A stretch of 64,000 bases of DNA from Actinomycetes bacterium (lineage in GTDB: Bacteria > Actinomycetota > Acidimicrobiia > Acidimicrobiales > RAAP-2): contig JAJYNX010000071.1 in NCBI GenBank assembly GCA_021786095.1, positions 1 through 64,000 of the forward strand. The letters run 5' to 3'. The translations under genes and the position numbers were made by a program. The notes under the pieces are model-generated. The model searched no databases. It was given only the letters and a program-made list of their open reading frames with translations, and had not been told where the DNA came from. Shown piece by piece: positions 1 through 64,000 of this stretch (positions are counted from its first letter, which is position 1; each line of letters begins with the position of its first letter).

Positions 1-123
1 GTGCTCGAGGGTCGCGTCGAGAGTTCGGTCATGCCCCTCGACGAGAGCGTGGCCGTCGTGGCGACGTTGGAGCAGATTCTGGCTTCGGGCGCGCGCACGT
101 CGACGTGGGAGAGGGGCTCGTGA
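1..123 (+). CDS. C-terminal end of an upstream gene (partial)
   Basis: An open frame enters from the left edge and stops with TGA; about 40 residues are visible, including ESVAVVATLEQILASGAR. The helical tail resembles the C-terminus of Gfo/Idh/MocA-type sugar oxidoreductases, which would suit the sugar transporter that follows, but too little is present for an assignment. The frame has no stop before the TGA. It is too short for the ORF track on this strand. Family assignment is a guess; the existence of a truncated coding end is moderately supported. Confidence 0.45.
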   Translation: MLEGRVESSVMPLDESVAVVATLEQILASGARTSTWERGS

Positions 124-221
124 GGGGTGCGGTCCGCGTCACGCGGGGAGGGTCCTTTGTCACGATTTGGCGTTCCGCCCGTGATGACACGGAGGGCCGT
201 GCTACGTTCGACGTGGATCCC

Positions 222-242
222 GCGTTCACGCGGCGTTCACGC
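222..242 (+). repeat. Direct repeat GCGTTCACGC x2 upstream of sugar transporter
   Basis: Two exact copies of GCGTTCACGC start 11 bases apart, one helical turn, about 50 bases before the solute-binding protein gene. A degenerate third copy, GGCGTTCCGCC, lies further upstream. Spacing and position suit a regulator binding site in the transporter promoter; no regulator gene is visible here. Confidence 0.45.
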
Positions 243-255
243 AGTACAAGATAAG

Positions 256-271
256 GGTGCCGCGGGGCACC
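256..271 (+). promoter_or_regulatory. Hairpin GGTGCC-GCGG-GGCACC before the binding-protein start
   Basis: A perfect 6 bp inverted repeat with a four-base loop ends about 10 bases before the ribosome binding site GGGGAGA of the sugar-binding protein. It could be a 5' UTR stem that tunes translation, or an operator. Function is not shown by sequence alone. Confidence 0.35.
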
Positions 272-291
272 ACAGAAGGGTTGGGGAGAAT

Positions 292-1557
292 ATGAGATTC
301 AGAACAGCAAGAGCGGTCGCGGCCGTGGCACTGGCCGGCAGTTTTATGGCCGTAGCGCTGCCGACGGTGAGTCCGGCCGGAGCCGCGGGCCTGACGGTGG
401 CGTCCTTCAAGTCGAACTACTCGACGATGTTCAGCAGCACGATCCAGAACATCGTCAAGCAGATCCCCGGGTGGGCGCCCAACGGAGCCGGCACCAAGTT
501 GGCTATCGGCGTGATCCTGCCGGACGAGGTCACCTCGACTCGGTACGTGGAGTTCGACGCGCCGGACCTGGCGACGGCCTTTACCGACGCGGGGCTCTCG
601 ACCTCGGAGTTCAATATCCAGAACGCCCAGGGTTCCGACGCCACGGAGATCACCGACGCGCAGGCCATGATCGCCAACGGCGCCAAGGTTTTGCTGATGG
701 ACCCGCTGGACGCGTCGACGGGGGCCTCGATCGAGGCGGCCGCCGCGAAGGCCGGGGTGAAGGTGATCGACTACGACCGCCTGACGCTCGGGGGCTCGCG
801 CCAGTACTACGTGAGCTTCAACAACGTCCGCGTGGGTCAGTTGATCGGCCAGGGCATGCTGAGCTGCCTCGGCGCCTGGCACGTAAAGAAGCCGGTGATG
901 TACGTCATGTACGGCGCGACCACTGACAACAACGCGACGCTGTTCGGCGAGGGCTACAACGCGGTGCTGAAGAGGAAGGGTTTTCACCCCGGTGAGGGCG
1001 CTCCGAGCACGGCCAACACGATCAACGAGAGCACCGGTACCTGGACGCCCTCGGTCGCGCTGACCGACTTCCAGGGCGCCTACTCGGCGCACCCGAACAT
1101 CAACGCCGTGGTGACGCCGAACGACGAGAACGCCGCGCCGATCATCTCGTACCTGCAGAGCAAGGGTCTGAAGCCGAAGAAGATCCCCTTCACCGGCCAG
1201 GACGCCACGCTGACGGGCTTCCAGAACATCCTGGCGGGCTACCAGTGCGGCACCGTCTACAAGCCCATCTGGCTCGAGGCCCAGGCGGCCGCCACGCTGG
1301 CGTTCTACCTGGCGGCGGGCAAGACGCCGCCGGCCGGCCTGGTGAACGGCAAGACGGAGGACACCGTGTCGCACGTCGCGGTTCCCTCGGTGCTGCTGAC
1401 GCCTAGCTGGGTGACCGCGCCGAAGATCGCGTCCACCGTGATCAAGGACGGGGTCATCAACCCGGTGGCTCTGTGCACCAACCAGCGGCCCACGGTCCAC
1501 GGGTTCCGCGCGCCCACCTACGCGCAGGACTGCAAGACCTACAAGATTGCCAAGTAG
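292..1557 (+). CDS. Sugar ABC transporter substrate-binding protein, XylF-like
   Basis: Secreted periplasmic-binding protein of the sugar type (peripla_BP_4/XylF family), expected to capture a monosaccharide and hand it to the permease two genes downstream. The ATG at 292 gives 421 residues and is preceded by GGGGAGA; the ORF-track start at 127 only adds improbable Arg-rich sequence. Residues 1-35 form a signal peptide ending near AGAAG. The mature part has the family's VIDYDRL and TGQDA motifs, as in xylose and arabinose/glucose binders. No lipobox is seen, so it may be released or held by the permease. It forms an operon with the ATPase (18 bp gap) and permease. Xylose is the best guess; the true ligand is inferred from family only. 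Confidence 0.85.
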   Translation: MRFRTARAVAAVALAGSFMAVALPTVSPAGAAGLTVASFKSNYSTMFSSTIQNIVKQIPGWAPNGAGTKLAIGVILPDEVTSTRYVEFDAPDLATAFTDAGLSTSEFNIQNAQGSDATEITDAQAMIANGAKVLLMDPLDASTGASIEAAAAKAGVKVIDYDRLTLGGSRQYYVSFNNVRVGQLIGQGMLSCLGAWHVKKPVMYVMYGATTDNNATLFGEGYNAVLKRKGFHPGEGAPSTANTINESTGTWTPSVALTDFQGAYSAHPNINAVVTPNDENAAPIISYLQSKGLKPKKIPFTGQDATLTGFQNILAGYQCGTVYKPIWLEAQAAATLAFYLAAGKTPPAGLVNGKTEDTVSHVAVPSVLLTPSWVTAPKIASTVIKDGVINPVALCTNQRPTVHGFRAPTYAQDCKTYKIAK

Positions 1558-1575
1558 GAAGTAACTGAGCCAACG

Positions 1576-2418
1576 ATGGAACCCACCCCCGAGCCGCCCG
1601 TAGCATCATCCGAGACTGGTGGCTCGGGGGTGGGTTCGTCGATCGCGAACTCCCTCCTGAGCCTGCGCAACGTGACCAAGTCCTTCGGCGCGGTCCAGGC
1701 GCTGCGTCACGTCGACCTCGACGTGCCCCCGGGCAAGGTCACGGCGCTCATCGGGGACAACGGCGCCGGCAAGTCCGTCCTCATCCAGACCATCGCGGGA
1801 ATCTTCCCGCCGAGCACTGGCGAGATGTACTGGCGCGGCGAGCGGGTGCACGTGCACAACCCCCGCAACGCCGCCGACCTGGGGATCGCGACGGTCTACC
1901 AGGACCTGGCGCTGTGCAACAATCTGGACATCGTCCAGAACATGTACCTCGGGCGCGAGGAGAAGCGCCACGGCGTGCTGGACGAGATCAAGATGGAACT
2001 CGAGACCAAGCGGCTGCTGGCCGATCTGTCGGTGACCACTGTGCAGTCGGTGCGCCAGCTCGTGGGATCGCTCTCGGGGGGGCAGCGCCAGTCAATCGCC
2101 GTGGCGCGCGCCGTCATGCGCGAGTCCCAGCTGGTCATCATGGACGAGCCGACCGCCGCGCTGGGGGTGTCGCAGACGGCCCAGGTGCTGGCGCTCGTGC
2201 GCAAGCTCTCGGAGCGCGGCATCGCGGTCCTCTTGATCTCCCACAACCTCAACGACGTGTTCAGCGTGGCGGACTACATCGCGGTGATGCACCTCGGCGT
2301 GCTGGTCAGCAGTGGTCCCATCGCCAACTACGACACCACGAGCGCGGTCGAACTCATCACCACCGGTGCGTCGGCCAAGGTGCCGTCGTCGCTGGTGCGT
2401 GCCGGACACGAAGGGTAG
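1576..2418 (+). CDS. Sugar ABC transporter ATP-binding protein (single domain)
   Basis: ATPase subunit that powers sugar import with the neighbouring binding protein and permease. Visible motifs are Walker A GDNGAGKS, the Q-loop region VYQDLAL, the signature LSGGQ and Walker B LVIMDEP followed by a switch histidine in LISHNL. At 280 residues it is one nucleotide-binding domain, half of a classical XylG/RbsA, which carries two fused copies. The transporter must therefore use two copies of this chain. The N-terminal 30 residues are low-complexity and a later start is possible. The gene sits 18 bp after the binding protein and 7 bp before the permease start. Confidence 0.88.
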   Translation: MEPTPEPPVASSETGGSGVGSSIANSLLSLRNVTKSFGAVQALRHVDLDVPPGKVTALIGDNGAGKSVLIQTIAGIFPPSTGEMYWRGERVHVHNPRNAADLGIATVYQDLALCNNLDIVQNMYLGREEKRHGVLDEIKMELETKRLLADLSVTTVQSVRQLVGSLSGGQRQSIAVARAVMRESQLVIMDEPTAALGVSQTAQVLALVRKLSERGIAVLLISHNLNDVFSVADYIAVMHLGVLVSSGPIANYDTTSAVELITTGASAKVPSSLVRAGHEG

Positions 2419-2425
2419 TGCGTCG

Positions 2426-3703
2426 GTGACTGACGTGAACGAACAACTGGAGCCCGTCACGGCGCCCATTGGGGGATCGACCTCGACGCCGAAGGCGACG
2501 GCTGGCGTGGCCGGCCAGATCCGCACGCAGTTCAAGCGACTGCGCAGTGGCGACACCGGTCTGGTGCCGATCACCGTCGGATTGCTGGTGCTCATCGTGT
2601 ACTTCCAGGTGCGCAACTCGGTCTTCCTGTCGGCGAGCAACCTGACGAACCTGTCGATCCAGGCCACCATCTACATCCTGCTGGGAATGGCCGAGATCTG
2701 GCTGCTCCTGCTCGGAGAGATCGACCTCTCGGTGGGCTACGTGGCCGCTCTGGGCGGGGTCGTCGGAACGATTCTCACCGACTACCAGTTCCACTGGGCC
2801 TGGTACCTGGCGCTGCCGCTCGCGGTGCTGCTCACGACGCTGATCGGTGTGCTCAACGCGGTGCTGGTCATCCGCCTACGATTACCGTCGTTCATCGTGA
2901 CCCTGGCCGGCTTCTTGATCTGGCAGGGAGCGGTCATCTACCTGGTGGACCACCAGGGCACCGGCGGGGCCGTGCCGGTCCAGGAGAAGGTCCTCTACGA
3001 CCTGGTCGGAGGGAACCTGACGCCGGTGGCGACGTGGCTCTTCGTGCTGCTCTGCGTCGCGGGCGTGGCGTACCTCATGATTCGCGGCACGCAACGCCGC
3101 CGGGCGAACGGGCTCGACACCGTCCCCTTCTTTCTCACTCTCACCAAGATCGTCCTCCTAGTGGCGGTGGGGATCCTCCTGATCGTGGTGTTCAACGCGA
3201 ATCGTTCGACGTTCGTCGTGCTGCGCGGCATGCCCTTCGCGGTACCGATCGACCTGGCCCTGCTGGCGGCGGGCACGTTCGTGCTCGCCAAGACCAGGAC
3301 GGGTCGCTACATCTACGCGATCGGGGGCAACAGCGAGGCCGTGCGACGGGCGGGGGTGAGCGTGAATCGCTACCGCTTCATCGCCTTCGTCGCGACGGGC
3401 TTCACCGCCGGCATCGCCGGTCTGCTCTACTCCTCTCGCCTGGGCGGGATCTCGGACAGCATCGACCCGACGCTGACGCTGTACTCCATCGCGGCGGCGG
3501 TCATCGGCGGCACCAGCCTCTTCGGGGGTCGCGGCAAGATGGTCCACGCGGTGATCGGTGGGCTGATCATCGCCGTGATCTACAACGGCATGGCGCTGCT
3601 CAGCATGAGCCCACCCACGGTGTACATCGTGACGGGAATCGTGCTGCTGGCCGCAGTGACCATCGACTCGGTGGCCCGTCGCGGAGGGCCGCAGCTGCGC
3701 TGA
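2426..3703 (+). CDS. Sugar ABC transporter permease, XylH-like
   Basis: Inner-membrane permease of the ribose/xylose type (BPD_transp_2 family). GTG at 2426 follows a GAAGGG ribosome binding site and yields 425 residues; the ORF-track start at 2312 lies inside the ATPase gene. After a roughly 50-residue cytoplasmic tail there are about ten to twelve hydrophobic helices. The conserved segment GEIDLSVGYVAALGG and the late GGTSLFGGRGK motif are typical of this family. It ends 8 bp from the convergent menE stop, with no obvious hairpin terminator between them. Sugar specificity is not predictable from the permease. Confidence 0.87.
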   Translation: MTDVNEQLEPVTAPIGGSTSTPKATAGVAGQIRTQFKRLRSGDTGLVPITVGLLVLIVYFQVRNSVFLSASNLTNLSIQATIYILLGMAEIWLLLLGEIDLSVGYVAALGGVVGTILTDYQFHWAWYLALPLAVLLTTLIGVLNAVLVIRLRLPSFIVTLAGFLIWQGAVIYLVDHQGTGGAVPVQEKVLYDLVGGNLTPVATWLFVLLCVAGVAYLMIRGTQRRRANGLDTVPFFLTLTKIVLLVAVGILLIVVFNANRSTFVVLRGMPFAVPIDLALLAAGTFVLAKTRTGRYIYAIGGNSEAVRRAGVSVNRYRFIAFVATGFTAGIAGLLYSSRLGGISDSIDPTLTLYSIAAAVIGGTSLFGGRGKMVHAVIGGLIIAVIYNGMALLSMSPPTVYIVTGIVLLAAVTIDSVARRGGPQLR

Positions 3704-3711
3704 GCCGCGTC

Positions 3712-4821
3712 CTAGTGGAGGTCGCGTAGGGCGTTGCGGCGGATCTTGCCGCTACCGGTGCGCGGCAGCGCCGCGACGTAGCGGATCTCCTTGGGCTTGG
3801 CCCAGGGGCCGATCCGTTCGGTGGCTGCCTGGCGCAACGCGTCATCCGGGTGGGCGCCGTCGCTCACCACGAGCGCGACGATGCGCTGGCCCCATTCGGG
3901 GTCGTCGACGCCGGTCACCGCGACCTCGCGCACGTGGTCGACGCCGCCCAGCACCGCCTCGAGGTCGTCGGGCCAGACCTTCTCGCCGCCGGTGGTGATC
4001 ACGTAGCCCAGTCGCCCGCGCACGCGCACGCGTCCGTCGACCACCTCGCCGGCGTCACCGGTGGGGAACCAGTCGTGTCGTCCGTCCGGTCCGAGGACCG
4101 TCGGTCGCGGTGCGTGGCGGTAGGAGCGAAAGAGGGTGGGGCTGCGCACGGCGATCTCGCCGTCGATGGCGACCACGTCCACGCCGGGCAGGGCCACGCC
4201 GTCGTAGACGACGCCCGAGCCGGTCTCGGTCATCCCCCAGGTGGTGACCACGTTGTCCGGCAACTCGTGGGGCGGGCGCGCCCCCCCGAGCAGGACGGAC
4301 TCGAAGCCGGACAGGTCGTGACGCGCGAGGTGCGCACGTACGATCGCGACGTGGGTGGCGCCGCGCGCGGGAGCGTCACCGATGGTGCTCTCGTCGCCCC
4401 ATACGAGGGTGGCGTCGTCCAAGACCGCGCGCAGCACGACTGCCAGGCCACCGATGTGGTTGGCGGGCAGGCAGGGGTACCAGACCGGGGCGTGATCGTG
4501 GCGCAGGGTCGCTTGCGTCAGCCGGGCACTGGCGGCCAGCGCGCGCCAGGTGAGCTCGGCAGCCTTGGGTGGACCGCTGGAACCCGAGGTCAGCATCACG
4601 AGGCCGATCTCCTCGTCGACGCCTCGTCCGTCGGGTCGGGCGGTGAGTCCGTCCACACTGCGCACGTGCGTGGCGCCGAGGTGGGCGAGTTCCTCGAGCC
4701 GGCGCCGTGGCGACAGGCGCCGGTCCAGCACGCAGAACGCCTCACCGCGTTCGACCTGCTCCCGCACGACCCTCTCGAAGTTGGCGTCGAGGGGGAGGTC
4801 GAGTGCGGTGAGCGAGGCCAC
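3712..4821 (-). CDS. menE: o-succinylbenzoate-CoA ligase MenE
   Basis: Adenylate-forming enzyme that activates o-succinylbenzoate to its CoA thioester for menaquinone synthesis. The AMP-binding P-loop MLTSGSSGPPKA, the WGMTETGSG motif, the YVITTGGEKVW hinge region and the terminal catalytic lysine segment RTGSGKIRRN are all present. At 369 residues it matches the short actinobacterial MenE form rather than the 450-480 residue enzymes. It starts at GTG, divergently from menB, the gene for the next pathway step, which supports the assignment over a generic acyl-CoA ligase. A TAGAGT box six bases before the start predicts a leaderless message. Confidence 0.88.
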   Translation of the reverse strand: MASLTALDLPLDANFERVVREQVERGEAFCVLDRRLSPRRRLEELAHLGATHVRSVDGLTARPDGRGVDEEIGLVMLTSGSSGPPKAAELTWRALAASARLTQATLRHDHAPVWYPCLPANHIGGLAVVLRAVLDDATLVWGDESTIGDAPARGATHVAIVRAHLARHDLSGFESVLLGGARPPHELPDNVVTTWGMTETGSGVVYDGVALPGVDVVAIDGEIAVRSPTLFRSYRHAPRPTVLGPDGRHDWFPTGDAGEVVDGRVRVRGRLGYVITTGGEKVWPDDLEAVLGGVDHVREVAVTGVDDPEWGQRIVALVVSDGAHPDDALRQAATERIGPWAKPKEIRYVAALPRTGSGKIRRNALRDLH

Positions 4822-4827
4822 CTGGTG

Positions 4828-4833
4828 ACTCTA
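4828..4833 (-). promoter_or_regulatory. -10 box of menE (leaderless)
   Basis: On the minus strand TAGAGT is followed by six bases (caccag) and the GTG start of menE, so transcription should begin at or next to the start codon. Confidence 0.6.
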
Positions 4834-4905
4834 CCGGGGGCCCGTGGACGAGACGAGCGACCGGTCGGACCGGGGCCGGCGTAGCGAGGTGGCGCAGCGG
4901 AACGG

Positions 4906-4911
4906 TAGCGT
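4906..4911 (+). promoter_or_regulatory. -10 box of menB (leaderless)
   Basis: TAGCGT lies seven bases before the GTG at 4919. This supports that start rather than the ATG at 4844 used by the ORF track. It faces the menE promoter in a roughly 95 bp divergent region. Confidence 0.55.
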
Positions 4912-4918
4912 GGTCGCC

Positions 4919-5812
4919 GTGACCGAGACCGTGATCCAGGGACCGCCCGATGACCCGCTCGACGAGTTCCGTTCGTGGCCGCTGCCGCAGTGGGAGCGGC
5001 GCGGCGAGTACGGTGACATCATCTACGAGGTGGCCGAGGGGATCGCGCGGCTGACGATCAACCGGCCGGAGCGGCGCAACGCGTTTCGCCCCCAGACGCT
5101 CTTCGAGCTCGAGGACGCCTTCGCGACGGCTCGCGACGACTCCTCGGTGGGGGCGATCATCCTCACCGGCGCGGGACCCGACGCGTTCTGCTCGGGCGGG
5201 GACCAGAAGATCCGCGGCGACGACGGCTACCTGGGTGACGACGACGTCGCCCGTCAGGGGATCGGGCGGCTGAACGTCCTGGACCTGCAGATACAGATCC
5301 GACGTCTGCCCAAGCCAGTCGTGGCGTCGATCGCCGGCTACGCCATCGGGGGCGGGCACATCCTGCACCTGGTGTGCGACCTGTCCATCGCCGCCGACAA
5401 CGCGCGCTTTGGTCAGACCGGTCCGCGGGTCGGCTCCTTCGACGGCGGGTACGGCTCGTCGCTCCTGGCTCGCACGATCGGTCTGAAGCGCGCCAAGGAG
5501 GTGTGGTTCCTCTGTCGCCAGTACGACGCGGCTACCGCGCTCGACTGGGGTCTGGTCAACGCGGTGGTGCCGTTGGCCGACCTCGAGCGTGAGACCGTGG
5601 CGTGGTGCCGCCAGATGCTCACCCTGTCGCCGATCGCCCTGCGGATGGTCAAGGGCGGTCTGCACGCCGCGGACGATGGACTGGCGGGCGTCCAGCAGTT
5701 GGCCGGCGACGCGACCATGCTGTTCTACATGTCCGAGGAGGGCCAGGAGGGGCGCAACGCCTTCGTCGAGCACCGCTCACCCGACTTCTCGAAGTTTCCC
5801 AAGCGCCCGTGA
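4919..5812 (+). CDS. menB: 1,4-dihydroxy-2-naphthoyl-CoA synthase MenB
   Basis: Crotonase-fold enzyme that closes the second ring of the naphthoquinone from o-succinylbenzoyl-CoA. Motifs: the oxyanion-hole segment [28 protein letters not shown], and the MenB-specific [14 protein letters not shown] with its active-site aspartate. The GTG start gives 297 residues, normal for actinobacterial MenB. The stop overlaps the menA start by four bases (GTGA), indicating translational coupling. Position between menE and menA fits its role exactly. Confidence 0.93.
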
Positions 5813-6681
5813 GTGAGGCGCCGGGCGCGCTGCGCCGGTGGGTCCTGGCGGCGCGCCCGCGCACGCTGCCGGCGGCGCTGGTTCCGGTGGCGGTGGGCGC
5901 GGGCGTGGTGCGGCCGGCCCCGATCGCGTGGCTGAACACGATGCTGTGCGTCGTGGTCGCCCTTGCCCTGCAGATCGCGACGAACTACGCCAACGACTAC
6001 TCCGACGGGCGTCGGGGCACCGACGAGGAACGGGTCGGTCCGTTCCGCCTGACGGCATCGCGCCTCGTCGCGCCGGAGCGCGTTCACCAGGCCGCGTGGG
6101 CGTTCTTCGGTGTCGCGGCGGTGGCGGGGCTGTGGCTGTCGGCGCGCACGTCGTGGTGGCTGGTCGCCCTCGGAGCGAGCGCCATCGCCGCTGGTTGGCT
6201 CTACACGGGAGGGCCGCGCCCGTACGGGTACTACGGCTACGGTGAGCTGTTCGTCCTGGTCTACTTCGGCTTCGTCGCCACCCTCGGCACCGCCTACGTC
6301 CAGGGCCACGGGGTCGGCGCGGCCGCCTGGTGGTGGGGCCTGGCCGCCGGTGCGATGGCCTGCGCCCTGCTCGAGGCGAACAACCTGCGCGACGTCGACG
6401 GCGACCGCGCCGCGGGCAAGCACACGCTGGCCGCGCGCCTCGGGCGCGAGCGCGGCTCCTGGCTCTTCGTCGGGTTTGTCGTCGCGGTGGTGGTCGGGGC
6501 CCTCGCGGCCCGCGAGCCGCTGGTGGCGCTGGTGGCGCTGGTGGTCTACGCGCCCGGGGTGCGCGTCGCGTTCTCGCCGCGTCGGGGTCGCGACCTACTG
6601 GTTCTCTTGCGCTACTCGTCGCGCGCTCAGCTCGTGGTCGGCGCGGCGGCTCTGGTGGCCTTCGCCGCTCGCGGGTCGTAG
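5809..6681 (+). CDS. menA: 1,4-dihydroxy-2-naphthoate polyprenyltransferase MenA
   Basis: Integral-membrane UbiA-family prenyltransferase that attaches the polyprenyl tail to dihydroxynaphthoate, giving demethylmenaquinone. The two aspartate-rich motifs are visible as [12 protein letters not shown] and [14 protein letters not shown], which bind the prenyl diphosphate through magnesium. About eight or nine hydrophobic helices fill the 290 residues. The start is the GTG that overlaps the menB stop (GTGA); the ORF-track start at 5602 lies in menB. It converges on menH with only two bases between the stop codons. Confidence 0.93.
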
Positions 6682-6683
6682 CG

Positions 6684-7433
6684 TCAGCGCGCGAGGAAGG
6701 TGAGGAGCGCCGCCGCGGTGGCGTCGGGCTGTTCGAGGTGCGCCGCGTGCCCGGCGTGCGCAATGACGCCGTACTCGCCGCGAGGCACGGCGTCGGCCAG
6801 AGCCTGCGCCTCGGCCCGGAACTTGGAGTCGCGCTCGCCGGCCAGGGCGAGCAGGGGCGCGCGCACCTCCGCGAGCTGCGGGTCGAGCCACCGCTGGGTG
6901 CCGGTGCCCGCCCGGCGCAGGGAGTCGGCGAGGCCCCGCGCATCACGGCTGCGCGCCGCGCGCTCGCCGGCGTCGGGAGCCAGGGAGGCGAAGAGGGGCT
7001 GGGCGAGCCACTCCTCGAGGAACGCGTCGGTGCCCACCTCCTCGAGGTGCTCCGCCAGCGCCTCGTCGCGACGTCGTCGCGCCGCGCGTTCCTCGGGGTC
7101 CTCGATCCCGCGCGAGGCTCCGAGAACCACCACTCGCGCGACGCGCGAGGGAGCGCGCAGGGCGACGTGCAGCGCGACCCGGCCCCCGAAGGAGTACCCC
7201 CCCAGGTCGACCGGCGCCGGCCCCACGGCGTCGAGGACCCACTGCGCGATCTCGTCGAGCGAGCCGCTGAGCGCGTGCGCGTCGCCGTGTCCGGGCAGGT
7301 CCAGCGTCCAGACCTCGTGAGATCCTGCCAGAATGGAGCGAAAGCGCGACGCCGACGAACGGGTCTGCGTGAAGCCGTGCAGCCAGACGAGGGGTGGTCC
7401 GTCACCGTCACGGTGGACCTGGAGGAGTGACAT
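6684..7433 (-). CDS. menH: Alpha/beta hydrolase, probable SHCHC synthase MenH
   Basis: Predicted to eliminate pyruvate from SEPHCHC in menaquinone synthesis. The 249-residue protein has the oxyanion segment LHGFTQTR, the nucleophile elbow GYSFGGR (Ser), an acid-bearing segment AGERDSKF and the late histidine in AGHAAHLEQP, as in MenH. The ATG at 7433 (MSLLQV) is chosen over the ORF-track start at 7544, which adds Arg-rich sequence. It lies head to head with menD, whose product makes its substrate, and the two start codons touch. A generic hydrolase function cannot be excluded, but gene context is strong. Confidence 0.82.
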   Translation of the reverse strand: MSLLQVHRDGDGPPLVWLHGFTQTRSSASRFRSILAGSHEVWTLDLPGHGDAHALSGSLDEIAQWVLDAVGPAPVDLGGYSFGGRVALHVALRAPSRVARVVVLGASRGIEDPEERAARRRRDEALAEHLEEVGTDAFLEEWLAQPLFASLAPDAGERAARSRDARGLADSLRRAGTGTQRWLDPQLAEVRAPLLALAGERDSKFRAEAQALADAVPRGEYGVIAHAGHAAHLEQPDATAAALLTFLAR

Positions 7434-9106
7434 TGCTAGAGAGCGTACCGAGCCCGAGTGAGGTGCAGGCCACCTTCGCCGCCACCCTCGTCGACGAGTG
7501 GGTGCGGGCCGGGCTGCGCGAGGTCGTGATGTGTCCCGGGTCACGATCGACGCCGCTGGTCCTCGCCTGCAGCGCCCGTGACGACGTCACGCTTCACGTG
7601 CGCCTCGACGAGCGCAGCGCCGGCTTCTTCGCGCTGGGGCGGGCGCTGGCCGGCGGGCGGCCCGTGGCGGTCGTGGTGACCAGTGGAACGGCTGCGGCGG
7701 AGTTGCACGCGGCGGTGGCCGAGGCGGATCTCGCGGGCGTGGCGCTGCTGGTGGTGACGGCGGACCGACCCCCCGAGCTGCGCGGCGTCGGAGCGCCCCA
7801 GACGATCATCCAGCGCGACCTCTTCGCCTCGATGGTGCGCCGCTTCGAGGAGCCGGGCGTGGCGCGCTGGGAGGCGTCGGGAACGTGGCGCCCCCTGGCG
7901 AGCCGTCTGTGGCGCGCCGCGAGCGGTGACGTCACCTCGGGATCACCCGGACCGGTGCACCTGAACGCCGCCTTCGTCGAGCCGTTGGTGGCCACTGCGC
8001 GTCCCACGCCGCCGGGGCGCGCGCACAACAACCCGTGGCGCCAGTCGACGCCCGCGCCTCCGGTTCGCGCCGCGCTCCAGGTGGGTGGGGCGCGCGTCCT
8101 GGCCGTGGTCGGACACGGCGTCGCGCGCGAGGTCGTCGAGCGATGCTGGGCACTGGACTGGGTGCCCGTCGGGGATGCCACGACGCCCGCGACGCTGCCC
8201 TACGTGGATGCGCTGCTGCGCGGGGACGACTTCGCGCAACGGGCTCGACCGACGCTCGTGGTGCGCCTCGGGGGATTGGCGGCGTCCAAGGTCCTCCAGG
8301 AGCGGCTGCGCGAGTGGGGCGTGCGCACGGTGGCATTGAGCGGGGCTGGCGAGGTGGCGGACCCCGACGGCCTGGTGAGCGAGGTCGTCGCGGGTCTGCC
8401 CGACGCCGAAGACGCGACGTTGCGTGGCGACGCGCGGTACGCGCAGTGGTGGCGGGGCGCGTCGGCGCGCGTCGAACAGTGGGCCAGTGAGCGGATCGAC
8501 GCGGGAGGCCTGAGCGAGCCCGCCGTGGCGAGGGTCGTGGTGGCGGCGAGCACGCACCACGACGTGGCGCTCGTGGTGGGATCGTCGATGCCGGTGCGCG
8601 ACGTGGAGTGGTGGGCGCCGGCTCGCCACGCGGCGACGTACGCGAACCGGGGCGTCAACGGCATCGACGGCGTCGTGTCCACGATGCTGGGCGTCGGTGC
8701 GGGGCAGCGCGTGCTCGGCCTGGTGGGCGACCTGACGGCGTTGCACGACGTGTCGGCCCTGGTGGACGGCGTGGGTGGCGCGGACTCGTGCGCGGTGCTG
8801 GTAGTCGTCGACAATCACGGTGGTGGCATCTTCTCCTTTCTGGCGCCCGCGCGCGAACTGGCGCCCGAGCGTTTCGAGCGACTGTTCGCCACGCCGCGCG
8901 GACACGACTTGGTCGCCGTCGCGCGCGCGTTCGGTCACGGGGGTGAGCGCATCGCCACCGCCGACGGGTTGCGCGCCGCCATCGACGCGGGCCTGACGCG
9001 TCCGGGATTGAGCGTGCTGGTGGTCGACGTGCCCTCGCGCGAGGAGAACGTGACGCTCCACGACGCCCTGGTGGACGAGGTGGCGGCGCTGGGGGAGTGG
9101 CGATGA
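7433..9106 (+). CDS. menD: SEPHCHC synthase MenD
   Basis: Thiamine-diphosphate enzyme joining isochorismate and 2-oxoglutarate, the first committed menaquinone step. Motifs: PGSRSTP near residue 35, the cofactor-activating glutamate in RLDERSAGFFALGRA, and the ThDP/Mg segment GDLTALHD with VDNHGGG. TTG at 7433 is chosen because GGAGGA lies six bases upstream and it gives 557 residues, close to the E. coli enzyme's 556. GTG at 7427 is possible but overlaps the ribosome binding site. Its promoter must lie inside menH. It overlaps ccdA by four bases (ATGA). Confidence 0.9.
   Translation: MLESVPSPSEVQATFAATLVDEWVRAGLREVVMCPGSRSTPLVLACSARDDVTLHVRLDERSAGFFALGRALAGGRPVAVVVTSGTAAAELHAAVAEADLAGVALLVVTADRPPELRGVGAPQTIIQRDLFASMVRRFEEPGVARWEASGTWRPLASRLWRAASGDVTSGSPGPVHLNAAFVEPLVATARPTPPGRAHNNPWRQSTPAPPVRAALQVGGARVLAVVGHGVAREVVERCWALDWVPVGDATTPATLPYVDALLRGDDFAQRARPTLVVRLGGLAASKVLQERLREWGVRTVALSGAGEVADPDGLVSEVVAGLPDAEDATLRGDARYAQWWRGASARVEQWASERIDAGGLSEPAVARVVVAASTHHDVALVVGSSMPVRDVEWWAPARHAATYANRGVNGIDGVVSTMLGVGAGQRVLGLVGDLTALHDVSALVDGVGGADSCAVLVVVDNHGGGIFSFLAPARELAPERFERLFATPRGHDLVAVARAFGHGGERIATADGLRAAIDAGLTRPGLSVLVVDVPSREENVTLHDALVDEVAALGEWR
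7442..7447 (-). promoter_or_regulatory. Possible -10 box of menH
   Basis: Minus-strand TACGCT lies eight bases before the menH ATG. It sits within the first codons of menD on the other strand, so the two genes share their 5' ends. Confidence 0.4.
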
Positions 9107-9849
9107 TCGCCGTGACGCTGCCCAGTTCGCTGCTGGCGGCCTTCCCCCTGGCCTTCGCCGCGGGACTCGTGTCGTTCGTGTCCCCGTGCGTCCTGCCACT
9201 TCTCCCGGGCTACGTGGCCTTCCTCGGTGGCGCCACGGGCCGGGTGGACGGGCGTTCCGGGCGGGGTCGCGCGGTGGTGGGATCCATCGCCTTCATCGTT
9301 GGCTTCGCCCTCGTGTTCGTCAGCTTCGGGGCCCTGTTCGGCGGCTTGGGCAGCTCCCTGCGCGCCCACCAGCGCCTGCTGGAGGTGGTCTTCGGTGCGG
9401 TCACCATCGCCCTGGGCCTGTTCTTCGCGGGGTGGTGGCCGTCGTCGTGGCTCGAGCGGGACCGACGCGTGCACCGCGTGCCGCGGGTCTCGGTGCTCGG
9501 CGCGGCGCTGCTGGGATTCACCTTCGCCCTGGGCTGGACGCCGTGCGTGGGTCCCACGCTCGGCGCCATCCTCGGGCTGGCGGCGTCGTCGTCGGGCGCG
9601 ACGGCGCTGCGTGGCTCAATACTGGCCTTCGTGTACTGTCTCGGACTCGGCCTGCCGTTCGTGATCGCCGCGCTGGCCACCGAGTGGATGGCGAGCGCGT
9701 CGGCCTGGCTGCGACGCCACGCGGTGCTGATCGGCCGCGTCGGCGGCGTGCTGCTCATCGTGATCGGCCTCGCGGAGGTGTCGGGGGCGTGGCAGACCTT
9801 CGTCCTCTGGCTCCAGGTGCACTTCCCCGCCAGTACCACTCTCTTGTGA
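9103..9849 (+). CDS. ccdA: Cytochrome c biogenesis protein CcdA
   Basis: Membrane thiol-disulfide carrier of the DsbD/CcdA transmembrane family, which passes electrons from thioredoxin across the membrane to keep apocytochrome or copper-site thiols reduced. Two conserved cysteine motifs, SPCVLPLLPGY early and GWTPCVGP mid-protein, mark the redox pair. About six helices fill 248 residues. ATG at 9103 overlaps the menD stop and follows GGGGGAG. No ResB/ResC partner is nearby. A link to the oxidase locus 9 kb away is plausible but inferred. Confidence 0.88.
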   Translation: MIAVTLPSSLLAAFPLAFAAGLVSFVSPCVLPLLPGYVAFLGGATGRVDGRSGRGRAVVGSIAFIVGFALVFVSFGALFGGLGSSLRAHQRLLEVVFGAVTIALGLFFAGWWPSSWLERDRRVHRVPRVSVLGAALLGFTFALGWTPCVGPTLGAILGLAASSSGATALRGSILAFVYCLGLGLPFVIAALATEWMASASAWLRRHAVLIGRVGGVLLIVIGLAEVSGAWQTFVLWLQVHFPASTTLL

Positions 9850-9863
9850 CCGCGGCGCTCTCG

Positions 9864-9869
9864 TAGACT
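9864..9869 (+). promoter_or_regulatory. -10 box of tyrS (leaderless)
   Basis: TAGACT is followed by six bases (acgacg) and the tyrS ATG. It lies in the 26 bp gap after ccdA and predicts a message starting at the initiation codon. Confidence 0.65.
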
Positions 9870-9875
9870 ACGACG

Positions 9876-11159
9876 ATGACGTTGCGTGAGGATTGGCGTT
9901 TTCGGGGCCTGGTAGCCCAGATCACCAACGACGCCGTCCTGGACCGGCTGGAACGTGGTGGGGTCAGTGCCTACATCGGCTTCGATCCCACGGGTCCCTC
10001 ACTGCACCTGGGGCACCTAGTCCCGCTGTGCAACCTGCGCCGTCTCCAGTTGGCGGGAAACCGCCCCATCGCGCTGGCTGGCGGCGGCACGGGGCTCATC
10101 GGCGACCCGAGTTTCAAGGACGTGGAGCGACCGCTGCTGTCCGTCGAGCAGATCGAAGCCAACGTGGGCTCCATCGGCGAGCAGATGAGTCGCTTCTTGG
10201 ACTTCTCCGCACAGGCCGGTCCGTCGCGGGCTCTGCTGCTCAACAACGCGACCTGGCTAACGACGGTGACACTGACCGACTTCCTGCGCGACGTCGGCAA
10301 GCACTTCACGGTCAACCAGATGATCGCCAAGGAGTCGGTGCGCTCGCGGCTGGATCGCGACGACGTCGGACTGTCGTTCACGGAGTTCTCGTACATGCTG
10401 TTGCAGGCCTACGACTTCTTGCGGCTGCACCTCGACTACGACTGCACCCTGCAACTGGGCGGGTCGGACCAGTGGGGCAACATCACGGTGGGCACGGAGC
10501 TGGTGCGCAAGGTGACCGGCGACGTGGTCGACGGCGTGACCGTGCCGCTGCTGTTACGTGCCGACGGCAAGAAGTTCGGCAAGTCCGAGGGTGGCAACGA
10601 GCGCGTCTGGCTCGACGCGACGATGACGACCCCCTACGCGATGTACCAGTATCTGCTCAACACCGACGACGTCCTCGCGCCGCAGCTCCTGCGCTACGTG
10701 ACGTTCCTGGATCACGCGACAATTGCCGAGCTCGACGAGTCGCTGCGCACGGCACCCCAGGAGCGTCGGGCGCAGCGCGCCCTGGCCACGGAGGTGGTGT
10801 CGCTGGTCCACGGAGAGCAGGCGGCCCAGCACGCGCAGCGCGCCGGTGCGGCGCTGTTCAGCGACGCGATCGGGGAACTGGACGAGGCCACGTTGCTGCA
10901 GGTGGTGGCGGACGCGCCGTCGTCGTCGATCAGCCGCGGTGAGCTCTCCGAGGGGATGGACCCGGTGGACCTGGTCGTACGCTGCTCGCTGGCCTCGTCG
11001 CGCGGAGAGGCGCGGCGATTCCTCGAGCAGGGCGGCGTGTACGTCAACAACGCTCGACTGGGGGCGGAGGACCGTGTGGACCTGCGCCGGACGCTGCACG
11101 ACCGCTACCTCGTGGTGCGACGGGGGCGTCGTCAGATGCACCTCGTGGTCGTTCGGTGA
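9876..11159 (+). CDS. tyrS: Tyrosyl-tRNA synthetase TyrRS
   Basis: Class I aminoacyl-tRNA synthetase charging tRNA-Tyr. The Rossmann part has the HIGH-type motif HLGH near residue 44 and the KMSKS-type motif KFGKS near residue 233. The substrate-binding segment LLQAYDF and the GGSDQWGN motif are also present. The last 70 residues form an S4 RNA-binding domain (SRGEARRFLEQGGVYVN). Length 427 matches the bacterial TyrS1 type. It overlaps the following lipoprotein gene by four bases (GTGA). Confidence 0.95.
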   Translation: MTLREDWRFRGLVAQITNDAVLDRLERGGVSAYIGFDPTGPSLHLGHLVPLCNLRRLQLAGNRPIALAGGGTGLIGDPSFKDVERPLLSVEQIEANVGSIGEQMSRFLDFSAQAGPSRALLLNNATWLTTVTLTDFLRDVGKHFTVNQMIAKESVRSRLDRDDVGLSFTEFSYMLLQAYDFLRLHLDYDCTLQLGGSDQWGNITVGTELVRKVTGDVVDGVTVPLLLRADGKKFGKSEGGNERVWLDATMTTPYAMYQYLLNTDDVLAPQLLRYVTFLDHATIAELDESLRTAPQERRAQRALATEVVSLVHGEQAAQHAQRAGAALFSDAIGELDEATLLQVVADAPSSSISRGELSEGMDPVDLVVRCSLASSRGEARRFLEQGGVYVNNARLGAEDRVDLRRTLHDRYLVVRRGRRQMHLVVVR

Positions 11160-11587
11160 TTCGACGCATTGGCGTACTGGTCGCCGCGGGTCTGCTGCTC
11201 AGTGCGTGCGGCTCGACCAGTGCCACGAACGCGCTGCGCCAGTGGTCACGCCAGAGTGCCTTCACCTCCGCGCTCGCGACGGTGCGCGGTGACGCGCGTC
11301 GTGCGGTCGGGGAGTTGCGCGCGCCTTCGTCGAGTCCGAGTGTGCTGCACACCGTGTGCGCCGTGCTGGCCTTCGACGTCGAGCAGGCGCAGGCGTCGCT
11401 GCCGACTCCCGACTCCCAGACGACCAATCTCCTGTCACGGGCGTACTCGCGGTTCTTGATTGGCGCCAACCAGTGCTACCAGGCCAGCACACCGTCGCGC
11501 TCGCTCGCGGTGGCGTCCCTGGAGCAGGCCGGGGCGACCTTGGCCGAGGCCGCGGCGCGCGTGCGCGCCTCGACCGGTGGGCCCTAG
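11156..11587 (+). CDS. Small lipoprotein of unknown function
   Basis: A 143-residue protein with a short signal peptide and lipobox LLSAC, so Cys18 should be lipidated and the protein anchored to the outer face of the membrane. The rest is mostly helical and alanine-rich with two further cysteines (VCAVL, NQCYQ) that might pair. It starts at a GTG overlapping the tyrS stop, so it is co-translated with TyrRS. No family recognised. Its stop shares bases with the stop of the convergent gene (CTAG). Confidence 0.7.
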   Translation: MIRRIGVLVAAGLLLSACGSTSATNALRQWSRQSAFTSALATVRGDARRAVGELRAPSSSPSVLHTVCAVLAFDVEQAQASLPTPDSQTTNLLSRAYSRFLIGANQCYQASTPSRSLAVASLEQAGATLAEAAARVRASTGGP

Positions 11588-11805
11588 GGGCGCGGACGCA
11601 GATCGATCTCGAGGCGCAGAATGCCATCCTCCAGCGACGCGACCGCGTCGCCCAGCATGGCGTAGTCCTGAAAGTCGATGCGGGCCGCCTCCAGGAAACG
11701 CTGGCGTTCGGGTCCCTCGACCGGGGGCAGACCCCGTCGTTTTACCGCTTCAGCGCGCTCGCGGAAGCGCAGGACCATCTGTTGGGGGTCGAAGTCGTCG
11801 CTCAC
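11584..11805 (-). CDS. Conserved small hypothetical protein
   Basis: A 73-residue charged protein without membrane segments or cysteines; the middle RGLPPVEGPERQRFLEAA suggests a helical fold. Not recognised. It is believed real because the GTG start has a TAGCAT box exactly six bases upstream, as in many genes of this window, and the frame is intact between two real genes. It converges on the lipoprotein with overlapping stop codons. Confidence 0.6.
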   Translation of the reverse strand: MSDDFDPQQMVLRFRERAEAVKRRGLPPVEGPERQRFLEAARIDFQDYAMLGDAVASLEDGILRLEIDLRPRP

Positions 11806-11811
11806 GAGATG

Positions 11812-11817
11812 ATGCTA
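11812..11817 (-). promoter_or_regulatory. -10 box of the 73-residue hypothetical gene
   Basis: Minus-strand TAGCAT is followed by six bases (catctc) and the GTG start, the same leaderless layout as tyrS and rpe. Confidence 0.5.
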
Positions 11818-11848
11818 GGTGCTCGGCTCCACGACGCGTCGTAGTTGG

Positions 11849-11854
11849 TAGGAT
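11849..11854 (+). promoter_or_regulatory. Possible -10 box of the zinc-ribbon-like gene
   Basis: TAGGAT lies about 70 bases before the GTG at 11924. Unlike most genes here this one would have a leader, with a GAGGAG ribosome binding site. No clear -35 was seen. Confidence 0.3.
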
Positions 11855-11923
11855 GGACTCGCAGAACGGTGCCGAGCGCCGTGGTCGCCGTCGGTGTTGA
11901 CCCGCGACCAGTGAGGAGTTGAC

Positions 11924-12136
11924 GTGAAAAAAGGCCGCCATCGTCGGTTCGTTGAGGCTCGCGAACTAAAGCGTTCCACTGGTCCGCGCGCCACGACGTG
12001 CCCGGAGTGCGGCGCCGCGCCCGAGGACGTGCACGCGGAGTGGTGCCTCGCCGAGGAGGATCGCTTCGACGAGATCCTTGGTTCACTGCCTCGTCCGACC
12101 TTCCCCGAGGAGGATCCGCTGGCCGCCGAGGGCTAA
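11924..12136 (+). CDS. Small basic/acidic protein with one CxxC knuckle
   Basis: A 70-residue protein with a very basic N-terminus (MKKGRHRRF), a zinc-knuckle-like CPECG and a third cysteine in AEWCL, then an acidic proline-rich tail. One CxxC plus a lone Cys could bind zinc with a His or on dimerisation. GTG start is set by GAGGAG five bases upstream. Function unknown. It converges on the Cys-rich hypothetical gene with overlapping stops (CTAA). Confidence 0.55.
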   Translation: MKKGRHRRFVEARELKRSTGPRATTCPECGAAPEDVHAEWCLAEEDRFDEILGSLPRPTFPEEDPLAAEG

Positions 12137-12873
12137 TGGGATCGTCGTACGACGGGGTGAGCCAGACGGGTCGCGCGGGGCCGGGCGCCTCGCTCGTCGA
12201 GGTACGCCATGAGTCGGTCGTAGACGGGACGCCCCACCATCGCGACCAGTTCGTCGGCCATCGAGTCGGCGACCCGTTGGCGCCCGATGAAGGCCTCCGG
12301 CGCCTCGGTGCACCACCAGTGGAAGTCACTGCCGCCAGCACCCCAGTGCGAGCGGTCCCACTGCGTGATGGTGGTGGTCACGTGGCCGGCGTCGTCGACG
12401 GCCTCTTCACGGCGCAGGGGAAGTTGCCAGCACACCTCGGGCTTGAGCGGGATGTAGCTCTCGTCGTTGTCCATCGCCAGGACGTGTAGCGCGCACCCCG
12501 GGCCCCGGGCGAAGCCGGGTCGGTTGAGGAAGATGCAGGCACCCTGCACCAGGCGGGTGACGATCTCGCCGTTGCGCTTCACGCGGGTGGTTCCCCGGCG
12601 GCCCTTGGCCCGGAACTGCCACTGGTCGTCGCTCAGGCGGGTGGCGGCTTTCTCGACACGGCGCCGGTCCTTCTCGCTGCTGAAGTGGGCCCCGTAGCTA
12701 CAGCAACCCTGGGCGAGCTCGGGGGTTGGCTCGGTCAGCACGCCCTGGCAGCCGCGTCCGAAGATGCACGTCCAGTTGCTCTCCAGAAACGTCACGTCGA
12801 AGAGCCAGGTCCGATCGCGGCGCTCGTCGTCGAAACTGATCCACTCGTGGGCGTCGGGCGGCACGGAGGTCAC
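12133..12873 (-). CDS. Cysteine-rich conserved hypothetical protein
   Basis: A soluble 246-residue protein with clustered cysteines: TCIFGRGCQG, QGCCSYGAHF, QGACIFLNRPGF, GPGCALH and EVCWQLPL. The arrangement suggests a metal or Fe-S site. I recognise similar unannotated proteins from actinobacteria but no assigned function; resemblance to the YkgJ/DUF3109 Cys-rich groups is only general. The GTG start at 12873 has TAAGTT seven bases upstream. It is transcribed divergently from the Fe-S carrier gene with 53 bp between, so a role in Fe-S handling is a reasonable guess. Confidence 0.65.
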   Translation of the reverse strand: MTSVPPDAHEWISFDDERRDRTWLFDVTFLESNWTCIFGRGCQGVLTEPTPELAQGCCSYGAHFSSEKDRRRVEKAATRLSDDQWQFRAKGRRGTTRVKRNGEIVTRLVQGACIFLNRPGFARGPGCALHVLAMDNDESYIPLKPEVCWQLPLRREEAVDDAGHVTTTITQWDRSHWGAGGSDFHWWCTEAPEAFIGRQRVADSMADELVAMVGRPVYDRLMAYLDERGARPRATRLAHPVVRRSH

Positions 12874-12880
12874 GGGGAGA

Positions 12881-12886
12881 AACTTA
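12881..12886 (-). promoter_or_regulatory. -10 box of the Cys-rich gene
   Basis: Minus-strand TAAGTT lies seven bases before the GTG start. It shares a 53 bp divergent region with the nfuA-type promoter. Confidence 0.5.
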
Positions 12887-12913
12887 GCGCGTCGAACTTC
12901 ATGTCTTCCCCTC

Positions 12914-12919
12914 TAGACT
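12914..12919 (+). promoter_or_regulatory. -10 box of the NfuA-type gene
   Basis: TAGACT, identical to the tyrS box, is followed by seven bases and the GTG start. Confidence 0.55.
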
Positions 12920-12926
12920 TTGGCCC

Positions 12927-13574
12927 GTGACGACACTCGAGACGTTCGACATTCTGACGCTCACGGACGAGGCGAAGGGAGTCGTTCTCGACGCCCTGGC
13001 CAACGAGGCCAACAGCGAGGGTCTCGCTCTCTACGTGGAGGTGACGGGTACACGGGGCGCCGGCTACGCCTACGACCTCTACTTCTCCGAGCGAGCCGAC
13101 GCGCCGGTGAACGCCACGGTCGGTCGTGTCGGCGAGCTGACGATCGTGATCCCGTCCGCCAGCGTGGAGCGTCTGCGCGGCAGTCGGTTGGAGTTCGCCG
13201 CCGACGGTGGCGGCGGACTGGTGCTGGTGAACCCGAACAGCCCGACGCCCGAGGAGATGAACCCCGGAGTCCCCGCGGAGATCCTGGCCTACGGCCTGGA
13301 CGGACCACTGGGCCAGTTCGCCATGACCGTGCTGGAGCAGCACGTGAACCCGTCGATCGCCTCCCACGGGGGGCGCGTCGACCTGGTGTCGCTCGACGAG
13401 GAGAAGAAGATCGCCTACGTGAAGTTGTCGGGCGGTTGCCAGGGTTGCGCGATGAGCCGCCTGACGCTGAGTGACGGGATCGAGGCCACGCTGCGCGACG
13501 CGATCCCGGATCTGCGCGACGTGGTGGACGTGACCGACCACGCGCTGGGCGTGAACCCGTTCTACTCGAGTTAG
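12927..13574 (+). CDS. nfuA: NfuA-type Fe-S cluster carrier
   Basis: A 215-residue two-domain protein. Residues 1-105 resemble an A-type (IscA/HesB) domain but lack its three cysteines, as in E. coli NfuA. Residues 120-215 are a NifU C-terminal domain with the cluster-binding CxxC in SGGCQGCAMS. NfuA proteins accept 4Fe-4S clusters and deliver them to target enzymes. No suf or isc genes are in the window. The divergent neighbour is also cysteine-rich. The family call is firm; the symbol is by similarity. Confidence 0.83.
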   Translation: MTTLETFDILTLTDEAKGVVLDALANEANSEGLALYVEVTGTRGAGYAYDLYFSERADAPVNATVGRVGELTIVIPSASVERLRGSRLEFAADGGGGLVLVNPNSPTPEEMNPGVPAEILAYGLDGPLGQFAMTVLEQHVNPSIASHGGRVDLVSLDEEKKIAYVKLSGGCQGCAMSRLTLSDGIEATLRDAIPDLRDVVDVTDHALGVNPFYSS

Positions 13575-14091
13575 CGTCATCGGCCCCTCGCGGTACGAGC
13601 GTGTCGAGCGCTCTCGAACGGGCTCGGGTCGGGCGTCGAGAGTTCGTCCGCCGCGCAACGGGTGCGATCCACCTCACGGGGGTTCCCGGTTCGTGAGCTG
13701 ACTCGGACGTCGTCGCGCGTCGCCTCCGTTGGGTGAGGAGAACGGCTCGCACGTCGGCTGGCGGCTGATCGAGGCGTCTCGCCACTCACGGGGCCGAGAT
13801 CGCGGTGCGGGTGTCGCCGTCGTTCCGCGGGGGCGTCGGCGCATCTCTCGGGAGCTAGGACCTCTACCGACCCGCGACGCGTCACGGCGTCTCGGGGTGC
13901 GATCGGTCGGTCGGTCTCGAGCCACTGACCCGCGCCGCGTCGTTGGGAACGCGGACGTCTCCGGGGCGCGAGCGACGCGCCGTGGCGGACCGCGTCCGTT
14001 CGCCCGCGGTGGCCAGCTCACCAGGATCACGGGCCACCGGGTCGGCGCCGCCCGCCTCCACGCCACGGTGTCCCCGTGTCGACGTTGGCTC
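13575..14091 (+). other. Roughly 500 bp gap without a recognisable gene
   Basis: The ORFs here are Arg/Pro-rich shadow frames with no family features. I looked for rnpB, tmRNA, 6S and SRP RNA core motifs and saw none. There are short inverted repeats (CTCTCG with CGAGAG) and a GGTCGGTCGGTC run. It may be a decayed gene, an unknown ncRNA, or simply the long upstream region of aroC. Confidence 0.4.
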
Positions 14092-14097
14092 TACAAT
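14092..14097 (+). promoter_or_regulatory. -10 box of aroC (leaderless)
   Basis: TACAAT is followed by six bases and the aroC ATG, fixing that start and rejecting the long 5' extension of the ORF track. Confidence 0.6.
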
Positions 14098-14103
14098 CGA
14101 GTG

Positions 14104-15294
14104 ATGTTACGCTTCCTGACCGCGGGCGAGAGCCACGGACCATCCCTCAGCGTCATCGTCGAGGGCTTGCCGGCGGGACTCGCGGTGTCGCTCGAGCAGG
14201 TGGGCGACGAGCTGGCGCGACGTCGCCTGGGTTTCGGTCGTGGGCCGCGCATGCGCTTCGAACGCGACGAGATCCGCCTGATCGGCGGCGTGCGCCACGG
14301 TCGCACCCTGGGCTCACCAGTCGCCGTCGAGGTCCTCAACTCCGAGTGGCCCAAATGGGTGGACGAGATGTCGGCCGCGCCCGGCGAGCCCTCGAGGCGG
14401 TTGACGGCGCCGCGGCCCGGCCACGCCGATCTCGCCGGGATGCAGAAGTACGGCTTCGACGACGCGCGCGACGTGCTGGAGCGGGCTAGCGCGCGCGAGA
14501 CGGCGGCGCGCGTGGTGGCCGGGGCGCTGGCCAAGCAGTTGCTCGGCGAGATCGGCGTGCGGGTGCTCAGCCACGTGGTGCGAATAGGGGCCGTCGTCAG
14601 CCCCGAGGGCCTGCGGCCCGCACCGGACGAGCTCGACGTCGTGGACGCCAGCGAGGTTCGCTGCCTGGATCCGGGTGCCGCCGAGGCCATGATCGCGGAG
14701 ATTCGCGCCGCCGCTAAGGAGGGTGACTCGCTCGGTGGGGTCGCGGAGGTCGTCGCCTACGGCGTTCCGGTGGGACTGGGCAGCTACGTGCACTGGGATC
14801 GCAAGCTCGACGGCTTGTTGGCCGGGGCTCTGATGAGCATCCAGGCCGTGAAGGGCGTCGAGATCGGCGACGGGTTCGCTCAGGCTGCGCAGCGCGGCAG
14901 TGTCGCGCACGACGCGATCGTGCGCGAGGACGAGCGTCGCGAGACGGGCGGCTACGCGCGGCGCAGTGACCACGCCGGGGGCATCGAGGGTGGCGTGTCC
15001 TCGGGTGCGCCCGTGATCGTGCGAGTGGCGATGAAGCCCCTGGCCACCCTCAATCGGCCCGTACTGGAGACGGTGGACGTCGCGACTGGCGCGTCGACCG
15101 TGTCGTTCAAGGAGCGCACCGACGTGACGGCCGTGCCCGCGATGGGGGTGGTGGCCGAGGCGATGACCGCGCTGGTCCTGGCGGTCGAGGCGCAGCGCAA
15201 GTTCGGCGGGGATAGCGTCGCGGAGTTCGTGCGCAACTACGAGACCTACGTCGACTCGCTGGGGCGCACTCTGTCGGGCGCGCGGGTGTCCTGA
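14104..15294 (+). CDS. aroC: Chorismate synthase AroC
   Basis: Last shikimate-pathway enzyme, converting EPSP to chorismate with reduced FMN. The N-terminal FLTAGESHGPSL signature, the central GDGFAQAAQRGS region and GGIEGGVSSGAPVIVRV are characteristic. ATG at 14104 gives 396 residues; the ORF-track start at 13729 adds 125 residues of non-coding character. First gene of aroC-aroK-aroB-aroQ-efp-nusB, an order shared with mycobacteria. aroK begins on the next base after the stop. Chorismate also feeds the menaquinone pathway encoded upstream. Confidence 0.95.
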   Translation: MLRFLTAGESHGPSLSVIVEGLPAGLAVSLEQVGDELARRRLGFGRGPRMRFERDEIRLIGGVRHGRTLGSPVAVEVLNSEWPKWVDEMSAAPGEPSRRLTAPRPGHADLAGMQKYGFDDARDVLERASARETAARVVAGALAKQLLGEIGVRVLSHVVRIGAVVSPEGLRPAPDELDVVDASEVRCLDPGAAEAMIAEIRAAAKEGDSLGGVAEVVAYGVPVGLGSYVHWDRKLDGLLAGALMSIQAVKGVEIGDGFAQAAQRGSVAHDAIVREDERRETGGYARRSDHAGGIEGGVSSGAPVIVRVAMKPLATLNRPVLETVDVATGASTVSFKERTDVTAVPAMGVVAEAMTALVLAVEAQRKFGGDSVAEFVRNYETYVDSLGRTLSGARVS

Positions 15295-15801
15295 GTGGCT
15301 CGTCTCGTGCTCGTGGGCCTACCTGGCGTCGGGAAGTCGGCGGTGGCGCGCGCGTTGGCCGCGCGTTGGGCGTGCGACTGGCGCGACACCGATGACCTGG
15401 TCGAGGCGCGCGTGGGGGTTACGGTGGGCGAATTGCTGCGCACGCGCGGTGAGGGCGCTCTGCGCGACGTGGAGGTCGAGGTCTTGCGAACGGCGCTGGC
15501 GAGTGACGCCGTCGTGTCCACGGGTGGAGGTGTGGTGAGCCGTGACGAGGCGCGCGCTCTCTTGCGCGAGGAGCCGACGATCTGGCTCGACTGCGCCGAC
15601 GAGGTCGTCGCGTCGCGCGTGAGCGACGGCGACCGGCCGCTGCTGGGCGAGGACCCTCGCGCCGCTCTCGGAGAGCTGCGCGAACGCCGCGAGGCGTGGT
15701 ACCGCGAGGTGTCTCGCGAGCGCGTCGACGCCGCGAGCGAGCTCGATGAGGTCGTCGATGCCGTGATCGAGGTCAGCGGACGGGTGGCACCGTGCGGGTG
15801 A
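15295..15801 (+). CDS. aroK: Shikimate kinase AroK
   Basis: Small P-loop kinase phosphorylating shikimate at the 3-hydroxyl. The Walker A segment GLPGVGKS, the shikimate-binding DTDD, the GGG motif in STGGGVV and the lid arginine in DRPLL are all visible. Length 168 is normal. GTG start directly abuts the aroC stop. The end overlaps aroB by 4 or 10 bases depending on which aroB GTG is used. Confidence 0.93.
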   Translation: MARLVLVGLPGVGKSAVARALAARWACDWRDTDDLVEARVGVTVGELLRTRGEGALRDVEVEVLRTALASDAVVSTGGGVVSRDEARALLREEPTIWLDCADEVVASRVSDGDRPLLGEDPRAALGELRERREAWYREVSRERVDAASELDEVVDAVIEVSGRVAPCG

Positions 15802-16841
15802 CCGTTGACCTGGGCCATCGCGCGTACGACGTGGTGATGGGGGCGGGCGTACGACGAGATCTGGCGTCCCTGATCCAGGCGCGCGCACCGCGCGCGCGCG
15901 CGGCGGCGATCATCACCTCGGGCTCCCTGCGTCGCCAGCCGTGGTTCGACCTCGACACCGGGGTGGAGCAGCACGTCGTCGAGGTGCCCGAGGGCGAGGC
16001 GGCGAAGGACTGGACGGAGCTGGGTCGACTCTGCGAGTCGCTGGCCGAGTTGGGCCTGTCGCGCTACGACGTGGTGGTGGGCGTCGGCGGGGGCGCCGTG
16101 ACCGATGTCGCCGGACTGGCGGCCGCGCTCTACCAGCGCGGACTGGCGGTCGTGCACGTCCCGACGTCGCTCGTGGCCCAAGTCGACGCCGCCATCGGGG
16201 GCAAGACGGCCGTGAACCTGACGTCCGGCAAGAACCTGGTCGGCGCGTTCCATCAGCCCGTGGGCGTCCTCTGTGACACCGAGACCCTGACCACGCTCTC
16301 GGAGCGCGAGCGCATCGGTGGCCTGGGCGAGATCGCGAAGTGCTGGCTACTGGAGGACCGCCGGGCCGCGGACCTGGCGACGACGCCGCTGAGCAGCCTG
16401 GTGACGATGGCGGTGCAGCTGAAGGCGGGGCTGGTGATGCTCGACGAGCGTGACGGGAATCAGCGCGCACTGCTCAACTACGGTCACACGCTGGGTCACG
16501 CCCTCGAGCTGTTGGCCCTGGAGCGTGAGGCCGACGAGCTGCGTCACGGCGAGGCCGTGGCGATCGGGCTGGCCTACGCCGTACGGCTGGCCCACGCCCT
16601 CAGCCGTGTCGGGTCGCGCGAGGTGGCCAACCACGACCAGGTGCTGCGCGCACTGGGTCTGCCCGCCCGCCTGCCATCCTTCGCCTCGACCAACGCTCTG
16701 GTCACGGCGATGGGTCGCGACAAGAAGACGCACCACGACCTGACCTTCGTCCTTCCCGGCCCCACGGGTTTCGAGGTGGTGCGTCGCGTCGAGCCGCGCG
16801 TCGTCGCGGAGGTGCTCGACCAGTTCCGGGGTGAGTCGTGA
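15792..16841 (+). CDS. aroB: 3-dehydroquinate synthase AroB
   Basis: NAD- and zinc-dependent enzyme forming dehydroquinate from DAHP. Visible: the NAD-binding GGGAVTDVAGLAA, VPTSLVAQVDAAIGGKTAVN, the GLGEIAK lysine segment, and zinc ligands in LNYGHTLGHALE and RHGEAVAIGL. The 349-residue length fits. GTG at 15798 would give a GTGA overlap with aroK like other junctions here and is an equally good start. Ends in a GTGA overlap with aroQ. Confidence 0.94.
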   Translation: MRVTVDLGHRAYDVVMGAGVRRDLASLIQARAPRARAAAIITSGSLRRQPWFDLDTGVEQHVVEVPEGEAAKDWTELGRLCESLAELGLSRYDVVVGVGGGAVTDVAGLAAALYQRGLAVVHVPTSLVAQVDAAIGGKTAVNLTSGKNLVGAFHQPVGVLCDTETLTTLSERERIGGLGEIAKCWLLEDRRAADLATTPLSSLVTMAVQLKAGLVMLDERDGNQRALLNYGHTLGHALELLALEREADELRHGEAVAIGLAYAVRLAHALSRVGSREVANHDQVLRALGLPARLPSFASTNALVTAMGRDKKTHHDLTFVLPGPTGFEVVRRVEPRVVAEVLDQFRGES

Positions 16842-17299
16842 CGCGTCAGGTCCTGCTCCTGTCGGGACCGAACCTTGACCGGCTGGGTACGCGCAGCCCG
16901 GAGATCTACGGCTCGGCAACGCTCGCCGAGCACGTCGCTCGGGCCAACGTCGTGGCCGCCGCGCACGACCTCGAGGTGCGACACCTGCAGTCGAACTTCG
17001 AGGGCGACCTGATCGAGGCCGTGCGCGACGCGACCGACTGCGTGGCGATCGTGATCAACGCCGGTGCTCTCACCCATACGTCGTGGGCGCTCGCCGACGC
17101 TCTGGCCGCCTTCGAGGGGGTCGTCGTCGAGGTGCACCTGTCGAATCCGGCCGCGCGCGAGCCCTTTCGCCACCTCAGCACCCTCGCGGGAGTCGCGGAC
17201 GGCTCGATCGCGGGCTTCGGTGGGCTGAGCTACGAGTTGGCTCTGGAGGCCGTGGCACGCCTCGTCGCTGACGGCGAGCCCTCGCCGCCCGCCGCCTAG
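16838..17299 (+). CDS. aroQ: Type II 3-dehydroquinate dehydratase AroQ
   Basis: Dodecameric type II dehydroquinase. Motifs: GPNLDRLGTRSPEIYG with the catalytic tyrosine, QSNFEGDLIEA (the usual H is F here, as in some other bacteria), the NAGALTHTSWAL loop and EVHLSNPAAREPFRH with the catalytic histidine. 153 residues. GTG start overlaps the aroB stop (GTGA). Its TAG stop is also part of the efp promoter. Known in mycobacteria as aroD or aroQ. Confidence 0.93.
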   Translation: MTRQVLLLSGPNLDRLGTRSPEIYGSATLAEHVARANVVAAAHDLEVRHLQSNFEGDLIEAVRDATDCVAIVINAGALTHTSWALADALAAFEGVVVEVHLSNPAAREPFRHLSTLAGVADGSIAGFGGLSYELALEAVARLVADGEPSPPAA

Positions 17300-17302
17300 A
17301 AT
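17297..17302 (+). promoter_or_regulatory. -10 box of efp overlapping the aroQ stop
   Basis: TAGAAT begins on the T of the aroQ TAG stop. It would start a roughly 24-base leader carrying GAAAGG ahead of the efp ATG, letting efp be expressed separately from the aro genes. Confidence 0.5.
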
Positions 17303-17332
17303 GGGGCACCACTCGCGAAAGGCTTCGGGCAC

Positions 17333-17896
17333 ATGGCCGCCATCTCCAGCAACGACATAAAGAACGGCATCACGCTGAAGGTGGACGACGGGCTGTTCAC
17401 GGTGATCGAGTTCCAGCACGTCAAGCCGGGCAAGGGCGGCGCCTTCGTGCGGACCAAGTTGCGCAACGCGCGTACCGGCGCGGTCATCGAGCGTACCTAC
17501 CGGTCCGACGAGCGTCTCGAGCAGGCGATCATCGACAAGCGCGACGTGCAGTACCTGTACCGCGACGGCGACGACTACGTCTTCATGGACCAGTCGACGT
17601 ACGATCAGCTCTCGATGCCCGCCGCGAGCCTCGGCGAGGCGGCGAACTTTCTCGTCGAGACGGGCAAGGCCATGCTGGTCCTGCATGACGACGAGATCAT
17701 CGGTGTGGAGCTGCCGGCGTCGGTCGAGCTCACGATCACCGAGACCGAGCCGGGAGTCCAGGGTGACCGGGTCTCGGGGGCGCGTAAGCCCGCCACGCTG
17801 CAGACGGGCTACGTCGTCCAGGTTCCGCTCTTCGTAGGGCCGGGCGAGGTGATCAAGGTGGACACCCGCAGCGGTGAGTACATCACGCGCGCCTGA
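17333..17896 (+). CDS. efp: Elongation factor P
   Basis: Translation factor that relieves ribosome stalling at polyproline. Three beta-barrel domains in 187 residues, with Lys34 in the tip loop KPGKGGAF at the position modified in E. coli. No modification enzyme genes (epmA, earP) are nearby, so the lysine may be unmodified. GAAAGG precedes the ATG. The stop overlaps the nusB start by one base (TGATG). Confidence 0.95.
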   Translation: MAAISSNDIKNGITLKVDDGLFTVIEFQHVKPGKGGAFVRTKLRNARTGAVIERTYRSDERLEQAIIDKRDVQYLYRDGDDYVFMDQSTYDQLSMPAASLGEAANFLVETGKAMLVLHDDEIIGVELPASVELTITETEPGVQGDRVSGARKPATLQTGYVVQVPLFVGPGEVIKVDTRSGEYITRA

Positions 17897-18294
17897 TGAG
17901 CGAGTTGGGTGCGAGGCGCCACCGCGCGCGCGAGCGCGCCCTCGAGATCCTCTACGAGGCGGCCATCAAGGAACGCCCGCTCGAGTCGGTGTTGGCCGCC
18001 CTGACGGTTGCCCCCGACGACTACGCCGTGGCGCTCGTGCGCGCCGCCGAGGCGTCCCGCGAGCGCGCCGACGTGCTCATCGAGCAGAACTCGCACGCCT
18101 GGGCGCTCGAGCGTCTCGCGCTGATCGATCACCTGATCATGCGTCTCGCCCTGGGGGAGTGGTGGAGTGACGGCGCGCCGCCCACAGCCGTGATCCTGGA
18201 CGAGGCGGTGGAGCTGGCCGTGACGTACTCGACCGACGGATCGGGCGCCTTCGTCAACGGCGTGCTGGCGGCGTGCGTCGCCGGGGGGCGCTGA
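17896..18294 (+). CDS. nusB: Transcription antitermination factor NusB
   Basis: RNA-binding helical protein that works with NusE/S10 in rRNA antitermination. The basic N-terminus RRHRARERALEILYEA and the C-terminal segment ILDEAVELAVTYSTDGSGAFVNGVL are the family hallmarks. 132 residues. Translationally coupled to efp through TGATG, the same pair as in mycobacteria. Confidence 0.93.
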   Translation: MSELGARRHRARERALEILYEAAIKERPLESVLAALTVAPDDYAVALVRAAEASRERADVLIEQNSHAWALERLALIDHLIMRLALGEWWSDGAPPTAVILDEAVELAVTYSTDGSGAFVNGVLAACVAGGR

Positions 18295-18300
18295 AGAGAC

Positions 18301-20046
18301 GTGCCGGGCATGTCGCCACGGACGCTCGATCTGACGAGCAGTCTGGTGGTGAGCCCCTTCCACCACGAGGCCTTCGTCACCCTCCTCGTCTGGATCTGTG
18401 TACTGGGTGAGCTCGTCCTCGTGGGCTCGGTCGTCACCCGACGAATCTTCACGTTCAATCTGGGGCCATCGAGTCTTGAGGAGCCACGCGCGCGCACGTT
18501 GCTGCGTCGCGCCTTCGGCGCCCTGTGGCTGCTTGACGGTGTCCTGCAGTTCCAGTCGGCGATGCCCTTGGGGCTGGGCTCGCGGGTGGTGCGACTCATG
18601 GCGGTGGGCACGCCCGGGTGGCTTCACACGATGATGCTCGACGCGGTGGGGATCTGGAACCTGCACCCCGTGGTCCTCGCCGCGGGGGTGGCGTGGCTGC
18701 AGGTGGGATTGGGGATCGGGCTGCTGGTCGCCAGTGGGACGACGAGCCGGTGGTTCGCGGGAGCGTCGGTGGCCTGGGCGACCCTCGTGTGGCTCCTCGG
18801 CAATGGCGCCGGTGGGCTCTTCGCACACGGCGGCTCCGTGCTGTTCGGCTGGCCCGGGGCGACGTTCTTCTACGCGCTCGCGGGCGTCTTCCTGGCGCTG
18901 TCGCCTGCGGCGTTTCGGCGTTTGTTCTCGCGCGTCACTCTGCGAGTCGTCAGCGTGGTGCTGGGCACCGGCGTCGTCCTCCAGTGCCTGCCCGCGGCCA
19001 ACTTCTGGCGCGGCGGGCCGAGCAACGCCGTGGCCGCGATGGCCCGATCGATGACGAGCGCGGCTCAGCCCCACTGGCTGGCGGCGATCGTGCGAGCCAC
19101 CGGCGACGTCGCCGCGACGATGGGCGGCGGGTTCAACGTCGTCGTGATCCTCTGGCTTGGCGTCACGGCAGTTGGTCTGTGGACGTCGGTCGGCACCCAA
19201 CGTCGTTGGGCGGTGTGGTCGCTCGTGGCGGGGGCGCTCGTGGGGTGGGTGGCGATCCAGGACACCGCCCTGTTCGGTGGGCTGGCGACCGACGTGAACT
19301 CTCTGGTGCCCCTCGCCGTACTGGTCGCGTGCGCCGCGCCACGCCTGGTGCAGGGCACTGCGCCGTCGCGGCGCGCGGTGCGGATACCACGCTCGGTCAG
19401 CGCGGGCGTGAGCGCGGTCGTGGTCGCCTTCGCCGTCGCGATGGTGGCGGTGACCGTGGTCGCGATGGGCGTGGCGAGCGCGTCGGGCGCCGAAACCGCA
19501 CTGTTCGTCGCGCGCAACGGGCCGGCGGTCGCGACCGACACGCCGGCGCCGCGCTTCACCTTGATCGATCAGCGGGGGCAGCCCTACTCGCTCGGCGAGC
19601 ACCGCGGGCGGGTGACGCTGCTCACCTTCCTCGACCCGCACTGCTGGACGGACTGCCCGCTGCTGGCTCAGCAGTTGGCGCACCTGCGCTCGCAACTTCC
19701 CAGGCGAGCGCGTCTCGACATCGTGGCGATCGCCGCCGACCCCTACTTCGAGAGTCTCCACGACGTGCGGACCTTCATCGCGACCCGGGGCCTGGCTCGC
19801 GTACCCGACTTCTACTTCGTCACTGGTCCACTGGCCACGATGCGACGGGTGTGGGCGCGCTACGGGGTGGCGGTGATCATGCGTCGGGGTGATCGCATGA
19901 GCATCCACTCCGACGTGATGTTCCTGATCTCGCCGCGCGATCGACTGCGCTGGGTGATCCCCGACGTCCCGTCCGCGAGCTCGTCCGCGCAGGCGTCCGC
20001 CGTGGCAGAGCTTCGCGGACTCCTCGCTGGCGAGGGCGTCCGCTGA
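18301..20046 (+). CDS. Large membrane protein fused to a SCO1/SenC copper chaperone domain
   Basis: A 581-residue fusion. Residues 1-400 hold about 10-12 membrane helices; the segment LLDGVLQFQSAMPLG resembles DoxX-like membrane proteins of actinobacteria. Residues 410-575 are a SCO/SenC thioredoxin-fold domain starting at PAPRFTLIDQRGQPYSL, with copper ligands C448 and C452 (CWTDC) and H536 (SIHSDVMFLI). SCO proteins load copper into the CuA site of oxidase subunit II, and this gene opens the oxidase locus. The domain probably faces outward. GTG start is weakly supported; ATG at 18310 is an alternative. The role of the membrane part is unknown. Confidence 0.8.
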   Translation: MPGMSPRTLDLTSSLVVSPFHHEAFVTLLVWICVLGELVLVGSVVTRRIFTFNLGPSSLEEPRARTLLRRAFGALWLLDGVLQFQSAMPLGLGSRVVRLMAVGTPGWLHTMMLDAVGIWNLHPVVLAAGVAWLQVGLGIGLLVASGTTSRWFAGASVAWATLVWLLGNGAGGLFAHGGSVLFGWPGATFFYALAGVFLALSPAAFRRLFSRVTLRVVSVVLGTGVVLQCLPAANFWRGGPSNAVAAMARSMTSAAQPHWLAAIVRATGDVAATMGGGFNVVVILWLGVTAVGLWTSVGTQRRWAVWSLVAGALVGWVAIQDTALFGGLATDVNSLVPLAVLVACAAPRLVQGTAPSRRAVRIPRSVSAGVSAVVVAFAVAMVAVTVVAMGVASASGAETALFVARNGPAVATDTPAPRFTLIDQRGQPYSLGEHRGRVTLLTFLDPHCWTDCPLLAQQLAHLRSQLPRRARLDIVAIAADPYFESLHDVRTFIATRGLARVPDFYFVTGPLATMRRVWARYGVAVIMRRGDRMSIHSDVMFLISPRDRLRWVIPDVPSASSSAQASAVAELRGLLAGEGVR

Positions 20047-20149
20047 GAGACTTCTTCGCGATTGAACCGTGATGCGTCGAAGTACTGGATCCAATTAGGT
20101 CTGTCGCCACGCGTCACCAGTGAAGAAAGGCACTCGATACGTGGCCCCC
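20047..20149 (+). other. Convergent intergenic gap after the SCO fusion
   Basis: A 103-base, locally less GC-rich stretch between two convergent genes. I see no convincing terminator hairpin or small gene. Confidence 0.4.
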
Positions 20150-20503
20150 TTATGGCTGAGTGGGCGGGGCCTCACCACGTGGGTCGTCGCGTGAGTCGTC
20201 GCGTGGCTCGTGGTCACCGTGAACGCGGCGCAGGTACTCGTTGTAGGTCGAGAGGGCCTCAGAGTCTGTCTCTGAGCCATTTTGCTGCCTTTTCGGAGTC
20301 GCTCCCCGCTCGTCCGCGAGGAGCCGGTGCCACAGGTAGACGGCGTAGGAGCCGAAGATGGGCCACTCGAACACGTAGGCCCACGACAGGGTGTTGCCAC
20401 CCAGTGCTCGGTAGATTTCAATAATAAATGCAGAAATGCAGATGAACTCGGCTGTGAGAAGTCCTAGGTGAATCCCAAGGATTCTCTTACTATTGCTCGC
20501 CAC
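20150..20503 (-). CDS. Small membrane protein with the SWAYVFEWP motif (copy 1)
   Basis: A 117-residue protein with two hydrophobic segments (about residues 8-30 and 44-58) and a hydrophilic tail. The signature GGNTLSWAYVFEWP at residues 35-48 recurs almost unchanged in the gene at 27602, making them paralogs at the two sides of the oxidase genes. Function unknown; an oxidase accessory role is inferred from position. The first 35 codons use ATT, AGA, AGT and CTT, unusual for this GC-rich window. GTG start with TAAAGT eight bases upstream and a short GGAG. It is transcribed away from the cupredoxin-coxB operon. Confidence 0.75.
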   Translation of the reverse strand: MASNSKRILGIHLGLLTAEFICISAFIIEIYRALGGNTLSWAYVFEWPIFGSYAVYLWHRLLADERGATPKRQQNGSETDSEALSTYNEYLRRVHGDHEPRDDSRDDPRGEAPPTQP

Positions 20504-20511
20504 AATTCTCC

Positions 20512-20517
20512 ACTTTA
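20512..20517 (-). promoter_or_regulatory. Possible -10 box of SWAYVFEWP copy 1
   Basis: Minus-strand TAAAGT lies eight bases before the GTG start, back to back with the oxidase promoter. Confidence 0.4.
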
Positions 20518-20531
20518 GGTCGCGGGCCCGT

Positions 20532-20537
20532 TACTCT
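20532..20537 (+). promoter_or_regulatory. Possible -10 box of the cupredoxin-cox operon
   Basis: TACTCT lies about 45 bases before the cupredoxin ATG; a leader of about 38 bases with GAGGAG would result. No clear -35. Confidence 0.4.
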
Positions 20538-20582
20538 CGGAGTCGAGGTTCCTACGTAGCGCCGAGTCGCGAGGAGTGATGT

Positions 20583-21272
20583 ATGTCAAAGGGAGGGAGA
20601 TTGGCTACCAGTCTCGTGCTCTTCTTGGTGGCGGTCGGCCTGGTGGTGTGGGGGGTTGCGGGCCTGCTGACGCCGGGGACGCCGGGCGGGGAGATGAACT
20701 TCACGCACGCCCAGGCCCCGGGCCAGCCGGTCAACCTCACGGTTCAGACGGTCGGCGCCATCGGATTCGGCTCGCACCCCACCTGGGTGTCGTACCTGAC
20801 CAAGGACCCCGCGTCGGGCCACTGGATCCAGGACAACACGTGGGTGCTGCCGGCGCACACGGTGATCGACATGACGGTGTACCAGTACGACTCGGGCAGC
20901 CCGCTGCGCAACCAGGAGTGGGGACAGGTCCAGGGCACCATCGGTGGGTCGGCGACCATCAACGGCGCGAACTACAGCGTGTACAACTCCAACTCCGGCA
21001 ACGGGGTCGGTCACACCTTTTCGGTACCCGAGTTGGGCCTGAGCGTGCCGCTGATCGGCGTGTCGGCCAACGCCCAGGTCTGCGGCGCGGGTCCCTGCCA
21101 CACGTCCTCACCGCACAACGTGATCAAGTTCAGCTTTAAGACGCCCGGGCCGGGCAACTACCACTGGCAGTGCTTCGTGCCCTGCGGGCTGGGCTACCTG
21201 TTCGGAAATGGAGGCCCGATGTCAACGGAGAACTACATGGGTGGCTTCTTGGACGTGGTGCACGCATCATGA
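20583..21272 (+). CDS. Membrane-anchored cupredoxin-like protein with a C-x3-C site
   Basis: A 229-residue protein with one N-terminal helix (residues 7-29) and an outward beta-sheet domain of cupredoxin type. Potential metal ligands are H178 (SSPHNVIKF), C197 and C201 in YHWQCFVPCG, and M213 or M219. This resembles a CuA site (H...CxExCxxxHxxM) but lacks the glutamate carbonyl position and second histidine. It is neither a normal type 1 site nor a normal CuA site. ATG start set by GAGGAG six bases upstream. It overlaps coxB by four bases (ATGA), so an oxidase electron-entry or copper-relay role is likely but inferred. Confidence 0.78.
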   Translation: MSKGGRLATSLVLFLVAVGLVVWGVAGLLTPGTPGGEMNFTHAQAPGQPVNLTVQTVGAIGFGSHPTWVSYLTKDPASGHWIQDNTWVLPAHTVIDMTVYQYDSGSPLRNQEWGQVQGTIGGSATINGANYSVYNSNSGNGVGHTFSVPELGLSVPLIGVSANAQVCGAGPCHTSSPHNVIKFSFKTPGPGNYHWQCFVPCGLGYLFGNGGPMSTENYMGGFLDVVHAS

Positions 21273-22264
21273 GCGACGCCACCACCTCCAACGACGCCCC
21301 CGTCGTGCACCACCTGCGCCGGATGACGAGCATCTGGGTGGTGCTCTCGGTGATCGGTGACCTGCTGTTCTGGTTCCTCGTCGGCCCCCACGTACCGCCG
21401 GGAGCCATGACCGACCAGGCGGTCAGCAACCGCTTCGATTTCAACATCCTCTTCGTGATCGCCCTGCCCGTGATGATCGGGGTCTGGGTGTACCTGGGCT
21501 ACGTCATCGTGATGTGGAGCGAGAAGCGGTCCACGGCACCGGCCTTCGGCGGTCCGGAGGCGCGGGGCAACCGTCGCACCCAGGTGCTGTGGATCACCAT
21601 CACCTCCATCGCGGTGCTCTTCGCCGCCGGCTTCGGCACGGTCGAGTTGATCATCAACAACGGGTCGGGCGGAGGCGAGGGCCCGAACCCGGTGTGGATG
21701 CCCACGGGCGCGGCCCAGGCCGAGACCGCGGCGCTCAAGGGAACGGCTACCTGGGCGCCCGGTAGTGACAAGGTCCTCCCGGTGCAGGTGATCGCCCAGC
21801 AGTGGAAGTTCACCTACCGCTACCCGACGTTCGGCGGCTTCGAGACGCCCAACCTGATCCTGCCCGTGAACACGGAGATCGCCTTCAACGTCACGTCGTT
21901 GGACGTGATTCACAGCTTCTGGGCGTACCAGCTGAGTGTGAAGGCGGACGCCAACCCCAGCGTGAACGACGTGGCGTTCACCAAGACCGAGCACACGGGG
22001 AACTTCACGGTGCGCTGCAGCGAGCTCTGTGGACTCTGGCACGGCGCGATGTTCGACTACGGCAAGGTCGTCTCGCAGAGCGCGTTCGAGAGCTGGGCCA
22101 CGTCGACCGAGGCGGCGAACGCCGCCAACACGAAGTACCTGCCGCCCTTCGCGTGGACCTACGTGCCCGACGCCAATGGCGCCGCGGGTGGGTACTACCC
22201 CGACGGCAACCTGACGCCGTACTCGAAGTCCCAGCTCTACGGCGCGGCCCAGGCGGCGTCGTGA
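21269..22264 (+). CDS. ctaC: Cytochrome c oxidase subunit II
   Basis: Subunit II of a heme-copper oxidase, accepting electrons at the binuclear CuA centre. Two membrane helices near residues 20-40 and 60-80 and a third hydrophobic stretch near 105-125 precede the cupredoxin domain. The CuA ligands are complete: DVIHSFW and CSELCGLWHGAM. No heme c motif, so it is not a caa3 type. The ATG overlapping the upstream stop gives 331 residues; the ORF-track start at 21170 is inside the cupredoxin gene. The C-terminal 50 residues (KYLPPFAWTYVPDANG) extend beyond the usual end. Confidence 0.92.
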   Translation: MSDATTSNDAPVVHHLRRMTSIWVVLSVIGDLLFWFLVGPHVPPGAMTDQAVSNRFDFNILFVIALPVMIGVWVYLGYVIVMWSEKRSTAPAFGGPEARGNRRTQVLWITITSIAVLFAAGFGTVELIINNGSGGGEGPNPVWMPTGAAQAETAALKGTATWAPGSDKVLPVQVIAQQWKFTYRYPTFGGFETPNLILPVNTEIAFNVTSLDVIHSFWAYQLSVKADANPSVNDVAFTKTEHTGNFTVRCSELCGLWHGAMFDYGKVVSQSAFESWATSTEAANAANTKYLPPFAWTYVPDANGAAGGYYPDGNLTPYSKSQLYGAAQAAS

Positions 22265-22325
22265 GGCGAGACCCCCTGCACACCAGTCCTTTGCGCGGTA
22301 CCGAGATGAAGAGGGAGAACAGGCG

Positions 22326-24284
22326 ATGACCATCAGCGCCGAACGTCCGACCGACACGGTGGTCCCCCACGAGACGCCACCGACGCCGCCGCGCATTCCG
22401 TGGGCGCAGCGTCCCGGGTGGATGAGCCAGCACCTGGGCACCGCCATCGTGGTGGGGTTCATCGGCTACGTGTTCGGACACTGGTTGGGCAACTACATCG
22501 CCAGTGGGTACCCCTACATCGTCAACTCCGGTCAGAACTCCATCGCCGACACCCTGGCGCTCGCGTTCATGGTCGTCGGGTGGCTGCTGGGCGTTGGAGC
22601 GCTCAACTACCCCCTGGCCAAGTTGATCGGTCGCGAGGCGCCCGCCGAGGTCGAGGTCAAGGGTTGGTCGAAGTACTTCCGCTACAACACCGACCACAAG
22701 GTCGTGGGGCTGCAGTACGTCGTGGGCGTGATCCTCTTCCTGTTCACGGGTGGACTGCTGGCGATGGCGATCCGTACCGAGCTGCTGAACCCGACGACGC
22801 ACGTCTTCGGTCCGGGCACCTACATCGAGATCGTGAGCGAGCACGGCACCATCATGATGATGATGGCGACGTCGATCGTGGTCGGCCCGCTGGGCAACTA
22901 CCTCGTTCCGCTGATGATCGGGTCCCGTCGCATGGCCTTCCCGCGGATCGAGGCGTTCAGCTTCTGGATCTTCATGGCCGGCTACGCGGTCATCTTCTCG
23001 GCCCTGCCCTACGGTGGATTCACCACCGGCTGGACGGGGTACGCGCCGCTGCAGACGCAGAATGGTCCCGGCATGGTCTCGTACCTGCTGGGCTTCGCGG
23101 TGGTGGGGCTGGGGATGATGGCCGCAGGCTTCAACATCGCGGCGACCATCATCAACTATCGAGCCCCGGGAATGACGTGGAGCCGGGTGCCGATCTTCGT
23201 GTGGTCGATCCTCGCGACGGCCGCACTCTTGACGTTGGCCACACCGGTGCTGTTCTCCGCGGGCTTGTTCGGGCTGCTCGACAAGACGGTCCAGACGGCC
23301 TTCTACGTGGGCGAGCACGGCGGGAGCTCGTACCTGTGGGAGAACCTGTTCTGGTTCTTCGGGCACCCCGAGGTCTACATCATGGCGTTGCCGGGCTTCG
23401 GGATCGTCGGCGAGATCATGCCGGTCTTCTGTCGAAAGCCAGTCTTCGCCTATAAGGTGTCGGCGGCCGGCATGATCGGCGTCGCTCTGCTGTCGTTCTT
23501 CGTCTGGCAGCACCACCTGTTCCAGAGCGGCATCAACCCGGACATGCGCCCGCTGTTCATGCTGACCACGGAACTGATCTCGATCCCCACGGGCTTCATC
23601 TTCCTCGTGGGGATGGGCACGATGTACCGAGCCAAGATCCGTTTCGAGATACCCATGCTCTTCGCGATGGCCCTCTTCTTCAACTTCCTGATCGGTGGCA
23701 TCACGGGGGTGTTCCTCTCCGACGTGCCGGTGAACGTCACGGTGCACGGAGGCTTCTTCGTGCTCTCGCACTTCCACTACACGATCATGGGTGGGTTGCT
23801 GTTCGCCTTCATGGCGGGCCTGTACTACTGGCTGCCCAAGATGACCGGGCGAATGATGAACAAGAAGATCGGTCTCTGGCACTTCTGGACGATGTTCATC
23901 TTCTTCAACCTGACCTTCTTCCCGATGTTCATCATCGGCCTCCTGGGTCAGCCGCGCCGGGTGTTCACCTACGCGAAGAATCTGCAGGGGCTGAACGACT
24001 TCTCCTCGATCAGCGCCTTCCTGCTCGGATTCTCGTTCCTGATCTTCGCCGCCAACATGGTGTGGTCGCTGTGGATCAGTCCGCAGAAGGCGCCCGCCAA
24101 CCCCTGGGAGTCACTCGGCCTGGAGTGGCAGACCGCGACGCCGATCCCGCTGCACAACTTCGACCGGATCCCCGTGATCCTCGCCGACCCGTATCACTAC
24201 AGCGAGGAGAACCCGCCAGCGGTTGCTGACCTCGGTGAAGATCTGGTCGTCACTGCCGCCTCGTCCGATTCCAACCCGTCGTAG
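22326..24284 (+). CDS. ctaD: Cytochrome c oxidase subunit I, divergent A-type
   Basis: Catalytic subunit reducing oxygen at the heme-CuB centre. Ligands are intact: H173 (SEHGTIMM), H347 with cross-linked Y351 (GHPEVY), H396/H397, and H482/H484 (SHFHY); E349 and QPRR are also kept. But the D-channel entrance Asp is R202 (GSRRMAFPRIEA), the following Asn is E209, the K-channel lysine is I425 (IPTGFIF), and the Mg-site Asp is G475 (VHGGFF). Residues 30-115 form an extension with two extra helices before the usual TDHK start. 652 residues. ATG follows GAGGGAGAAC. Oxidase identity is firm; proton path and pumping are open. Confidence 0.92.
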   Translation: MTISAERPTDTVVPHETPPTPPRIPWAQRPGWMSQHLGTAIVVGFIGYVFGHWLGNYIASGYPYIVNSGQNSIADTLALAFMVVGWLLGVGALNYPLAKLIGREAPAEVEVKGWSKYFRYNTDHKVVGLQYVVGVILFLFTGGLLAMAIRTELLNPTTHVFGPGTYIEIVSEHGTIMMMMATSIVVGPLGNYLVPLMIGSRRMAFPRIEAFSFWIFMAGYAVIFSALPYGGFTTGWTGYAPLQTQNGPGMVSYLLGFAVVGLGMMAAGFNIAATIINYRAPGMTWSRVPIFVWSILATAALLTLATPVLFSAGLFGLLDKTVQTAFYVGEHGGSSYLWENLFWFFGHPEVYIMALPGFGIVGEIMPVFCRKPVFAYKVSAAGMIGVALLSFFVWQHHLFQSGINPDMRPLFMLTTELISIPTGFIFLVGMGTMYRAKIRFEIPMLFAMALFFNFLIGGITGVFLSDVPVNVTVHGGFFVLSHFHYTIMGGLLFAFMAGLYYWLPKMTGRMMNKKIGLWHFWTMFIFFNLTFFPMFIIGLLGQPRRVFTYAKNLQGLNDFSSISAFLLGFSFLIFAANMVWSLWISPQKAPANPWESLGLEWQTATPIPLHNFDRIPVILADPYHYSEENPPAVADLGEDLVVTAASSDSNPS

Positions 24285-24304
24285 TAGTGAGTGGAGATCC
24301 AGCC

Positions 24305-24958
24305 ATGACTGACATGATCCAGGACCGGGGAGGTCCCCAGAGCACCCCGGAGGAAGCGGAGTTCGAGCTGCGCGCGCATCTCGGAGCGGTGTGGACGGGG
24401 GGGCGGCTCTTCATCGCCATGTACACGTTCATCCTGGCCTCCCTGGCGTTCTCGTACTTCTACCTGCGCTCCAGCAACAACGCTCAGCTGTGGCGGCCCC
24501 ACCACGTGACGGCACCGACCTACTACGGCTTCTTCATCTACGCATTCCTGCTGCTCAGCGCGGGTCTGGCCCTCTACGGTCAGTGGCGACTACGTCGTGG
24601 CAGCGTGACCGACTGGCAGGTCGCCGGCTGGACCGGGGTGGGATCGGGACTGCTGGCGCTGTTCCTGCAGATCTGGGAGTTCCAGAAGGTGCCGTTCTAC
24701 CCCGGTTCGAGCGGCTACGCGTCGACGTTCATCGGCTTCGCGGTGATCAACATCGCGACCATCGTCATCGGTACCTACTGGCTGGAGACGACGCTGGCGC
24801 GAGCGTTGCGCCTGCGCCGCGAGATCGGTGGTGTCGACGCGGTGCTCTCCCAGCACCCGTCGGCCCAGTCGCTGCGCGCGAACATCGCCTCGATGACCTA
24901 CTTCTGGGGTTTCATCGCGTTAGCGAGCACGCTGTTCCTGTTCATGTTCTACCTCTAG
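24305..24958 (+). CDS. ctaE: Cytochrome c oxidase subunit III
   Basis: Third core subunit, 217 residues with five predicted helices, the short bacterial form. The segment LQIWEFQKVPFYPGSSGYASTFIGF matches the conserved LQ.WE...F.....G.FF..TG.H region, though the usual glycine-histidine end is altered. ATG at 24305 is preferred because TGGAGATCC lies just upstream; GTG at 24287 is possible. Follows subunit I closely, so it belongs to the same operon. Confidence 0.87.
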   Translation: MTDMIQDRGGPQSTPEEAEFELRAHLGAVWTGGRLFIAMYTFILASLAFSYFYLRSSNNAQLWRPHHVTAPTYYGFFIYAFLLLSAGLALYGQWRLRRGSVTDWQVAGWTGVGSGLLALFLQIWEFQKVPFYPGSSGYASTFIGFAVINIATIVIGTYWLETTLARALRLRREIGGVDAVLSQHPSAQSLRANIASMTYFWGFIALASTLFLFMFYL

Positions 24959-25023
24959 ATGGTCGGTTGGATGGTTGAGGGTCGCGTCGTAAGTCCGCGG
25001 TACGAGGAGAGAGGAGGCTCGAC

Positions 25024-25137
25024 GTGTTGGCAGTCGATAACTACATAGGACCCCAGGTGCAGACAATGGTGGTTCTGCTGGGCGTGTTGTTCGCCGTCCT
25101 CATCTGGGGGTTCTTCCAGCGTCGCCCGTCGAAGTGA
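25024..25137 (+). CDS. 37-residue single-helix membrane protein after subunit III
   Basis: Too short for the ORF track. GTG follows a strong GAGAGGAGG ribosome binding site. The product has a polar N-terminus (MLAVDNYIGPQVQ), one hydrophobic helix (VVLLGVLFAVLIWGFF) and a positive QRRPSK end, so its C-terminus should be cytoplasmic. It lies between subunit III and the CtaG-like gene, the place where small oxidase subunits (subunit IV or CcoQ-like) are often encoded. Frame, ribosome binding site and topology support it; function is inferred from place. Confidence 0.65.
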   Translation: MLAVDNYIGPQVQTMVVLLGVLFAVLIWGFFQRRPSK

Positions 25138-25153
25138 CGCCGGGGGTCGGGTC

Positions 25154-25939
25154 GTGAGCTCGTCGCGGCGACTGCGTGACGCGGTCGCGGTCGCGGGCTT
25201 TGCGCTGTTCTTTGTTCTGCTGGTGCCGCCGCTGGCGTCGTGGGCGCGGCGGTACGAGTTCGTCCAGGCCATTCAGTTCTGTGGTTTCGCCGTGGTCGTG
25301 CCCGCACTGGTGGTCGCCGGAGCGCCGTGGCGACGCCTTGGCTTGTCGACGGGACCCGAGCCGGTGGTGAGCGCCGACGGTGTCGTGGCCGCGGGTGGGG
25401 GGTGGATCGATCGGCGTTGGGCTCGACGACTGGGTCGTACCGGCCACGTGCGAGCGGTGACGGCCGGGCTCGTCGCGGCGGGTCTGGTGATCCTATGGCG
25501 CTCAGCGCCCGTGGTCGACCTCCTCGTGCGTGATCCGTGGTTGGAGGTGGTCGAGGCCGTGACGCTCGTGGGTGCGGGAATCGCGCTGTGGGTGGATCTG
25601 ATCGAGTCGCCGCCCCTGCGTCCCGCGACGACCCGGCCCTACCGGATCGGTCTGGCGGCCGTGTCGATGTGGGTGGTGTGGGTGGTGGCGTACTTCAATG
25701 GCATGTCGCACTCGTCGTGGTACGGCGCCTTCCACCACGTGGCGGGCCACGGGCTGTCGCTGATGGCCGACCAGCAGTTCACCGCGGGCGTGATGTGGTT
25801 GCTCTCCGCGAGCGCCTTCATTCCGGTGGTGTTCTGGAACCTGGTCCACTGGCTCGCGTCCGAGGATGACCCGGACGAGGAGCTTCATCGCCTGGTGCGC
25901 GACGAGCGTACGCGCGGCTTCCACCGGCCGACGAGTTAG
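25154..25939 (+). CDS. CtaG-like membrane protein (divergent copy)
   Basis: A 261-residue membrane protein with about six or seven helices, related to the caa3_CtaG assembly family. The late motif SLMADQQFTAGVMWLLS matches the DQQ..G..MW signature also present in the second copy at 28015. The early histidine-rich HMxxH motif is missing (QFCGFAVVVPALVVAGAPW instead), so copper handling may differ. It probably helps assemble the CuB site of the oxidase encoded just upstream. GTG start. Ends 23 bp from the convergent hypothetical gene. Confidence 0.72.
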   Translation: MSSSRRLRDAVAVAGFALFFVLLVPPLASWARRYEFVQAIQFCGFAVVVPALVVAGAPWRRLGLSTGPEPVVSADGVVAAGGGWIDRRWARRLGRTGHVRAVTAGLVAAGLVILWRSAPVVDLLVRDPWLEVVEAVTLVGAGIALWVDLIESPPLRPATTRPYRIGLAAVSMWVVWVVAYFNGMSHSSWYGAFHHVAGHGLSLMADQQFTAGVMWLLSASAFIPVVFWNLVHWLASEDDPDEELHRLVRDERTRGFHRPTS

Positions 25940-25962
25940 TGCCCTCGTCGGGGTCGTCGCCG

Positions 25963-26637
25963 TTACGGCGTCGGGATCAGTGGGAGCGACGGCAGGTCGA
26001 TTGGCGTGAGTTTGGTGCGCAGTATCTGCTCGGCTCTCGCGAGGTCGGCGCGCGCTCGCGCGCGCTGGCGGGCGAGATTGCTCTCGCGCATGCGTAGGTT
26101 GGCCAGCGCGTGCGCGTTCCCGGGGTGGGCGAAGAGGTACTGGATGTCCTCGATCGCCCCCAGGGCGCTGGCGCTGACCCAGGCCACCGCCACGGCCTCC
26201 AGGTGGTCGATGTTGAGGCCGGCTCGCGTGTCCACGGCCTGGAAGTTGTTGGTGAGGTCGTACATGGGGCCGCTGGCGAAGGTGCACGCGGTCTGGTCGC
26301 CCACCAGCTGGCCCGGTACGGCGGCGCGGTCGGCCGGCGTCAAGCGGTGCGCGAGCTCGTCGCGGTAGAAGGAGAAGGCCTCGGTGACCGCATAGTCGCA
26401 GGGCTTGATGTCGCCGTTGATCTGGGCCAGCGAACCGTTCTGGGCGGAGATGTCCTCGGCACGGGTGATGTGGTGGGGCAGGTCGCTGATGATCGAGACC
26501 CCCACCACGACGATGAGGGCGGCCGTGAGCAGCACCCACGGACGGCGATACCAGACTGCCTTGGTGATCGTGAGCGAGGAGGCGGGAACGGACGCGGGAC
26601 TGTAGTCGCGCGAGCGTGGAGTCTGGTCGAACGTCAT
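25963..26637 (-). CDS. Hypothetical single-helix membrane protein coupled to a SCO gene
   Basis: A 224-residue protein: about 30 cytoplasmic residues, one helix (PWVLLTAALIVVVGVSII), then an outward helical domain with two cysteines (KPCDYA, QTACTF) that could form a disulfide. No family recognised. Its ATG overlaps the stop of the SCO gene (ATGA), so the two are co-translated and may act together in copper insertion. Function otherwise unknown. Confidence 0.68.
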   Translation of the reverse strand: MTFDQTPRSRDYSPASVPASSLTITKAVWYRRPWVLLTAALIVVVGVSIISDLPHHITRAEDISAQNGSLAQINGDIKPCDYAVTEAFSFYRDELAHRLTPADRAAVPGQLVGDQTACTFASGPMYDLTNNFQAVDTRAGLNIDHLEAVAVAWVSASALGAIEDIQYLFAHPGNAHALANLRMRESNLARQRARARADLARAEQILRTKLTPIDLPSLPLIPTP

Positions 26638-27464
26638 CGCAGCAGGCTATCGACTTCGAGGGCGATTCCTCGCGCGAATCGTGCGATGTCGCGGGCTCCG
26701 AGATGGTAGGCGCCCGAGGCGTTCTCGTCGCCGAAGGGCACGGCGAGAGCCGCCTCGCGGCCGGTGGGCCCGATGAAGTAGAGGACGTTGTTGTGCACGA
26801 GGCGCCCGTTCTGGGGGTAGTAGCGGATCGAGACGCCGTAGGCGCGCCAGATGGGGTCCATCCGCGCGAGCGCACCGGTCAGGAAGACCGAGGATCCACC
26901 AGTTCCGGTGCGCGTCAGGGCTGGCGGGTTCGGCTCGACCCCGAGGTGGTGGGGGTCGGTGTTCACGAGTGCCACGGTGAGTCGTGCGCTCGCGCCCACG
27001 AGCTGGCGGGCGCGGCGCAACTCCGCACCGATGACGGGACACAAGTCGTTGCAGGACTGGTCGACGAAACCCACGACGACGACCCGCCCGCGCTGCGCGC
27101 CGAGGCTCCACGGTCTCCCGTACTGATCGGTCAGAGTGAGGGTCGGCGCGGCACCGTGGCGGGGCGTGAGGGTCATGAGTGCCGCCAGGGTGCGCCCGAC
27201 CGTCGGGGAGGTCGCGCGAGTGGTGGTGTGGGTGGTGGGGGTCGGGGGGGTGGAGGGCGAATTGCCCGCGAGGGTCTCGACGAGGACGCCGCTCAGCACG
27301 ACGACCGCCAGTATTGCCGCAGCGAACGCCAGGAACTTCGTCGGCGTCGGCGGGGGTCCCTCGCGCAGCACCGCGGCCCGGTCGATCGGGGTCCGGGGAG
27401 AGGCGAAGGCCTCGCGACGCTGCTGCTCACTGAGCGGCTGACGGTTCGACGACTGACTGCTCAC
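26634..27464 (-). CDS. SCO1/SenC-family copper chaperone
   Basis: A 276-residue membrane-anchored thioredoxin-fold protein. One helix at residues 43-66, a Thr/Pro-rich linker (70-90), then the SCO domain with C138 and C142 (CNDLC) and H224 (LVHNNVLYF). These are the three copper ligands of SCO proteins that mature CuA. GTG at 27464 is preceded by GAAGGG; the ORF-track start at 28130 runs through other genes. Second SCO of the locus, besides the fusion at 18301. A minus-strand TACACT about 50 bases upstream could be its promoter. Confidence 0.83.
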   Translation of the reverse strand: MSSQSSNRQPLSEQQRREAFASPRTPIDRAAVLREGPPPTPTKFLAFAAAILAVVVLSGVLVETLAGNSPSTPPTPTTHTTTRATSPTVGRTLAALMTLTPRHGAAPTLTLTDQYGRPWSLGAQRGRVVVVGFVDQSCNDLCPVIGAELRRARQLVGASARLTVALVNTDPHHLGVEPNPPALTRTGTGGSSVFLTGALARMDPIWRAYGVSIRYYPQNGRLVHNNVLYFIGPTGREAALAVPFGDENASGAYHLGARDIARFARGIALEVDSLLR

Positions 27465-27589
27465 CCCGGCCCTTCTCGTGCCCGCGACGCGCGGTGGTCG
27501 CTTCAGTGTACGGCTGGGACCCGTCTCACGGCCCCGCTTGTCTGGCAAAAACCTTAGGGAGCGGGCCGTGCGCGGTGGCGGGTCACCGG

Positions 27590-27595
27590 TAGCGT
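27590..27595 (+). promoter_or_regulatory. -10 box of SWAYVFEWP copy 2 and ctaG (leaderless)
   Basis: TAGCGT lies six bases before the GTG at 27602, the same sequence and spacing as at def. Confidence 0.6.
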
Positions 27596-27601
27596 ACGAG
27601 C

Positions 27602-28018
27602 GTGGAGCCGCTCGGGGATGAGGTGCCCGCGTCGTCGCGCACGTCGCGACCGCGTGCGCGCGGTGGCGAGGCGTGGCGTTTGCACGCCCTCGCCCTGGTC
27701 GGGGTGCTGCTGTGCACCGCCGCGTTCTGGTTCGAGTTGCATCGCGCCGAGGGTGGAAACGAGTTGAGCTGGGCCTACGTGTTCGAGTGGCCTCTCCTGG
27801 CGGTCTTCGTTGTCTACATGTGGTGGAAGTTCCTGCACCCGGAAGACTCCGCGACCCCCCGGGAGGAGAGCGGGGAGAGGCGCACGCGGGACGTCGCGCC
27901 GGAGGCGTCCGCCCAGTACGACGCGATGCTGATGGCGTGGCAGGAACACCAGCGTGCGCTGCACGAGGCGCAACGAGCGGCCGACGAGGCCCTGCGCCAC
28001 GAGGCCGACGCGTCGTGA
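27602..28018 (+). CDS. Small membrane protein with the SWAYVFEWP motif (copy 2)
   Basis: A 138-residue protein: basic N-terminus, a helix (residues 29-46), the signature GGNELSWAYVFEWP at 51-64, a second helix ending in YMWWKFL, then a charged, probably coiled tail (QRALHEAQRAADEALRH). Paralog of the gene at 20150. It overlaps ctaG by four bases (GTGA), which ties the family to oxidase assembly. The exact role is unknown. Confidence 0.75.
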   Translation: MEPLGDEVPASSRTSRPRARGGEAWRLHALALVGVLLCTAAFWFELHRAEGGNELSWAYVFEWPLLAVFVVYMWWKFLHPEDSATPREESGERRTRDVAPEASAQYDAMLMAWQEHQRALHEAQRAADEALRHEADAS

Positions 28019-28953
28019 GCGCCCTCGCGCGCCACTGGAGCTTCGACCCGATGGTGGTGGTGCTGGCGTTCACCGCGCTCGCCCACGAGCTGGGTTTGGC
28101 GCGCCTGGCGCACCGATCCACACTCGCCAACGCCCAGCGGCGTCGGCGTCGCTCGCTGCTCTTCTACGGTGCACTCGTCGTGCTGGTCCTGACGATCGCG
28201 TCGCCCCTGGACTACTGGGCGAACGACTACTTCTACGTCCACATGATCGAGCACATCCTGTTGATGTTCGCGGTGCCGATGCTCGTCGTGCTCGGCGCGC
28301 CGTGGACCCCGCTGCTCTTCGCGCTGCCGGTGGGAGCCCGCCGGCGACTGGGGCGCTTCGTGTACCTCTCGCCGCGGGCGCGGGGGCTGCGCGGGCTGGG
28401 CCGGGTCGCGCGCAGCCCGTGGGTGGCCTGGGGGTCGTTCAACGCCGCCATGCTGGTGTGGCATATCCCGTCGTGGTTCGAGCTGGCCGAGCGCAACCAG
28501 GCGGTGCACGTCTGGCTGATGCACGGGAGCTTCCTGGTGACGGGCGTGCTCTTCTGGCTCCAGTTCTTGCCGTCGAGTCCCATGAAGCCGAAGACTGGAC
28601 CCCTCTGGCAGGTGGGCGCTCTGCTGTCGACGAACGCGATCATGACGATGTTGGCGATCTCCATGAGCATCCTCACCACGGTCAGCTGGTACCCGAGTTA
28701 CTCGCACCTGCGCGGCGTGACGCTCTCACCCTTCGCCGACCAGCAGATCGGGGCGGCCATCCTGTGGGTGTGCGGGGACTTCTGGGCGCTGCCGGTGCTC
28801 GGCATGGTGATCCGCCGGGCGATGGACCAGCAGGGATCCCTGGCGGGCGCGATCGATCGAGCCATCGGGCGCTCGACGGCGCCGTCGTACTTCCGTGGCG
28901 TCGCCACGGGCGTCGTGCCCGTCGCGGGGGAGGTCGAGCGTCCCGGTCCGTGA
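28015..28953 (+). CDS. ctaG: Cytochrome c oxidase assembly factor CtaG
   Basis: Membrane protein of the caa3_CtaG family (Bacillus type, unrelated to Cox11) needed to form active oxidase. 312 residues and seven helices. Signature segments: YVHMIEHILLMFAVPMLVVLGAPW, MLVWHIPSWFELA and FADQQIGAAILWVCGDF; the histidines may bind copper. GTG at 28015 is set by the GTGA overlap with the preceding gene; the ORF-track start at 27673 is within it. It closes the oxidase locus. Confidence 0.88.
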   Translation: MSALARHWSFDPMVVVLAFTALAHELGLARLAHRSTLANAQRRRRRSLLFYGALVVLVLTIASPLDYWANDYFYVHMIEHILLMFAVPMLVVLGAPWTPLLFALPVGARRRLGRFVYLSPRARGLRGLGRVARSPWVAWGSFNAAMLVWHIPSWFELAERNQAVHVWLMHGSFLVTGVLFWLQFLPSSPMKPKTGPLWQVGALLSTNAIMTMLAISMSILTTVSWYPSYSHLRGVTLSPFADQQIGAAILWVCGDFWALPVLGMVIRRAMDQQGSLAGAIDRAIGRSTAPSYFRGVATGVVPVAGEVERPGP

Positions 28954-28965
28954 GGATCGGTCTGC

Positions 28966-28971
28966 TACGCT
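28966..28971 (+). promoter_or_regulatory. -10 box of the pyr operon
   Basis: TACGCT lies about 54 bases before the pyrR start, so unlike most genes nearby the operon has a leader of roughly 46 bases. Confidence 0.5.
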
Positions 28972-28994
28972 GGCCCCGTTCGTCGTGAAGCGGG

Positions 28995-29018
28995 TCCCGT
29001 GAGGCTCGTACGACGGGA
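28995..29018 (+). promoter_or_regulatory. PyrR-binding-like hairpin over the pyrR ribosome binding site
   Basis: TCCCGT and ACGGGA can pair as a 6 bp stem enclosing a loop with GAGGCU, the core of known PyrR RNA sites. The 3' arm runs into the ribosome binding site GGGAGG. In mycobacteria PyrR represses translation through such a leader hairpin; the same is inferred here. No terminator/antiterminator pair is visible. Confidence 0.5.
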
Positions 29019-29024
29019 GGCGAC

Positions 29025-29585
29025 GTGACCGAGAACCAGGATCAGCCACCGCGGCACGGTGTCGTCATTCGTTCCCAGCTCCTGAGCGAACTGGACGTGA
29101 GTCGGGCCCTACGCCGGATGGCCCACGAGATCCTCGAGCACCATCACGATAATGACGGGTTGGTGGTGCTCGGCCTGCAGAGCGGAGGGGTGAGCGTGGC
29201 CGCGCGCCTGGCCGACGATCTCGTCGAGGTCGGCGCCGTCGACGTGAGGCGTGGCACCCTGGACGTGGCCTACTTTCGCGACGACCTGGACCGGCACCCC
29301 CTGCGCGGCGCGTCGACCACCTCGATCCCCGTGGATCTCGACGACCGCGCGGTGCTGCTGGTCGACGACGTCCTCTTCACCGGACGCACGGCGCGCGCCG
29401 CCCTGCAAGCGTTGGCCGAGTGGGGTCGCCCCCGCACGGTGGAGCTCGCCGTGCTCGTGGATCGTGGCCACCGCGAGGTGCCGATCCGTCCCGACTACGT
29501 GGGCAAGAATCTGCCGACGTCGCGGCGTGAGTCGATCATCGCCTCGTTGGAGGGTGTCTGGATCGGTGACGAGGTGACGTCGTGA
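29025..29585 (+). CDS. pyrR: Bifunctional pyr regulator / uracil phosphoribosyltransferase PyrR
   Basis: RNA-binding regulator that senses UMP, with the PRPP-binding motif AVLLVDDVLFTGRTARAAL typical of the family. 186 residues. It heads the operon pyrR-pyrB-pyrC-carA-carB-pyrD-pyrF and should bind the hairpin just before its own start codon. GTG follows GGGAGGCGAC. Ends in a GTGA overlap with pyrB. Confidence 0.93.
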   Translation: MTENQDQPPRHGVVIRSQLLSELDVSRALRRMAHEILEHHHDNDGLVVLGLQSGGVSVAARLADDLVEVGAVDVRRGTLDVAYFRDDLDRHPLRGASTTSIPVDLDDRAVLLVDDVLFTGRTARAALQALAEWGRPRTVELAVLVDRGHREVPIRPDYVGKNLPTSRRESIIASLEGVWIGDEVTS

Positions 29586-30568
29586 TCGACTCCCTGCGCG
29601 GACAGAACCTGTTGGACCTTGGTGATCTCTCGCGTGAGGCGATCGTCGAGGTGCTGGACGTGGCGGAGTCCTTCGTTGAGGTGAATCGCCGTACGGTGAA
29701 GAAGGTGCCGGCGCTGAAGGGTCGCGTCGTGGCGTCGCTCTTCTTCGAGGAGTCGACGCGGACACGACTCAGCTTCGAAACCGCGGCCAAGCGCCTCAGC
29801 GCGGACGTGCTGTCATTGGCGGTCGCCTCGAGCAGCGTGAAGAAGGGCGAGTCGCTGCGCGACACGATCGCCACTATCGACGCGCTGGGCATCGACGCGG
29901 TCGTGCTGCGTCATCGCTCGAGTGGCGCGGCGCGTCAGGTGAGTCGTTACGTCCCCCACGTGCGCGTGATCAACGCCGGCGACGGGCTGCATCAGCACCC
30001 CACGCAGGGCCTGCTCGACGCCTTCACCGTGCGCGCCGCGTTGAGCGAGCGTCGCGGCGTACCGGCCGCCAGCACCGGAGCGGACCTCTTCGATGGGCTG
30101 CGCGTCTTGATCGTGGGCGACATCATGCACTCGCGGGTCGCCCGCAGCGACGTGGACGCGTACACCGCGCTGGGCGCGCAGGTGCACCTGTGTGCCCCCG
30201 CCACCCTGTTGCCCACGGAGGTCGCGACGTGGCCGGTCTCGATCGAGGAGGACTTCGACGAGGCGCTGGCGTGGGCCGACGTCGTGGGTCTGCTGCGCCT
30301 GCAACACGAGCGCGGCAGCGGCGTGTTCGTGCCGAGCACCGCCGAGTACACGCTGACCCACGGGCTCACCCTCGATCGCGCCCGGCGCCTGAAGCCCGAC
30401 GCACTGATCCTGCACCCGGGTCCGATGAATCGCGGAGTGGAGCTGGACTCGCGGGTCGCGGACCTGCCGGCGTCACTCGTGACGCGACAGGTGGCGAGTG
30501 GCGTGCCGGTGCGGATGGCGGTGCTGTTCCTCTCGGTCGCGGGGACGACGAAGGAGGAGCGACGGTGA
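29582..30568 (+). CDS. pyrB: Aspartate carbamoyltransferase PyrB
   Basis: Catalytic chain joining carbamoyl phosphate and aspartate. Carbamoyl-phosphate motif FFEESTRTRLSFE, the HPTQ motif (HQHPTQGLLDAF) and ILHPGPMNRGVE mark it as an aspartate rather than ornithine transcarbamylase. 328 residues. No pyrI regulatory chain is present, as usual for actinobacteria. GTGA overlaps at both ends. Confidence 0.95.
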   Translation: MIDSLRGQNLLDLGDLSREAIVEVLDVAESFVEVNRRTVKKVPALKGRVVASLFFEESTRTRLSFETAAKRLSADVLSLAVASSSVKKGESLRDTIATIDALGIDAVVLRHRSSGAARQVSRYVPHVRVINAGDGLHQHPTQGLLDAFTVRAALSERRGVPAASTGADLFDGLRVLIVGDIMHSRVARSDVDAYTALGAQVHLCAPATLLPTEVATWPVSIEEDFDEALAWADVVGLLRLQHERGSGVFVPSTAEYTLTHGLTLDRARRLKPDALILHPGPMNRGVELDSRVADLPASLVTRQVASGVPVRMAVLFLSVAGTTKEERR

Positions 30569-31878
30569 GCGACGTCCTGGTACGCGGCGGGCTGGTGGTG
30601 GGCGTGGACGGGGCCGAGCGGGTCGACGTCCTCGTGCGCGACGGCGTGTTGGCCGATCGGGGACCGTCCCTCGACGCGCCCGCCGGGGCGCGCGTGGTCG
30701 AGGCCGGGGACTGCTGGATCGGGCCAGGCTTCGTCGATCTGCACGCCCACCTGCGCGAACCCGGCGCCGAGGCGGCCGAGACGATCGAGAGCGGCGCGCG
30801 GGCCGCCGCCATCGGCGGGTACAGCCTGGTGGTGGCGATGGCCAACACCGAGCCGGCGATCGACAGCGCGGCGCTGGTCGAGTACGTGCTGTCGCGCGGA
30901 TCACGCGCGTGCGTGGAGGTTGCGGTGACGGGTGCGATCACGGTGGGTCGCCGGGGTGAGTCGCTGGCGCCGATGGCCGAGATGGCCGCCCTGGGCGTGC
31001 GTCTCTTCAGTGACGATGGCGTCGGTGTCCAGGATCCCGCGGTCATGCGCCGAGCCATGCTCTACGCCGGCGCCCTGGGCGTGCGCCTCGGGGAGCACTG
31101 CGAGGACGAGCGACTGGTGGCGGGTGGGTCGATGAACGAGGGGGTGCTGTCGAGCCGCCTCGGTCTCGTGGGCCGACCCGCGATGGCTGAGGAGCTGATG
31201 GTGCTGCGTGATATCGAGTTGGCGCGCTGGACCGGCGCGGCGATCCACTTCTTGCACCTGTCGACCGCGCGTTCGCTCGCGATGGTCGCGTCCGCGCGCC
31301 GCGAGGGTCTCGATGTGACCAGCGAGGTCGCACCGCACCACTTCACGCTGGACGAGTCGGCCTGCGCGGACTTCGATCCCCTCTTCAAGGTGCACCCGCC
31401 GCTGCGGCGCGCCGAGGACGTCGCGGCGCTGCGCGAGGCCCTGGTGCGCGGGGAGGTCGACGCGGTGGCGACCGACCACGCTCCTCACCCGCCCGAGTCC
31501 AAGGATCTCCCCTTCGACGAGGCCCCCGCGGGAGTGCTGGGCCTCGAGCACGCGGCGTCACTCACCTACGAGGCATTGGGCTCGGAGGAGTGCGACCCCC
31601 GTCGATTCTTCGACCTGCTGAGCCGGGGACCCGCGCGCGTGGCGCGCGTGCGCCCCGAGGATCCTCGCCCCCGCCACGGGGGCCACGGCGGGGCGCTGAG
31701 GGTCGGCGACGACGCCAACCTGGTGGTGTTCGACCCGGGTGCGCGCTGGGTGGTCGACCGTGACGAGCTCCACGGGCGCTCGCGCAACACGCCCTACCAC
31801 GGTCGCGCGATGCGCGGGCGCGTGCGGGCCACCATCGCGCGCGGTGTCCTCGTGGTGGACGACGGGGAGTTGACGTGA
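30565..31878 (+). CDS. pyrC: Dihydroorotase PyrC
   Basis: Zinc amidohydrolase cyclising carbamoyl aspartate. Metal-binding motifs GFVDLHAHLREPG, SEVAPHHF, a HLSTA segment and ATDHAPH are present, typical of type I dihydroorotase. GTG at 30565, overlapping pyrB, gives 437 residues; the ORF-track extension to 30190 is inside pyrB. Coupled to carA by GTGA. Type I enzymes often pair with PyrB, which fits the gene order. Confidence 0.94.
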   Translation: MSDVLVRGGLVVGVDGAERVDVLVRDGVLADRGPSLDAPAGARVVEAGDCWIGPGFVDLHAHLREPGAEAAETIESGARAAAIGGYSLVVAMANTEPAIDSAALVEYVLSRGSRACVEVAVTGAITVGRRGESLAPMAEMAALGVRLFSDDGVGVQDPAVMRRAMLYAGALGVRLGEHCEDERLVAGGSMNEGVLSSRLGLVGRPAMAEELMVLRDIELARWTGAAIHFLHLSTARSLAMVASARREGLDVTSEVAPHHFTLDESACADFDPLFKVHPPLRRAEDVAALREALVRGEVDAVATDHAPHPPESKDLPFDEAPAGVLGLEHAASLTYEALGSEECDPRRFFDLLSRGPARVARVRPEDPRPRHGGHGGALRVGDDANLVVFDPGARWVVDRDELHGRSRNTPYHGRAMRGRVRATIARGVLVVDDGELT

Positions 31879-32965
31879 ACCGCGTCCCCGCCACCCTGGT
31901 CCTGGCCGACGGCGCCGAGTTCGAGGGCTACGCCGCCGGGTACCTCCCGTCCACCGGTGTCACGACGGGGGAGTTCGTGTTCAACACTGCCCTGAGTGGG
32001 TACCAGGAGATCATCACCGACCCGAGCTACGCCGGGCAGGTCATCGCCTTCACCTACCCCCATATCGGCAACTACGGCGTGACTCCCCTCGACGAGGAGG
32101 CGTTGCGGCCGTGGTGCTCGGGGATCGTGGCGCGCGACCTCAGCGACCTCCCCTCGAACTGGCGCTCGGTGGGGCCCCTGGAGGGCTTCCTGGTCCAGCA
32201 CCGCGTTCCCGCCATCGTGGGCGTCGATACGCGGCGCCTCACTCGACACCTTCGTCGCCACGGGGCGCTGCCGGGAGCCTTCGGCCACGGCGACCCCGCG
32301 GCAGTCGAGTCGGCCGCCCGCACGGCGCGGGGTACCGACGGCACCGACCTGGTCTCACTCGTCACGACGCGCGAGCCCTACCAGCACGGCGAGGGGCCAC
32401 GTCACGTGGTGGCGCTGGACTACGGGATCAAGACCACGATGGTGCACCAGTTGGCGCGTCGCTTCCGGGTCACCGTCGTGCCGGCGACCTTCGACGCCGA
32501 CGCCATCCGCGCCCTCGGGCCCGACGGGCTCTTCCTCTCCAACGGTCCGGGTGACCCGGCCGCGCTCGACGCCCAGGTGCGCGTACTCGACGAGCTGATC
32601 GGTACTCTGCCCATCTTCGGCATCTGCCTCGGCCATCAGCTGCTGGCGCGCAGTCTCGGGGCGGTCACCTACAAGTTGCCCTTCGGCCACCACGGGAGCA
32701 ACCACCCCGTGAAGGACCTGGTCACCGATCGGGTGGAGATCACCGCACAGAACCACAACTACGCGGTGTCGGCGGACGCGTTGGGTCGGGGCCAGGTGAG
32801 CCACGTCAACCTGAACGACGGCGTCGTCGAGGGGATCGCCGCTCCACGCCTGGCGTGCTTCTCGGTGCAGTATCACCCCGAGGCTGGCCCGGGCCCGCAC
32901 GACGCGCGCTACCTGTTCGATCGATTCGAGTCCCTGCTGACCGACGGCGTCCTGGAGGCGCAGTA

Positions 32966-32966
<1 letters not shown>
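31875..32966 (+). CDS. carA: Carbamoyl-phosphate synthase small subunit CarA
   Basis: Glutaminase subunit supplying ammonia to CarB. The N-terminal CPSase segment ([19 protein letters not shown]) is followed by a class I amidotransferase domain with nucleophile motif [10 protein letters not shown] and the His-Glu pair in [12 protein letters not shown]. 363 residues. It serves both pyrimidine and arginine synthesis. Its TAG stop shares one base with the carB GTG start. Confidence 0.95.
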
Positions 32967-36243
<3,277 letters not shown>

Positions 36244-36247
<4 letters not shown>

Positions 36248-37155
36248 GCGTCGACCTGTCGACGCGCGTGGGCGACGTGTCGCTTCGTTCGCTGGTGCTG
36301 ACCGCGGCGGGCACCTCGGGCTACGGCGACGAGCTGTCGGGCTACGGTGACCTGCGCGAATTGGGCGGCGTCGTCGTCAAGTCCCTGGCGGCCTTCGCCT
36401 GGGCGGGGAACCCGGCACCGCGGGTGGCGGGCTGGGGCGAGCACCTGCTCAACTCCGTCGGCCTGGCCGGGCCCGGCGTCGCGGCGTGGCGCCGTGACTG
36501 GCTGCCGGCGTTGGACGATCGCGGGGTCACCGTCGTCGGGTCGATCTGGGGCCGCACCGTGGACGAGTTCGCCGCGGCCGCGGCCGCCATGCAGGGCTCG
36601 TCGGTGGTGGCCCTCGAGGTGAACGTCAGTTGCCCGAATCTGGACGAGCACGCCACGCTCTTCGCGCACTCGGCGCGGGCGACGGCCGCCGTGGTCGCGG
36701 CCTGCGGCGTGGCCGAGGTGCCGCTGTGGGTGAAGTTGAGCCCCAACACGCCCGACCTGGTCGAGATCGCCGGTCGCGCGCTGGACGCCGGCGCCGAGGG
36801 GCTGGTGCTGGTGAACACGCTGCTCGGCCTGGTCATTGACGTGGAGCGCCGCGTGGCGATGTTGGGCCACGGCACCGGCGGCGTGAGTGGTCCGGGCCTC
36901 TTCCCTGTGGCGCTGCGCGCGGTGTACGAGTGCCGCGCCGCCTACCCGACGGTGCCGATCGTGGGGGTGGGCGGCGTACGCCGGGCGGAGGACGTGGTGG
37001 CCATGGTGATGGCCGGCGCCGACGCCGTGGAGGTGGGGTCGGCGATCTTCGCCGATCCGCGAGCGCCCTGGCGGCTGCAGCGCGGTGTGGCGCGTTGGAT
37101 GCGCCGCCACGGTGTGAGCAGCCTGGACGAGATTCGGGGAGCCGCCCATGGCTGA
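36244..37155 (+). CDS. pyrD: Dihydroorotate dehydrogenase, class 1B-like PyrD
   Basis: Flavoprotein oxidising dihydroorotate to orotate. The active-site base is a cysteine in [11 protein letters not shown], which places it in cytosolic class 1 (class 2 membrane enzymes use serine); the flanking sequence is closest to 1B. FMN-binding glycines in [12 protein letters not shown] and [12 protein letters not shown] are present. 303 residues from the GTG overlapping carB. The 1B partner PyrK (Fe-S/FAD subunit) is absent from the operon. Overlaps pyrF by 8 bases. Confidence 0.88.
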
Positions 37156-37978
37156 GCCGTTCGGCGCCCGACTGCGCGAGCGCCGTCGCGAGCTCGGCGC
37201 GCTGTGCGTGGGGATCGATCCGAGCGCGTCGGTGCTCGAGGCCTGGGGGCGCCCGCCGTCGAGCGAGGGGCTGGAGTACGTCGCGCGCGAGATCCTCGAG
37301 GTCGTGGGTGAGCTGGTCGCGGTCGTCAAGGTCCAGGTGGCCTTCTTCGAGCGATTCGGCTCCGTGGGACTGCGCGTGCTGGAGCGGGTACTCGACGACG
37401 CGCGCGACGTCGGGGTCCTGACGATCGCCGACGCCAAGCGCGGCGACATCGCCAGCACCAACGAGGGGTACGCCGAGGCGTGGCTCGGGGCGACCTCGCC
37501 GCTGCGCAGCGACGCGGTCACGGCCTCTCCCTACCTCGGGGTCGGCGCGCTGGCGCCGTTGTACCGGGTGGCCGGTGAGAGCGGGCGGGGCGTCTTCGTC
37601 CTCGCCGCGACCTCGAACGAGGAGGGTCGCGACGTGCAGGAGGCGCGTGACGCACAGGGCCGGCGGGTTCGCGACCTGGTGCTGGACGAGGTCGCGGCGC
37701 GCAACGAACGTCGCGACGGACTCGGATCGCTCGGCGTCGTGCTCGGGGCGACCCGCGATTCCCCGCAGTTCGACCTGTCGCGCCTGGGCGGTCCCGTACT
37801 GGTGCCCGGCGTGGGAGCCCAGGGCGGGTCGCTGGAGCAGGTGGCTCGCCTGAGCGCGGCGTGCGCGCCCGACACCGTGATCGTGAACGTGAGCCGCGCC
37901 ATCGCGGCGGCCGGGCCGGATCGCGGGGCGCTGCGCGACGCGACGCGCCGTTGGCGCGACGACGTCGCCACTCTGTAG
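37148..37978 (+). CDS. pyrF: Orotidine 5'-phosphate decarboxylase PyrF (type 2)
   Basis: Decarboxylates OMP to UMP. The catalytic signature IADAKRGDIAST and the length of 276 residues mark the longer type 2 form found in actinobacteria. Phosphate-binding glycines appear in VPGVGAQGG and the final NVSRAI segment. Last gene of the pyr operon; mihF follows with its own promoter 30 bp later. Confidence 0.94.
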   Translation: MAEPFGARLRERRRELGALCVGIDPSASVLEAWGRPPSSEGLEYVAREILEVVGELVAVVKVQVAFFERFGSVGLRVLERVLDDARDVGVLTIADAKRGDIASTNEGYAEAWLGATSPLRSDAVTASPYLGVGALAPLYRVAGESGRGVFVLAATSNEEGRDVQEARDAQGRRVRDLVLDEVAARNERRDGLGSLGVVLGATRDSPQFDLSRLGGPVLVPGVGAQGGSLEQVARLSAACAPDTVIVNVSRAIAAAGPDRGALRDATRRWRDDVATL

Positions 37979-38004
37979 CGCGAACGCGGTGGTGCGCGGC
38001 GGAG

Positions 38005-38010
38005 TAATCT
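38005..38010 (+). promoter_or_regulatory. -10 box of mihF (leaderless)
   Basis: TAATCT followed by six bases (ttgccc) and the GTG at 38017 sets that start against the TTG at 38011. Confidence 0.6.
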
Positions 38011-38016
38011 TTGCCC

Positions 38017-38337
38017 GTGACTCCGACTCCACCCTCGCTCACCCAGGAACAGCGTGTCGAGGCGTCGCGCGTGGCCGTGGCGAACCGGCGACGGCGTGCG
38101 GAGGTCAAGCGTCTCGTCAAGTCCGGCGAGCTCTCCCTCGAGGAGATCTTCGAGTTGGCTGACCGCGAGGAGTGCGTGGCGCAGATGCGTGCCTACGACC
38201 TCATCAGCGCCCTGCCGGCGATCGGTGAGGTGAAGGCGGCGCGGATCATGACTCGTGCCGCGATCGCCCAGACGCGCCGGATTCGCGGTCTGGGACCCAA
38301 GCAGCGCGCCGAGCTGTTTCGCGCCCTTGTGCGCTGA
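38017..38337 (+). CDS. mihF: Actinobacterial integration host factor mIHF
   Basis: Small basic DNA-binding nucleoid protein restricted to actinobacteria. The C-terminal helix-two-turn-helix region ISALPAIGEVKAARIM and RIRGLGPKQRAELF is the family core. 106 residues from the leaderless GTG. In mycobacteria it also lies just before gmk. A helical N-terminal arm rich in arginine (ANRRRRAEVKRLVKSG) precedes the core. Confidence 0.92.
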   Translation: MTPTPPSLTQEQRVEASRVAVANRRRRAEVKRLVKSGELSLEEIFELADREECVAQMRAYDLISALPAIGEVKAARIMTRAAIAQTRRIRGLGPKQRAELFRALVR

Positions 38338-38905
38338 ACCGCTCGTCGTGGTGGTGATCGGCCCCGGTGGGGTCGGCAAGGGGACACTGGCGCGCCGCGC
38401 CGTCGAGCGCGACCCTGGTCTCACGCTCAGCCGGAGTTGGACCACGCGCCCGCCGCGGGCGGGCGAGCACGGTGACGAGTACGTCTTCGTCGACCGCGAG
38501 ACCTTCGAGCGGGCCGTCGACGATGGCTACTTCCTGGAGTGGGCGCAGTTCCAGGGGAATCTCTACGGTACGCCCCGCCCGAATCTGGGGGGCGGGGGTG
38601 ACGTGCTACTCGAGATCGAGGCGCAGGGGGCCGAGCAGGTTCGTCACGAGTTCCCCGACGCCGTGATCATCCTGGTGCGTGCACCGTCGCTCTCCGAGCT
38701 GGAGGAGCGACTGCGGGCGCGCGGCGACCCGGAGGGGCACGTGCAGCGCCGGCTGGCCAGCACCGCCACGGAGCTCTCCGACGGGGAGCGGCTCGCGACC
38801 CACGTGGTCATCAATGACGACGTCGAGCGAGCGACCGACGAGATCCTCTCTATACTGGAGGCGGTTCGCCGCGAGCGACGAGCCGTCGACGAAGGACTGA
38901 CCTGA
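38327..38905 (+). CDS. gmk: Guanylate kinase
   Basis: Phosphorylates GMP to GDP. P-loop GPGGVGKGTL and GMP-binding RSWTTRPPRAGEHGDEYVF are visible, with FQGNLYGT completing the substrate site. The start is uncertain: TTG at 38327 gives 192 residues and overlaps mihF by 11 bases, while GTG at 38348 would leave almost nothing before the first strand. The ORF-track start at 38255 is inside mihF. Coupled to rpoZ by TGATG. Confidence 0.9.
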   Translation: MCAEPLVVVVIGPGGVGKGTLARRAVERDPGLTLSRSWTTRPPRAGEHGDEYVFVDRETFERAVDDGYFLEWAQFQGNLYGTPRPNLGGGGDVLLEIEAQGAEQVRHEFPDAVIILVRAPSLSELEERLRARGDPEGHVQRRLASTATELSDGERLATHVVINDDVERATDEILSILEAVRRERRAVDEGLT

Positions 38906-39255
38906 TGGCTGAACGCCCCACACTTGTAGACCCGCCTATTGAGACGTTGCTGGCCAAGGTGGGCGACTCCAAGTTCACGCTGGTTGCGGTGTCCGCCATC
39001 CGGGCCCGGGAGATCAACGAGTACTACAACGGGCTGGGCGCGGGCCACGGATCGGTGATCCCACCCCAGGTGTCGTCACTGTCGAACAAGTCCCTCTCCC
39101 TGGCACTGCAGGAGCTCTACGAGGGCAAGTTGGTGTTCCACCGCCCCACTCCGGAGGAGCTCGAGGCCGAGCGCGAGGCGGCGGCGACCCAGCAGGCACA
39201 CCAGGAGGGCGTCAGTGACCTAGACGCCTTCACGGATGCCCTCCGCGACGCCTGA
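38905..39255 (+). CDS. rpoZ: RNA polymerase omega subunit
   Basis: Small subunit aiding RNA polymerase assembly. The N-terminal segment SKFTLVAVSAIRAREINEYYN and KSLSLALQELYEGKL match omega. The 116 residues include a longer acidic C-terminus than E. coli omega. Coupled to gmk by TGATG and overlapping coaBC by 20 bases. Gene order gmk-rpoZ-coaBC is typical of actinobacteria. Confidence 0.92.
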   Translation: MAERPTLVDPPIETLLAKVGDSKFTLVAVSAIRAREINEYYNGLGAGHGSVIPPQVSSLSNKSLSLALQELYEGKLVFHRPTPEELEAEREAAATQQAHQEGVSDLDAFTDALRDA

Positions 39256-40468
39256 GCCGTCGCCGGCGCACGTCGTCCTCGGGGTCTCTGGCGGCATCGC
39301 GGCCTACAAGGCGGTGGAGGTGCTGCGGCGCCTGCGTGAACGGGGTTACCACGTCACGCCCGTCCTGACCCGCGAGGCCACGCGTTTCGTGGGGGCCGCG
39401 ACCTTCTCGGCGCTGGCCAGCGAGCCGGCGCGCATCGAGCTCTACGGCGACCCCACCACACCGATTCCCCACACCCACCTCGGCCAGCGAGCCGACGTGG
39501 TGGTCGTCGTACCGGCGACCGCGCACCTGATCGCCCGCTACGCCGCCGGCCTGGCGGACGACCTGCTGAGTGCCACGCTGATGGCGACGCGCGCCCCGGT
39601 GCTGGTCTGCCCGGCCATGCACACCGAGATGTACGAGCAGCCGTCGGTGCAAGAGAATCTGGCGACCCTGCGCCGACGCGGCGTCCTCGTGCTCGAGCCC
39701 GAGTCGGGGGTGCTCGCCGGTGGCGACGCGGGGATGGGCCGTCTGCCGGACCCCTCGGTGATCGCGGACCTGGTGACGCGAATCGTGGAGGGGTACCGGG
39801 GGCCGCTCAGTGGCTACCGAGTGCTCATCAGCGCGGGCGGGACGCGCGAGCCGATCGATCCGGTGCGCGTGATCACCAATCGCTCGTCGGGCCGTCAGGG
39901 CTACGCCCTGGCCGAGGTGGCCCAACGTCTCGGTGCGCGCGTGACCCTGGTCAGCGCCACGCATCGCGAGTTGGCACTCGACGTCGCGACGAACGTCGAG
40001 GTAATCCCGGTGGACACGGCGGCCGAGATGGCCGAGATGGTCCTGGGTCGGGCACCCGACCAGGACGTGGTGATCATGGCCGCGGCCGTCGCGGACTACA
40101 CGGTGGAGCCCGCCGCGCAGAAGATCAAGCGCGACGGCACCGAGCGGACACTGGTGCTGCGCCCGACGATCGACATCCTGGCGTCGTTGGTGGCCGCGCG
40201 CGCCTCGGGTCAGGTGCTGGTGGGATTCGCGGCGGAGACCGACGACGTGCTCGCGCGCGGGCGCGAGAAGCTCGAGCGCAAGGGCGTGGACCTGCTCGTG
40301 GTCAACGACGTGGGCGCCCCGGGCGCCGGCTTCGATCACGAGACCAACGAGGTGACGATCCTCGGGCGCGACGGCTCGTTCACGTCGGTCTCGCTGCGTT
40401 CCAAGGCGGACGTCGCGGCGGCGATCTTGACTAGGGTGGCTGCATTGTTATCCCAAGGAGACAGATGA
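39236..40468 (+). CDS. coaBC: Bifunctional phosphopantothenoylcysteine decarboxylase/synthetase CoaBC
   Basis: Two consecutive coenzyme A steps in one chain. Residues 10-185 are the FMN-dependent CoaC decarboxylase ([13 protein letters not shown], catalytic histidine in [21 protein letters not shown] lid). Residues 190-410 are the CTP-dependent CoaB synthetase ([21 protein letters not shown]). 410 residues, the normal size. ATG lies inside rpoZ. Ends in an ATGA overlap with metK. Confidence 0.94.
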
Positions 40469-41664
40469 GCGAGCGGACCCTCTTCACGTCGGAGTCGGTG
40501 ACTGAGGGGCACCCCGACAAGATCGCCGATCAGATCTCCGACGCAGTCCTGGACGCGATCGTGGCCCACGACCCCGAGGCGCGCGTGGCCTGCGAGACGC
40601 TGCTCACCACGGGCCTGTGCGTGGTGGCGGGCGAGATCACGACGACCGCCACCGTCGACATCACGGCCGTCGCGCGGCGCACGATCCTGGACATCGGCTA
40701 CGACGACACCGCCAAGGGCTTCGACGGGCGCACGTGCGCCGTACTGGTGTCGCTCGACCAGCAGAGTCCCGACATCGCCGACGGGGTGAACACGGCCTAC
40801 GAGCATCGCACCGGCTCGGGAGGCGAGGACGCGATGAACGCCCTGGGCGCCGGCGACCAGGGGATGATGTTCGGCTACGCCTGTGACGACAACGAGGACT
40901 TCATGCCCGTGCCGATCTGGCTGGCGCACCGTCTGTCAATGCGGCTGTCCCAGGTTCGCCGTTCGGGCGAACTGGACTACCTTCGCCCCGACGGCAAGAC
41001 GCAGGTCACGATCGCCTACGAGAACGGCGAGCCGGTCGCGGTCGACACCGTGCTGGTGTCCACCCAGCACGACGACGGTTACGACAACGCGACGACGATT
41101 CGACCCGACGTCATCGAGCACGTCATCCGTCCGATGCTGCCCGCCCACTTGGACACCAGTTCGATGAACATCTTCGTGAATCCTTCGGGCAAGTTCGTGC
41201 TGGGCGGTCCGCACGCCGACGCGGGGCTTACGGGGCGCAAGATCATCGTCGACACCTACGGCGGGATGGCGCGCCACGGTGGCGGCGCGTTCTCCGGCAA
41301 GGACCCCTCGAAGGTCGATCGCTCCGCGGCGTACGCGGCGCGTTGGGTGGCCAAGCACGTCGTCGCCTCGGGCGCGGCGCGTCGCTGTGAGGTGCAGGTG
41401 GCCTACGCCATCGGAGTGGCGCGCCCGGTGTCGGTACTGGTCGAGACCTTCGGCACCGAGCGGGTCGATCGCGCGAAGATCGCCAAGGCGGTCGATTCGC
41501 TGTTCGACCTGCGCCCCGCGGCCATCATTCGCGACCTGGACCTGCGCCGTCCGGTGTACCAGCGCACGGCGGCCTACGGCCACTTCGGACGTAGTGATCA
41601 GGGCTTCACGTGGGAGCAGACACCTCGTCTGGACGACCTGCGTCGGGAGCTCTCGCTGCCGTAG
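40465..41664 (+). CDS. metK: S-adenosylmethionine synthetase MetK
   Basis: Makes SAM from methionine and ATP. Signature segments are [29 protein letters not shown] and [18 protein letters not shown]. 399 residues. ATG overlaps the coaBC stop and follows AAGGAGACAG. No SAM riboswitch precedes it; it lies inside the operon. A TAGGGT sequence about 30 bases upstream might act as an internal promoter, but this is weak. Confidence 0.96.
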
Positions 41665-43364
41665 TGGCACCGCTGCGGGTCATCACCGAGGTGGCGGCCC
41701 TCGACCGCGCCTTTGACTACGCCGAGAACCCGGCACTGGGCCCGATCGGGGTCGGCGACCGGGTGCGCGTGGAGTTGCACGGGCGCTCGGTGCGAGGATG
41801 GGTAGTGGCGCAGGTCACTAGTGAGCGCGAGCTGAAGAGCGTGCGCAAGTGGCTGGGCTACGGTCCGCCCCCCTCGATGCTCGACCTGGCGCAGTGGGCG
41901 AGCGACCGGTGGTGCGGGCCGGTCGCGCGCTTCCTGGCGGCCGCGTCGCCGACGCGGGTGGTGACGAGCGTTCCCACTACCCCCCCGACGCGTCCCCTGG
42001 CGAGTTCGTCGGTTTCCCCCGTGGTGCGCTACGCGCCGGGCGTGGTCCAGTTGGCGCCGACCACCGATCCCCTGGGACTGGTGCTGCACGCCTACGAGGC
42101 CACGCGACTGCGCAAGGGCTCGCTGGTGGTGCTGGTACCGAGTGACGCGTGGGCCGCGCGGCTGCGCGGTCGCCTCGAGCAGCGCGGGTGCGCGGTCGCG
42201 GGTGCCGAGCAGTGGGACCGGATGCGCGCGGGCTGGCCGGTGATCGTGGGCTCGCGGGGGGCGGCGCTGTGCCCGGCGCCGCGACTCGCCGGTGCGGTGG
42301 TCCTGGACGCCGACGACGAGGCCTACGTCTCGTCGGCCCAGCCCACGTGGGACGCCGTGTCGATGGTGCGCGAGCGGGCGCGACGCGACGACGCGCCCAC
42401 CTGGTTCACGACGATGATGCCCTCGCCGTCGCTGGTCGGCGACGAGCCCTACCAGCGTGACGCCGACCTGGTGGGGGGGTGGCCCCGGGTCGAGGTAGTG
42501 GACCGTCGCGGCGGCGACCCGCACGACGGCGCGCTCTCGGCGCGAGCGCTCACCGCCGCCCACCGGGCGCTGGACGGTGAGGAGGCGGTGGCCGTGGCGG
42601 TGGTGCTGCAACGGCTCGGCACGGGACGGCTGATCGCGTGCGACGTGTGCGGGGAGCTCGCGCGCTGCGCCGTGTGCGCGCAGGCCGAGGAGGATGTGGA
42701 TGGCGGGCTCGCGTGTCGCGAGCGGCACGAGCCGCGCGCGCGTTTTTGCCGTCACTGCGGCTCGACACGTCTGCGAGTACGGCGCGCGGGGGTCGCGACG
42801 CTGGCGCGCGACGTGGCGGCCCAACTGGGCCAGCCGGTGAGCGAGGTGACTGCGACCAGTGATCCGGCGGCGCCGCTGGCGAGGGTCGTGGTGGGCACAA
42901 CGGCCGTGTTGCGCCGGGTGCGGCGCTGCTCGCTCGTGATCGTCGCCGACGTCGATCAGTACTTGCTCGCCGCGCGGGCGTCCGCGCGCCGCGACGTGGT
43001 GTACGCGGTGGGCGGTGCGGGGCGCCTGGTGGGATCGCGCCGCGAGGGCCGCGGGTTGGTGCTGATCCAGACGCGCCGGGGCGACGACCCCGTGCTCGAC
43101 GCCCTGGTGCGCGCCGACTTCGACGACCTGGTCGACGAGGATCGTGCCACGGCCCGGCTACTCGCCTTGCCTCCCTACGGTGCCGTGGCCGAGGTGACCG
43201 GGGAGGGGGCGGCCGAGTTCGTGGCGGGCCTCGCGGGCTCGCCCTGGCGGGTGAGTCCGACGCCGGAGGGCTTCGTCGTGCGCGGCCCGAATCCCGAGGA
43301 GCTCGGTCGGGCCCTGCGCGTCCTGGCGCGCCCCGCGGCGCGCGTGCGCGTCGCCGTGCACTAG
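41664..43364 (+). CDS. priA: PriA-like primosomal protein without helicase motifs
   Basis: Matches PriA in the N-terminal 3'-DNA-end binding domain (residues 1-100) and zinc region (CDVCGELARCAVC ... FCRHCG). The ATPase is not intact: the Walker A GVTGSGKT is replaced by APTTDPLG, and the DEEH box by DADDEAY. Actinobacterial PriA proteins are known to lack detectable helicase motifs, so this is a lineage trait and a structural replication-restart role is likely. GTG at 41664 shares a base with the metK stop; 566 residues. Confidence 0.85.
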   Translation: MAPLRVITEVAALDRAFDYAENPALGPIGVGDRVRVELHGRSVRGWVVAQVTSERELKSVRKWLGYGPPPSMLDLAQWASDRWCGPVARFLAAASPTRVVTSVPTTPPTRPLASSSVSPVVRYAPGVVQLAPTTDPLGLVLHAYEATRLRKGSLVVLVPSDAWAARLRGRLEQRGCAVAGAEQWDRMRAGWPVIVGSRGAALCPAPRLAGAVVLDADDEAYVSSAQPTWDAVSMVRERARRDDAPTWFTTMMPSPSLVGDEPYQRDADLVGGWPRVEVVDRRGGDPHDGALSARALTAAHRALDGEEAVAVAVVLQRLGTGRLIACDVCGELARCAVCAQAEEDVDGGLACRERHEPRARFCRHCGSTRLRVRRAGVATLARDVAAQLGQPVSEVTATSDPAAPLARVVVGTTAVLRRVRRCSLVIVADVDQYLLAARASARRDVVYAVGGAGRLVGSRREGRGLVLIQTRRGDDPVLDALVRADFDDLVDEDRATARLLALPPYGAVAEVTGEGAAEFVAGLAGSPWRVSPTPEGFVVRGPNPEELGRALRVLARPAARVRVAVH

Positions 43365-43370
43365 TCCCGG

Positions 43371-43376
43371 TAGCGT
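43371..43376 (+). promoter_or_regulatory. -10 box of def (leaderless)
   Basis: TAGCGT lies six bases before the def GTG, inside the 18 bp gap after priA. Confidence 0.6.
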
Positions 43377-43382
43377 GGCGGA

Positions 43383-43916
43383 GTGAGCGTTCTACCGATT
43401 CGGGTCTACGGCGACCCGGTGCTGAACCAGGCGACGACGGACATCGAGACGATCGACGGTCGCGTGGCGGCACTGGCTGACTCGATGATCGCCACCATGT
43501 ACGACGCACCGGGGGTGGGTCTGGCGGCGAACCAGATCGGCGTCCAGAAGCGCCTCTTCGTCTACGACAAGGGCGACGGGCCGGTGGTGGTGGTCAACGC
43601 GCGCATCGTGGAGAGCGACGGCGAGTGGACCTACGAGGAGGGGTGCCTGTCCGTGCCCGGTCTGAGCTGGGAGATCACGCGGCCCAACGCGGTCCACCTG
43701 GTGGGCTACGACCTGGACGGCAAGGAGATCAGCGTGGAGGCCGACGAACTCGAGGGCCGGATCTTCCAGCACGAGATCGACCACCTCGACGGCGTGCTCC
43801 TGGTCGAGCGCCTGGACGAGGATCAGCGCCGCGCGGCGCGCAAGCTCCTGCGCCGGCGGCGCGTGGACGTGGGGTCGCGCGATCCGGACGGCCTGGGCCG
43901 TTTGCTCGAGTCCTAG
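43383..43916 (+). CDS. def: Peptide deformylase
   Basis: Metalloenzyme removing the formyl group from new proteins. The three conserved motifs are complete: GVGLAANQIG, EGCLSVP (metal cysteine) and HEIDHLDG (two metal histidines and the catalytic glutamate). 177 residues. The fmt gene starts on the base after the stop, so the enzymes adding and removing formyl groups are co-expressed. Confidence 0.95.
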   Translation: MSVLPIRVYGDPVLNQATTDIETIDGRVAALADSMIATMYDAPGVGLAANQIGVQKRLFVYDKGDGPVVVVNARIVESDGEWTYEEGCLSVPGLSWEITRPNAVHLVGYDLDGKEISVEADELEGRIFQHEIDHLDGVLLVERLDEDQRRAARKLLRRRRVDVGSRDPDGLGRLLES

Positions 43917-44789
43917 ATGCGCCTGGCGTTCCTCGGCACGCCCGAGGCGGCGGTGGTGGTGCTGGACGCGCTGGTCGACGCCGGCCACGACGTCGCGGTG
44001 GTGGTGACGCGACCGGACCGGCGCCGTGGTCGGGGGCCCGAGCTGACGCCGAGCCCGGTAGCTCGCGCGGCGCGCGCGCGGGGCCTCACGGTGGTGCACC
44101 GCGTGGCCGACATCGAGCCCTTCGAGGTGGCGCGCGGCGTGGTCGTGGCCTACGGTGCGATGATCCCCGCGTCGGTCCTGGCTCGTACGCCGATGCTGAA
44201 CGTGCACTTCTCGCTGCTGCCGCGCTGGCGCGGCGCGGCGCCCGTCGAGCGGGCGATCCTGGCCGGCGATGCGCTGACTGGCGTCAGCATCATGACGCTG
44301 GAGGCGACCCTCGACACCGGTCCGGTGCACCTCGCGCGGCGCGTGGCGCTGCGGGGCCAGACGGTGAGCGAGCTGACCGACGAGTTGGCTCACGTGGGGG
44401 CACGGGCGTTGCTCGAGGTCCTCGCATCGCCGGAGCTCTTGGCGTCGCCGACGGCGCAGGTGGGCCCGGCGACCTACGCGGAGAAGATCAGTGGCGAGGT
44501 GCTGCACCTCACGCCGTCGATGCCGGGGGAGCTGCTCGAGCGCACGGTGCGCCTGGAGCGTGCCTACTTCCTGGTCGACGGGCGGCGCCTCGCGGTGCGC
44601 CGCGCGCACCTGGTGGCCTTGCCAGACGCGGCGGCGTCGACGGTGGTTCGACTCGGCAGCGAGATCGTGGCGGTGGGCGAGCGAGCCGCACTGGCCCTGG
44701 ACGAGGTGCGACCGGAAGGCTCACGGTCGATGACCGGCCTCGCGTGGTGGGCGGGCGCGCGCTGGAACGAGGCGCCACGGTGGTCGTAG
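43917..44789 (+). CDS. fmt: Methionyl-tRNA formyltransferase
   Basis: Formylates initiator Met-tRNA. Catalytic Asn and His appear in LNVHFSLLPRWRGAAPVE and the Asp in ATLDTGPVHLA. 290 residues, slightly shorter than usual (about 310). ATG directly follows the def stop. The rRNA methyltransferase gene rsmB/fmu, which follows fmt in many actinobacteria, is missing; rpe comes next. Confidence 0.93.
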   Translation: MRLAFLGTPEAAVVVLDALVDAGHDVAVVVTRPDRRRGRGPELTPSPVARAARARGLTVVHRVADIEPFEVARGVVVAYGAMIPASVLARTPMLNVHFSLLPRWRGAAPVERAILAGDALTGVSIMTLEATLDTGPVHLARRVALRGQTVSELTDELAHVGARALLEVLASPELLASPTAQVGPATYAEKISGEVLHLTPSMPGELLERTVRLERAYFLVDGRRLAVRRAHLVALPDAAASTVVRLGSEIVAVGERAALALDEVRPEGSRSMTGLAWWAGARWNEAPRWS

Positions 44790-44802
44790 CGGTGGCGCAC
44801 TC

Positions 44803-44808
44803 TAGGCT
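44803..44808 (+). promoter_or_regulatory. -10 box of the rpe-rib operon (leaderless)
   Basis: TAGGCT followed by six bases and the rpe GTG. The space is too short for an FMN riboswitch. Confidence 0.6.
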
Positions 44809-44814
44809 GAACCC

Positions 44815-45504
44815 GTGACGTCGATCAGTGTCGGCCCCGCAGGGCAGTTGCGTATCGCCCCGTCGATCCTGTCGGCGGACTTCGGCTTCCTCGCCGATGC
44901 GGTGCGCGCGGTGGACGCCGAGACCGACTGGCTGCACCTGGACGTCATGGATGGTCACTTCGTGCCCAACGTCACGATCGGTCCGCCCGTGGTGCGCTCC
45001 CTGCGCCGCTACAGCGGGCGCGCCTTCGACTGTCACCTCATGATGTCCGAGCCGGGTCGCTACCTCGAGGCCTTCGCGGCGGCGGGGGCGACGAGCTGCA
45101 CGGTGCACGTCGAGGTGGGCGACACCGCGGCGCTGGTGCGTGAAGCCCGCCAGCTGGGGCTGCGCGTCGGCGTGGCCGCGAATCCCGACACCCCCTTCGA
45201 GGTGGTGGCGCCGTTCCTCGAGTCGATCGACCTTCTGCTGCTCATGACGGTCTTCCCGGGCTTCGCTGGGCAGTCCTTCATGGCTGAGGTCATGGGAAAG
45301 GTGGCGCTCGCGCGCGAGGAGATCGACCGGCGCGGTCTGCCCGTCGACCTGGAGGTCGACGGGGGCATCGACGTGACGACCGCGCCGATCGCCACGCGCG
45401 CCGGCGCCAACGTGTTGGTGGCCGGCTCGGCGATCTTCGCACAGGACGACGCGCGCGGAGCCGCCCACCGGCTGCGCGAGGCGGCGCTGGAGGGTCTGGC
45501 GTGA
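44815..45504 (+). CDS. rpe: Ribulose-phosphate 3-epimerase
   Basis: TIM-barrel enzyme interconverting ribulose 5-phosphate and xylulose 5-phosphate. Motifs: APSILSADF, LHLDVMDGHFVPNVTIGP, DCHLMM and the EVDGGID phosphate region. 229 residues. Ribulose 5-phosphate is also the substrate of RibB, so coupling to ribD by GTGA fits metabolically. Confidence 0.95.
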   Translation: MTSISVGPAGQLRIAPSILSADFGFLADAVRAVDAETDWLHLDVMDGHFVPNVTIGPPVVRSLRRYSGRAFDCHLMMSEPGRYLEAFAAAGATSCTVHVEVGDTAALVREARQLGLRVGVAANPDTPFEVVAPFLESIDLLLLMTVFPGFAGQSFMAEVMGKVALAREEIDRRGLPVDLEVDGGIDVTTAPIATRAGANVLVAGSAIFAQDDARGAAHRLREAALEGLA

Positions 45505-46486
45505 CCCTCGACGCGGTGGAGCTCATGGCGGCGGCGATCGAGGAGGGGGAGAAGGCTCGCTACCACGCTCCCCCCAATCCGTGGGTCGGCGCCCTGGTCG
45601 TGGGGCCGGACGGCCGCGTCCTCGCCCAGGGGCACACCCAGGTACCCGGCGAGGCCCACGCCGAGATCGACGCGCTGCGCCGCGCCGGCGAGCGGGCGCG
45701 AGGCGCCACCCTGGTCGTCACCCTGGAGCCGTGCGCGCACCAGGGCCGTACCGGTCCCTGCACCGAGGCGATCATCGCGGCGGGGATCGAGCGGGTGATC
45801 GTGGGAGTGGTCGACCCCGACGCGCGCGTCGCGGGACGCGGCGTGGCCCGGTTGCGCGAGGCGGGACTGGAGGTGACGCTCGACGTCGCGGCGCCGGCGG
45901 TTCGCGAGCAGTTGGGGGCCTACCTGTGGCACCGGGCCACGGGACGGCCGTACGTGGTGGCCAAGGTGGCGGCCACCCTGGACGGGGCGGTGGCGATGGC
46001 CGACGGTACGAGTCAGTGGATCACTGGTGAGGCGGCCCGGCGCGACGCCCACGTGCTGCGCGCGCAGAGCCAGGCGATCGTGGTGGGGGCGGGGACCGTA
46101 CGCGCGGACGATCCTCGGCTGACGGCGCGACTGGGCGACATCGTGCTCGAGCCCCTGCGGGTGGTGCTGGGCCACGCGCCGGCGACGGCGCGGGTGCGAC
46201 CGTGCCTCGAGCACCAGGGGGATCTGGGCGCTCTGCTGGACGACCTGGGGCAGATGGACGTCGTCCAGGTACTGGTCGAGGGCGGGCCGCGTACCGTGAG
46301 CGCGTTCCTCGACGCGCGCCTGGTCAACCGCGTGGTGTGGTACGCGGCGCCGGCGTTCGCCGGGTCGCGTGAGACGACCGGCGCGCTGGCGGGGCTGACG
46401 ACGCCGACGCTGGGGGACCTGCGGCGTGGTCGGCTCGTCGGCGTACGCCAAATCGGCGATGATATACGAATGGACGTGGAGATCTG

Positions 46487-46487
<1 letters not shown>
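45501..46487 (+). CDS. ribD: Bifunctional riboflavin deaminase/reductase RibD
   Basis: N-terminal deaminase (residues 1-145) with zinc ligands in GEAHAEIDAL and PCAHQGRTGPC; C-terminal reductase (150-328) with KVAATLDGAVAM and VLVEGGPRTVSAF. It performs the second and third steps of the riboflavin pathway. 328 residues, slightly short in the reductase half. GTGA overlap with rpe and TGATG overlap with ribBA. The usual ribE between ribD and ribBA is absent. Confidence 0.93.
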
Positions 46488-47693
<1,206 letters not shown>

Positions 47694-47710
<17 letters not shown>

Positions 47711-48239
47711 CACCGCGTTCGACGAGGAGGTTGCGCGCCGGACGCGGGCCCGCGTGGGCACCTACCTCGAGGGGGACCACGAGGGTCGAGGTCGGCGGGT
47801 GGCGCTGGCGTGCGCTCGCTTCAACGGTGGCGTGACGCTGCGCCTGGTGGAGGGGGCCCTCGCGCGCCTCGACGAGTCCGGCGTGGACCGCGCCGACGTG
47901 ACGCTGGCCTGGGCGCCCGGTGCGTTCGAGTTGCCGGCTCTGGCCCGAGCGCTCATTGCGTCGCCGCGACCCGTCGACGCCGTGGTGGCGCTGGGTGCGG
48001 TGATTCGCGGTGAGACCGGCCACTACGACCTGGTCGCGGGGGAGTGCGCCCGCGGGCTCCAGGACGTGCAGCTGACCACGGGGGTCCCCGTGGTCTTCGG
48101 GGTCCTGACCACCGAGACGGTGGACCAGGCGTGGGAGCGCTCCGCGCCCGACGAGACCAACAAGGGCGCCGAGGCCGTCACCACGGCCCTGGAGATGGTC
48201 TCGCTGCTGGCGCTGATCGGTGACGATCGTCGCTCGTGA
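47694..48239 (+). CDS. ribH: Lumazine synthase RibH
   Basis: Condenses the RibA- and RibB-derived products to lumazine. Motifs: the substrate loop ARFNGGVTLRLVEGA, WAPGAFELP, GAVIRGETGHYDLV with the catalytic histidine, and GVLTTETVDQAWER. ATG at 47694 follows GGGGGAC and gives 181 residues with a roughly 35-residue N-terminal extension. The ORF-track start is inside ribBA. GTGA overlap with the cold-shock-like gene. Confidence 0.93.
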
Positions 48240-48454
48240 TCGAGGGCGTGATCGAGGAGTTCGACGCGTGGCGCGGTGTGGGCGTCGTGCGCGATCGTGG
48301 GGGCGAGCGTCTGTTCTTCCACTGCGTGGAGATCGCCGACGCCAGCCGCTCGATCGAGCCGGGCACGCTGGTGCGGGCTCGGCGCGCGGCCGGTCAGCGC
48401 GGTGACGACGAGGCGCGTATGGTCACACCACGGTCCGCGGACGTTGTAGTTTAG
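48236..48454 (+). CDS. Cold-shock-domain-like small protein
   Basis: A 72-residue protein resembling the actinobacterial cold-shock-like group: EGVIEEFDAWRGVGVVRDRGG, then RLFFHCVEIADASRSIEPGTLVRARR, matching the beta-strands and RNP-like FFHC motif. It probably binds single-stranded nucleic acid. Coupled to ribH by GTGA. Not a canonical CspA, which has KWFN and FVH motifs. Confidence 0.75.
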   Translation: MIEGVIEEFDAWRGVGVVRDRGGERLFFHCVEIADASRSIEPGTLVRARRAAGQRGDDEARMVTPRSADVVV

Positions 48455-48461
48455 GTCCACT

Positions 48462-48548
48462 ATGGCCGTACTGGGGGGTAACGCGTTCGCGAGGTGGCGC
48501 GTCACGTGTCGTGGGCCGTTCGGGGCGCGCCGCGGAGCACACGTGTGA
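48462..48548 (+). CDS. Possible 28-codon upstream ORF coupled to livG
   Basis: ATG follows a TTAGGT or TAGTTT -10-like sequence by a few bases. The frame ends in TGA within a GTGA overlap with the livG GTG, the junction type used throughout the window. The peptide (MAVLGGNAFARWRV...) shows no known feature. It may be a leader peptide that couples translation to the transporter genes, or a chance frame. Confidence 0.35.
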   Translation: MAVLGGNAFARWRVTCRGPFGARRGAHV

Positions 48549-49324
48549 CGGGACCGTCATCGACGACACCCCTGTTGGCGCTCGAGGGCGTCTCGGTGCG
48601 CTTCGGGGGGCTGCAGGCGCTGCGTGACGTGTCCTTCGCGGTGTCCCCGGGAGAGATCGTGGGGCTCATCGGACCCAACGGCGCCGGCAAGACCACGGCG
48701 TTCAACGTCGCTTGCGGCTTCGTGCGTCCGACGAGCGGACGGGTGGTCCTGCCCGCGGCCGGCGTGATCAGTCCGCGCGCCACCCAACTGGCGCGCGCCG
48801 GGGTGGCGCGAACGCTCCAAGGCGTGGGGCTCTTCCCTCACGTCACGGTCCTCGAGAACGTCATGGCTGGTGGACAGATACGTCCCGGCGGGGGATTCGT
48901 GGCCGGTCTCCTGGGTCTACCGCGCTCGGTGCGCGCCGAGCGCCAGCTGCGCCACGACGCCGCGGCGATGCTCGAGCGCCTGGGGGTGGCCAGCTTCGCC
49001 GCGGCGCTGCCCGGCTCGATCCCCTACGGAGTGGCGAAGAAGGTGTCGGTGGCTCGGGCGCTGATGTGCGAGCCTTCCCTGCTGCTGCTCGATGAGCCGG
49101 CGTCGGGGCTCGACGAGGCGGAACTGAGCGACTTCGCGTCGCTGATTCGCGACTTGCGCGCGACCATGGGGGTGCTGCTGGTGGAGCACGACATGGAGTT
49201 CGTGATGCCTCTCGTGGACCGGCTGGTCGTGCTCGACTTCGGTCAGGTCATCGCGAGTGGGACGCCGGGCGAGGTGCGCGTGCACGAGGCCGTGATCGCC
49301 GCCTACCTGGGGGTGGAGGAGTGA
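48545..49324 (+). CDS. livG: Branched-chain amino acid-type ABC transporter ATPase LivG
   Basis: First ATPase of a five-gene liv-type importer. Walker A GPNGAGKT, Walker B LLLLDEPASGLDEAE and switch histidine VEHDME are normal; the signature region is IPYGVAKKVSVARAL, one of the LivG variants. 259 residues from GTG at 48545, which has GGAG seven bases upstream; GTG at 48494 is the alternative. Order livG-livF-livH-livM-livK with GTGA or TGATG overlaps. Substrate could also be urea or amides. Confidence 0.86.
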   Translation: MTGPSSTTPLLALEGVSVRFGGLQALRDVSFAVSPGEIVGLIGPNGAGKTTAFNVACGFVRPTSGRVVLPAAGVISPRATQLARAGVARTLQGVGLFPHVTVLENVMAGGQIRPGGGFVAGLLGLPRSVRAERQLRHDAAAMLERLGVASFAAALPGSIPYGVAKKVSVARALMCEPSLLLLDEPASGLDEAELSDFASLIRDLRATMGVLLVEHDMEFVMPLVDRLVVLDFGQVIASGTPGEVRVHEAVIAAYLGVEE

Positions 49325-50028
49325 TCGTCGTCGAGAACCTCTCGGTCTCCTACGGCGCCGTGCGCGCACTGCAGTCGGTGTCCTTCGAGGCGCCGTCGGG
49401 TGAGATCACGGCGGTTCTCGGAGCGAACGGCGCTGGCAAGACGACCCTACTGCGCACGATCAGCGGCCTCGTGACCCCGCTGTCGGGTACCGTCCGCAAG
49501 GACGGTGACCTGCTCAGCGGCCGCAAGACCGAGGACATCGTGCGCCTCGGCGTCGCGCACGTGCCCGAGGGCCGCGGCGTGATCGCGGAGTTCACGGTCG
49601 AGGAGAACCTACGACTGGGATTCATGATCGCGCGGGGGTCGCTGGCCGACGCACTGGACGAGCAGTACGCGATCTTTCCGGTGCTGGGGGAGCGGCGCCG
49701 TCAGGCCGCCGCCACGTTGTCGGGAGGCGAGCGCCAGATGCTCGCGATGGCGCGCGCCCTGATCGCCCGGCCTCGCGTGCTGCTGCTGGACGAGCCGTCG
49801 CTGGGTCTGGCGCCACTGGTCACGGCGCAACTGATGCAGCAGATCCGCGAGTTGTGCGCGAGGGAGAATCTGACGGTGGTGCTGGTCGAGCAGAACGCGA
49901 CGTCGGCGTTGCGTATCGCCCAGCGCGCCGTAGTCCTGCGGGTCGGGGTCGTGGTCGCCAACGACACCGCCGCGGCCGTGCGCGACGACGAGAACTTGCG
50001 CCAGTACTACCTGGGGATGGTGGAGTGA
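49321..50028 (+). CDS. livF: Branched-chain amino acid-type ABC transporter ATPase LivF
   Basis: Second ATPase of the importer. Walker A GANGAGKT, signature LSGGERQM, Walker B VLLLDEPSLGLAP and the LivF-specific HVPEGRGVIAEFTVEENL are all present. 235 residues, the usual size. GTGA overlap with livG and TGATG overlap with livH. Confidence 0.9.
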   Translation: MIVVENLSVSYGAVRALQSVSFEAPSGEITAVLGANGAGKTTLLRTISGLVTPLSGTVRKDGDLLSGRKTEDIVRLGVAHVPEGRGVIAEFTVEENLRLGFMIARGSLADALDEQYAIFPVLGERRRQAAATLSGGERQMLAMARALIARPRVLLLDEPSLGLAPLVTAQLMQQIRELCARENLTVVLVEQNATSALRIAQRAVVLRVGVVVANDTAAAVRDDENLRQYYLGMVE

Positions 50029-50927
50029 TGGATTCGTTTCTGACGTCGCGCAACGTGTCCGACCTGCTCGGCGGGGTGACCAGCGGGGTCATCTACGCGC
50101 TGGTCGCCCTCAGCCTGGTGCTGATCTGGCGCTCGACGAGGATGCTCAACTTCGCCCAGGGCGCGATGGCGGTCTTCGCCACCTACATCGGCTTCGCCAT
50201 CCTCGCCCCCTCGACCAATTACTGGGTGTCGATGGCCGTGGCGATTCTGGCGGGTCTGGTGCTGGGCGGCGTCACCGAGCGGGTGCTGGTGCGTCCCCTG
50301 TACGGCAAGCCCGAGATCAACCCGATCGTGGCGATGGTCGGGCTGCTGCTGGTACTCGAGTCCATCGCCGCAGCGATCTGGTCCACCTCCTCTCGGGCGC
50401 TGGCGACGCCCTTCTCCATCGTGGACTGGCAGTTGAACCACAAGCCGGTGGCCCTGTCACCCTTCGCCCTCTACGAGATCATCACCTCCCTCGTGGTGAT
50501 GGCCATCGTGGCCGGGCTCTTCCAGTACACGAAGTTGGGGCTGCAGCTGCGCGCGGCGGCTCTGGCTCCGGAGGTGTCACGGCTGCTGGGGGTTCGCGTG
50601 GGCCGCATGCTCACGGTGGGGTGGATGCTCTCGACGGCGGTGGGCGCGGTGACCGCGGTGCTGGTGGCGTCGAACTTCTTCACGGGTCTGACCCCGAGCG
50701 GCATGGACGGGGTGTTCGCGTTCGGCTTCATCGCCGCCGCCATCGGCGGTCTCGACAGCCCGGTGGGGGCGATGGTGTCGGGCCTCGCCCTGGGTGTGGT
50801 GTTCCAGTTCGTGGGGGACTACGTGAACTCCAACGCGATCATCCTCGTCGCACTGGCGATGCTGATCGTCTCGCTCATGGTGCGCCCCAACGGGATCTTC
50901 ACCCGTAGCGCCCAGCGGAGGGTGTGA
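50028..50927 (+). CDS. livH: Branched-chain amino acid-type ABC transporter permease LivH
   Basis: Inner-membrane permease with about eight helices in 299 residues. Family features: GVIYALVALSLVLIWRSTRMLNFAQGAM near the start and AAAIGGLDSPVGAMVSGL near the end. The ATG at 50028 (TGATG with livF) replaces the ORF-track start inside livF. Pairs with LivM. Confidence 0.9.
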   Translation: MDSFLTSRNVSDLLGGVTSGVIYALVALSLVLIWRSTRMLNFAQGAMAVFATYIGFAILAPSTNYWVSMAVAILAGLVLGGVTERVLVRPLYGKPEINPIVAMVGLLLVLESIAAAIWSTSSRALATPFSIVDWQLNHKPVALSPFALYEIITSLVVMAIVAGLFQYTKLGLQLRAAALAPEVSRLLGVRVGRMLTVGWMLSTAVGAVTAVLVASNFFTGLTPSGMDGVFAFGFIAAAIGGLDSPVGAMVSGLALGVVFQFVGDYVNSNAIILVALAMLIVSLMVRPNGIFTRSAQRRV

Positions 50928-52117
50928 TGGCGCGCGTGGTGGGGTCTCGTCTGGGAGTGGGTCTGGCCCTCAGCGTGGTGGCGGTCGTGATCGTGGCGCT
51001 GCTGAGCTCCTCGACGCGCCTGGCGGTGGCCCTGGGCCTCGGCGTGGCCGTGCTCGGCGTGGGGGCGACGCTGGTGAGCCTGCCGGCTGTGCGCCGCGAC
51101 CATCCCGTGGTGACCAGGGCGCTCATCAGTGTGGTCGTCGTCGACCTCGCCGTCGTGCTCACCTTCCGCGTCTCGGCGACATCGAACTCCAACGTGGCCA
51201 TCGGGGCCGCGATGGCCATCGTGCTGCTGGGCCTGTCCTTCCTGACCGGTTCGTCGGGGCAGATCTCGCTGGGCAACGGCGCCTTCATGGGAGTGGGCGC
51301 CTTCACCGTCGGGATCTGGGCGGATCACCACGCGACGACGCCACTGGTGGTGGTCCTCGTCCTGGCGACCGTGGCCGGGGCGCTGGTCGGGCTGGTCCTG
51401 GGCTTGCCGGCCACTCGCTTGCGCGGGCCCTACCTGGCCGGGATGACGCTGGCCTTCGCCGTGGCCTTTGGAGCGATCCTCAACGTCTTCAGCTCGTGGA
51501 CGGGCGGTGACTCGGGGCTGCAGTTGCCGTCGGCCGTGGTCGCCCCGCACTGGCTGGCCTCCTACTTCGGGCCGGGCGCGTCCACGTTAACCACCAGCAG
51601 CGCCTGGCTGGCCGATATCTCGATCGTGGTGACCGGGGTGGCGCTGTTCCTCATGGCCAACCTGTTCGCGAGTCGCACCGGGCGCGCGATGCGTCTGGTG
51701 CGCGACAACGACGTCGCCGCCGAGCTCGTGGGCGTCTCGTTGCCGCGCGCGCGCGTCGTCGCCTTCACCGTATCCGCGGCCTACGCCGCACTCGGTGGGG
51801 CGCTGTGGACGCTGGTCAACAACGCGGTGTCGCCGTCGACCTACGGATTCGTGCTGTCGATCACCATCCTTTCGCTCGTGGTCATCGGCGGTATCGGCAC
51901 CATTCCGGGTGCGATCATCGGGGGGATCATCTACGCCTTCTCCGCTGGTGCCATCTCGTGGCTGACCGCGCACCTGGGACTCAACCCCCAGGGCAACGTG
52001 GCGAGTCAGTTGGACGGCATCATCTTCGGCGGGCTGCTGGTCCTGACGATCGTCTTCGCGCCGATGGGCATCGCCGGACTCGTTCGTCACGGGTGGCGCC
52101 GGTGGCGTCGCGGCTGA
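50927..52117 (+). CDS. livM: Branched-chain amino acid-type ABC transporter permease LivM
   Basis: Second permease, 396 residues and about ten to eleven helices. The core SGQISLGNGAFMGVGAF and GGIGTIPGAIIGG motifs are typical of LivM; about 80 extra N-terminal residues add two or three helices. ATG at 50927 overlaps livH by one base; GTG one codon earlier is also possible. Ends 94 bp before livK, which has its own promoter. Confidence 0.88.
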   Translation: MARVVGSRLGVGLALSVVAVVIVALLSSSTRLAVALGLGVAVLGVGATLVSLPAVRRDHPVVTRALISVVVVDLAVVLTFRVSATSNSNVAIGAAMAIVLLGLSFLTGSSGQISLGNGAFMGVGAFTVGIWADHHATTPLVVVLVLATVAGALVGLVLGLPATRLRGPYLAGMTLAFAVAFGAILNVFSSWTGGDSGLQLPSAVVAPHWLASYFGPGASTLTTSSAWLADISIVVTGVALFLMANLFASRTGRAMRLVRDNDVAAELVGVSLPRARVVAFTVSAAYAALGGALWTLVNNAVSPSTYGFVLSITILSLVVIGGIGTIPGAIIGGIIYAFSAGAISWLTAHLGLNPQGNVASQLDGIIFGGLLVLTIVFAPMGIAGLVRHGWRRWRRG

Positions 52118-52124
52118 GAGCCGC
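52110..52124 (+). terminator. Small hairpin at the livM stop codon
   Basis: GCGGCT-GAG-AGCCGC forms a 6 bp stem spanning the livM TGA, with no T-run. It could weakly attenuate transcription between livM and livK. Confidence 0.25.
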
Positions 52125-52138
52125 CGCGTCGTGGTGAC

Positions 52139-52167
52139 TTGCAACGCCTGGTGCCAGGGTCTACTGT
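52139..52167 (+). promoter_or_regulatory. Promoter of livK (TTGCAA-17-TACTGT)
   Basis: A -35 hexamer TTGCAA and a -10 TACTGT are separated by exactly 17 bases, the clearest two-part promoter in the window. It gives a leader of about 38 bases and lets the binding protein be made in excess over the membrane parts. Confidence 0.6.
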
Positions 52168-52211
52168 CACTGCGCACGGACTTACCCGTGAGTTAGAGAG
52201 TGGGGGATGCT

Positions 52212-53549
52212 ATGGGAGTTAGTCGGATGCGGCGCATGGCCGCGGGGGTGGCCGCGCTGACCGCGGTAGCCAGCGCGGCGACGCTGACGGGAACGGTGGC
52301 CGCGCAGGCGGCCCCCGCGACGCCCGGGGTGACCCCGAGTCAGGTGACCATTGGTGCCACCGTGCCGCTCACGGGGATCGCGGCTACCGGCTACAGCGAG
52401 GTCGCCAAGGCCGCCAACGCGGTGTTCTCGTGGGTGAACCACCACGGTGGGGTCAACGGGCGCCGGATCAACTACATCATCAAGGACGACTGCTACGGCA
52501 CGCCGGGCTTCGGGTGCACCGGCAATCCCAACACGGTGCAGCTGACCAAGGATCTGATCCAGACGCCGGTGTTCGCGACCGTGGGATCGCTGGGTACGCC
52601 GACTCAGGACTCGGTGCGCGCGCTACTCAAGAGCGCGGGCGTCCCACAGCTGTTCGTCAACTCCGGGTCCAAGGACTGGAACAACGCCAAGCAGTACCCG
52701 GGGCTGTTCGGCTGGCAGACCAGCTACACCGTGGAGAGCAAGATCATCGGCACGTACCTGAAGGCCCACTACGCGGGCCAGAAGATCTGCTTCCTGGGCC
52801 AGAACGACGACTTCGGCGCCAACGGCCTGCTGGGCCTGCGTGACGTGGGGATCAACCCGACCGACGTGGCGATGTACGACGTTGCAGGCCTGGTGACGGG
52901 CGGCGCGGGGTACTTCACGCCCTTCATCCAGAAGTTCCAGAGCGACGGCTGCACGGTGGTCTACCTCGACACGATCCCCCAGGCCACGGACGCGGCCCTG
53001 GGCAACGCCGAGGCGCTCAGCTACAAGCCGCTGTGGGCGATCTCCAGCGTCGGGGCCGACCCGACCACGGTGGGGCTCGCCTTCGCGGGCAAGCCGGACC
53101 CCGAGGTCGGCGCCATCTCCTTCAGCTACCTCCCGGCGTCGACGGCCGCGAACCAGTGGCGCTCGTGGATGCGCAAGATCCTGTCGGCCGACAAGACGGA
53201 CTTCCCGAACTTCACGGCCACGACGCCGCTGGACGGCAACATGGCCTACGGCATCGGCTGGGGCGTGGCCTTCGTGGAGACCCTGAAGGCGGCCGGGCGC
53301 AACTTCACGCGCGCGAGCTTCCTGCACACGCTGATGACGACCACGCTGCAGACGCCGGCGCTGGTGCCGCTCAAGTACTCGCCGACCAACCACCAGGGGC
53401 TGACCGGCGGCTACATCGTCAAGGTCTCCGGGCCCACGGCGACCTCGGTGCTGGACCCGACGGTGTTCACCACCGGGCCGACCAAGGCGAGCAAGCTGGT
53501 GCGGGCCAAGGTCCTGAGCACGCGGGTTCCCGCCTGGCTCATCAACTGA
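52212..53549 (+). CDS. livK: Branched-chain amino acid-type substrate-binding protein
   Basis: Secreted receptor of the liv importer (Peripla_BP_6 family). Signal peptide of about 36 residues (RRMAAGVAALTAVASAATL ... AQAA), no lipobox. The mature protein has the family's start VTIGATVPLTGIAATGYSE and four cysteines early on (DDCYG, FGCTG and later), which may form disulfides. 445 residues. ATG at 52212 is preferred to GTG at 52200 because TGGGGGA lies just upstream. Ligand is not determined; it could be an amino acid or another small amide. Confidence 0.86.
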   Translation: MGVSRMRRMAAGVAALTAVASAATLTGTVAAQAAPATPGVTPSQVTIGATVPLTGIAATGYSEVAKAANAVFSWVNHHGGVNGRRINYIIKDDCYGTPGFGCTGNPNTVQLTKDLIQTPVFATVGSLGTPTQDSVRALLKSAGVPQLFVNSGSKDWNNAKQYPGLFGWQTSYTVESKIIGTYLKAHYAGQKICFLGQNDDFGANGLLGLRDVGINPTDVAMYDVAGLVTGGAGYFTPFIQKFQSDGCTVVYLDTIPQATDAALGNAEALSYKPLWAISSVGADPTTVGLAFAGKPDPEVGAISFSYLPASTAANQWRSWMRKILSADKTDFPNFTATTPLDGNMAYGIGWGVAFVETLKAAGRNFTRASFLHTLMTTTLQTPALVPLKYSPTNHQGLTGGYIVKVSGPTATSVLDPTVFTTGPTKASKLVRAKVLSTRVPAWLIN

Positions 53550-53553
53550 CGTG

Positions 53554-53591
53554 CCGACGACGGCGGCGGGCTTGCCCGCCGCCGTCGTCGG
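53554..53591 (+). terminator. Perfect 17 bp hairpin after livK
   Basis: CCGACGACGGCGGCGGG, loop CTTG, then the exact complement. It lies four bases after the livK stop and before the convergent DUF1844 gene. There is no T-run, as is common for GC-rich actinobacterial terminators; it could act in both directions. Confidence 0.7.
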
Positions 53592-53637
53592 ACGAGTCGA
53601 GGTTGAGTCGGCTCGCGCGGCGTTGGTTCGACGGGCG

Positions 53638-53946
53638 TCAGTCCGGCGCGGTGGCGTCGGGAGCCGGCGCGGCGGGCGCGGGTGCGCTCGCGGCGCGCAC
53701 GTAGACCTGCTGCACTTCAGCCAGGGCCTGGCGGTAGAGGTCGCGGTGCTCGCCGAGCCGCTCGCCGCCGGCCGTGATCATCGCCGCGACGACGTCGATC
53801 GTGACCTGTGCCGCGGGCAACTGGGGGGGCTCGGCGGCGAGGTGGATCGCCGCCAACTGGAGCAGGTGCAGGATGTGGTTTCCCAGGACGACGTCGACGG
53901 GCGTCGTGCGCAGGATGTCCTTCTCGTCGTCGGTGGCGTCGCTCAC
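53638..53946 (-). CDS. DUF1844-family protein
   Basis: A 102-residue soluble helical protein; VDVVLGNHILHLLQLAAIHLA followed by QVTIDVVAAMITAGGERLGEH matches the DUF1844 pattern found next to infC in other actinobacteria. Function unknown. GTG at 53946 has TACCCT six bases upstream, which rejects the longer ORF-track start. Ala/Pro-rich C-terminal tail. Divergent from infC. Confidence 0.72.
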   Translation of the reverse strand: MSDATDDEKDILRTTPVDVVLGNHILHLLQLAAIHLAAEPPQLPAAQVTIDVVAAMITAGGERLGEHRDLYRQALAEVQQVYVRAASAPAPAAPAPDATAPD

Positions 53947-53952
53947 GGCTCC

Positions 53953-53958
53953 AGGGTA
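53953..53958 (-). promoter_or_regulatory. -10 box of the DUF1844 gene (leaderless)
   Basis: Minus-strand TACCCT is followed by six bases (ggagcc) and the GTG start. Confidence 0.55.
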
Positions 53959-53992
53959 GCGGGCAGGACGAGGCTGATTCGACGGAGGTTTT

Positions 53993-54034
53993 CCACTCAG
54001 CGGTGGCCCTGGGAGGGGAGCCACCGCTGAGTGG
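53993..54034. repeat. 15 bp perfect inverted repeat in the DUF1844-infC divergent region
   Basis: CCACTCAGCGGTGGC and its exact complement are separated by 12 bases. It lies about 45 bp upstream of the DUF1844 start and far from either stop codon, so it is not placed as a terminator of these genes. It could be an operator, an RNA hairpin, or the terminator of an unseen transcript. Confidence 0.6.
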
Positions 54035-54156
54035 CGGAGTGGCTAGGACAAACCGTGATGCGGGCGCGATCGGCGGGAGGGACCGATCGTGATTCGCGGC
54101 GTCGGGTCTAGCGGCACGGGGTCCACCGTACGACGGTCGGCTAAAGCGGGGGCAGT

Positions 54157-54178
54157 GAGTGGGTAAGGAGTGGGTAAG
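54157..54178 (+). repeat. Tandem 11 bp repeat GAGTGGGTAAG x2 before the infC promoter
   Basis: Two exact adjacent copies, in helical phase, end 19 bases before the TAACCT box of infC. They overlap the expected -35 region, so an activator or repressor site is plausible. Confidence 0.55.
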
Positions 54179-54197
54179 AGTCCCGTCCGCCGCCTGC

Positions 54198-54203
54198 TAA
54201 CCT
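54198..54203 (+). promoter_or_regulatory. -10 box of the infC operon
   Basis: TAACCT would start transcription near 54210 and give a leader of roughly 128 bases before the infC start, longer than for most genes here and able to form GC-rich hairpins (GGCCGG/CCGGCC). Confidence 0.45.
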
Positions 54204-54337
54204 GGCCCGAGTACACAGCAAGTGAGGTTGGCGAGGCCGGCCTCCACCCGGCCGCGAGACGTGCGTCGGGTTTCAGGAGTTTGCGCCCCGCTTGCCGTGG
54301 TGACGTGTTGAGCGTCGCGAGGAGCAAGGAGAGGGAT

Positions 54338-54946
54338 ATCGCAACAGTGCCGGGAGACCACCGGGTCAACGATCGCATCCGCGTCGAGACGATTCGACTG
54401 ATCGACGAGGAGGGGAATCAGCGCGGCGTCATGGCGACGCGTGAGGCGCTGGCGATGGCTCGGAGCCTTGATCTGGACCTGGTCGAGATCGCGCCGACGG
54501 CGAGCCCGCCGGTTTGTCGCATCATGGACTACGGAAAGTTCAAGTTCGATGAGGCCCAGAAGGCCAAGGAGTCGCGGCGCAAGTCGGTCAACGTCGGGGT
54601 GAAGGAGATGAAGTATCGCCCCAAGATCGGCCCGGGTGACTTCGACACCAAGACGCGACTCGTGGAGAAGTTCCTTGGCGAGGGACACAAGGTGAAGATC
54701 ACGATCATGTTCCGCGGGCGCGAGTCGGCCCACCCCGAGCTCGGTCGCAAGATCCTCGATCGCCTCGTGGAGCGGTTGGGCGACACGGCGAAGGTCGAGT
54801 CGTCCGCGAAGCTCGATGGACGCAACATGACGATGGTTCTCGGCCCGGATCGACGAGTGAAGGCGAAGAGTACGGAAGACGGTGGCCCCGGGGCGGCGAG
54901 CGACACGCCGACGGAGCCGGCGATCACAACACACGAGGAGGGCTGA
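54338..54946 (+). CDS. infC: Translation initiation factor IF-3 with probable AUC start
   Basis: IF-3 checks start-codon pairing on the 30S subunit. The protein begins near PGDHRVNDRIRVETIRLID and contains PVCRIMDYGKFKFDEAQKAKE, KEMKYRPKIGPGDFDTK and KVKITIMFRGRE. The best-placed ribosome binding site AAGGAG is followed, six bases later, by ATC, giving 202 residues. IF-3 genes often use AUU or AUC so that IF-3 limits its own synthesis. GTG at 54347 is the alternative; the ORF-track start at 54170 overlaps the promoter. Acidic 40-residue tail. Operon infC-rpmI-rplT. Confidence 0.9.
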   Translation: MATVPGDHRVNDRIRVETIRLIDEEGNQRGVMATREALAMARSLDLDLVEIAPTASPPVCRIMDYGKFKFDEAQKAKESRRKSVNVGVKEMKYRPKIGPGDFDTKTRLVEKFLGEGHKVKITIMFRGRESAHPELGRKILDRLVERLGDTAKVESSAKLDGRNMTMVLGPDRRVKAKSTEDGGPGAASDTPTEPAITTHEEG

Positions 54947-54947
54947 G

Positions 54948-55142
54948 ATGCCGAAGATGAAGACGGACAGTGGCGCGAAGAAGCGCATCAAGGTGACGGG
55001 AACGGGTCGGCTGCGTCGACGTAAGGCGTTCCGCGGTCACATCATGGAGAAGAAGTCGTCGGTGCGCGCCCGCCGCCTCGGTCGCGAGACGGACATCTCG
55101 CCGGGGATCGAGAAGCGCGTCAAGAAGATGTTGGGTCTGTAG
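54948..55142 (+). CDS. rpmI: Ribosomal protein L35
   Basis: A 64-residue basic protein of the large ribosomal subunit. The N-terminus [20 protein letters not shown] and the [15 protein letters not shown] segment are typical. ATG follows GAGGAGG; the infC stop is one base upstream. The ORF-track start at 54882 is inside infC. Confidence 0.95.
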
Positions 55143-55168
55143 AGAGTCGATCGAGGAGAGAAGCAGTC

Positions 55169-55528
55169 ATGGCACGCGTCAAGAGGGCGGTGAACGCCAA
55201 GAAGCACCACAAGGCGGTACTCGAGGAGGCCAAGGGCTACTACGGCGACCGCAGCCGTACGTTCCGCGCGGCCAATCAGGCCGTCCAGCACTCGGGGGTC
55301 TACGCCTACCGTGACCGGCGAGCGCGCAAGGGTGAGTTCCGCAAGCTGTGGATCCAGCGCATCAATGCGGGCACACGCGCACACGGGGTGAGCTACAGCC
55401 GCTTCATCGCGGGCCTGCGCGAGGCGGGTATCGAGGTGGATCGGCGAGTGCTCGCGGATCTGGCGGTCAACGACGAGGCGGCCTTCGCCGCCCTGGTCAG
55501 CCAGGCCAGCGCCGCTCTGTCGAAGTAG
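55169..55528 (+). CDS. rplT: Ribosomal protein L20
   Basis: A 119-residue rRNA-binding protein needed for early 50S assembly. [26 protein letters not shown], the Arg-rich middle and [23 protein letters not shown] are highly conserved. GAGGAGAGAAGC precedes the ATG. In other bacteria L20 represses this operon; no such site could be confirmed here. Confidence 0.96.
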
Positions 55529-55531
55529 GCC

Positions 55532-56359
55532 GTGGCGGCGTCGCTGGGCGCATCGCACGCGCACGTGCGGCGACTGCGCCGGCTCGCACGACACCGGGAG
55601 GATCGTTGGGAGCAGGGCGCGTGCGTGCTCGAGGGCCCCGACCTGGTGTCGGCCGCCCTGGAGCACGGGCACGCCCTCGAGGCGCTGTTCGTCGCCAGCG
55701 GACGGCGTGAGCTCTACGCGGAACTGATTCAGCGCGCGGCGGTCCACGCCACGCCGGTCTTCGACGTTGACCCTGCGGTGCTGGCGCGCGTGGCGCCTGC
55801 GGTCACCCCCCAGCCGCTGGTGGCCATCGCGACCTGGCCGCTGGTGGCGCTGGACGACGTCGTGATGTCCGGTCTCGTCCTGGTGGTGCACGACCTGCGC
55901 GATCCCGGCAACGCGGGCACGATCATTCGGTCCGCCGACGCCGCAGGCGCACGCGGCGTGGTGTTCAGCGGGGACAGCGTCGATCCCACGAATCCCAAGG
56001 TGTTGCGCGCCAGCGCCGGGTCGATCTTCCACGTCCCCGTGGCGGTGGCCCCACTCGCGGCGACGCTGGCCCGCGCGCGCGGTGCCGGGGCGCGGACCTG
56101 GGCCACGGTGGTACGCGGCGGAACCGAGTTGCGTGACGTACCCTTCACCTCTCCGACCCTGGTAGTGATCGGCAACGAATCCGCGGGTCTCGACGCGGCG
56201 TCGGTGGCGAGCTGCGATGACACGCTGAGCATCGCGATGGTCGGTCGTGCCGAGTCTCTCAACGCGGGCGTTGCCGCGTCGCTCGTCGCGTTCGCGGCAC
56301 AGTGGTGGCGCGCGGATCACGGTGACCCGCTGGCAGGTCGTAGCCTTACGGAGTTATGA
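55532..56359 (+). CDS. SpoU/TrmH-family RNA 2'-O-methyltransferase
   Basis: Trefoil-knot SAM-dependent methyltransferase acting on rRNA or tRNA ribose. Knot motifs: HDLRDPGNAGTIIRSADAAGA, VVIGNESAGLD and SIAMVGRAESLNAGVAASLV. An N-terminal substrate-binding domain (residues 1-95) precedes the catalytic part. 275 residues. In mycobacteria a tsnR-type gene occupies the same place after rplT. GTG begins three bases after the rplT stop and it overlaps pheS (ATGA). The exact RNA target is unknown. Confidence 0.85.
   Translation: MAASLGASHAHVRRLRRLARHREDRWEQGACVLEGPDLVSAALEHGHALEALFVASGRRELYAELIQRAAVHATPVFDVDPAVLARVAPAVTPQPLVAIATWPLVALDDVVMSGLVLVVHDLRDPGNAGTIIRSADAAGARGVVFSGDSVDPTNPKVLRASAGSIFHVPVAVAPLAATLARARGAGARTWATVVRGGTELRDVPFTSPTLVVIGNESAGLDAASVASCDDTLSIAMVGRAESLNAGVAASLVAFAAQWWRADHGDPLAGRSLTEL
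56341..56346 (+). promoter_or_regulatory. Possible -10 box of pheS
   Basis: TAGCCT lies nine bases before the pheS ATG within the end of the methyltransferase gene. Spacing is a little longer than in the leaderless set, leaving room for a GGAG. Confidence 0.4.
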
Positions 56360-57432
56360 CGACGACTCCACCATTCGACGATCTGGCCGCGCGGGCGCGC
56401 GAGCTGCTGGCGCTGATCGAGGCGACGGACTCGCTGGACGAGTTGCGCCAGTCCGAGTCGGCCCTGGTCGGAAAGCGGTCGCCGCTCGCCGCGTGGCAGA
56501 AGTCGTTGGGGTCGCTGGACGCGGCCCAGCGCGCCGCGGCCGGCGCCCGGCTCCAGGAGGTGCGTCGCCAGGTGGAGACCGCTCTGGCCGAGCGCCGCGA
56601 CGTGCTCGAGCGTCAAGCTCGCGAGGAGCGAGCGGCCCAGGACCGACTCGACCTGGGTGACGTGGTCGTGCGGTCGGTGCGCACGCCCCTGCGCGCGGGG
56701 CATCCAGGACTGGTGGCGGTGACCCAGCGCGAGCTCGAGGACGTGTTCGTGGCGATGGGCTTCACGGTGGCCGAGGGTCCCGAGGTCGAGACGGACTGGT
56801 ACAACTTCGAGGCCCTCAACATCCCGCCCGCTCACCCGGCGCGCGGCATGTGGGACACCTTCTACGTCGGTTTGGGCGAGCCGGAGACCGTGGTGCTGCG
56901 CACCCACACCTCGCCGACTCAGGTTCATCTGATGGAGGACGCCGTGGCTCACGGCACGCTGCCCATCCACGCGGTGGCGCCCGGGCGCTGCTACCGGCGC
57001 GACACGCCCGACTCCCGACACCTGGCGGTGTTCCACCAGATCGAGGGTCTCGTGGTCGACCGTGACGTGACGTTCGCGGACATGGCCGGCGTGATCGAGA
57101 CGTTCACTCGCGCCTACTTCGGACCCGACATCACCTCGCGGCTACGACCCGCCTACTTCCCCTTCACCGAACCGTCGGCGGAGTTCGAGATCACCTGCAC
57201 GATCTGTCGCGGTGCGGGCTGTCGTACCTGCTCCTCGACGGGGTGGATCGAGCTCGGCGGATGCGGCATGGTGGATCCGGCGGTCTTCGAGGCCGTCGGC
57301 ATCGATGTCGAGCGCTGGCAGGGCTTCGCTTTCGGCTTCGGGATCGACCGATGCGCGCAGATGCGCTTCGGCATCGCGGACATGCGGGCTCTGGTGGAGA
57401 ACGACGTGCGCTTCCTGGAGCAGTTCTCGTGA
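56356..57432 (+). CDS. pheS: Phenylalanyl-tRNA synthetase alpha subunit
   Basis: Catalytic class II subunit. N-terminal coiled-coil (residues 10-95) is followed by the class II core: GRCYRRDTPDSRHLAVFHQIEG (motif 2) and FGFGIDRCAQMRFGIADMR (motif 3). 358 residues. A CTICRGAGCRTC segment places four cysteines that may form a zinc-like knuckle, seen in some bacterial PheS. GTGA overlap with pheT. Confidence 0.95.
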   Translation: MTTTPPFDDLAARARELLALIEATDSLDELRQSESALVGKRSPLAAWQKSLGSLDAAQRAAAGARLQEVRRQVETALAERRDVLERQAREERAAQDRLDLGDVVVRSVRTPLRAGHPGLVAVTQRELEDVFVAMGFTVAEGPEVETDWYNFEALNIPPAHPARGMWDTFYVGLGEPETVVLRTHTSPTQVHLMEDAVAHGTLPIHAVAPGRCYRRDTPDSRHLAVFHQIEGLVVDRDVTFADMAGVIETFTRAYFGPDITSRLRPAYFPFTEPSAEFEITCTICRGAGCRTCSSTGWIELGGCGMVDPAVFEAVGIDVERWQGFAFGFGIDRCAQMRFGIADMRALVENDVRFLEQFS

Positions 57433-59897
57433 GGGTCGCTCTGTCGTGGCTCCGGGAGTTCGTGGACCTGCCCGAAAGTGCGGATGAACTCCGCGAGATC
57501 CTGGACGATCTCGGTCTGGTGGTGGAGGCGATCGAGCGGGTCGGCGAGCCCCTGGAGGAGGTGGTCGTCGCGCGCGTCGACGAGATCCGATCCATCCCCG
57601 GCGCCGATCGCATCCGCCTCGTCGTCGTCGACGCGGGGAATGGTCCACTTGAGATCGTGTGCGGGGCGACGAACTTCGACGTCGGGGATCACGTGCCGCT
57701 CGCTCGAGTGGGGGCCGTGCTGCCCGGCGACGTCGTCATCGCCCGGCGCCAGATGCGTGGCGTCACGAGCAACGGCATGCTGTGCTCGTCGCGCGAGCTG
57801 GGCCTGAGCGACGAGCACGAGGGGCTGATGCTGCTCCAGGGCGTCGAGAACCGACTGGGCGAGCCACTCCACGAGGTGCTGGGCATCGCGAGCGACGTGA
57901 TCTTCGACATCTCGATCGAGGGGAATCGACCCGACGCGTGGTCGGTGGTGGGCGTCGCCCGCGACCTCGCCACGCGCCTGAATCGGACGTTGCGCCCGGC
58001 GCGGCTCGCGACGATCCAGTCGTCGCTCCCCACCGCCACGGTGGCCGCGGCGGGCATCGACGATCCGCACCTGTGCGGACGGCTGACGGTGTCCGTCGTC
58101 CGTGGCGTGAGCGTGGGCCCGTCGCCGGCGTGGGTCGCGCAGCGTCTGGAGAGCGCGGGGCTGCGCCCGATCTCCAACGTGGTGGACGCGTCGAACCTGG
58201 TGATGCTGGAGCTCGGGCAGCCGACGCATCCCTACGACGCGTCGCGAGTGGCGGGGCGCACGTTGCGCGCCCGTCGCGCTCGGCCGGACGAACAGCTGGT
58301 TACCCTCGACGGGGTGACGCGACAGCTCGCGCGAGCCGGGCGGGGGCTGGGTGACACCGGCGTCGACTGCGTGATCGTCGACGGTGAGGACACGGTGTTG
58401 GGCCTCGCGGGCATCATGGGCGGCGCCTCGAGCGAGATCACCGCCGATACGACCGAGATCCTGCTCGAGGCGGCCTACTTCGATCCGATGACCATCGCGC
58501 GGTCGTCGAAGCGTCACGGGCTTCGTACGGAGGCCTCCGTGCGTTTCGAGCGAGGAGTGGACCCCGAGCTGGCGCCGCGCGCGGTGGCCCGTATCGTGTC
58601 CATCCTGAGCGAGAGTTGTCCCAACCTCGAGTGGCTGGCCGATCCGCTGGACGTGCGGGGTATCGTGCCCGCCCCACCCACCGTGGAGTTGCGCGGTGGG
58701 GATATCGAGCGAATCCTCGGGGCGTCGCTGGATCGTGACGAGGTCACGCGGCTGCTCGAAGGGCTGGGCTTCTCGGTCACGGCCGGCTCGACCAGTCTCT
58801 TCGTCATCGCGCCCAGCGCCCGTCTCGACGTGCGCCACGGCGCGGCGGGCCGCGCGGACGTCGTGGAGGAGATCGCGCGGCTTCACGGGTACCGTCGCCT
58901 GGCGCGGCGATCGCCGTCCTGGGCGGAGCCGGGTGCACTGAGTGAGCGCACCCGCCTGCGCCGGCGCGTGCGCGACGTCGCGGTTGATCTGGGCCTGTAC
59001 GAGGTATGGACACCCACTCTGGTGAGCGACGAGGAGTTCGATCTGGTCGCCCGCGGCGAGCAACGCGTGCGAGTCACCAATCCGCTGGCCAGTGGCGAGT
59101 CAACACTTCGCGCGACGCTGCTGACGGGCGTGGTGCGCGCGTGGGCCCGCAACGTGGAGCGGGGTCTGGGTGACGTGGTCGTGGGCGAGATCGGCACCGT
59201 CTTCACGCACCCCGCCACGCGGGGTGGACGCACGACGCGCGGTGGGGTCGCCGGAGCCACCACCCTCACCCTGCCGGGAGAGCACGAGCGACTCACGGTG
59301 GTGCTGGGGCGGCCCGAGGACGACGCGACGACTGCGGTGGCGTGGTGGTCGGTGTTGGCCGAGCGTCTTGGTCTGACCGACATCGTCGTTCGCTCGCGCG
59401 ACGATCTGGAGGGCGGGGTGCACGCGACTCGTGGCGCTCAGTTGGTCGATCGGGAAACCGGGGCCGTGCTCGGCCAGGTGGGTGAGGTGGAGGTGGATCT
59501 CGTGACGGCGGTGGCTCCGGGGATGCGCGAGCGACGGTTGGGCCTGCTCGACGTGGACCTCGACGCCGTGGCGGACTCCCTGCGAGTGCGACGGCGCGAC
59601 ACCGTCGCCGTGGTGCCCAGTCGCTTTCCGAGTGCGCTGCTGGATCTCGCACTGGTGACGCCGCAGTCGGTCCACGTCCAGGACCTGGCGGCGGCCCTGC
59701 GGACGTCGTCGCCACTGGTGGAGTCGGTGCAGGTCTTCGACGTGTTCCGCTCGGTGAGTCTGCCGGTGGGGACGCGCAGCGTGGCGTACACCATTCGTCT
59801 GGGTTCGAGCGATCATACGCTGAGCGACGAGGAGATCCGCGCCGCGCGCGAGTCACTCCTGGCGAGCGCCGTCTCGATGGGCGCGACGCTGCGCTGA
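57429..59897 (+). CDS. pheT: Phenylalanyl-tRNA synthetase beta subunit
   Basis: 822 residues with the usual order of domains. Residues 40-150 are an OB-fold tRNA-binding domain (VVVARVDEIRSIPGADRIRL). A B3/B4 editing domain (about 210-380) and B5 (about 400-470) follow. A catalytic-like core then precedes a C-terminal anticodon-binding FDX-ACB domain (PSRFPSALLDLALVTP to the end). GTG at 57429 is set by the GTGA overlap with pheS; the ORF-track start lies in pheS. Confidence 0.95.
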   Translation: MRVALSWLREFVDLPESADELREILDDLGLVVEAIERVGEPLEEVVVARVDEIRSIPGADRIRLVVVDAGNGPLEIVCGATNFDVGDHVPLARVGAVLPGDVVIARRQMRGVTSNGMLCSSRELGLSDEHEGLMLLQGVENRLGEPLHEVLGIASDVIFDISIEGNRPDAWSVVGVARDLATRLNRTLRPARLATIQSSLPTATVAAAGIDDPHLCGRLTVSVVRGVSVGPSPAWVAQRLESAGLRPISNVVDASNLVMLELGQPTHPYDASRVAGRTLRARRARPDEQLVTLDGVTRQLARAGRGLGDTGVDCVIVDGEDTVLGLAGIMGGASSEITADTTEILLEAAYFDPMTIARSSKRHGLRTEASVRFERGVDPELAPRAVARIVSILSESCPNLEWLADPLDVRGIVPAPPTVELRGGDIERILGASLDRDEVTRLLEGLGFSVTAGSTSLFVIAPSARLDVRHGAAGRADVVEEIARLHGYRRLARRSPSWAEPGALSERTRLRRRVRDVAVDLGLYEVWTPTLVSDEEFDLVARGEQRVRVTNPLASGESTLRATLLTGVVRAWARNVERGLGDVVVGEIGTVFTHPATRGGRTTRGGVAGATTLTLPGEHERLTVVLGRPEDDATTAVAWWSVLAERLGLTDIVVRSRDDLEGGVHATRGAQLVDRETGAVLGQVGEVEVDLVTAVAPGMRERRLGLLDVDLDAVADSLRVRRRDTVAVVPSRFPSALLDLALVTPQSVHVQDLAAALRTSSPLVESVQVFDVFRSVSLPVGTRSVAYTIRLGSSDHTLSDEEIRAARESLLASAVSMGATLR

Positions 59898-59923
59898 CGT
59901 CGCCGCGGACGCGAACCGTCCGG

Positions 59924-59929
59924 TAAGTT
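59924..59929 (+). promoter_or_regulatory. -10 box of the thioesterase gene (leaderless)
   Basis: TAAGTT followed by six bases (ggtcgc) and the GTG at 59936. Confidence 0.55.
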
Positions 59930-59935
59930 GGTCGC

Positions 59936-60643
59936 GTGATCGAGTTCGTGCCGCTGGCGACGCCCGGGCGACACTTCACGCGGAGTCGGCGGGTTCGTCT
60001 CGGCGACGCGGACCTCGACGGCGTGCTGCGGCCCGACGGCGTGGCGCGCTACCTCCAGGACGTGGCGGGTGACGACGCGGACGACACCGTGATCATCAGC
60101 GAGGACGTGTGGGTGGTGCGGCGCACCGCGATGCGCGTCGCCGCAGGGGGTGCGTGGCCGCGGTTGGGTGACGAGGTGACGCTCACCACGTGGTGCGCCG
60201 GCACCGGCGCGGCGTGGGCGGAGCGGCGAACCGACCTGCGCGTGGGGGAGCGGCTCATGGTGGAGTCGGTCGCCCTGTGGGTCCCCGTCGACCCGACGGG
60301 ACGGCCGGTACGTCTACGACCCAGCTTCTTCGACGTCTACGGGGAGGCGGCAGCCGGCCGCCACGTCTCGGGACGGGTGACGGTGGTGGCGCCGCCCGCC
60401 TCCACTCGCTCGCGGCCGTGGTGCGTGCGCCGAAGCGATCTCGACGTGATCGGCCACGTCAACAACGCGGCGGTGTGGTGCGCACTCAGCGAGGTCGCCA
60501 CCGAGTCGCTACGCTACGCCTCGTTGGTGCACCACGGTCCAATCGGTGCGCAGGACGAGGTGACGATGGTCCACGAGCCGGAGCGGATCTGGCTACTGGT
60601 TGACGGCGACGTCCGCGTCGCGGGTGAGTACCGCGTCGAGTGA
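59936..60643 (+). CDS. Acyl-ACP thioesterase family protein
   Basis: A 235-residue double hot-dog protein related to the acyl-ACP thioesterase family. The first domain includes LGDADLDGVLRPDGVARYLQDVAGDDA; the second repeats the fold with RSDLDVIGHVNNAAVWCALSE, whose Asp/His/Asn pattern is the usual catalytic region. Expected to release fatty acids from ACP in the cytoplasm. The chain-length preference and need are unknown. Its 3' end overlaps the convergent EamA gene by 51 bases. Confidence 0.78.
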   Translation: MIEFVPLATPGRHFTRSRRVRLGDADLDGVLRPDGVARYLQDVAGDDADDTVIISEDVWVVRRTAMRVAAGGAWPRLGDEVTLTTWCAGTGAAWAERRTDLRVGERLMVESVALWVPVDPTGRPVRLRPSFFDVYGEAAAGRHVSGRVTVVAPPASTRSRPWCVRRSDLDVIGHVNNAAVWCALSEVATESLRYASLVHHGPIGAQDEVTMVHEPERIWLLVDGDVRVAGEYRVE

Positions 60644-61495
60644 TCGGTTCGCGCCGCTGGTGGCGACGACGCTGCCGACGAGAACCAGTGGGAAGCCGAG
60701 GATGATCCCCAGCGTGAGCGGCTCGCGGAGGAAGGCGATGCCGAGCACCACCGCGAGGGCGGTGTTGGCGTAGGTGACGACGACGCTGCGCGTCGATCCG
60801 ATCGTCGCGACCAGTTCGTAGAAGACCACGAACGCACCCGCGGTACACAGGAGCGCGAGCACGGCCATCGACCACCAGGTCTGGGCGTCGACGTGCGTGG
60901 GCCAGTGGGCGACACTCCAGGGAGTCCAGGCCACGGCGACGAGGGCGGTGGCCGTGGCCACCACGGCGACGCCGGGCACCCCCTGGAGCTTGGTCGCCAG
61001 GATGATGGGTCCGATGGTGTAGCCCACGCACACGATGAGCATGAGCGCGATCCACTCGAGTGAGCCGCCGTGAAGACTGAGTCCCACGAGCAGGGCCACC
61101 CCGAGAGCCCCCACTGCGAGGCCGGCGAGGCGACGTGGCGTGACGCGCTCCTCCGTGCGTCGGATGCGCTGGGCCAGGACCGAGAAGAGTGGTACGGCGC
61201 ACACCAGCAGGCTCGTGAGCGAGCTCGTGATGTGGCGCTCGGCGGTGGCCATGAGGTACCAGGGGACTCCGAACTCGGCCGCGCCGAACGCGGCGATCCA
61301 GCCCAGGTGCGCGCGGATCAGTCGGGCGTGGCCGCGCCCGATCACCAGGGGCGCGAGGAGGAGGGCGGCCGGGCCCGTGCGTCCGAGCACCAGGACGCCG
61401 GGATCGAGTTGGCGTACGGCCACGCGCATGAGCAGATAGGGGATGCCCCAGAGGACCGTCATGATGGCGAACAGCACCCAGCCGCGACGTGACAT
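60593..61495 (-). CDS. EamA/RhaT-family membrane transporter
   Basis: A 300-residue protein with ten predicted helices in two homologous halves, the drug/metabolite transporter superfamily layout: LFAIMTVLWGIPYLLMRVAVRQLDP at the start of the first half, and YANTALAVVLGIAFLREPLTLG near the end of the second. Likely an exporter of amino acids or other small metabolites; substrate unknown. ATG at 61495 has TACACT six bases upstream. Divergent from argC by 65 bp. Confidence 0.82.
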   Translation of the reverse strand: MSRRGWVLFAIMTVLWGIPYLLMRVAVRQLDPGVLVLGRTGPAALLLAPLVIGRGHARLIRAHLGWIAAFGAAEFGVPWYLMATAERHITSSLTSLLVCAVPLFSVLAQRIRRTEERVTPRRLAGLAVGALGVALLVGLSLHGGSLEWIALMLIVCVGYTIGPIILATKLQGVPGVAVVATATALVAVAWTPWSVAHWPTHVDAQTWWSMAVLALLCTAGAFVVFYELVATIGSTRSVVVTYANTALAVVLGIAFLREPLTLGIILGFPLVLVGSVVATSGANRSLDAVLTRDADVAVNQ

Positions 61496-61501
61496 GACCG
61501 T

Positions 61502-61507
61502 AGTGTA
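61502..61507 (-). promoter_or_regulatory. -10 box of the EamA transporter gene (leaderless)
   Basis: Minus-strand TACACT followed by six bases (acggtc) and the ATG. Confidence 0.55.
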
Positions 61508-61522
61508 GGGGATGCTCGGCGA

Positions 61523-61559
61523 TTTGCAGTTTTCATGGTCCGTATGCATAAAATGGCAA
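61523..61559 (+). promoter_or_regulatory. Two ARG-box-like sites over the argC promoter
   Basis: TTTGCAGTTTTCATGG and TATGCATAAAATGGCA resemble paired ArgR operators, which carry TGCAT-like half sites around an AT-rich centre. The second covers the -10 and the bases just before the start codon. ArgR is encoded two genes downstream, so feedback repression by arginine is expected. Confidence 0.5.
61549..61554 (+). promoter_or_regulatory. -10 box of argC (leaderless)
   Basis: TAAAAT is followed by six bases (ggcaac) and the argC GTG; it lies within the second ARG-box-like site. Confidence 0.6.
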
Positions 61560-61560
61560 C

Positions 61561-62577
61561 GTGCGGGTAGGGATCGTTGGTGCGACCGGGTACGCGGGAC
61601 TGGAGTTGCTGCGCCTCGCCTCGTCGCACCCCGATCTCGAGGTGGTGGTGGCGACGGGAGATCGGAACGCCGGGCAGCGCGTGGCGCACTTCGCCCCCGC
61701 GCTGGCGGCTCTGTACCCGTCGCTGATCTTCGCGCCCCATGATCAACTGGAGGACGCTGAGCCGGAGCTCGTCTTCGTGGCGTTGCCGCACGGCCAGAGT
61801 CAGACGATCGTGGCGGACCTGGTCGCGCGGGGGATCGCCGTGGTGGATCTCGGCGCCGACTTTCGCTTGAAGGACCCGGCGACGTACTCACGGTGGTACG
61901 GCGAGACCCACCGCGCTCCCGAGCTGCTCGAGCGGGCGGTCTACGGGCTCGTCGAGCGTCACCGGGGTGAACTCGAGGGGGCTTCGCTCATCGCGTCACC
62001 CGGGTGCTACCCCACGGCGACGGCACTGGCCCTGGGGCCCTTCGTGGATCACGGGGTCGTCGAGACGACGTCCGTGGTCGTCAACGCGTTGAGCGGCGCC
62101 TCGGGCGCGGGACGCTCGCCGAGCGATCGTCTCCACTTCGCGCGACTGGCCGGCAACGCCGAGGCCTACTCCCTCGTCGCCCATCGACACACGCCAGAGA
62201 TGGAGGCGGAGCTGGGCGTGCCCGTTCTGTTCACGCCCCACCTGGTCCCCGTCAGTCGCGGAATGCTGGTCAGCGCCTACGCGCGCCTGGCGTCGCCGGA
62301 CACGACCAGTGATGACGTCATGACGTTGCTGCGGCGGACCTATCGTGACGATCCCTTCGTCGTGGTCAGCGACGAGCCACCGACGCTGAAGGACCCGCTC
62401 GGCAGCAACCTCTGCTTCGTCAGCGCCCGGGTGGATCCGCGCACGGGGTGGCTGATCGCGATGAGCTCGTTGGACAATCTGGTCAAGGGTGCTGCCGGCC
62501 AGGCCATCCAGGCGTGGAACGTGGCCAGTGGGCGACCGGAGACGATGGGCTTGCCGCGGTCGGGGGTGACGCCGTGA
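61561..62577 (+). CDS. argC: N-acetyl-gamma-glutamyl-phosphate reductase ArgC
   Basis: NADPH-dependent reductase, third step of arginine synthesis. The NADP loop GATGYAGLELLRL, the catalytic cysteine in IASPGCYPTA and VNALSGASGAGRSPS are typical. 338 residues. First gene of the cluster, with GTGA overlap to argB. argJ, normally next in actinobacteria, is absent. Confidence 0.95.
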   Translation: MRVGIVGATGYAGLELLRLASSHPDLEVVVATGDRNAGQRVAHFAPALAALYPSLIFAPHDQLEDAEPELVFVALPHGQSQTIVADLVARGIAVVDLGADFRLKDPATYSRWYGETHRAPELLERAVYGLVERHRGELEGASLIASPGCYPTATALALGPFVDHGVVETTSVVVNALSGASGAGRSPSDRLHFARLAGNAEAYSLVAHRHTPEMEAELGVPVLFTPHLVPVSRGMLVSAYARLASPDTTSDDVMTLLRRTYRDDPFVVVSDEPPTLKDPLGSNLCFVSARVDPRTGWLIAMSSLDNLVKGAAGQAIQAWNVASGRPETMGLPRSGVTP

Positions 62578-63371
62578 GTCGCGTCGTGGTCAAACTGGGT
62601 GGTCACGCGGTGCGTGACGCGCGAGTCGACGCGCCGGTTCTGGCGCAGCTGGCCCAGGACGTGGGCGCCCTGCGACGCGCCGGTGACGACGTGGTGGTCG
62701 TCCACGGCGGGGGTCCCCAAATCGCGTCGTTGCTCGCCCGCCTCCAGGTGCCCGAGCGTTTTCACGAGGGACTGCGGGTCACTGATTGGGCCACGCTGGA
62801 GGTCGTGGCACTGGCCCTCGCGTCGCTCAATCAGGTGATCACCGCCGCCCTGAACCGAGCTGGTCTCGAGGCGGTCGGCCTCAACGGGGCCGACGCCTCG
62901 CTCCTGCGTGCGTCACTGCTCGGCGGCGTCTGGGGTCGGGTGGGCGGCGTGCCAGCAGTCGACGCCTCGGTCGTGACGCGCGCGTGGTCCGTCGGTTGGA
63001 CGCCCGTGGTGAGCCCGCTGGCGGTCGACGACGACGGTCAACTGCTGAACTGCAACGCCGACACCGTGGCTGGTGCCCTGGCGGGCGCACTGGGCGCGAC
63101 CACACTGGTTCTGCTGAGCGACGTCGACCAGTTGCGTGGCGACCCCGACGACCCGAGCACGGCGCTGGATCGGGTGCGCAGCGATGAGGTCGAGGCGATG
63201 CTGGCGTCAGGGATGGCGCGCGACGGCATGCGGCCGAAGATGCGCGCGGCCCTGGACGCCCTGCGCGGCGGCGCCACGCGGGTCGTGCTGGCCGACGGCC
63301 GGCGCGAGCACGCCGTCGCTGGTGCGGTCGCCGGCACGGTTCCCGTGACCGAGGTACGAGCCAGTGAGTGA
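62574..63371 (+). CDS. argB: N-acetylglutamate kinase ArgB
   Basis: Amino-acid kinase phosphorylating N-acetylglutamate, usually the arginine-inhibited step. VVVVHGGGPQI, AVGLNGADASLL and LLNCNADTVAGALAGAL are family motifs. 265 residues from the GTG overlapping argC; it lacks the N-terminal helix that forms hexamers in arginine-sensitive kinases, so it may be a dimeric, less sensitive form (inference). The ORF-track start is inside argC. Confidence 0.9.
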   Translation: MSRVVVKLGGHAVRDARVDAPVLAQLAQDVGALRRAGDDVVVVHGGGPQIASLLARLQVPERFHEGLRVTDWATLEVVALALASLNQVITAALNRAGLEAVGLNGADASLLRASLLGGVWGRVGGVPAVDASVVTRAWSVGWTPVVSPLAVDDDGQLLNCNADTVAGALAGALGATTLVLLSDVDQLRGDPDDPSTALDRVRSDEVEAMLASGMARDGMRPKMRAALDALRGGATRVVLADGRREHAVAGAVAGTVPVTEVRASE

Positions 63372-63395
63372 GCGATTCACGAGTGAGGAGTCCGC

Positions 63396-63899
63396 GTGAC
63401 CAAGACCCAGCGCCAGCACCGTATCAGCGAGCTATTGGAGAGCGACGTGATCTCGACCGCGGCACAGGTCGTCGCGCGTCTCCAGGGTGAGGGGATCGCG
63501 GCGACCCAGGCGACCGTGACCCGCGACCTCCAGGAGCTCGGCACGATCAAGATCCGCGACGAGTACGGATCGCGTCGCATCGTGTTGGCGTCGACGCCAG
63601 CGATCAGCTCCGCGCCGATCGATCACCTGCGCCGGATGATGGGCGAGTGGGTGGTGACGGTGGCGTCATCGGCCAATCTCGTGGTGATCCGCACGCCACC
63701 GGGGTGCGCTCACGTCGTGGCCTCGGCGCTAGACCGTAGTGCGCTGGGCGGCGTGTTGGGCAGCGTGGCTGGGGATGACACAATTGTGGTCATCGCCAGC
63801 GACGAGCACGGCGGCGCGGCGCTGGCCGCGACGTTTCGCGATCTGGCGGGCCTCGCTCCGGTGAAGGTCGAGAGGAAGAGGAAGGGGACGTCACGATGA
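63396..63899 (+). CDS. argR: Arginine repressor ArgR
   Basis: Hexameric arginine-responsive regulator. Residues 1-75 form the winged helix-turn-helix ([18 protein letters not shown]). Residues 85-160 are the arginine-binding oligomerisation domain with GTIAGDDTI-like [14 protein letters not shown]. 167 residues; GTG follows GAGGAG. It should bind the sites before argC. ATGA overlap with argG. Confidence 0.94.
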
Positions 63900-64000
63900 C
63901 CACGCGCGTGGTACTGGCCTACAGCGGAGGACTCGACACGTCGGTCGCCGTTCGATGGATGATCGAGAACTGGAACGTGGAGGTGGTGGCCGTCCTGGTC
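63896..64000 (+). CDS. argG: Argininosuccinate synthase ArgG (5' part, runs off the window)
   Basis: Only the first 35 codons are visible. They contain the ATP-pyrophosphatase loop [16 protein letters not shown] that identifies ArgG. The enzyme joins citrulline and aspartate. ATG overlaps the argR stop (ATGA) and follows GGAAGGGGACG. The rest lies beyond the right edge. Confidence 0.92.

What the first reader, a model, noticed from the sequence alone, without database searches (positions are those of the whole stretch)
18301..20046. SCO copper chaperone fused to a 10-12 helix membrane module
SCO proteins are normally single-helix anchored. Here an intact SCO domain with all copper ligands sits behind about 400 residues of DoxX-like membrane protein. 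The fusion suggests the membrane part moves copper or electrons to the SCO domain.
Basis: partly seen in the sequence, partly recalled or inferred. Interest (0 to 1): 0.6.

Follow-up and report, generated by a model that had tools for sequence, protein, structure and literature searches.

The report
SCO copper chaperone with membrane module
In a group of uncultured soil and peat actinobacteria, the protein that helps load copper into the respiratory oxidase is permanently fused to an undescribed membrane protein whose conserved surface points to the same side as the copper chaperone, suggesting a one-piece copper-loading device for the oxidase.

Summary
ORF 18301-20046 (+, 581 aa) is one uninterrupted frame: about 400 residues of membrane protein followed by a SCO1/SenC domain with CxxxC (C448, C452) and H536. 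It is not a frameshift artefact. Full-length fusions occur in 32 of 37 genomes of the genus, and 91 non-redundant intact fusions from MAGs all keep the CxxxC. It usually sits between NusB and the cox genes.

The membrane part is 10 TM helices in the model: TM1, two tandem 4-TM repeats (half against half, probability about 99%), and TM10. It matches no Pfam family. "DoxX-like" holds only as remote kinship: best profile match DoxD at 46%, fold hints to NACHO and GGCX.

The module also exists unfused, as a separate clade. Nearly all invariant loop residues lie on the SCO side, including M88, H122, M247 and M251; no module cysteine is conserved, which argues against thiol electron transfer. M247 is 91/91 in intact fusions but lost in two of three lineages that lost SCO copper ligands. 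The genus mostly lacks PCuAC.

Best reading: a CuA assembly factor in which the membrane module is SCO's copper-delivery or docking partner. Assembly role likely; copper relay plausible, unproven. New variant of a known kind.

The parts
18301..20046 (+). gene of the fusion protein, 581 aa, GTG start 6 bases after the stop of nusB; ATG at codon 4 is an alternative start
   Evidence: conserved as one frame in 32 of 37 genus genomes
18340..18435 (+). TM helix 1 (residues 14-45), N-terminus predicted outside
   Evidence: AF2 model; positive-inside count
18487..18897 (+). membrane repeat 1 (residues 63-199): 4 TM helices and outer helices; holds Q83, Q85, M88, H122
   Evidence: half-half profile match
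18904..19350 (+). membrane repeat 2 (residues 202-350): 4 TM helices; holds M247, M251, D321, T330, D331, N333
19039..19053 (+). M247-x3-M251 on an outer helix, 91/91 in intact fusions
19390..19482 (+). TM helix 10 (residues 364-394) leading out to the SCO domain
19528..20031 (+). SCO1/SenC domain (residues 410-577), thioredoxin fold
   Evidence: Pfam PF02630; PDB SCO1/ScoI matches
19642..19656 (+). CxxxC copper ligands C448 and C452
   Evidence: 91/91 in intact fusions
19906..19908 (+). His copper ligand H536
   Evidence: 90/91
17896..18294 (+). nusB, upstream neighbour, conserved context
   Evidence: Pfam NusB; synteny
20150..20503 (-). small conserved membrane ORF between the fusion and the cox genes
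   Evidence: conserved context; no Pfam match
20583..21272 (+). cupredoxin/CuA-like exported protein (by eye), conserved before coxB
   Evidence: synteny; no Pfam match
21170..22264 (+). cytochrome c oxidase subunit II (true start probably inside the ORF)
   Evidence: PF00116; TIGR02866 partial
22326..24284 (+). cytochrome c oxidase subunit I
   Evidence: PF00115 E=3e-128
24287..24958 (+). probable cytochrome c oxidase subunit III (by position)
   Evidence: no Pfam match
25154..25939 (+). Caa3_CtaG-type assembly factor
   Evidence: PF09678 E=1.3e-20
26634..27476 (-). second SCO protein, ordinary single-helix type
   Evidence: PF02630 E=2.6e-6
27673..28953 (+). second Caa3_CtaG-type assembly factor (true start inside the ORF)
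   Evidence: PF09678 E=1e-43

Best explanation
It is a cytochrome c oxidase maturation factor, most likely for the CuA site of subunit II: a SCO copper chaperone domain carried on the outer face of a dedicated 10-helix membrane platform. The platform is a tandem duplication of a 4-TM unit (plus one helix at each end) whose conserved outer surface sits on the same side as the SCO domain. The most likely division of labour is that the membrane module does what a separate partner does elsewhere (PCuAC, CtaK): it holds copper through Met/His residues (M88, H122, M247, M251, perhaps the N-terminal Met) and/or docks apo-subunit II, and copper passes through C448/C452/H536 of the SCO domain to CuA. 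Shown: the fusion, its conservation, the cox linkage, the duplication, the conserved outer face (the topology is a prediction). Inferred: role in CuA assembly (about 0.75). Inferred and weaker: copper handling by the module (about 0.35) rather than pure docking (about 0.35).
For: Conserved single frame with all SCO ligands. Locus EFP-NusB-fusion-small ORF-cupredoxin-COX2-COX1 kept in most loci whose flanks are long enough, and a second clade beside CtaG/COX2. Model of 10 TM plus SCO, pLDDT 85.6; SCO part closest to SCO1/ScoI structures. Loops: inside 7.4 Lys/Arg per 43 residues, outside 3.6 per 132, so SCO and N-terminus are outside; 24 near-invariant residues in outer loops against 1 in inner loops. 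Conserved M/H/C of the whole protein are M4, M88, H122, M247, M251, M389, C448, C452, M533, H536, all outside except M389. M247 is 91/91 in intact fusions but V/L/L in the NrfD-linked paralogues and F in L112, all without a full SCO ligand set. PCuAC is absent from the own genome and 22 of 25 genus genomes; CopD hits in the genus are short and, but for one, below cut-off. Review PMC9145763: CuA assembly uses Sco plus PCuAC or another small copper protein; Sco itself has one TM segment or a lipid anchor.
Against: No experiment. Many outer residues besides Met/His are invariant (Q83, Q85, W119, D321, T330, D331, N333), so conservation may serve structure or another ligand. L100 lost SCO ligands but keeps M247 and M251; the co-loss rests on two independent events. 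Unfused relatives also conserve M88 and H122 and are not all near copper genes. A second, ordinary SCO sits at the other end of the same cox cluster, so the fused one may have another target. The N-terminal Met motif depends on the start codon. Absence of PCuAC rests on MAGs.
Confidence: 0.55

Rival explanations
1. Docking scaffold only: the membrane module binds no copper; it anchors and orients the SCO domain next to nascent subunit II or I, and copper reaches SCO from elsewhere (for example through the CtaG proteins or the conserved cupredoxin).
For: Outer-face conservation fits a protein interface as well as a metal site; two CtaG proteins and a conserved cupredoxin-like protein lie in the same cluster.
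Against: Soft-metal side chains are among the invariant residues, and M247 varies where the SCO ligands are lost. Unfused modules exist without a SCO domain to carry.
Confidence: 0.3
2. Electron supply: the module is a quinol- or thiol-linked reductase (DoxX/DoxD/MauE manner) that keeps the SCO cysteines, or those of subunit II, reduced.
For: Remote profile kinship to DoxD, 46% for one half and 33% for the other; fold hint to GGCX, which uses vitamin K hydroquinone; the DoxD/MauE superfamily is linked to quinone or thiol redox (own knowledge).
Against: No conserved cysteine in the module in 91 fusions, whereas MauE relatives show a conserved CxCF motif (seen). A CcdA reductase is present in the window at 9097-9849 and in nearly all genus genomes. 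GGCX match has E=0.2 only.
Confidence: 0.1
3. Copper importer: the module carries copper across the membrane to the cytoplasm or back, with SCO as its outer receptor.
For: Multi-helix protein with conserved Met/His; CopD hits in the genus are weak.
Against: Conserved residues cluster on the outer side, with one near-invariant residue in inner loops; no ligand ladder through the membrane was sought in coordinates, which were not available.
Confidence: 0.1
4. Gene-fusion artefact or pseudogene.
For: One MAG locus (L079) shows the frame broken near the N-terminus.
Against: 32 of 37 genus genomes and 91 non-redundant intact frames with invariant ligands.
Confidence: 0.01

Closest known systems
SCO1/SenC (Sco, YpmQ, PrrC) copper chaperones
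   Same: Thioredoxin fold, CxxxC...H ligands, cox linkage
   Different: Known Sco proteins have a single TM segment or a lipid anchor (PMC9145763); this one has 10 predicted TM helices and about 400 extra residues
DoxD/DoxX/MauE superfamily
   Same: 4-TM unit; profile probability 46% (half 1) and 33% (half 2) to DoxD, reversed controls 0.1-0.2%; half-module fold match to NACHO/TMEM35A, probability 0.98, which I recall as DoxX-related
   Different: Tandem duplication, no Pfam hit, 0.1-0.4% to DoxX itself, no conserved cysteines
CtiP of Corynebacterium glutamicum
   Same: Large membrane protein joining copper-handling parts for aa3 oxidase assembly (PMC9145763)
   Different: CtiP joins CopD and Caa3_CtaG parts; it has no SCO domain, and C. 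glutamicum has no Sco
PCuAC / CtaK copper partners of Sco
   Same: Proposed role: copper supply for CuA through Met/His ligands
   Different: Those are soluble or lipoproteins of unrelated sequence; PCuAC is absent here
HTTM / vitamin K gamma-carboxylase (GGCX)
   Same: Best whole-module fold hit, probability 0.94, TM-score 0.43
   Different: E=0.2; profile comparison 2-7%; no PF05090 hit in the own genome

Membership tests
SCO1/SenC (PF02630) | Profile match above cut-off | tested here: met
   41.3 bits against 22.8
SCO1/SenC (PF02630) | CxxxC and distal His copper ligands | tested here: met
   C448, C452 91/91, H536 90/91
SCO1/SenC (PF02630) | Thioredoxin fold like SCO1 | tested here: met
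   Foldseek to SCO1/ScoI, probability 1.00
SCO1/SenC (PF02630) | Single TM or lipid anchor | tested here: not met
   10 predicted TM helices; usual but not ligand-defining, so the domain is a member and the architecture is a variant
SCO1/SenC (PF02630) | Binds copper and is needed for CuA | not testable with these tools
   needs experiment
DoxX (PF07681) | Profile match | tested here: not met
   own-genome hits lie at C36 and C113 only; hhalign 0.1-0.4%
DoxD (PF04173) | Profile match | tested here: inconclusive
   no direct hit; hhalign 46% and 33% for the halves, controls 0.1-0.2%
MauE (PF07291) | Profile match and cysteine motif | tested here: not met
   hhalign 1-4%; no conserved Cys in the module
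HTTM/VKG_Carbox (PF05090) | Profile match | tested here: not met
   no hit in own genome; hhalign 2-7%; fold hint only
CopD (PF05425) | Profile match | tested here: not met
   own-genome hit lies at C34, below cut-off

The most novel reading that the evidence does not exclude
The module founds a new family of copper-handling membrane proteins: a duplicated DoxD-like fold with an outer Met/His site that replaces PCuAC, occurring alone, with a Met-rich domain (L043), in NrfD/cupredoxin clusters, and, as here, permanently joined to SCO.
Probability: 0.3. Interest if true: 0.7.

Novelty: new variant of a known kind. Interest (0 to 1): 0.5.

Why it matters
How copper reaches Sco and CuA in bacteria without PCuAC is open. 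A natural covalent fusion names the partner: if the module handles copper or docks subunit II, the transfer can be studied in one purified protein. The module is also an unnamed membrane family (no Pfam model) with a clear internal duplication, of interest for the evolution of the DoxD/DoxX superfamily.

Tried and rejected
Frameshift or two-gene explanation: rejected by 32 of 37 genomes and 91 intact frames. DoxX membership: rejected. MauE and HTTM membership: rejected by profile, although GGCX is the best whole-module fold hit at E=0.2. Thiol relay through the module: disfavoured, no conserved Cys. The alignment of fused plus unfused modules (A2) was too diverse for a contig scan; the fused-type alignment worked, so unfused modules are under-sampled. 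Foldseek on the whole model returned only SCO-type hits in the listed rows, so the module was modelled alone. Literature searches found no description of this fusion in the held library, which lacks most subscription papers.

Full report
Observation. ORF 18301-20046 (+) is one open frame of 581 aa. The SCO1/SenC model matches residues 418-548 at E=1.9e-10, with CxxxC at C448/C452 and H536. Residues 1-400 have no family match above cut-off in Pfam or NCBIfam. The start is GTG, 6 bases after the nusB stop; an ATG at codon 4 is possible.

The fusion is real. In 32 of 37 genomes of the genus the same full-length fusion is found with no internal stop; G024 is cut by a contig end; G021, G022, G027 and G030 have none. 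Two genomes of other families, G051 and G056, also carry it. A scan of 84,980 species genomes gave 198 relatives, 80 kept, nearly all MAGs named Acidimicrobiaceae, Acidimicrobiales or Actinomycetes, with one Solirubrobacteraceae and one Streptosporangiaceae MAG. 91 non-redundant intact fusions keep C448 and C452 91/91 and H536 90/91. Across 397 genomes of the phylum the module is rare, 14 hits.

Context. Usual order: EF-P, NusB, fusion, small ORF on the minus strand, cupredoxin-like protein, COX2, COX1. In the window, COX3-like, CtaG, an ordinary SCO and a second CtaG follow. The ordinary SCO lies within about 6 to 11 kb of the fusion, on the opposite strand, in 12 genomes of the genus (read). 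A CcdA lies at 9097-9849 and about 9 kb upstream of the fusion in many relatives.

Architecture. AF2 of the fusion with 25 homologues: pLDDT 85.6, pTM 0.84, TM helices at 14-45, 63-82, 123-143, 147-167, 187-199, 202-229, 276-299, 303-319, 335-350 and 364-394, then SCO. The module alone: pLDDT 90.7, pTM 0.89. First half against second half by profile: probability 99%, E about 1e-17 to 1e-19, reversed controls 0.1-0.2%. So the module is a tandem duplication of a 4-TM unit.

Kinship. No member of 21 fused or unfused modules matches Pfam meaningfully. Profile comparison: DoxX 0.1-0.4%, DoxX_2 0.3-0.6%, MauE 1-4%, HTTM 2-7%, DoxD 46% and 33% for the halves; for scale, known superfamily pairs give DoxX-DoxD 89%, DoxX-MauE 82%, MauE-DoxD 45%, DoxX_2-DoxD 7%. 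Foldseek of the module: no hit below E 0.001; best GGCX (probability 0.94, E 0.2) and NACHO/TMEM35A (probability 0.98, one half, E 0.7). So 'DoxX-like' is acceptable only as a remote superfamily hint.

Evolution. A tree of 113 modules splits with 100/100 support into 14 unfused modules and 99 of the fused type. Six rows scored as unfused fall inside the fused clade: three (L034, L111, L196) have a degenerate C-terminus without the copper ligands, L034 and L111 lying in an NrfD/FeS/cupredoxin cluster; L130, L131 and L198 look like broken or contig-cut fusions. The simplest history is one fusion followed by losses; the root is a midpoint root, so this is not proven.

Topology and conservation. 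Inner loops hold 7.4 Lys/Arg in 43 residues, outer loops 3.6 in 132; near-invariant residues are 24 in outer loops, 1 in inner loops. All conserved Met, His and Cys except M389 lie outside: M4, M88, H122, M247, M251 in the module; C448, C452, M533, H536 in SCO. No module Cys is conserved. The loop assignment uses the model and is a prediction. M88 and H122 are shared with unfused modules; M247 and M251 are invariant only in intact fusions. Among fused-clade members without a full SCO ligand set, M247 is V, L, L (one clade), F (L112) and M (L100): two losses in three lineages, suggestive only.

Mechanism. CuA assembly elsewhere uses Sco with PCuAC or another copper protein (PMC9145763). PCuAC is absent here and in 22 of 25 genus genomes. 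I therefore propose that the module is the built-in partner of SCO: a copper-holding and/or subunit II docking platform. The oxidase role is inferred from linkage and SCO biology; copper handling by the module is a hypothesis. Electron supply is disfavoured by the missing cysteines and the presence of CcdA.

Verdict. Observation confirmed, interpretation partly supported, new variant of a known kind.

Noticed in passing
L034:5629-7314 (own genome, contig C97): Paralogue of the fusion whose SCO-like end has lost the copper ligands, downstream of an NrfD membrane subunit, a 4Fe-4S protein and cupredoxin-like genes; similar clusters at L042 and L111.
   Followed up: partly
window 20150-20503 and 27602-28018: Two related small membrane ORFs, one beside each SCO gene, each sharing a motif like LSWAYVFEWP; with two SCO and two CtaG genes the locus looks partly duplicated.
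   Followed up: no
window 9097-9849: CcdA-type reductase next to a MenD-like gene (by eye), with conserved distance to the fusion in many relatives.
   Followed up: partly
L043:4356-6512: Unfused-clade module joined to a Met-rich exported C-terminal domain with no Pfam match.
   Followed up: no
L036 and L039: Unfused modules directly followed by a DUF5134 membrane protein; L037 has a cupredoxin gene directly before the module.
   Followed up: no
window 20583-21272: Conserved exported protein with a CuA-like CxxxC stretch and no Pfam match, between the fusion and coxB.
   Followed up: no
window 17809-20094, minus strand: Long antisense shadow ORF of 761 aa that a simple GC-frame caller prefers over the real gene.
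   Followed up: partly
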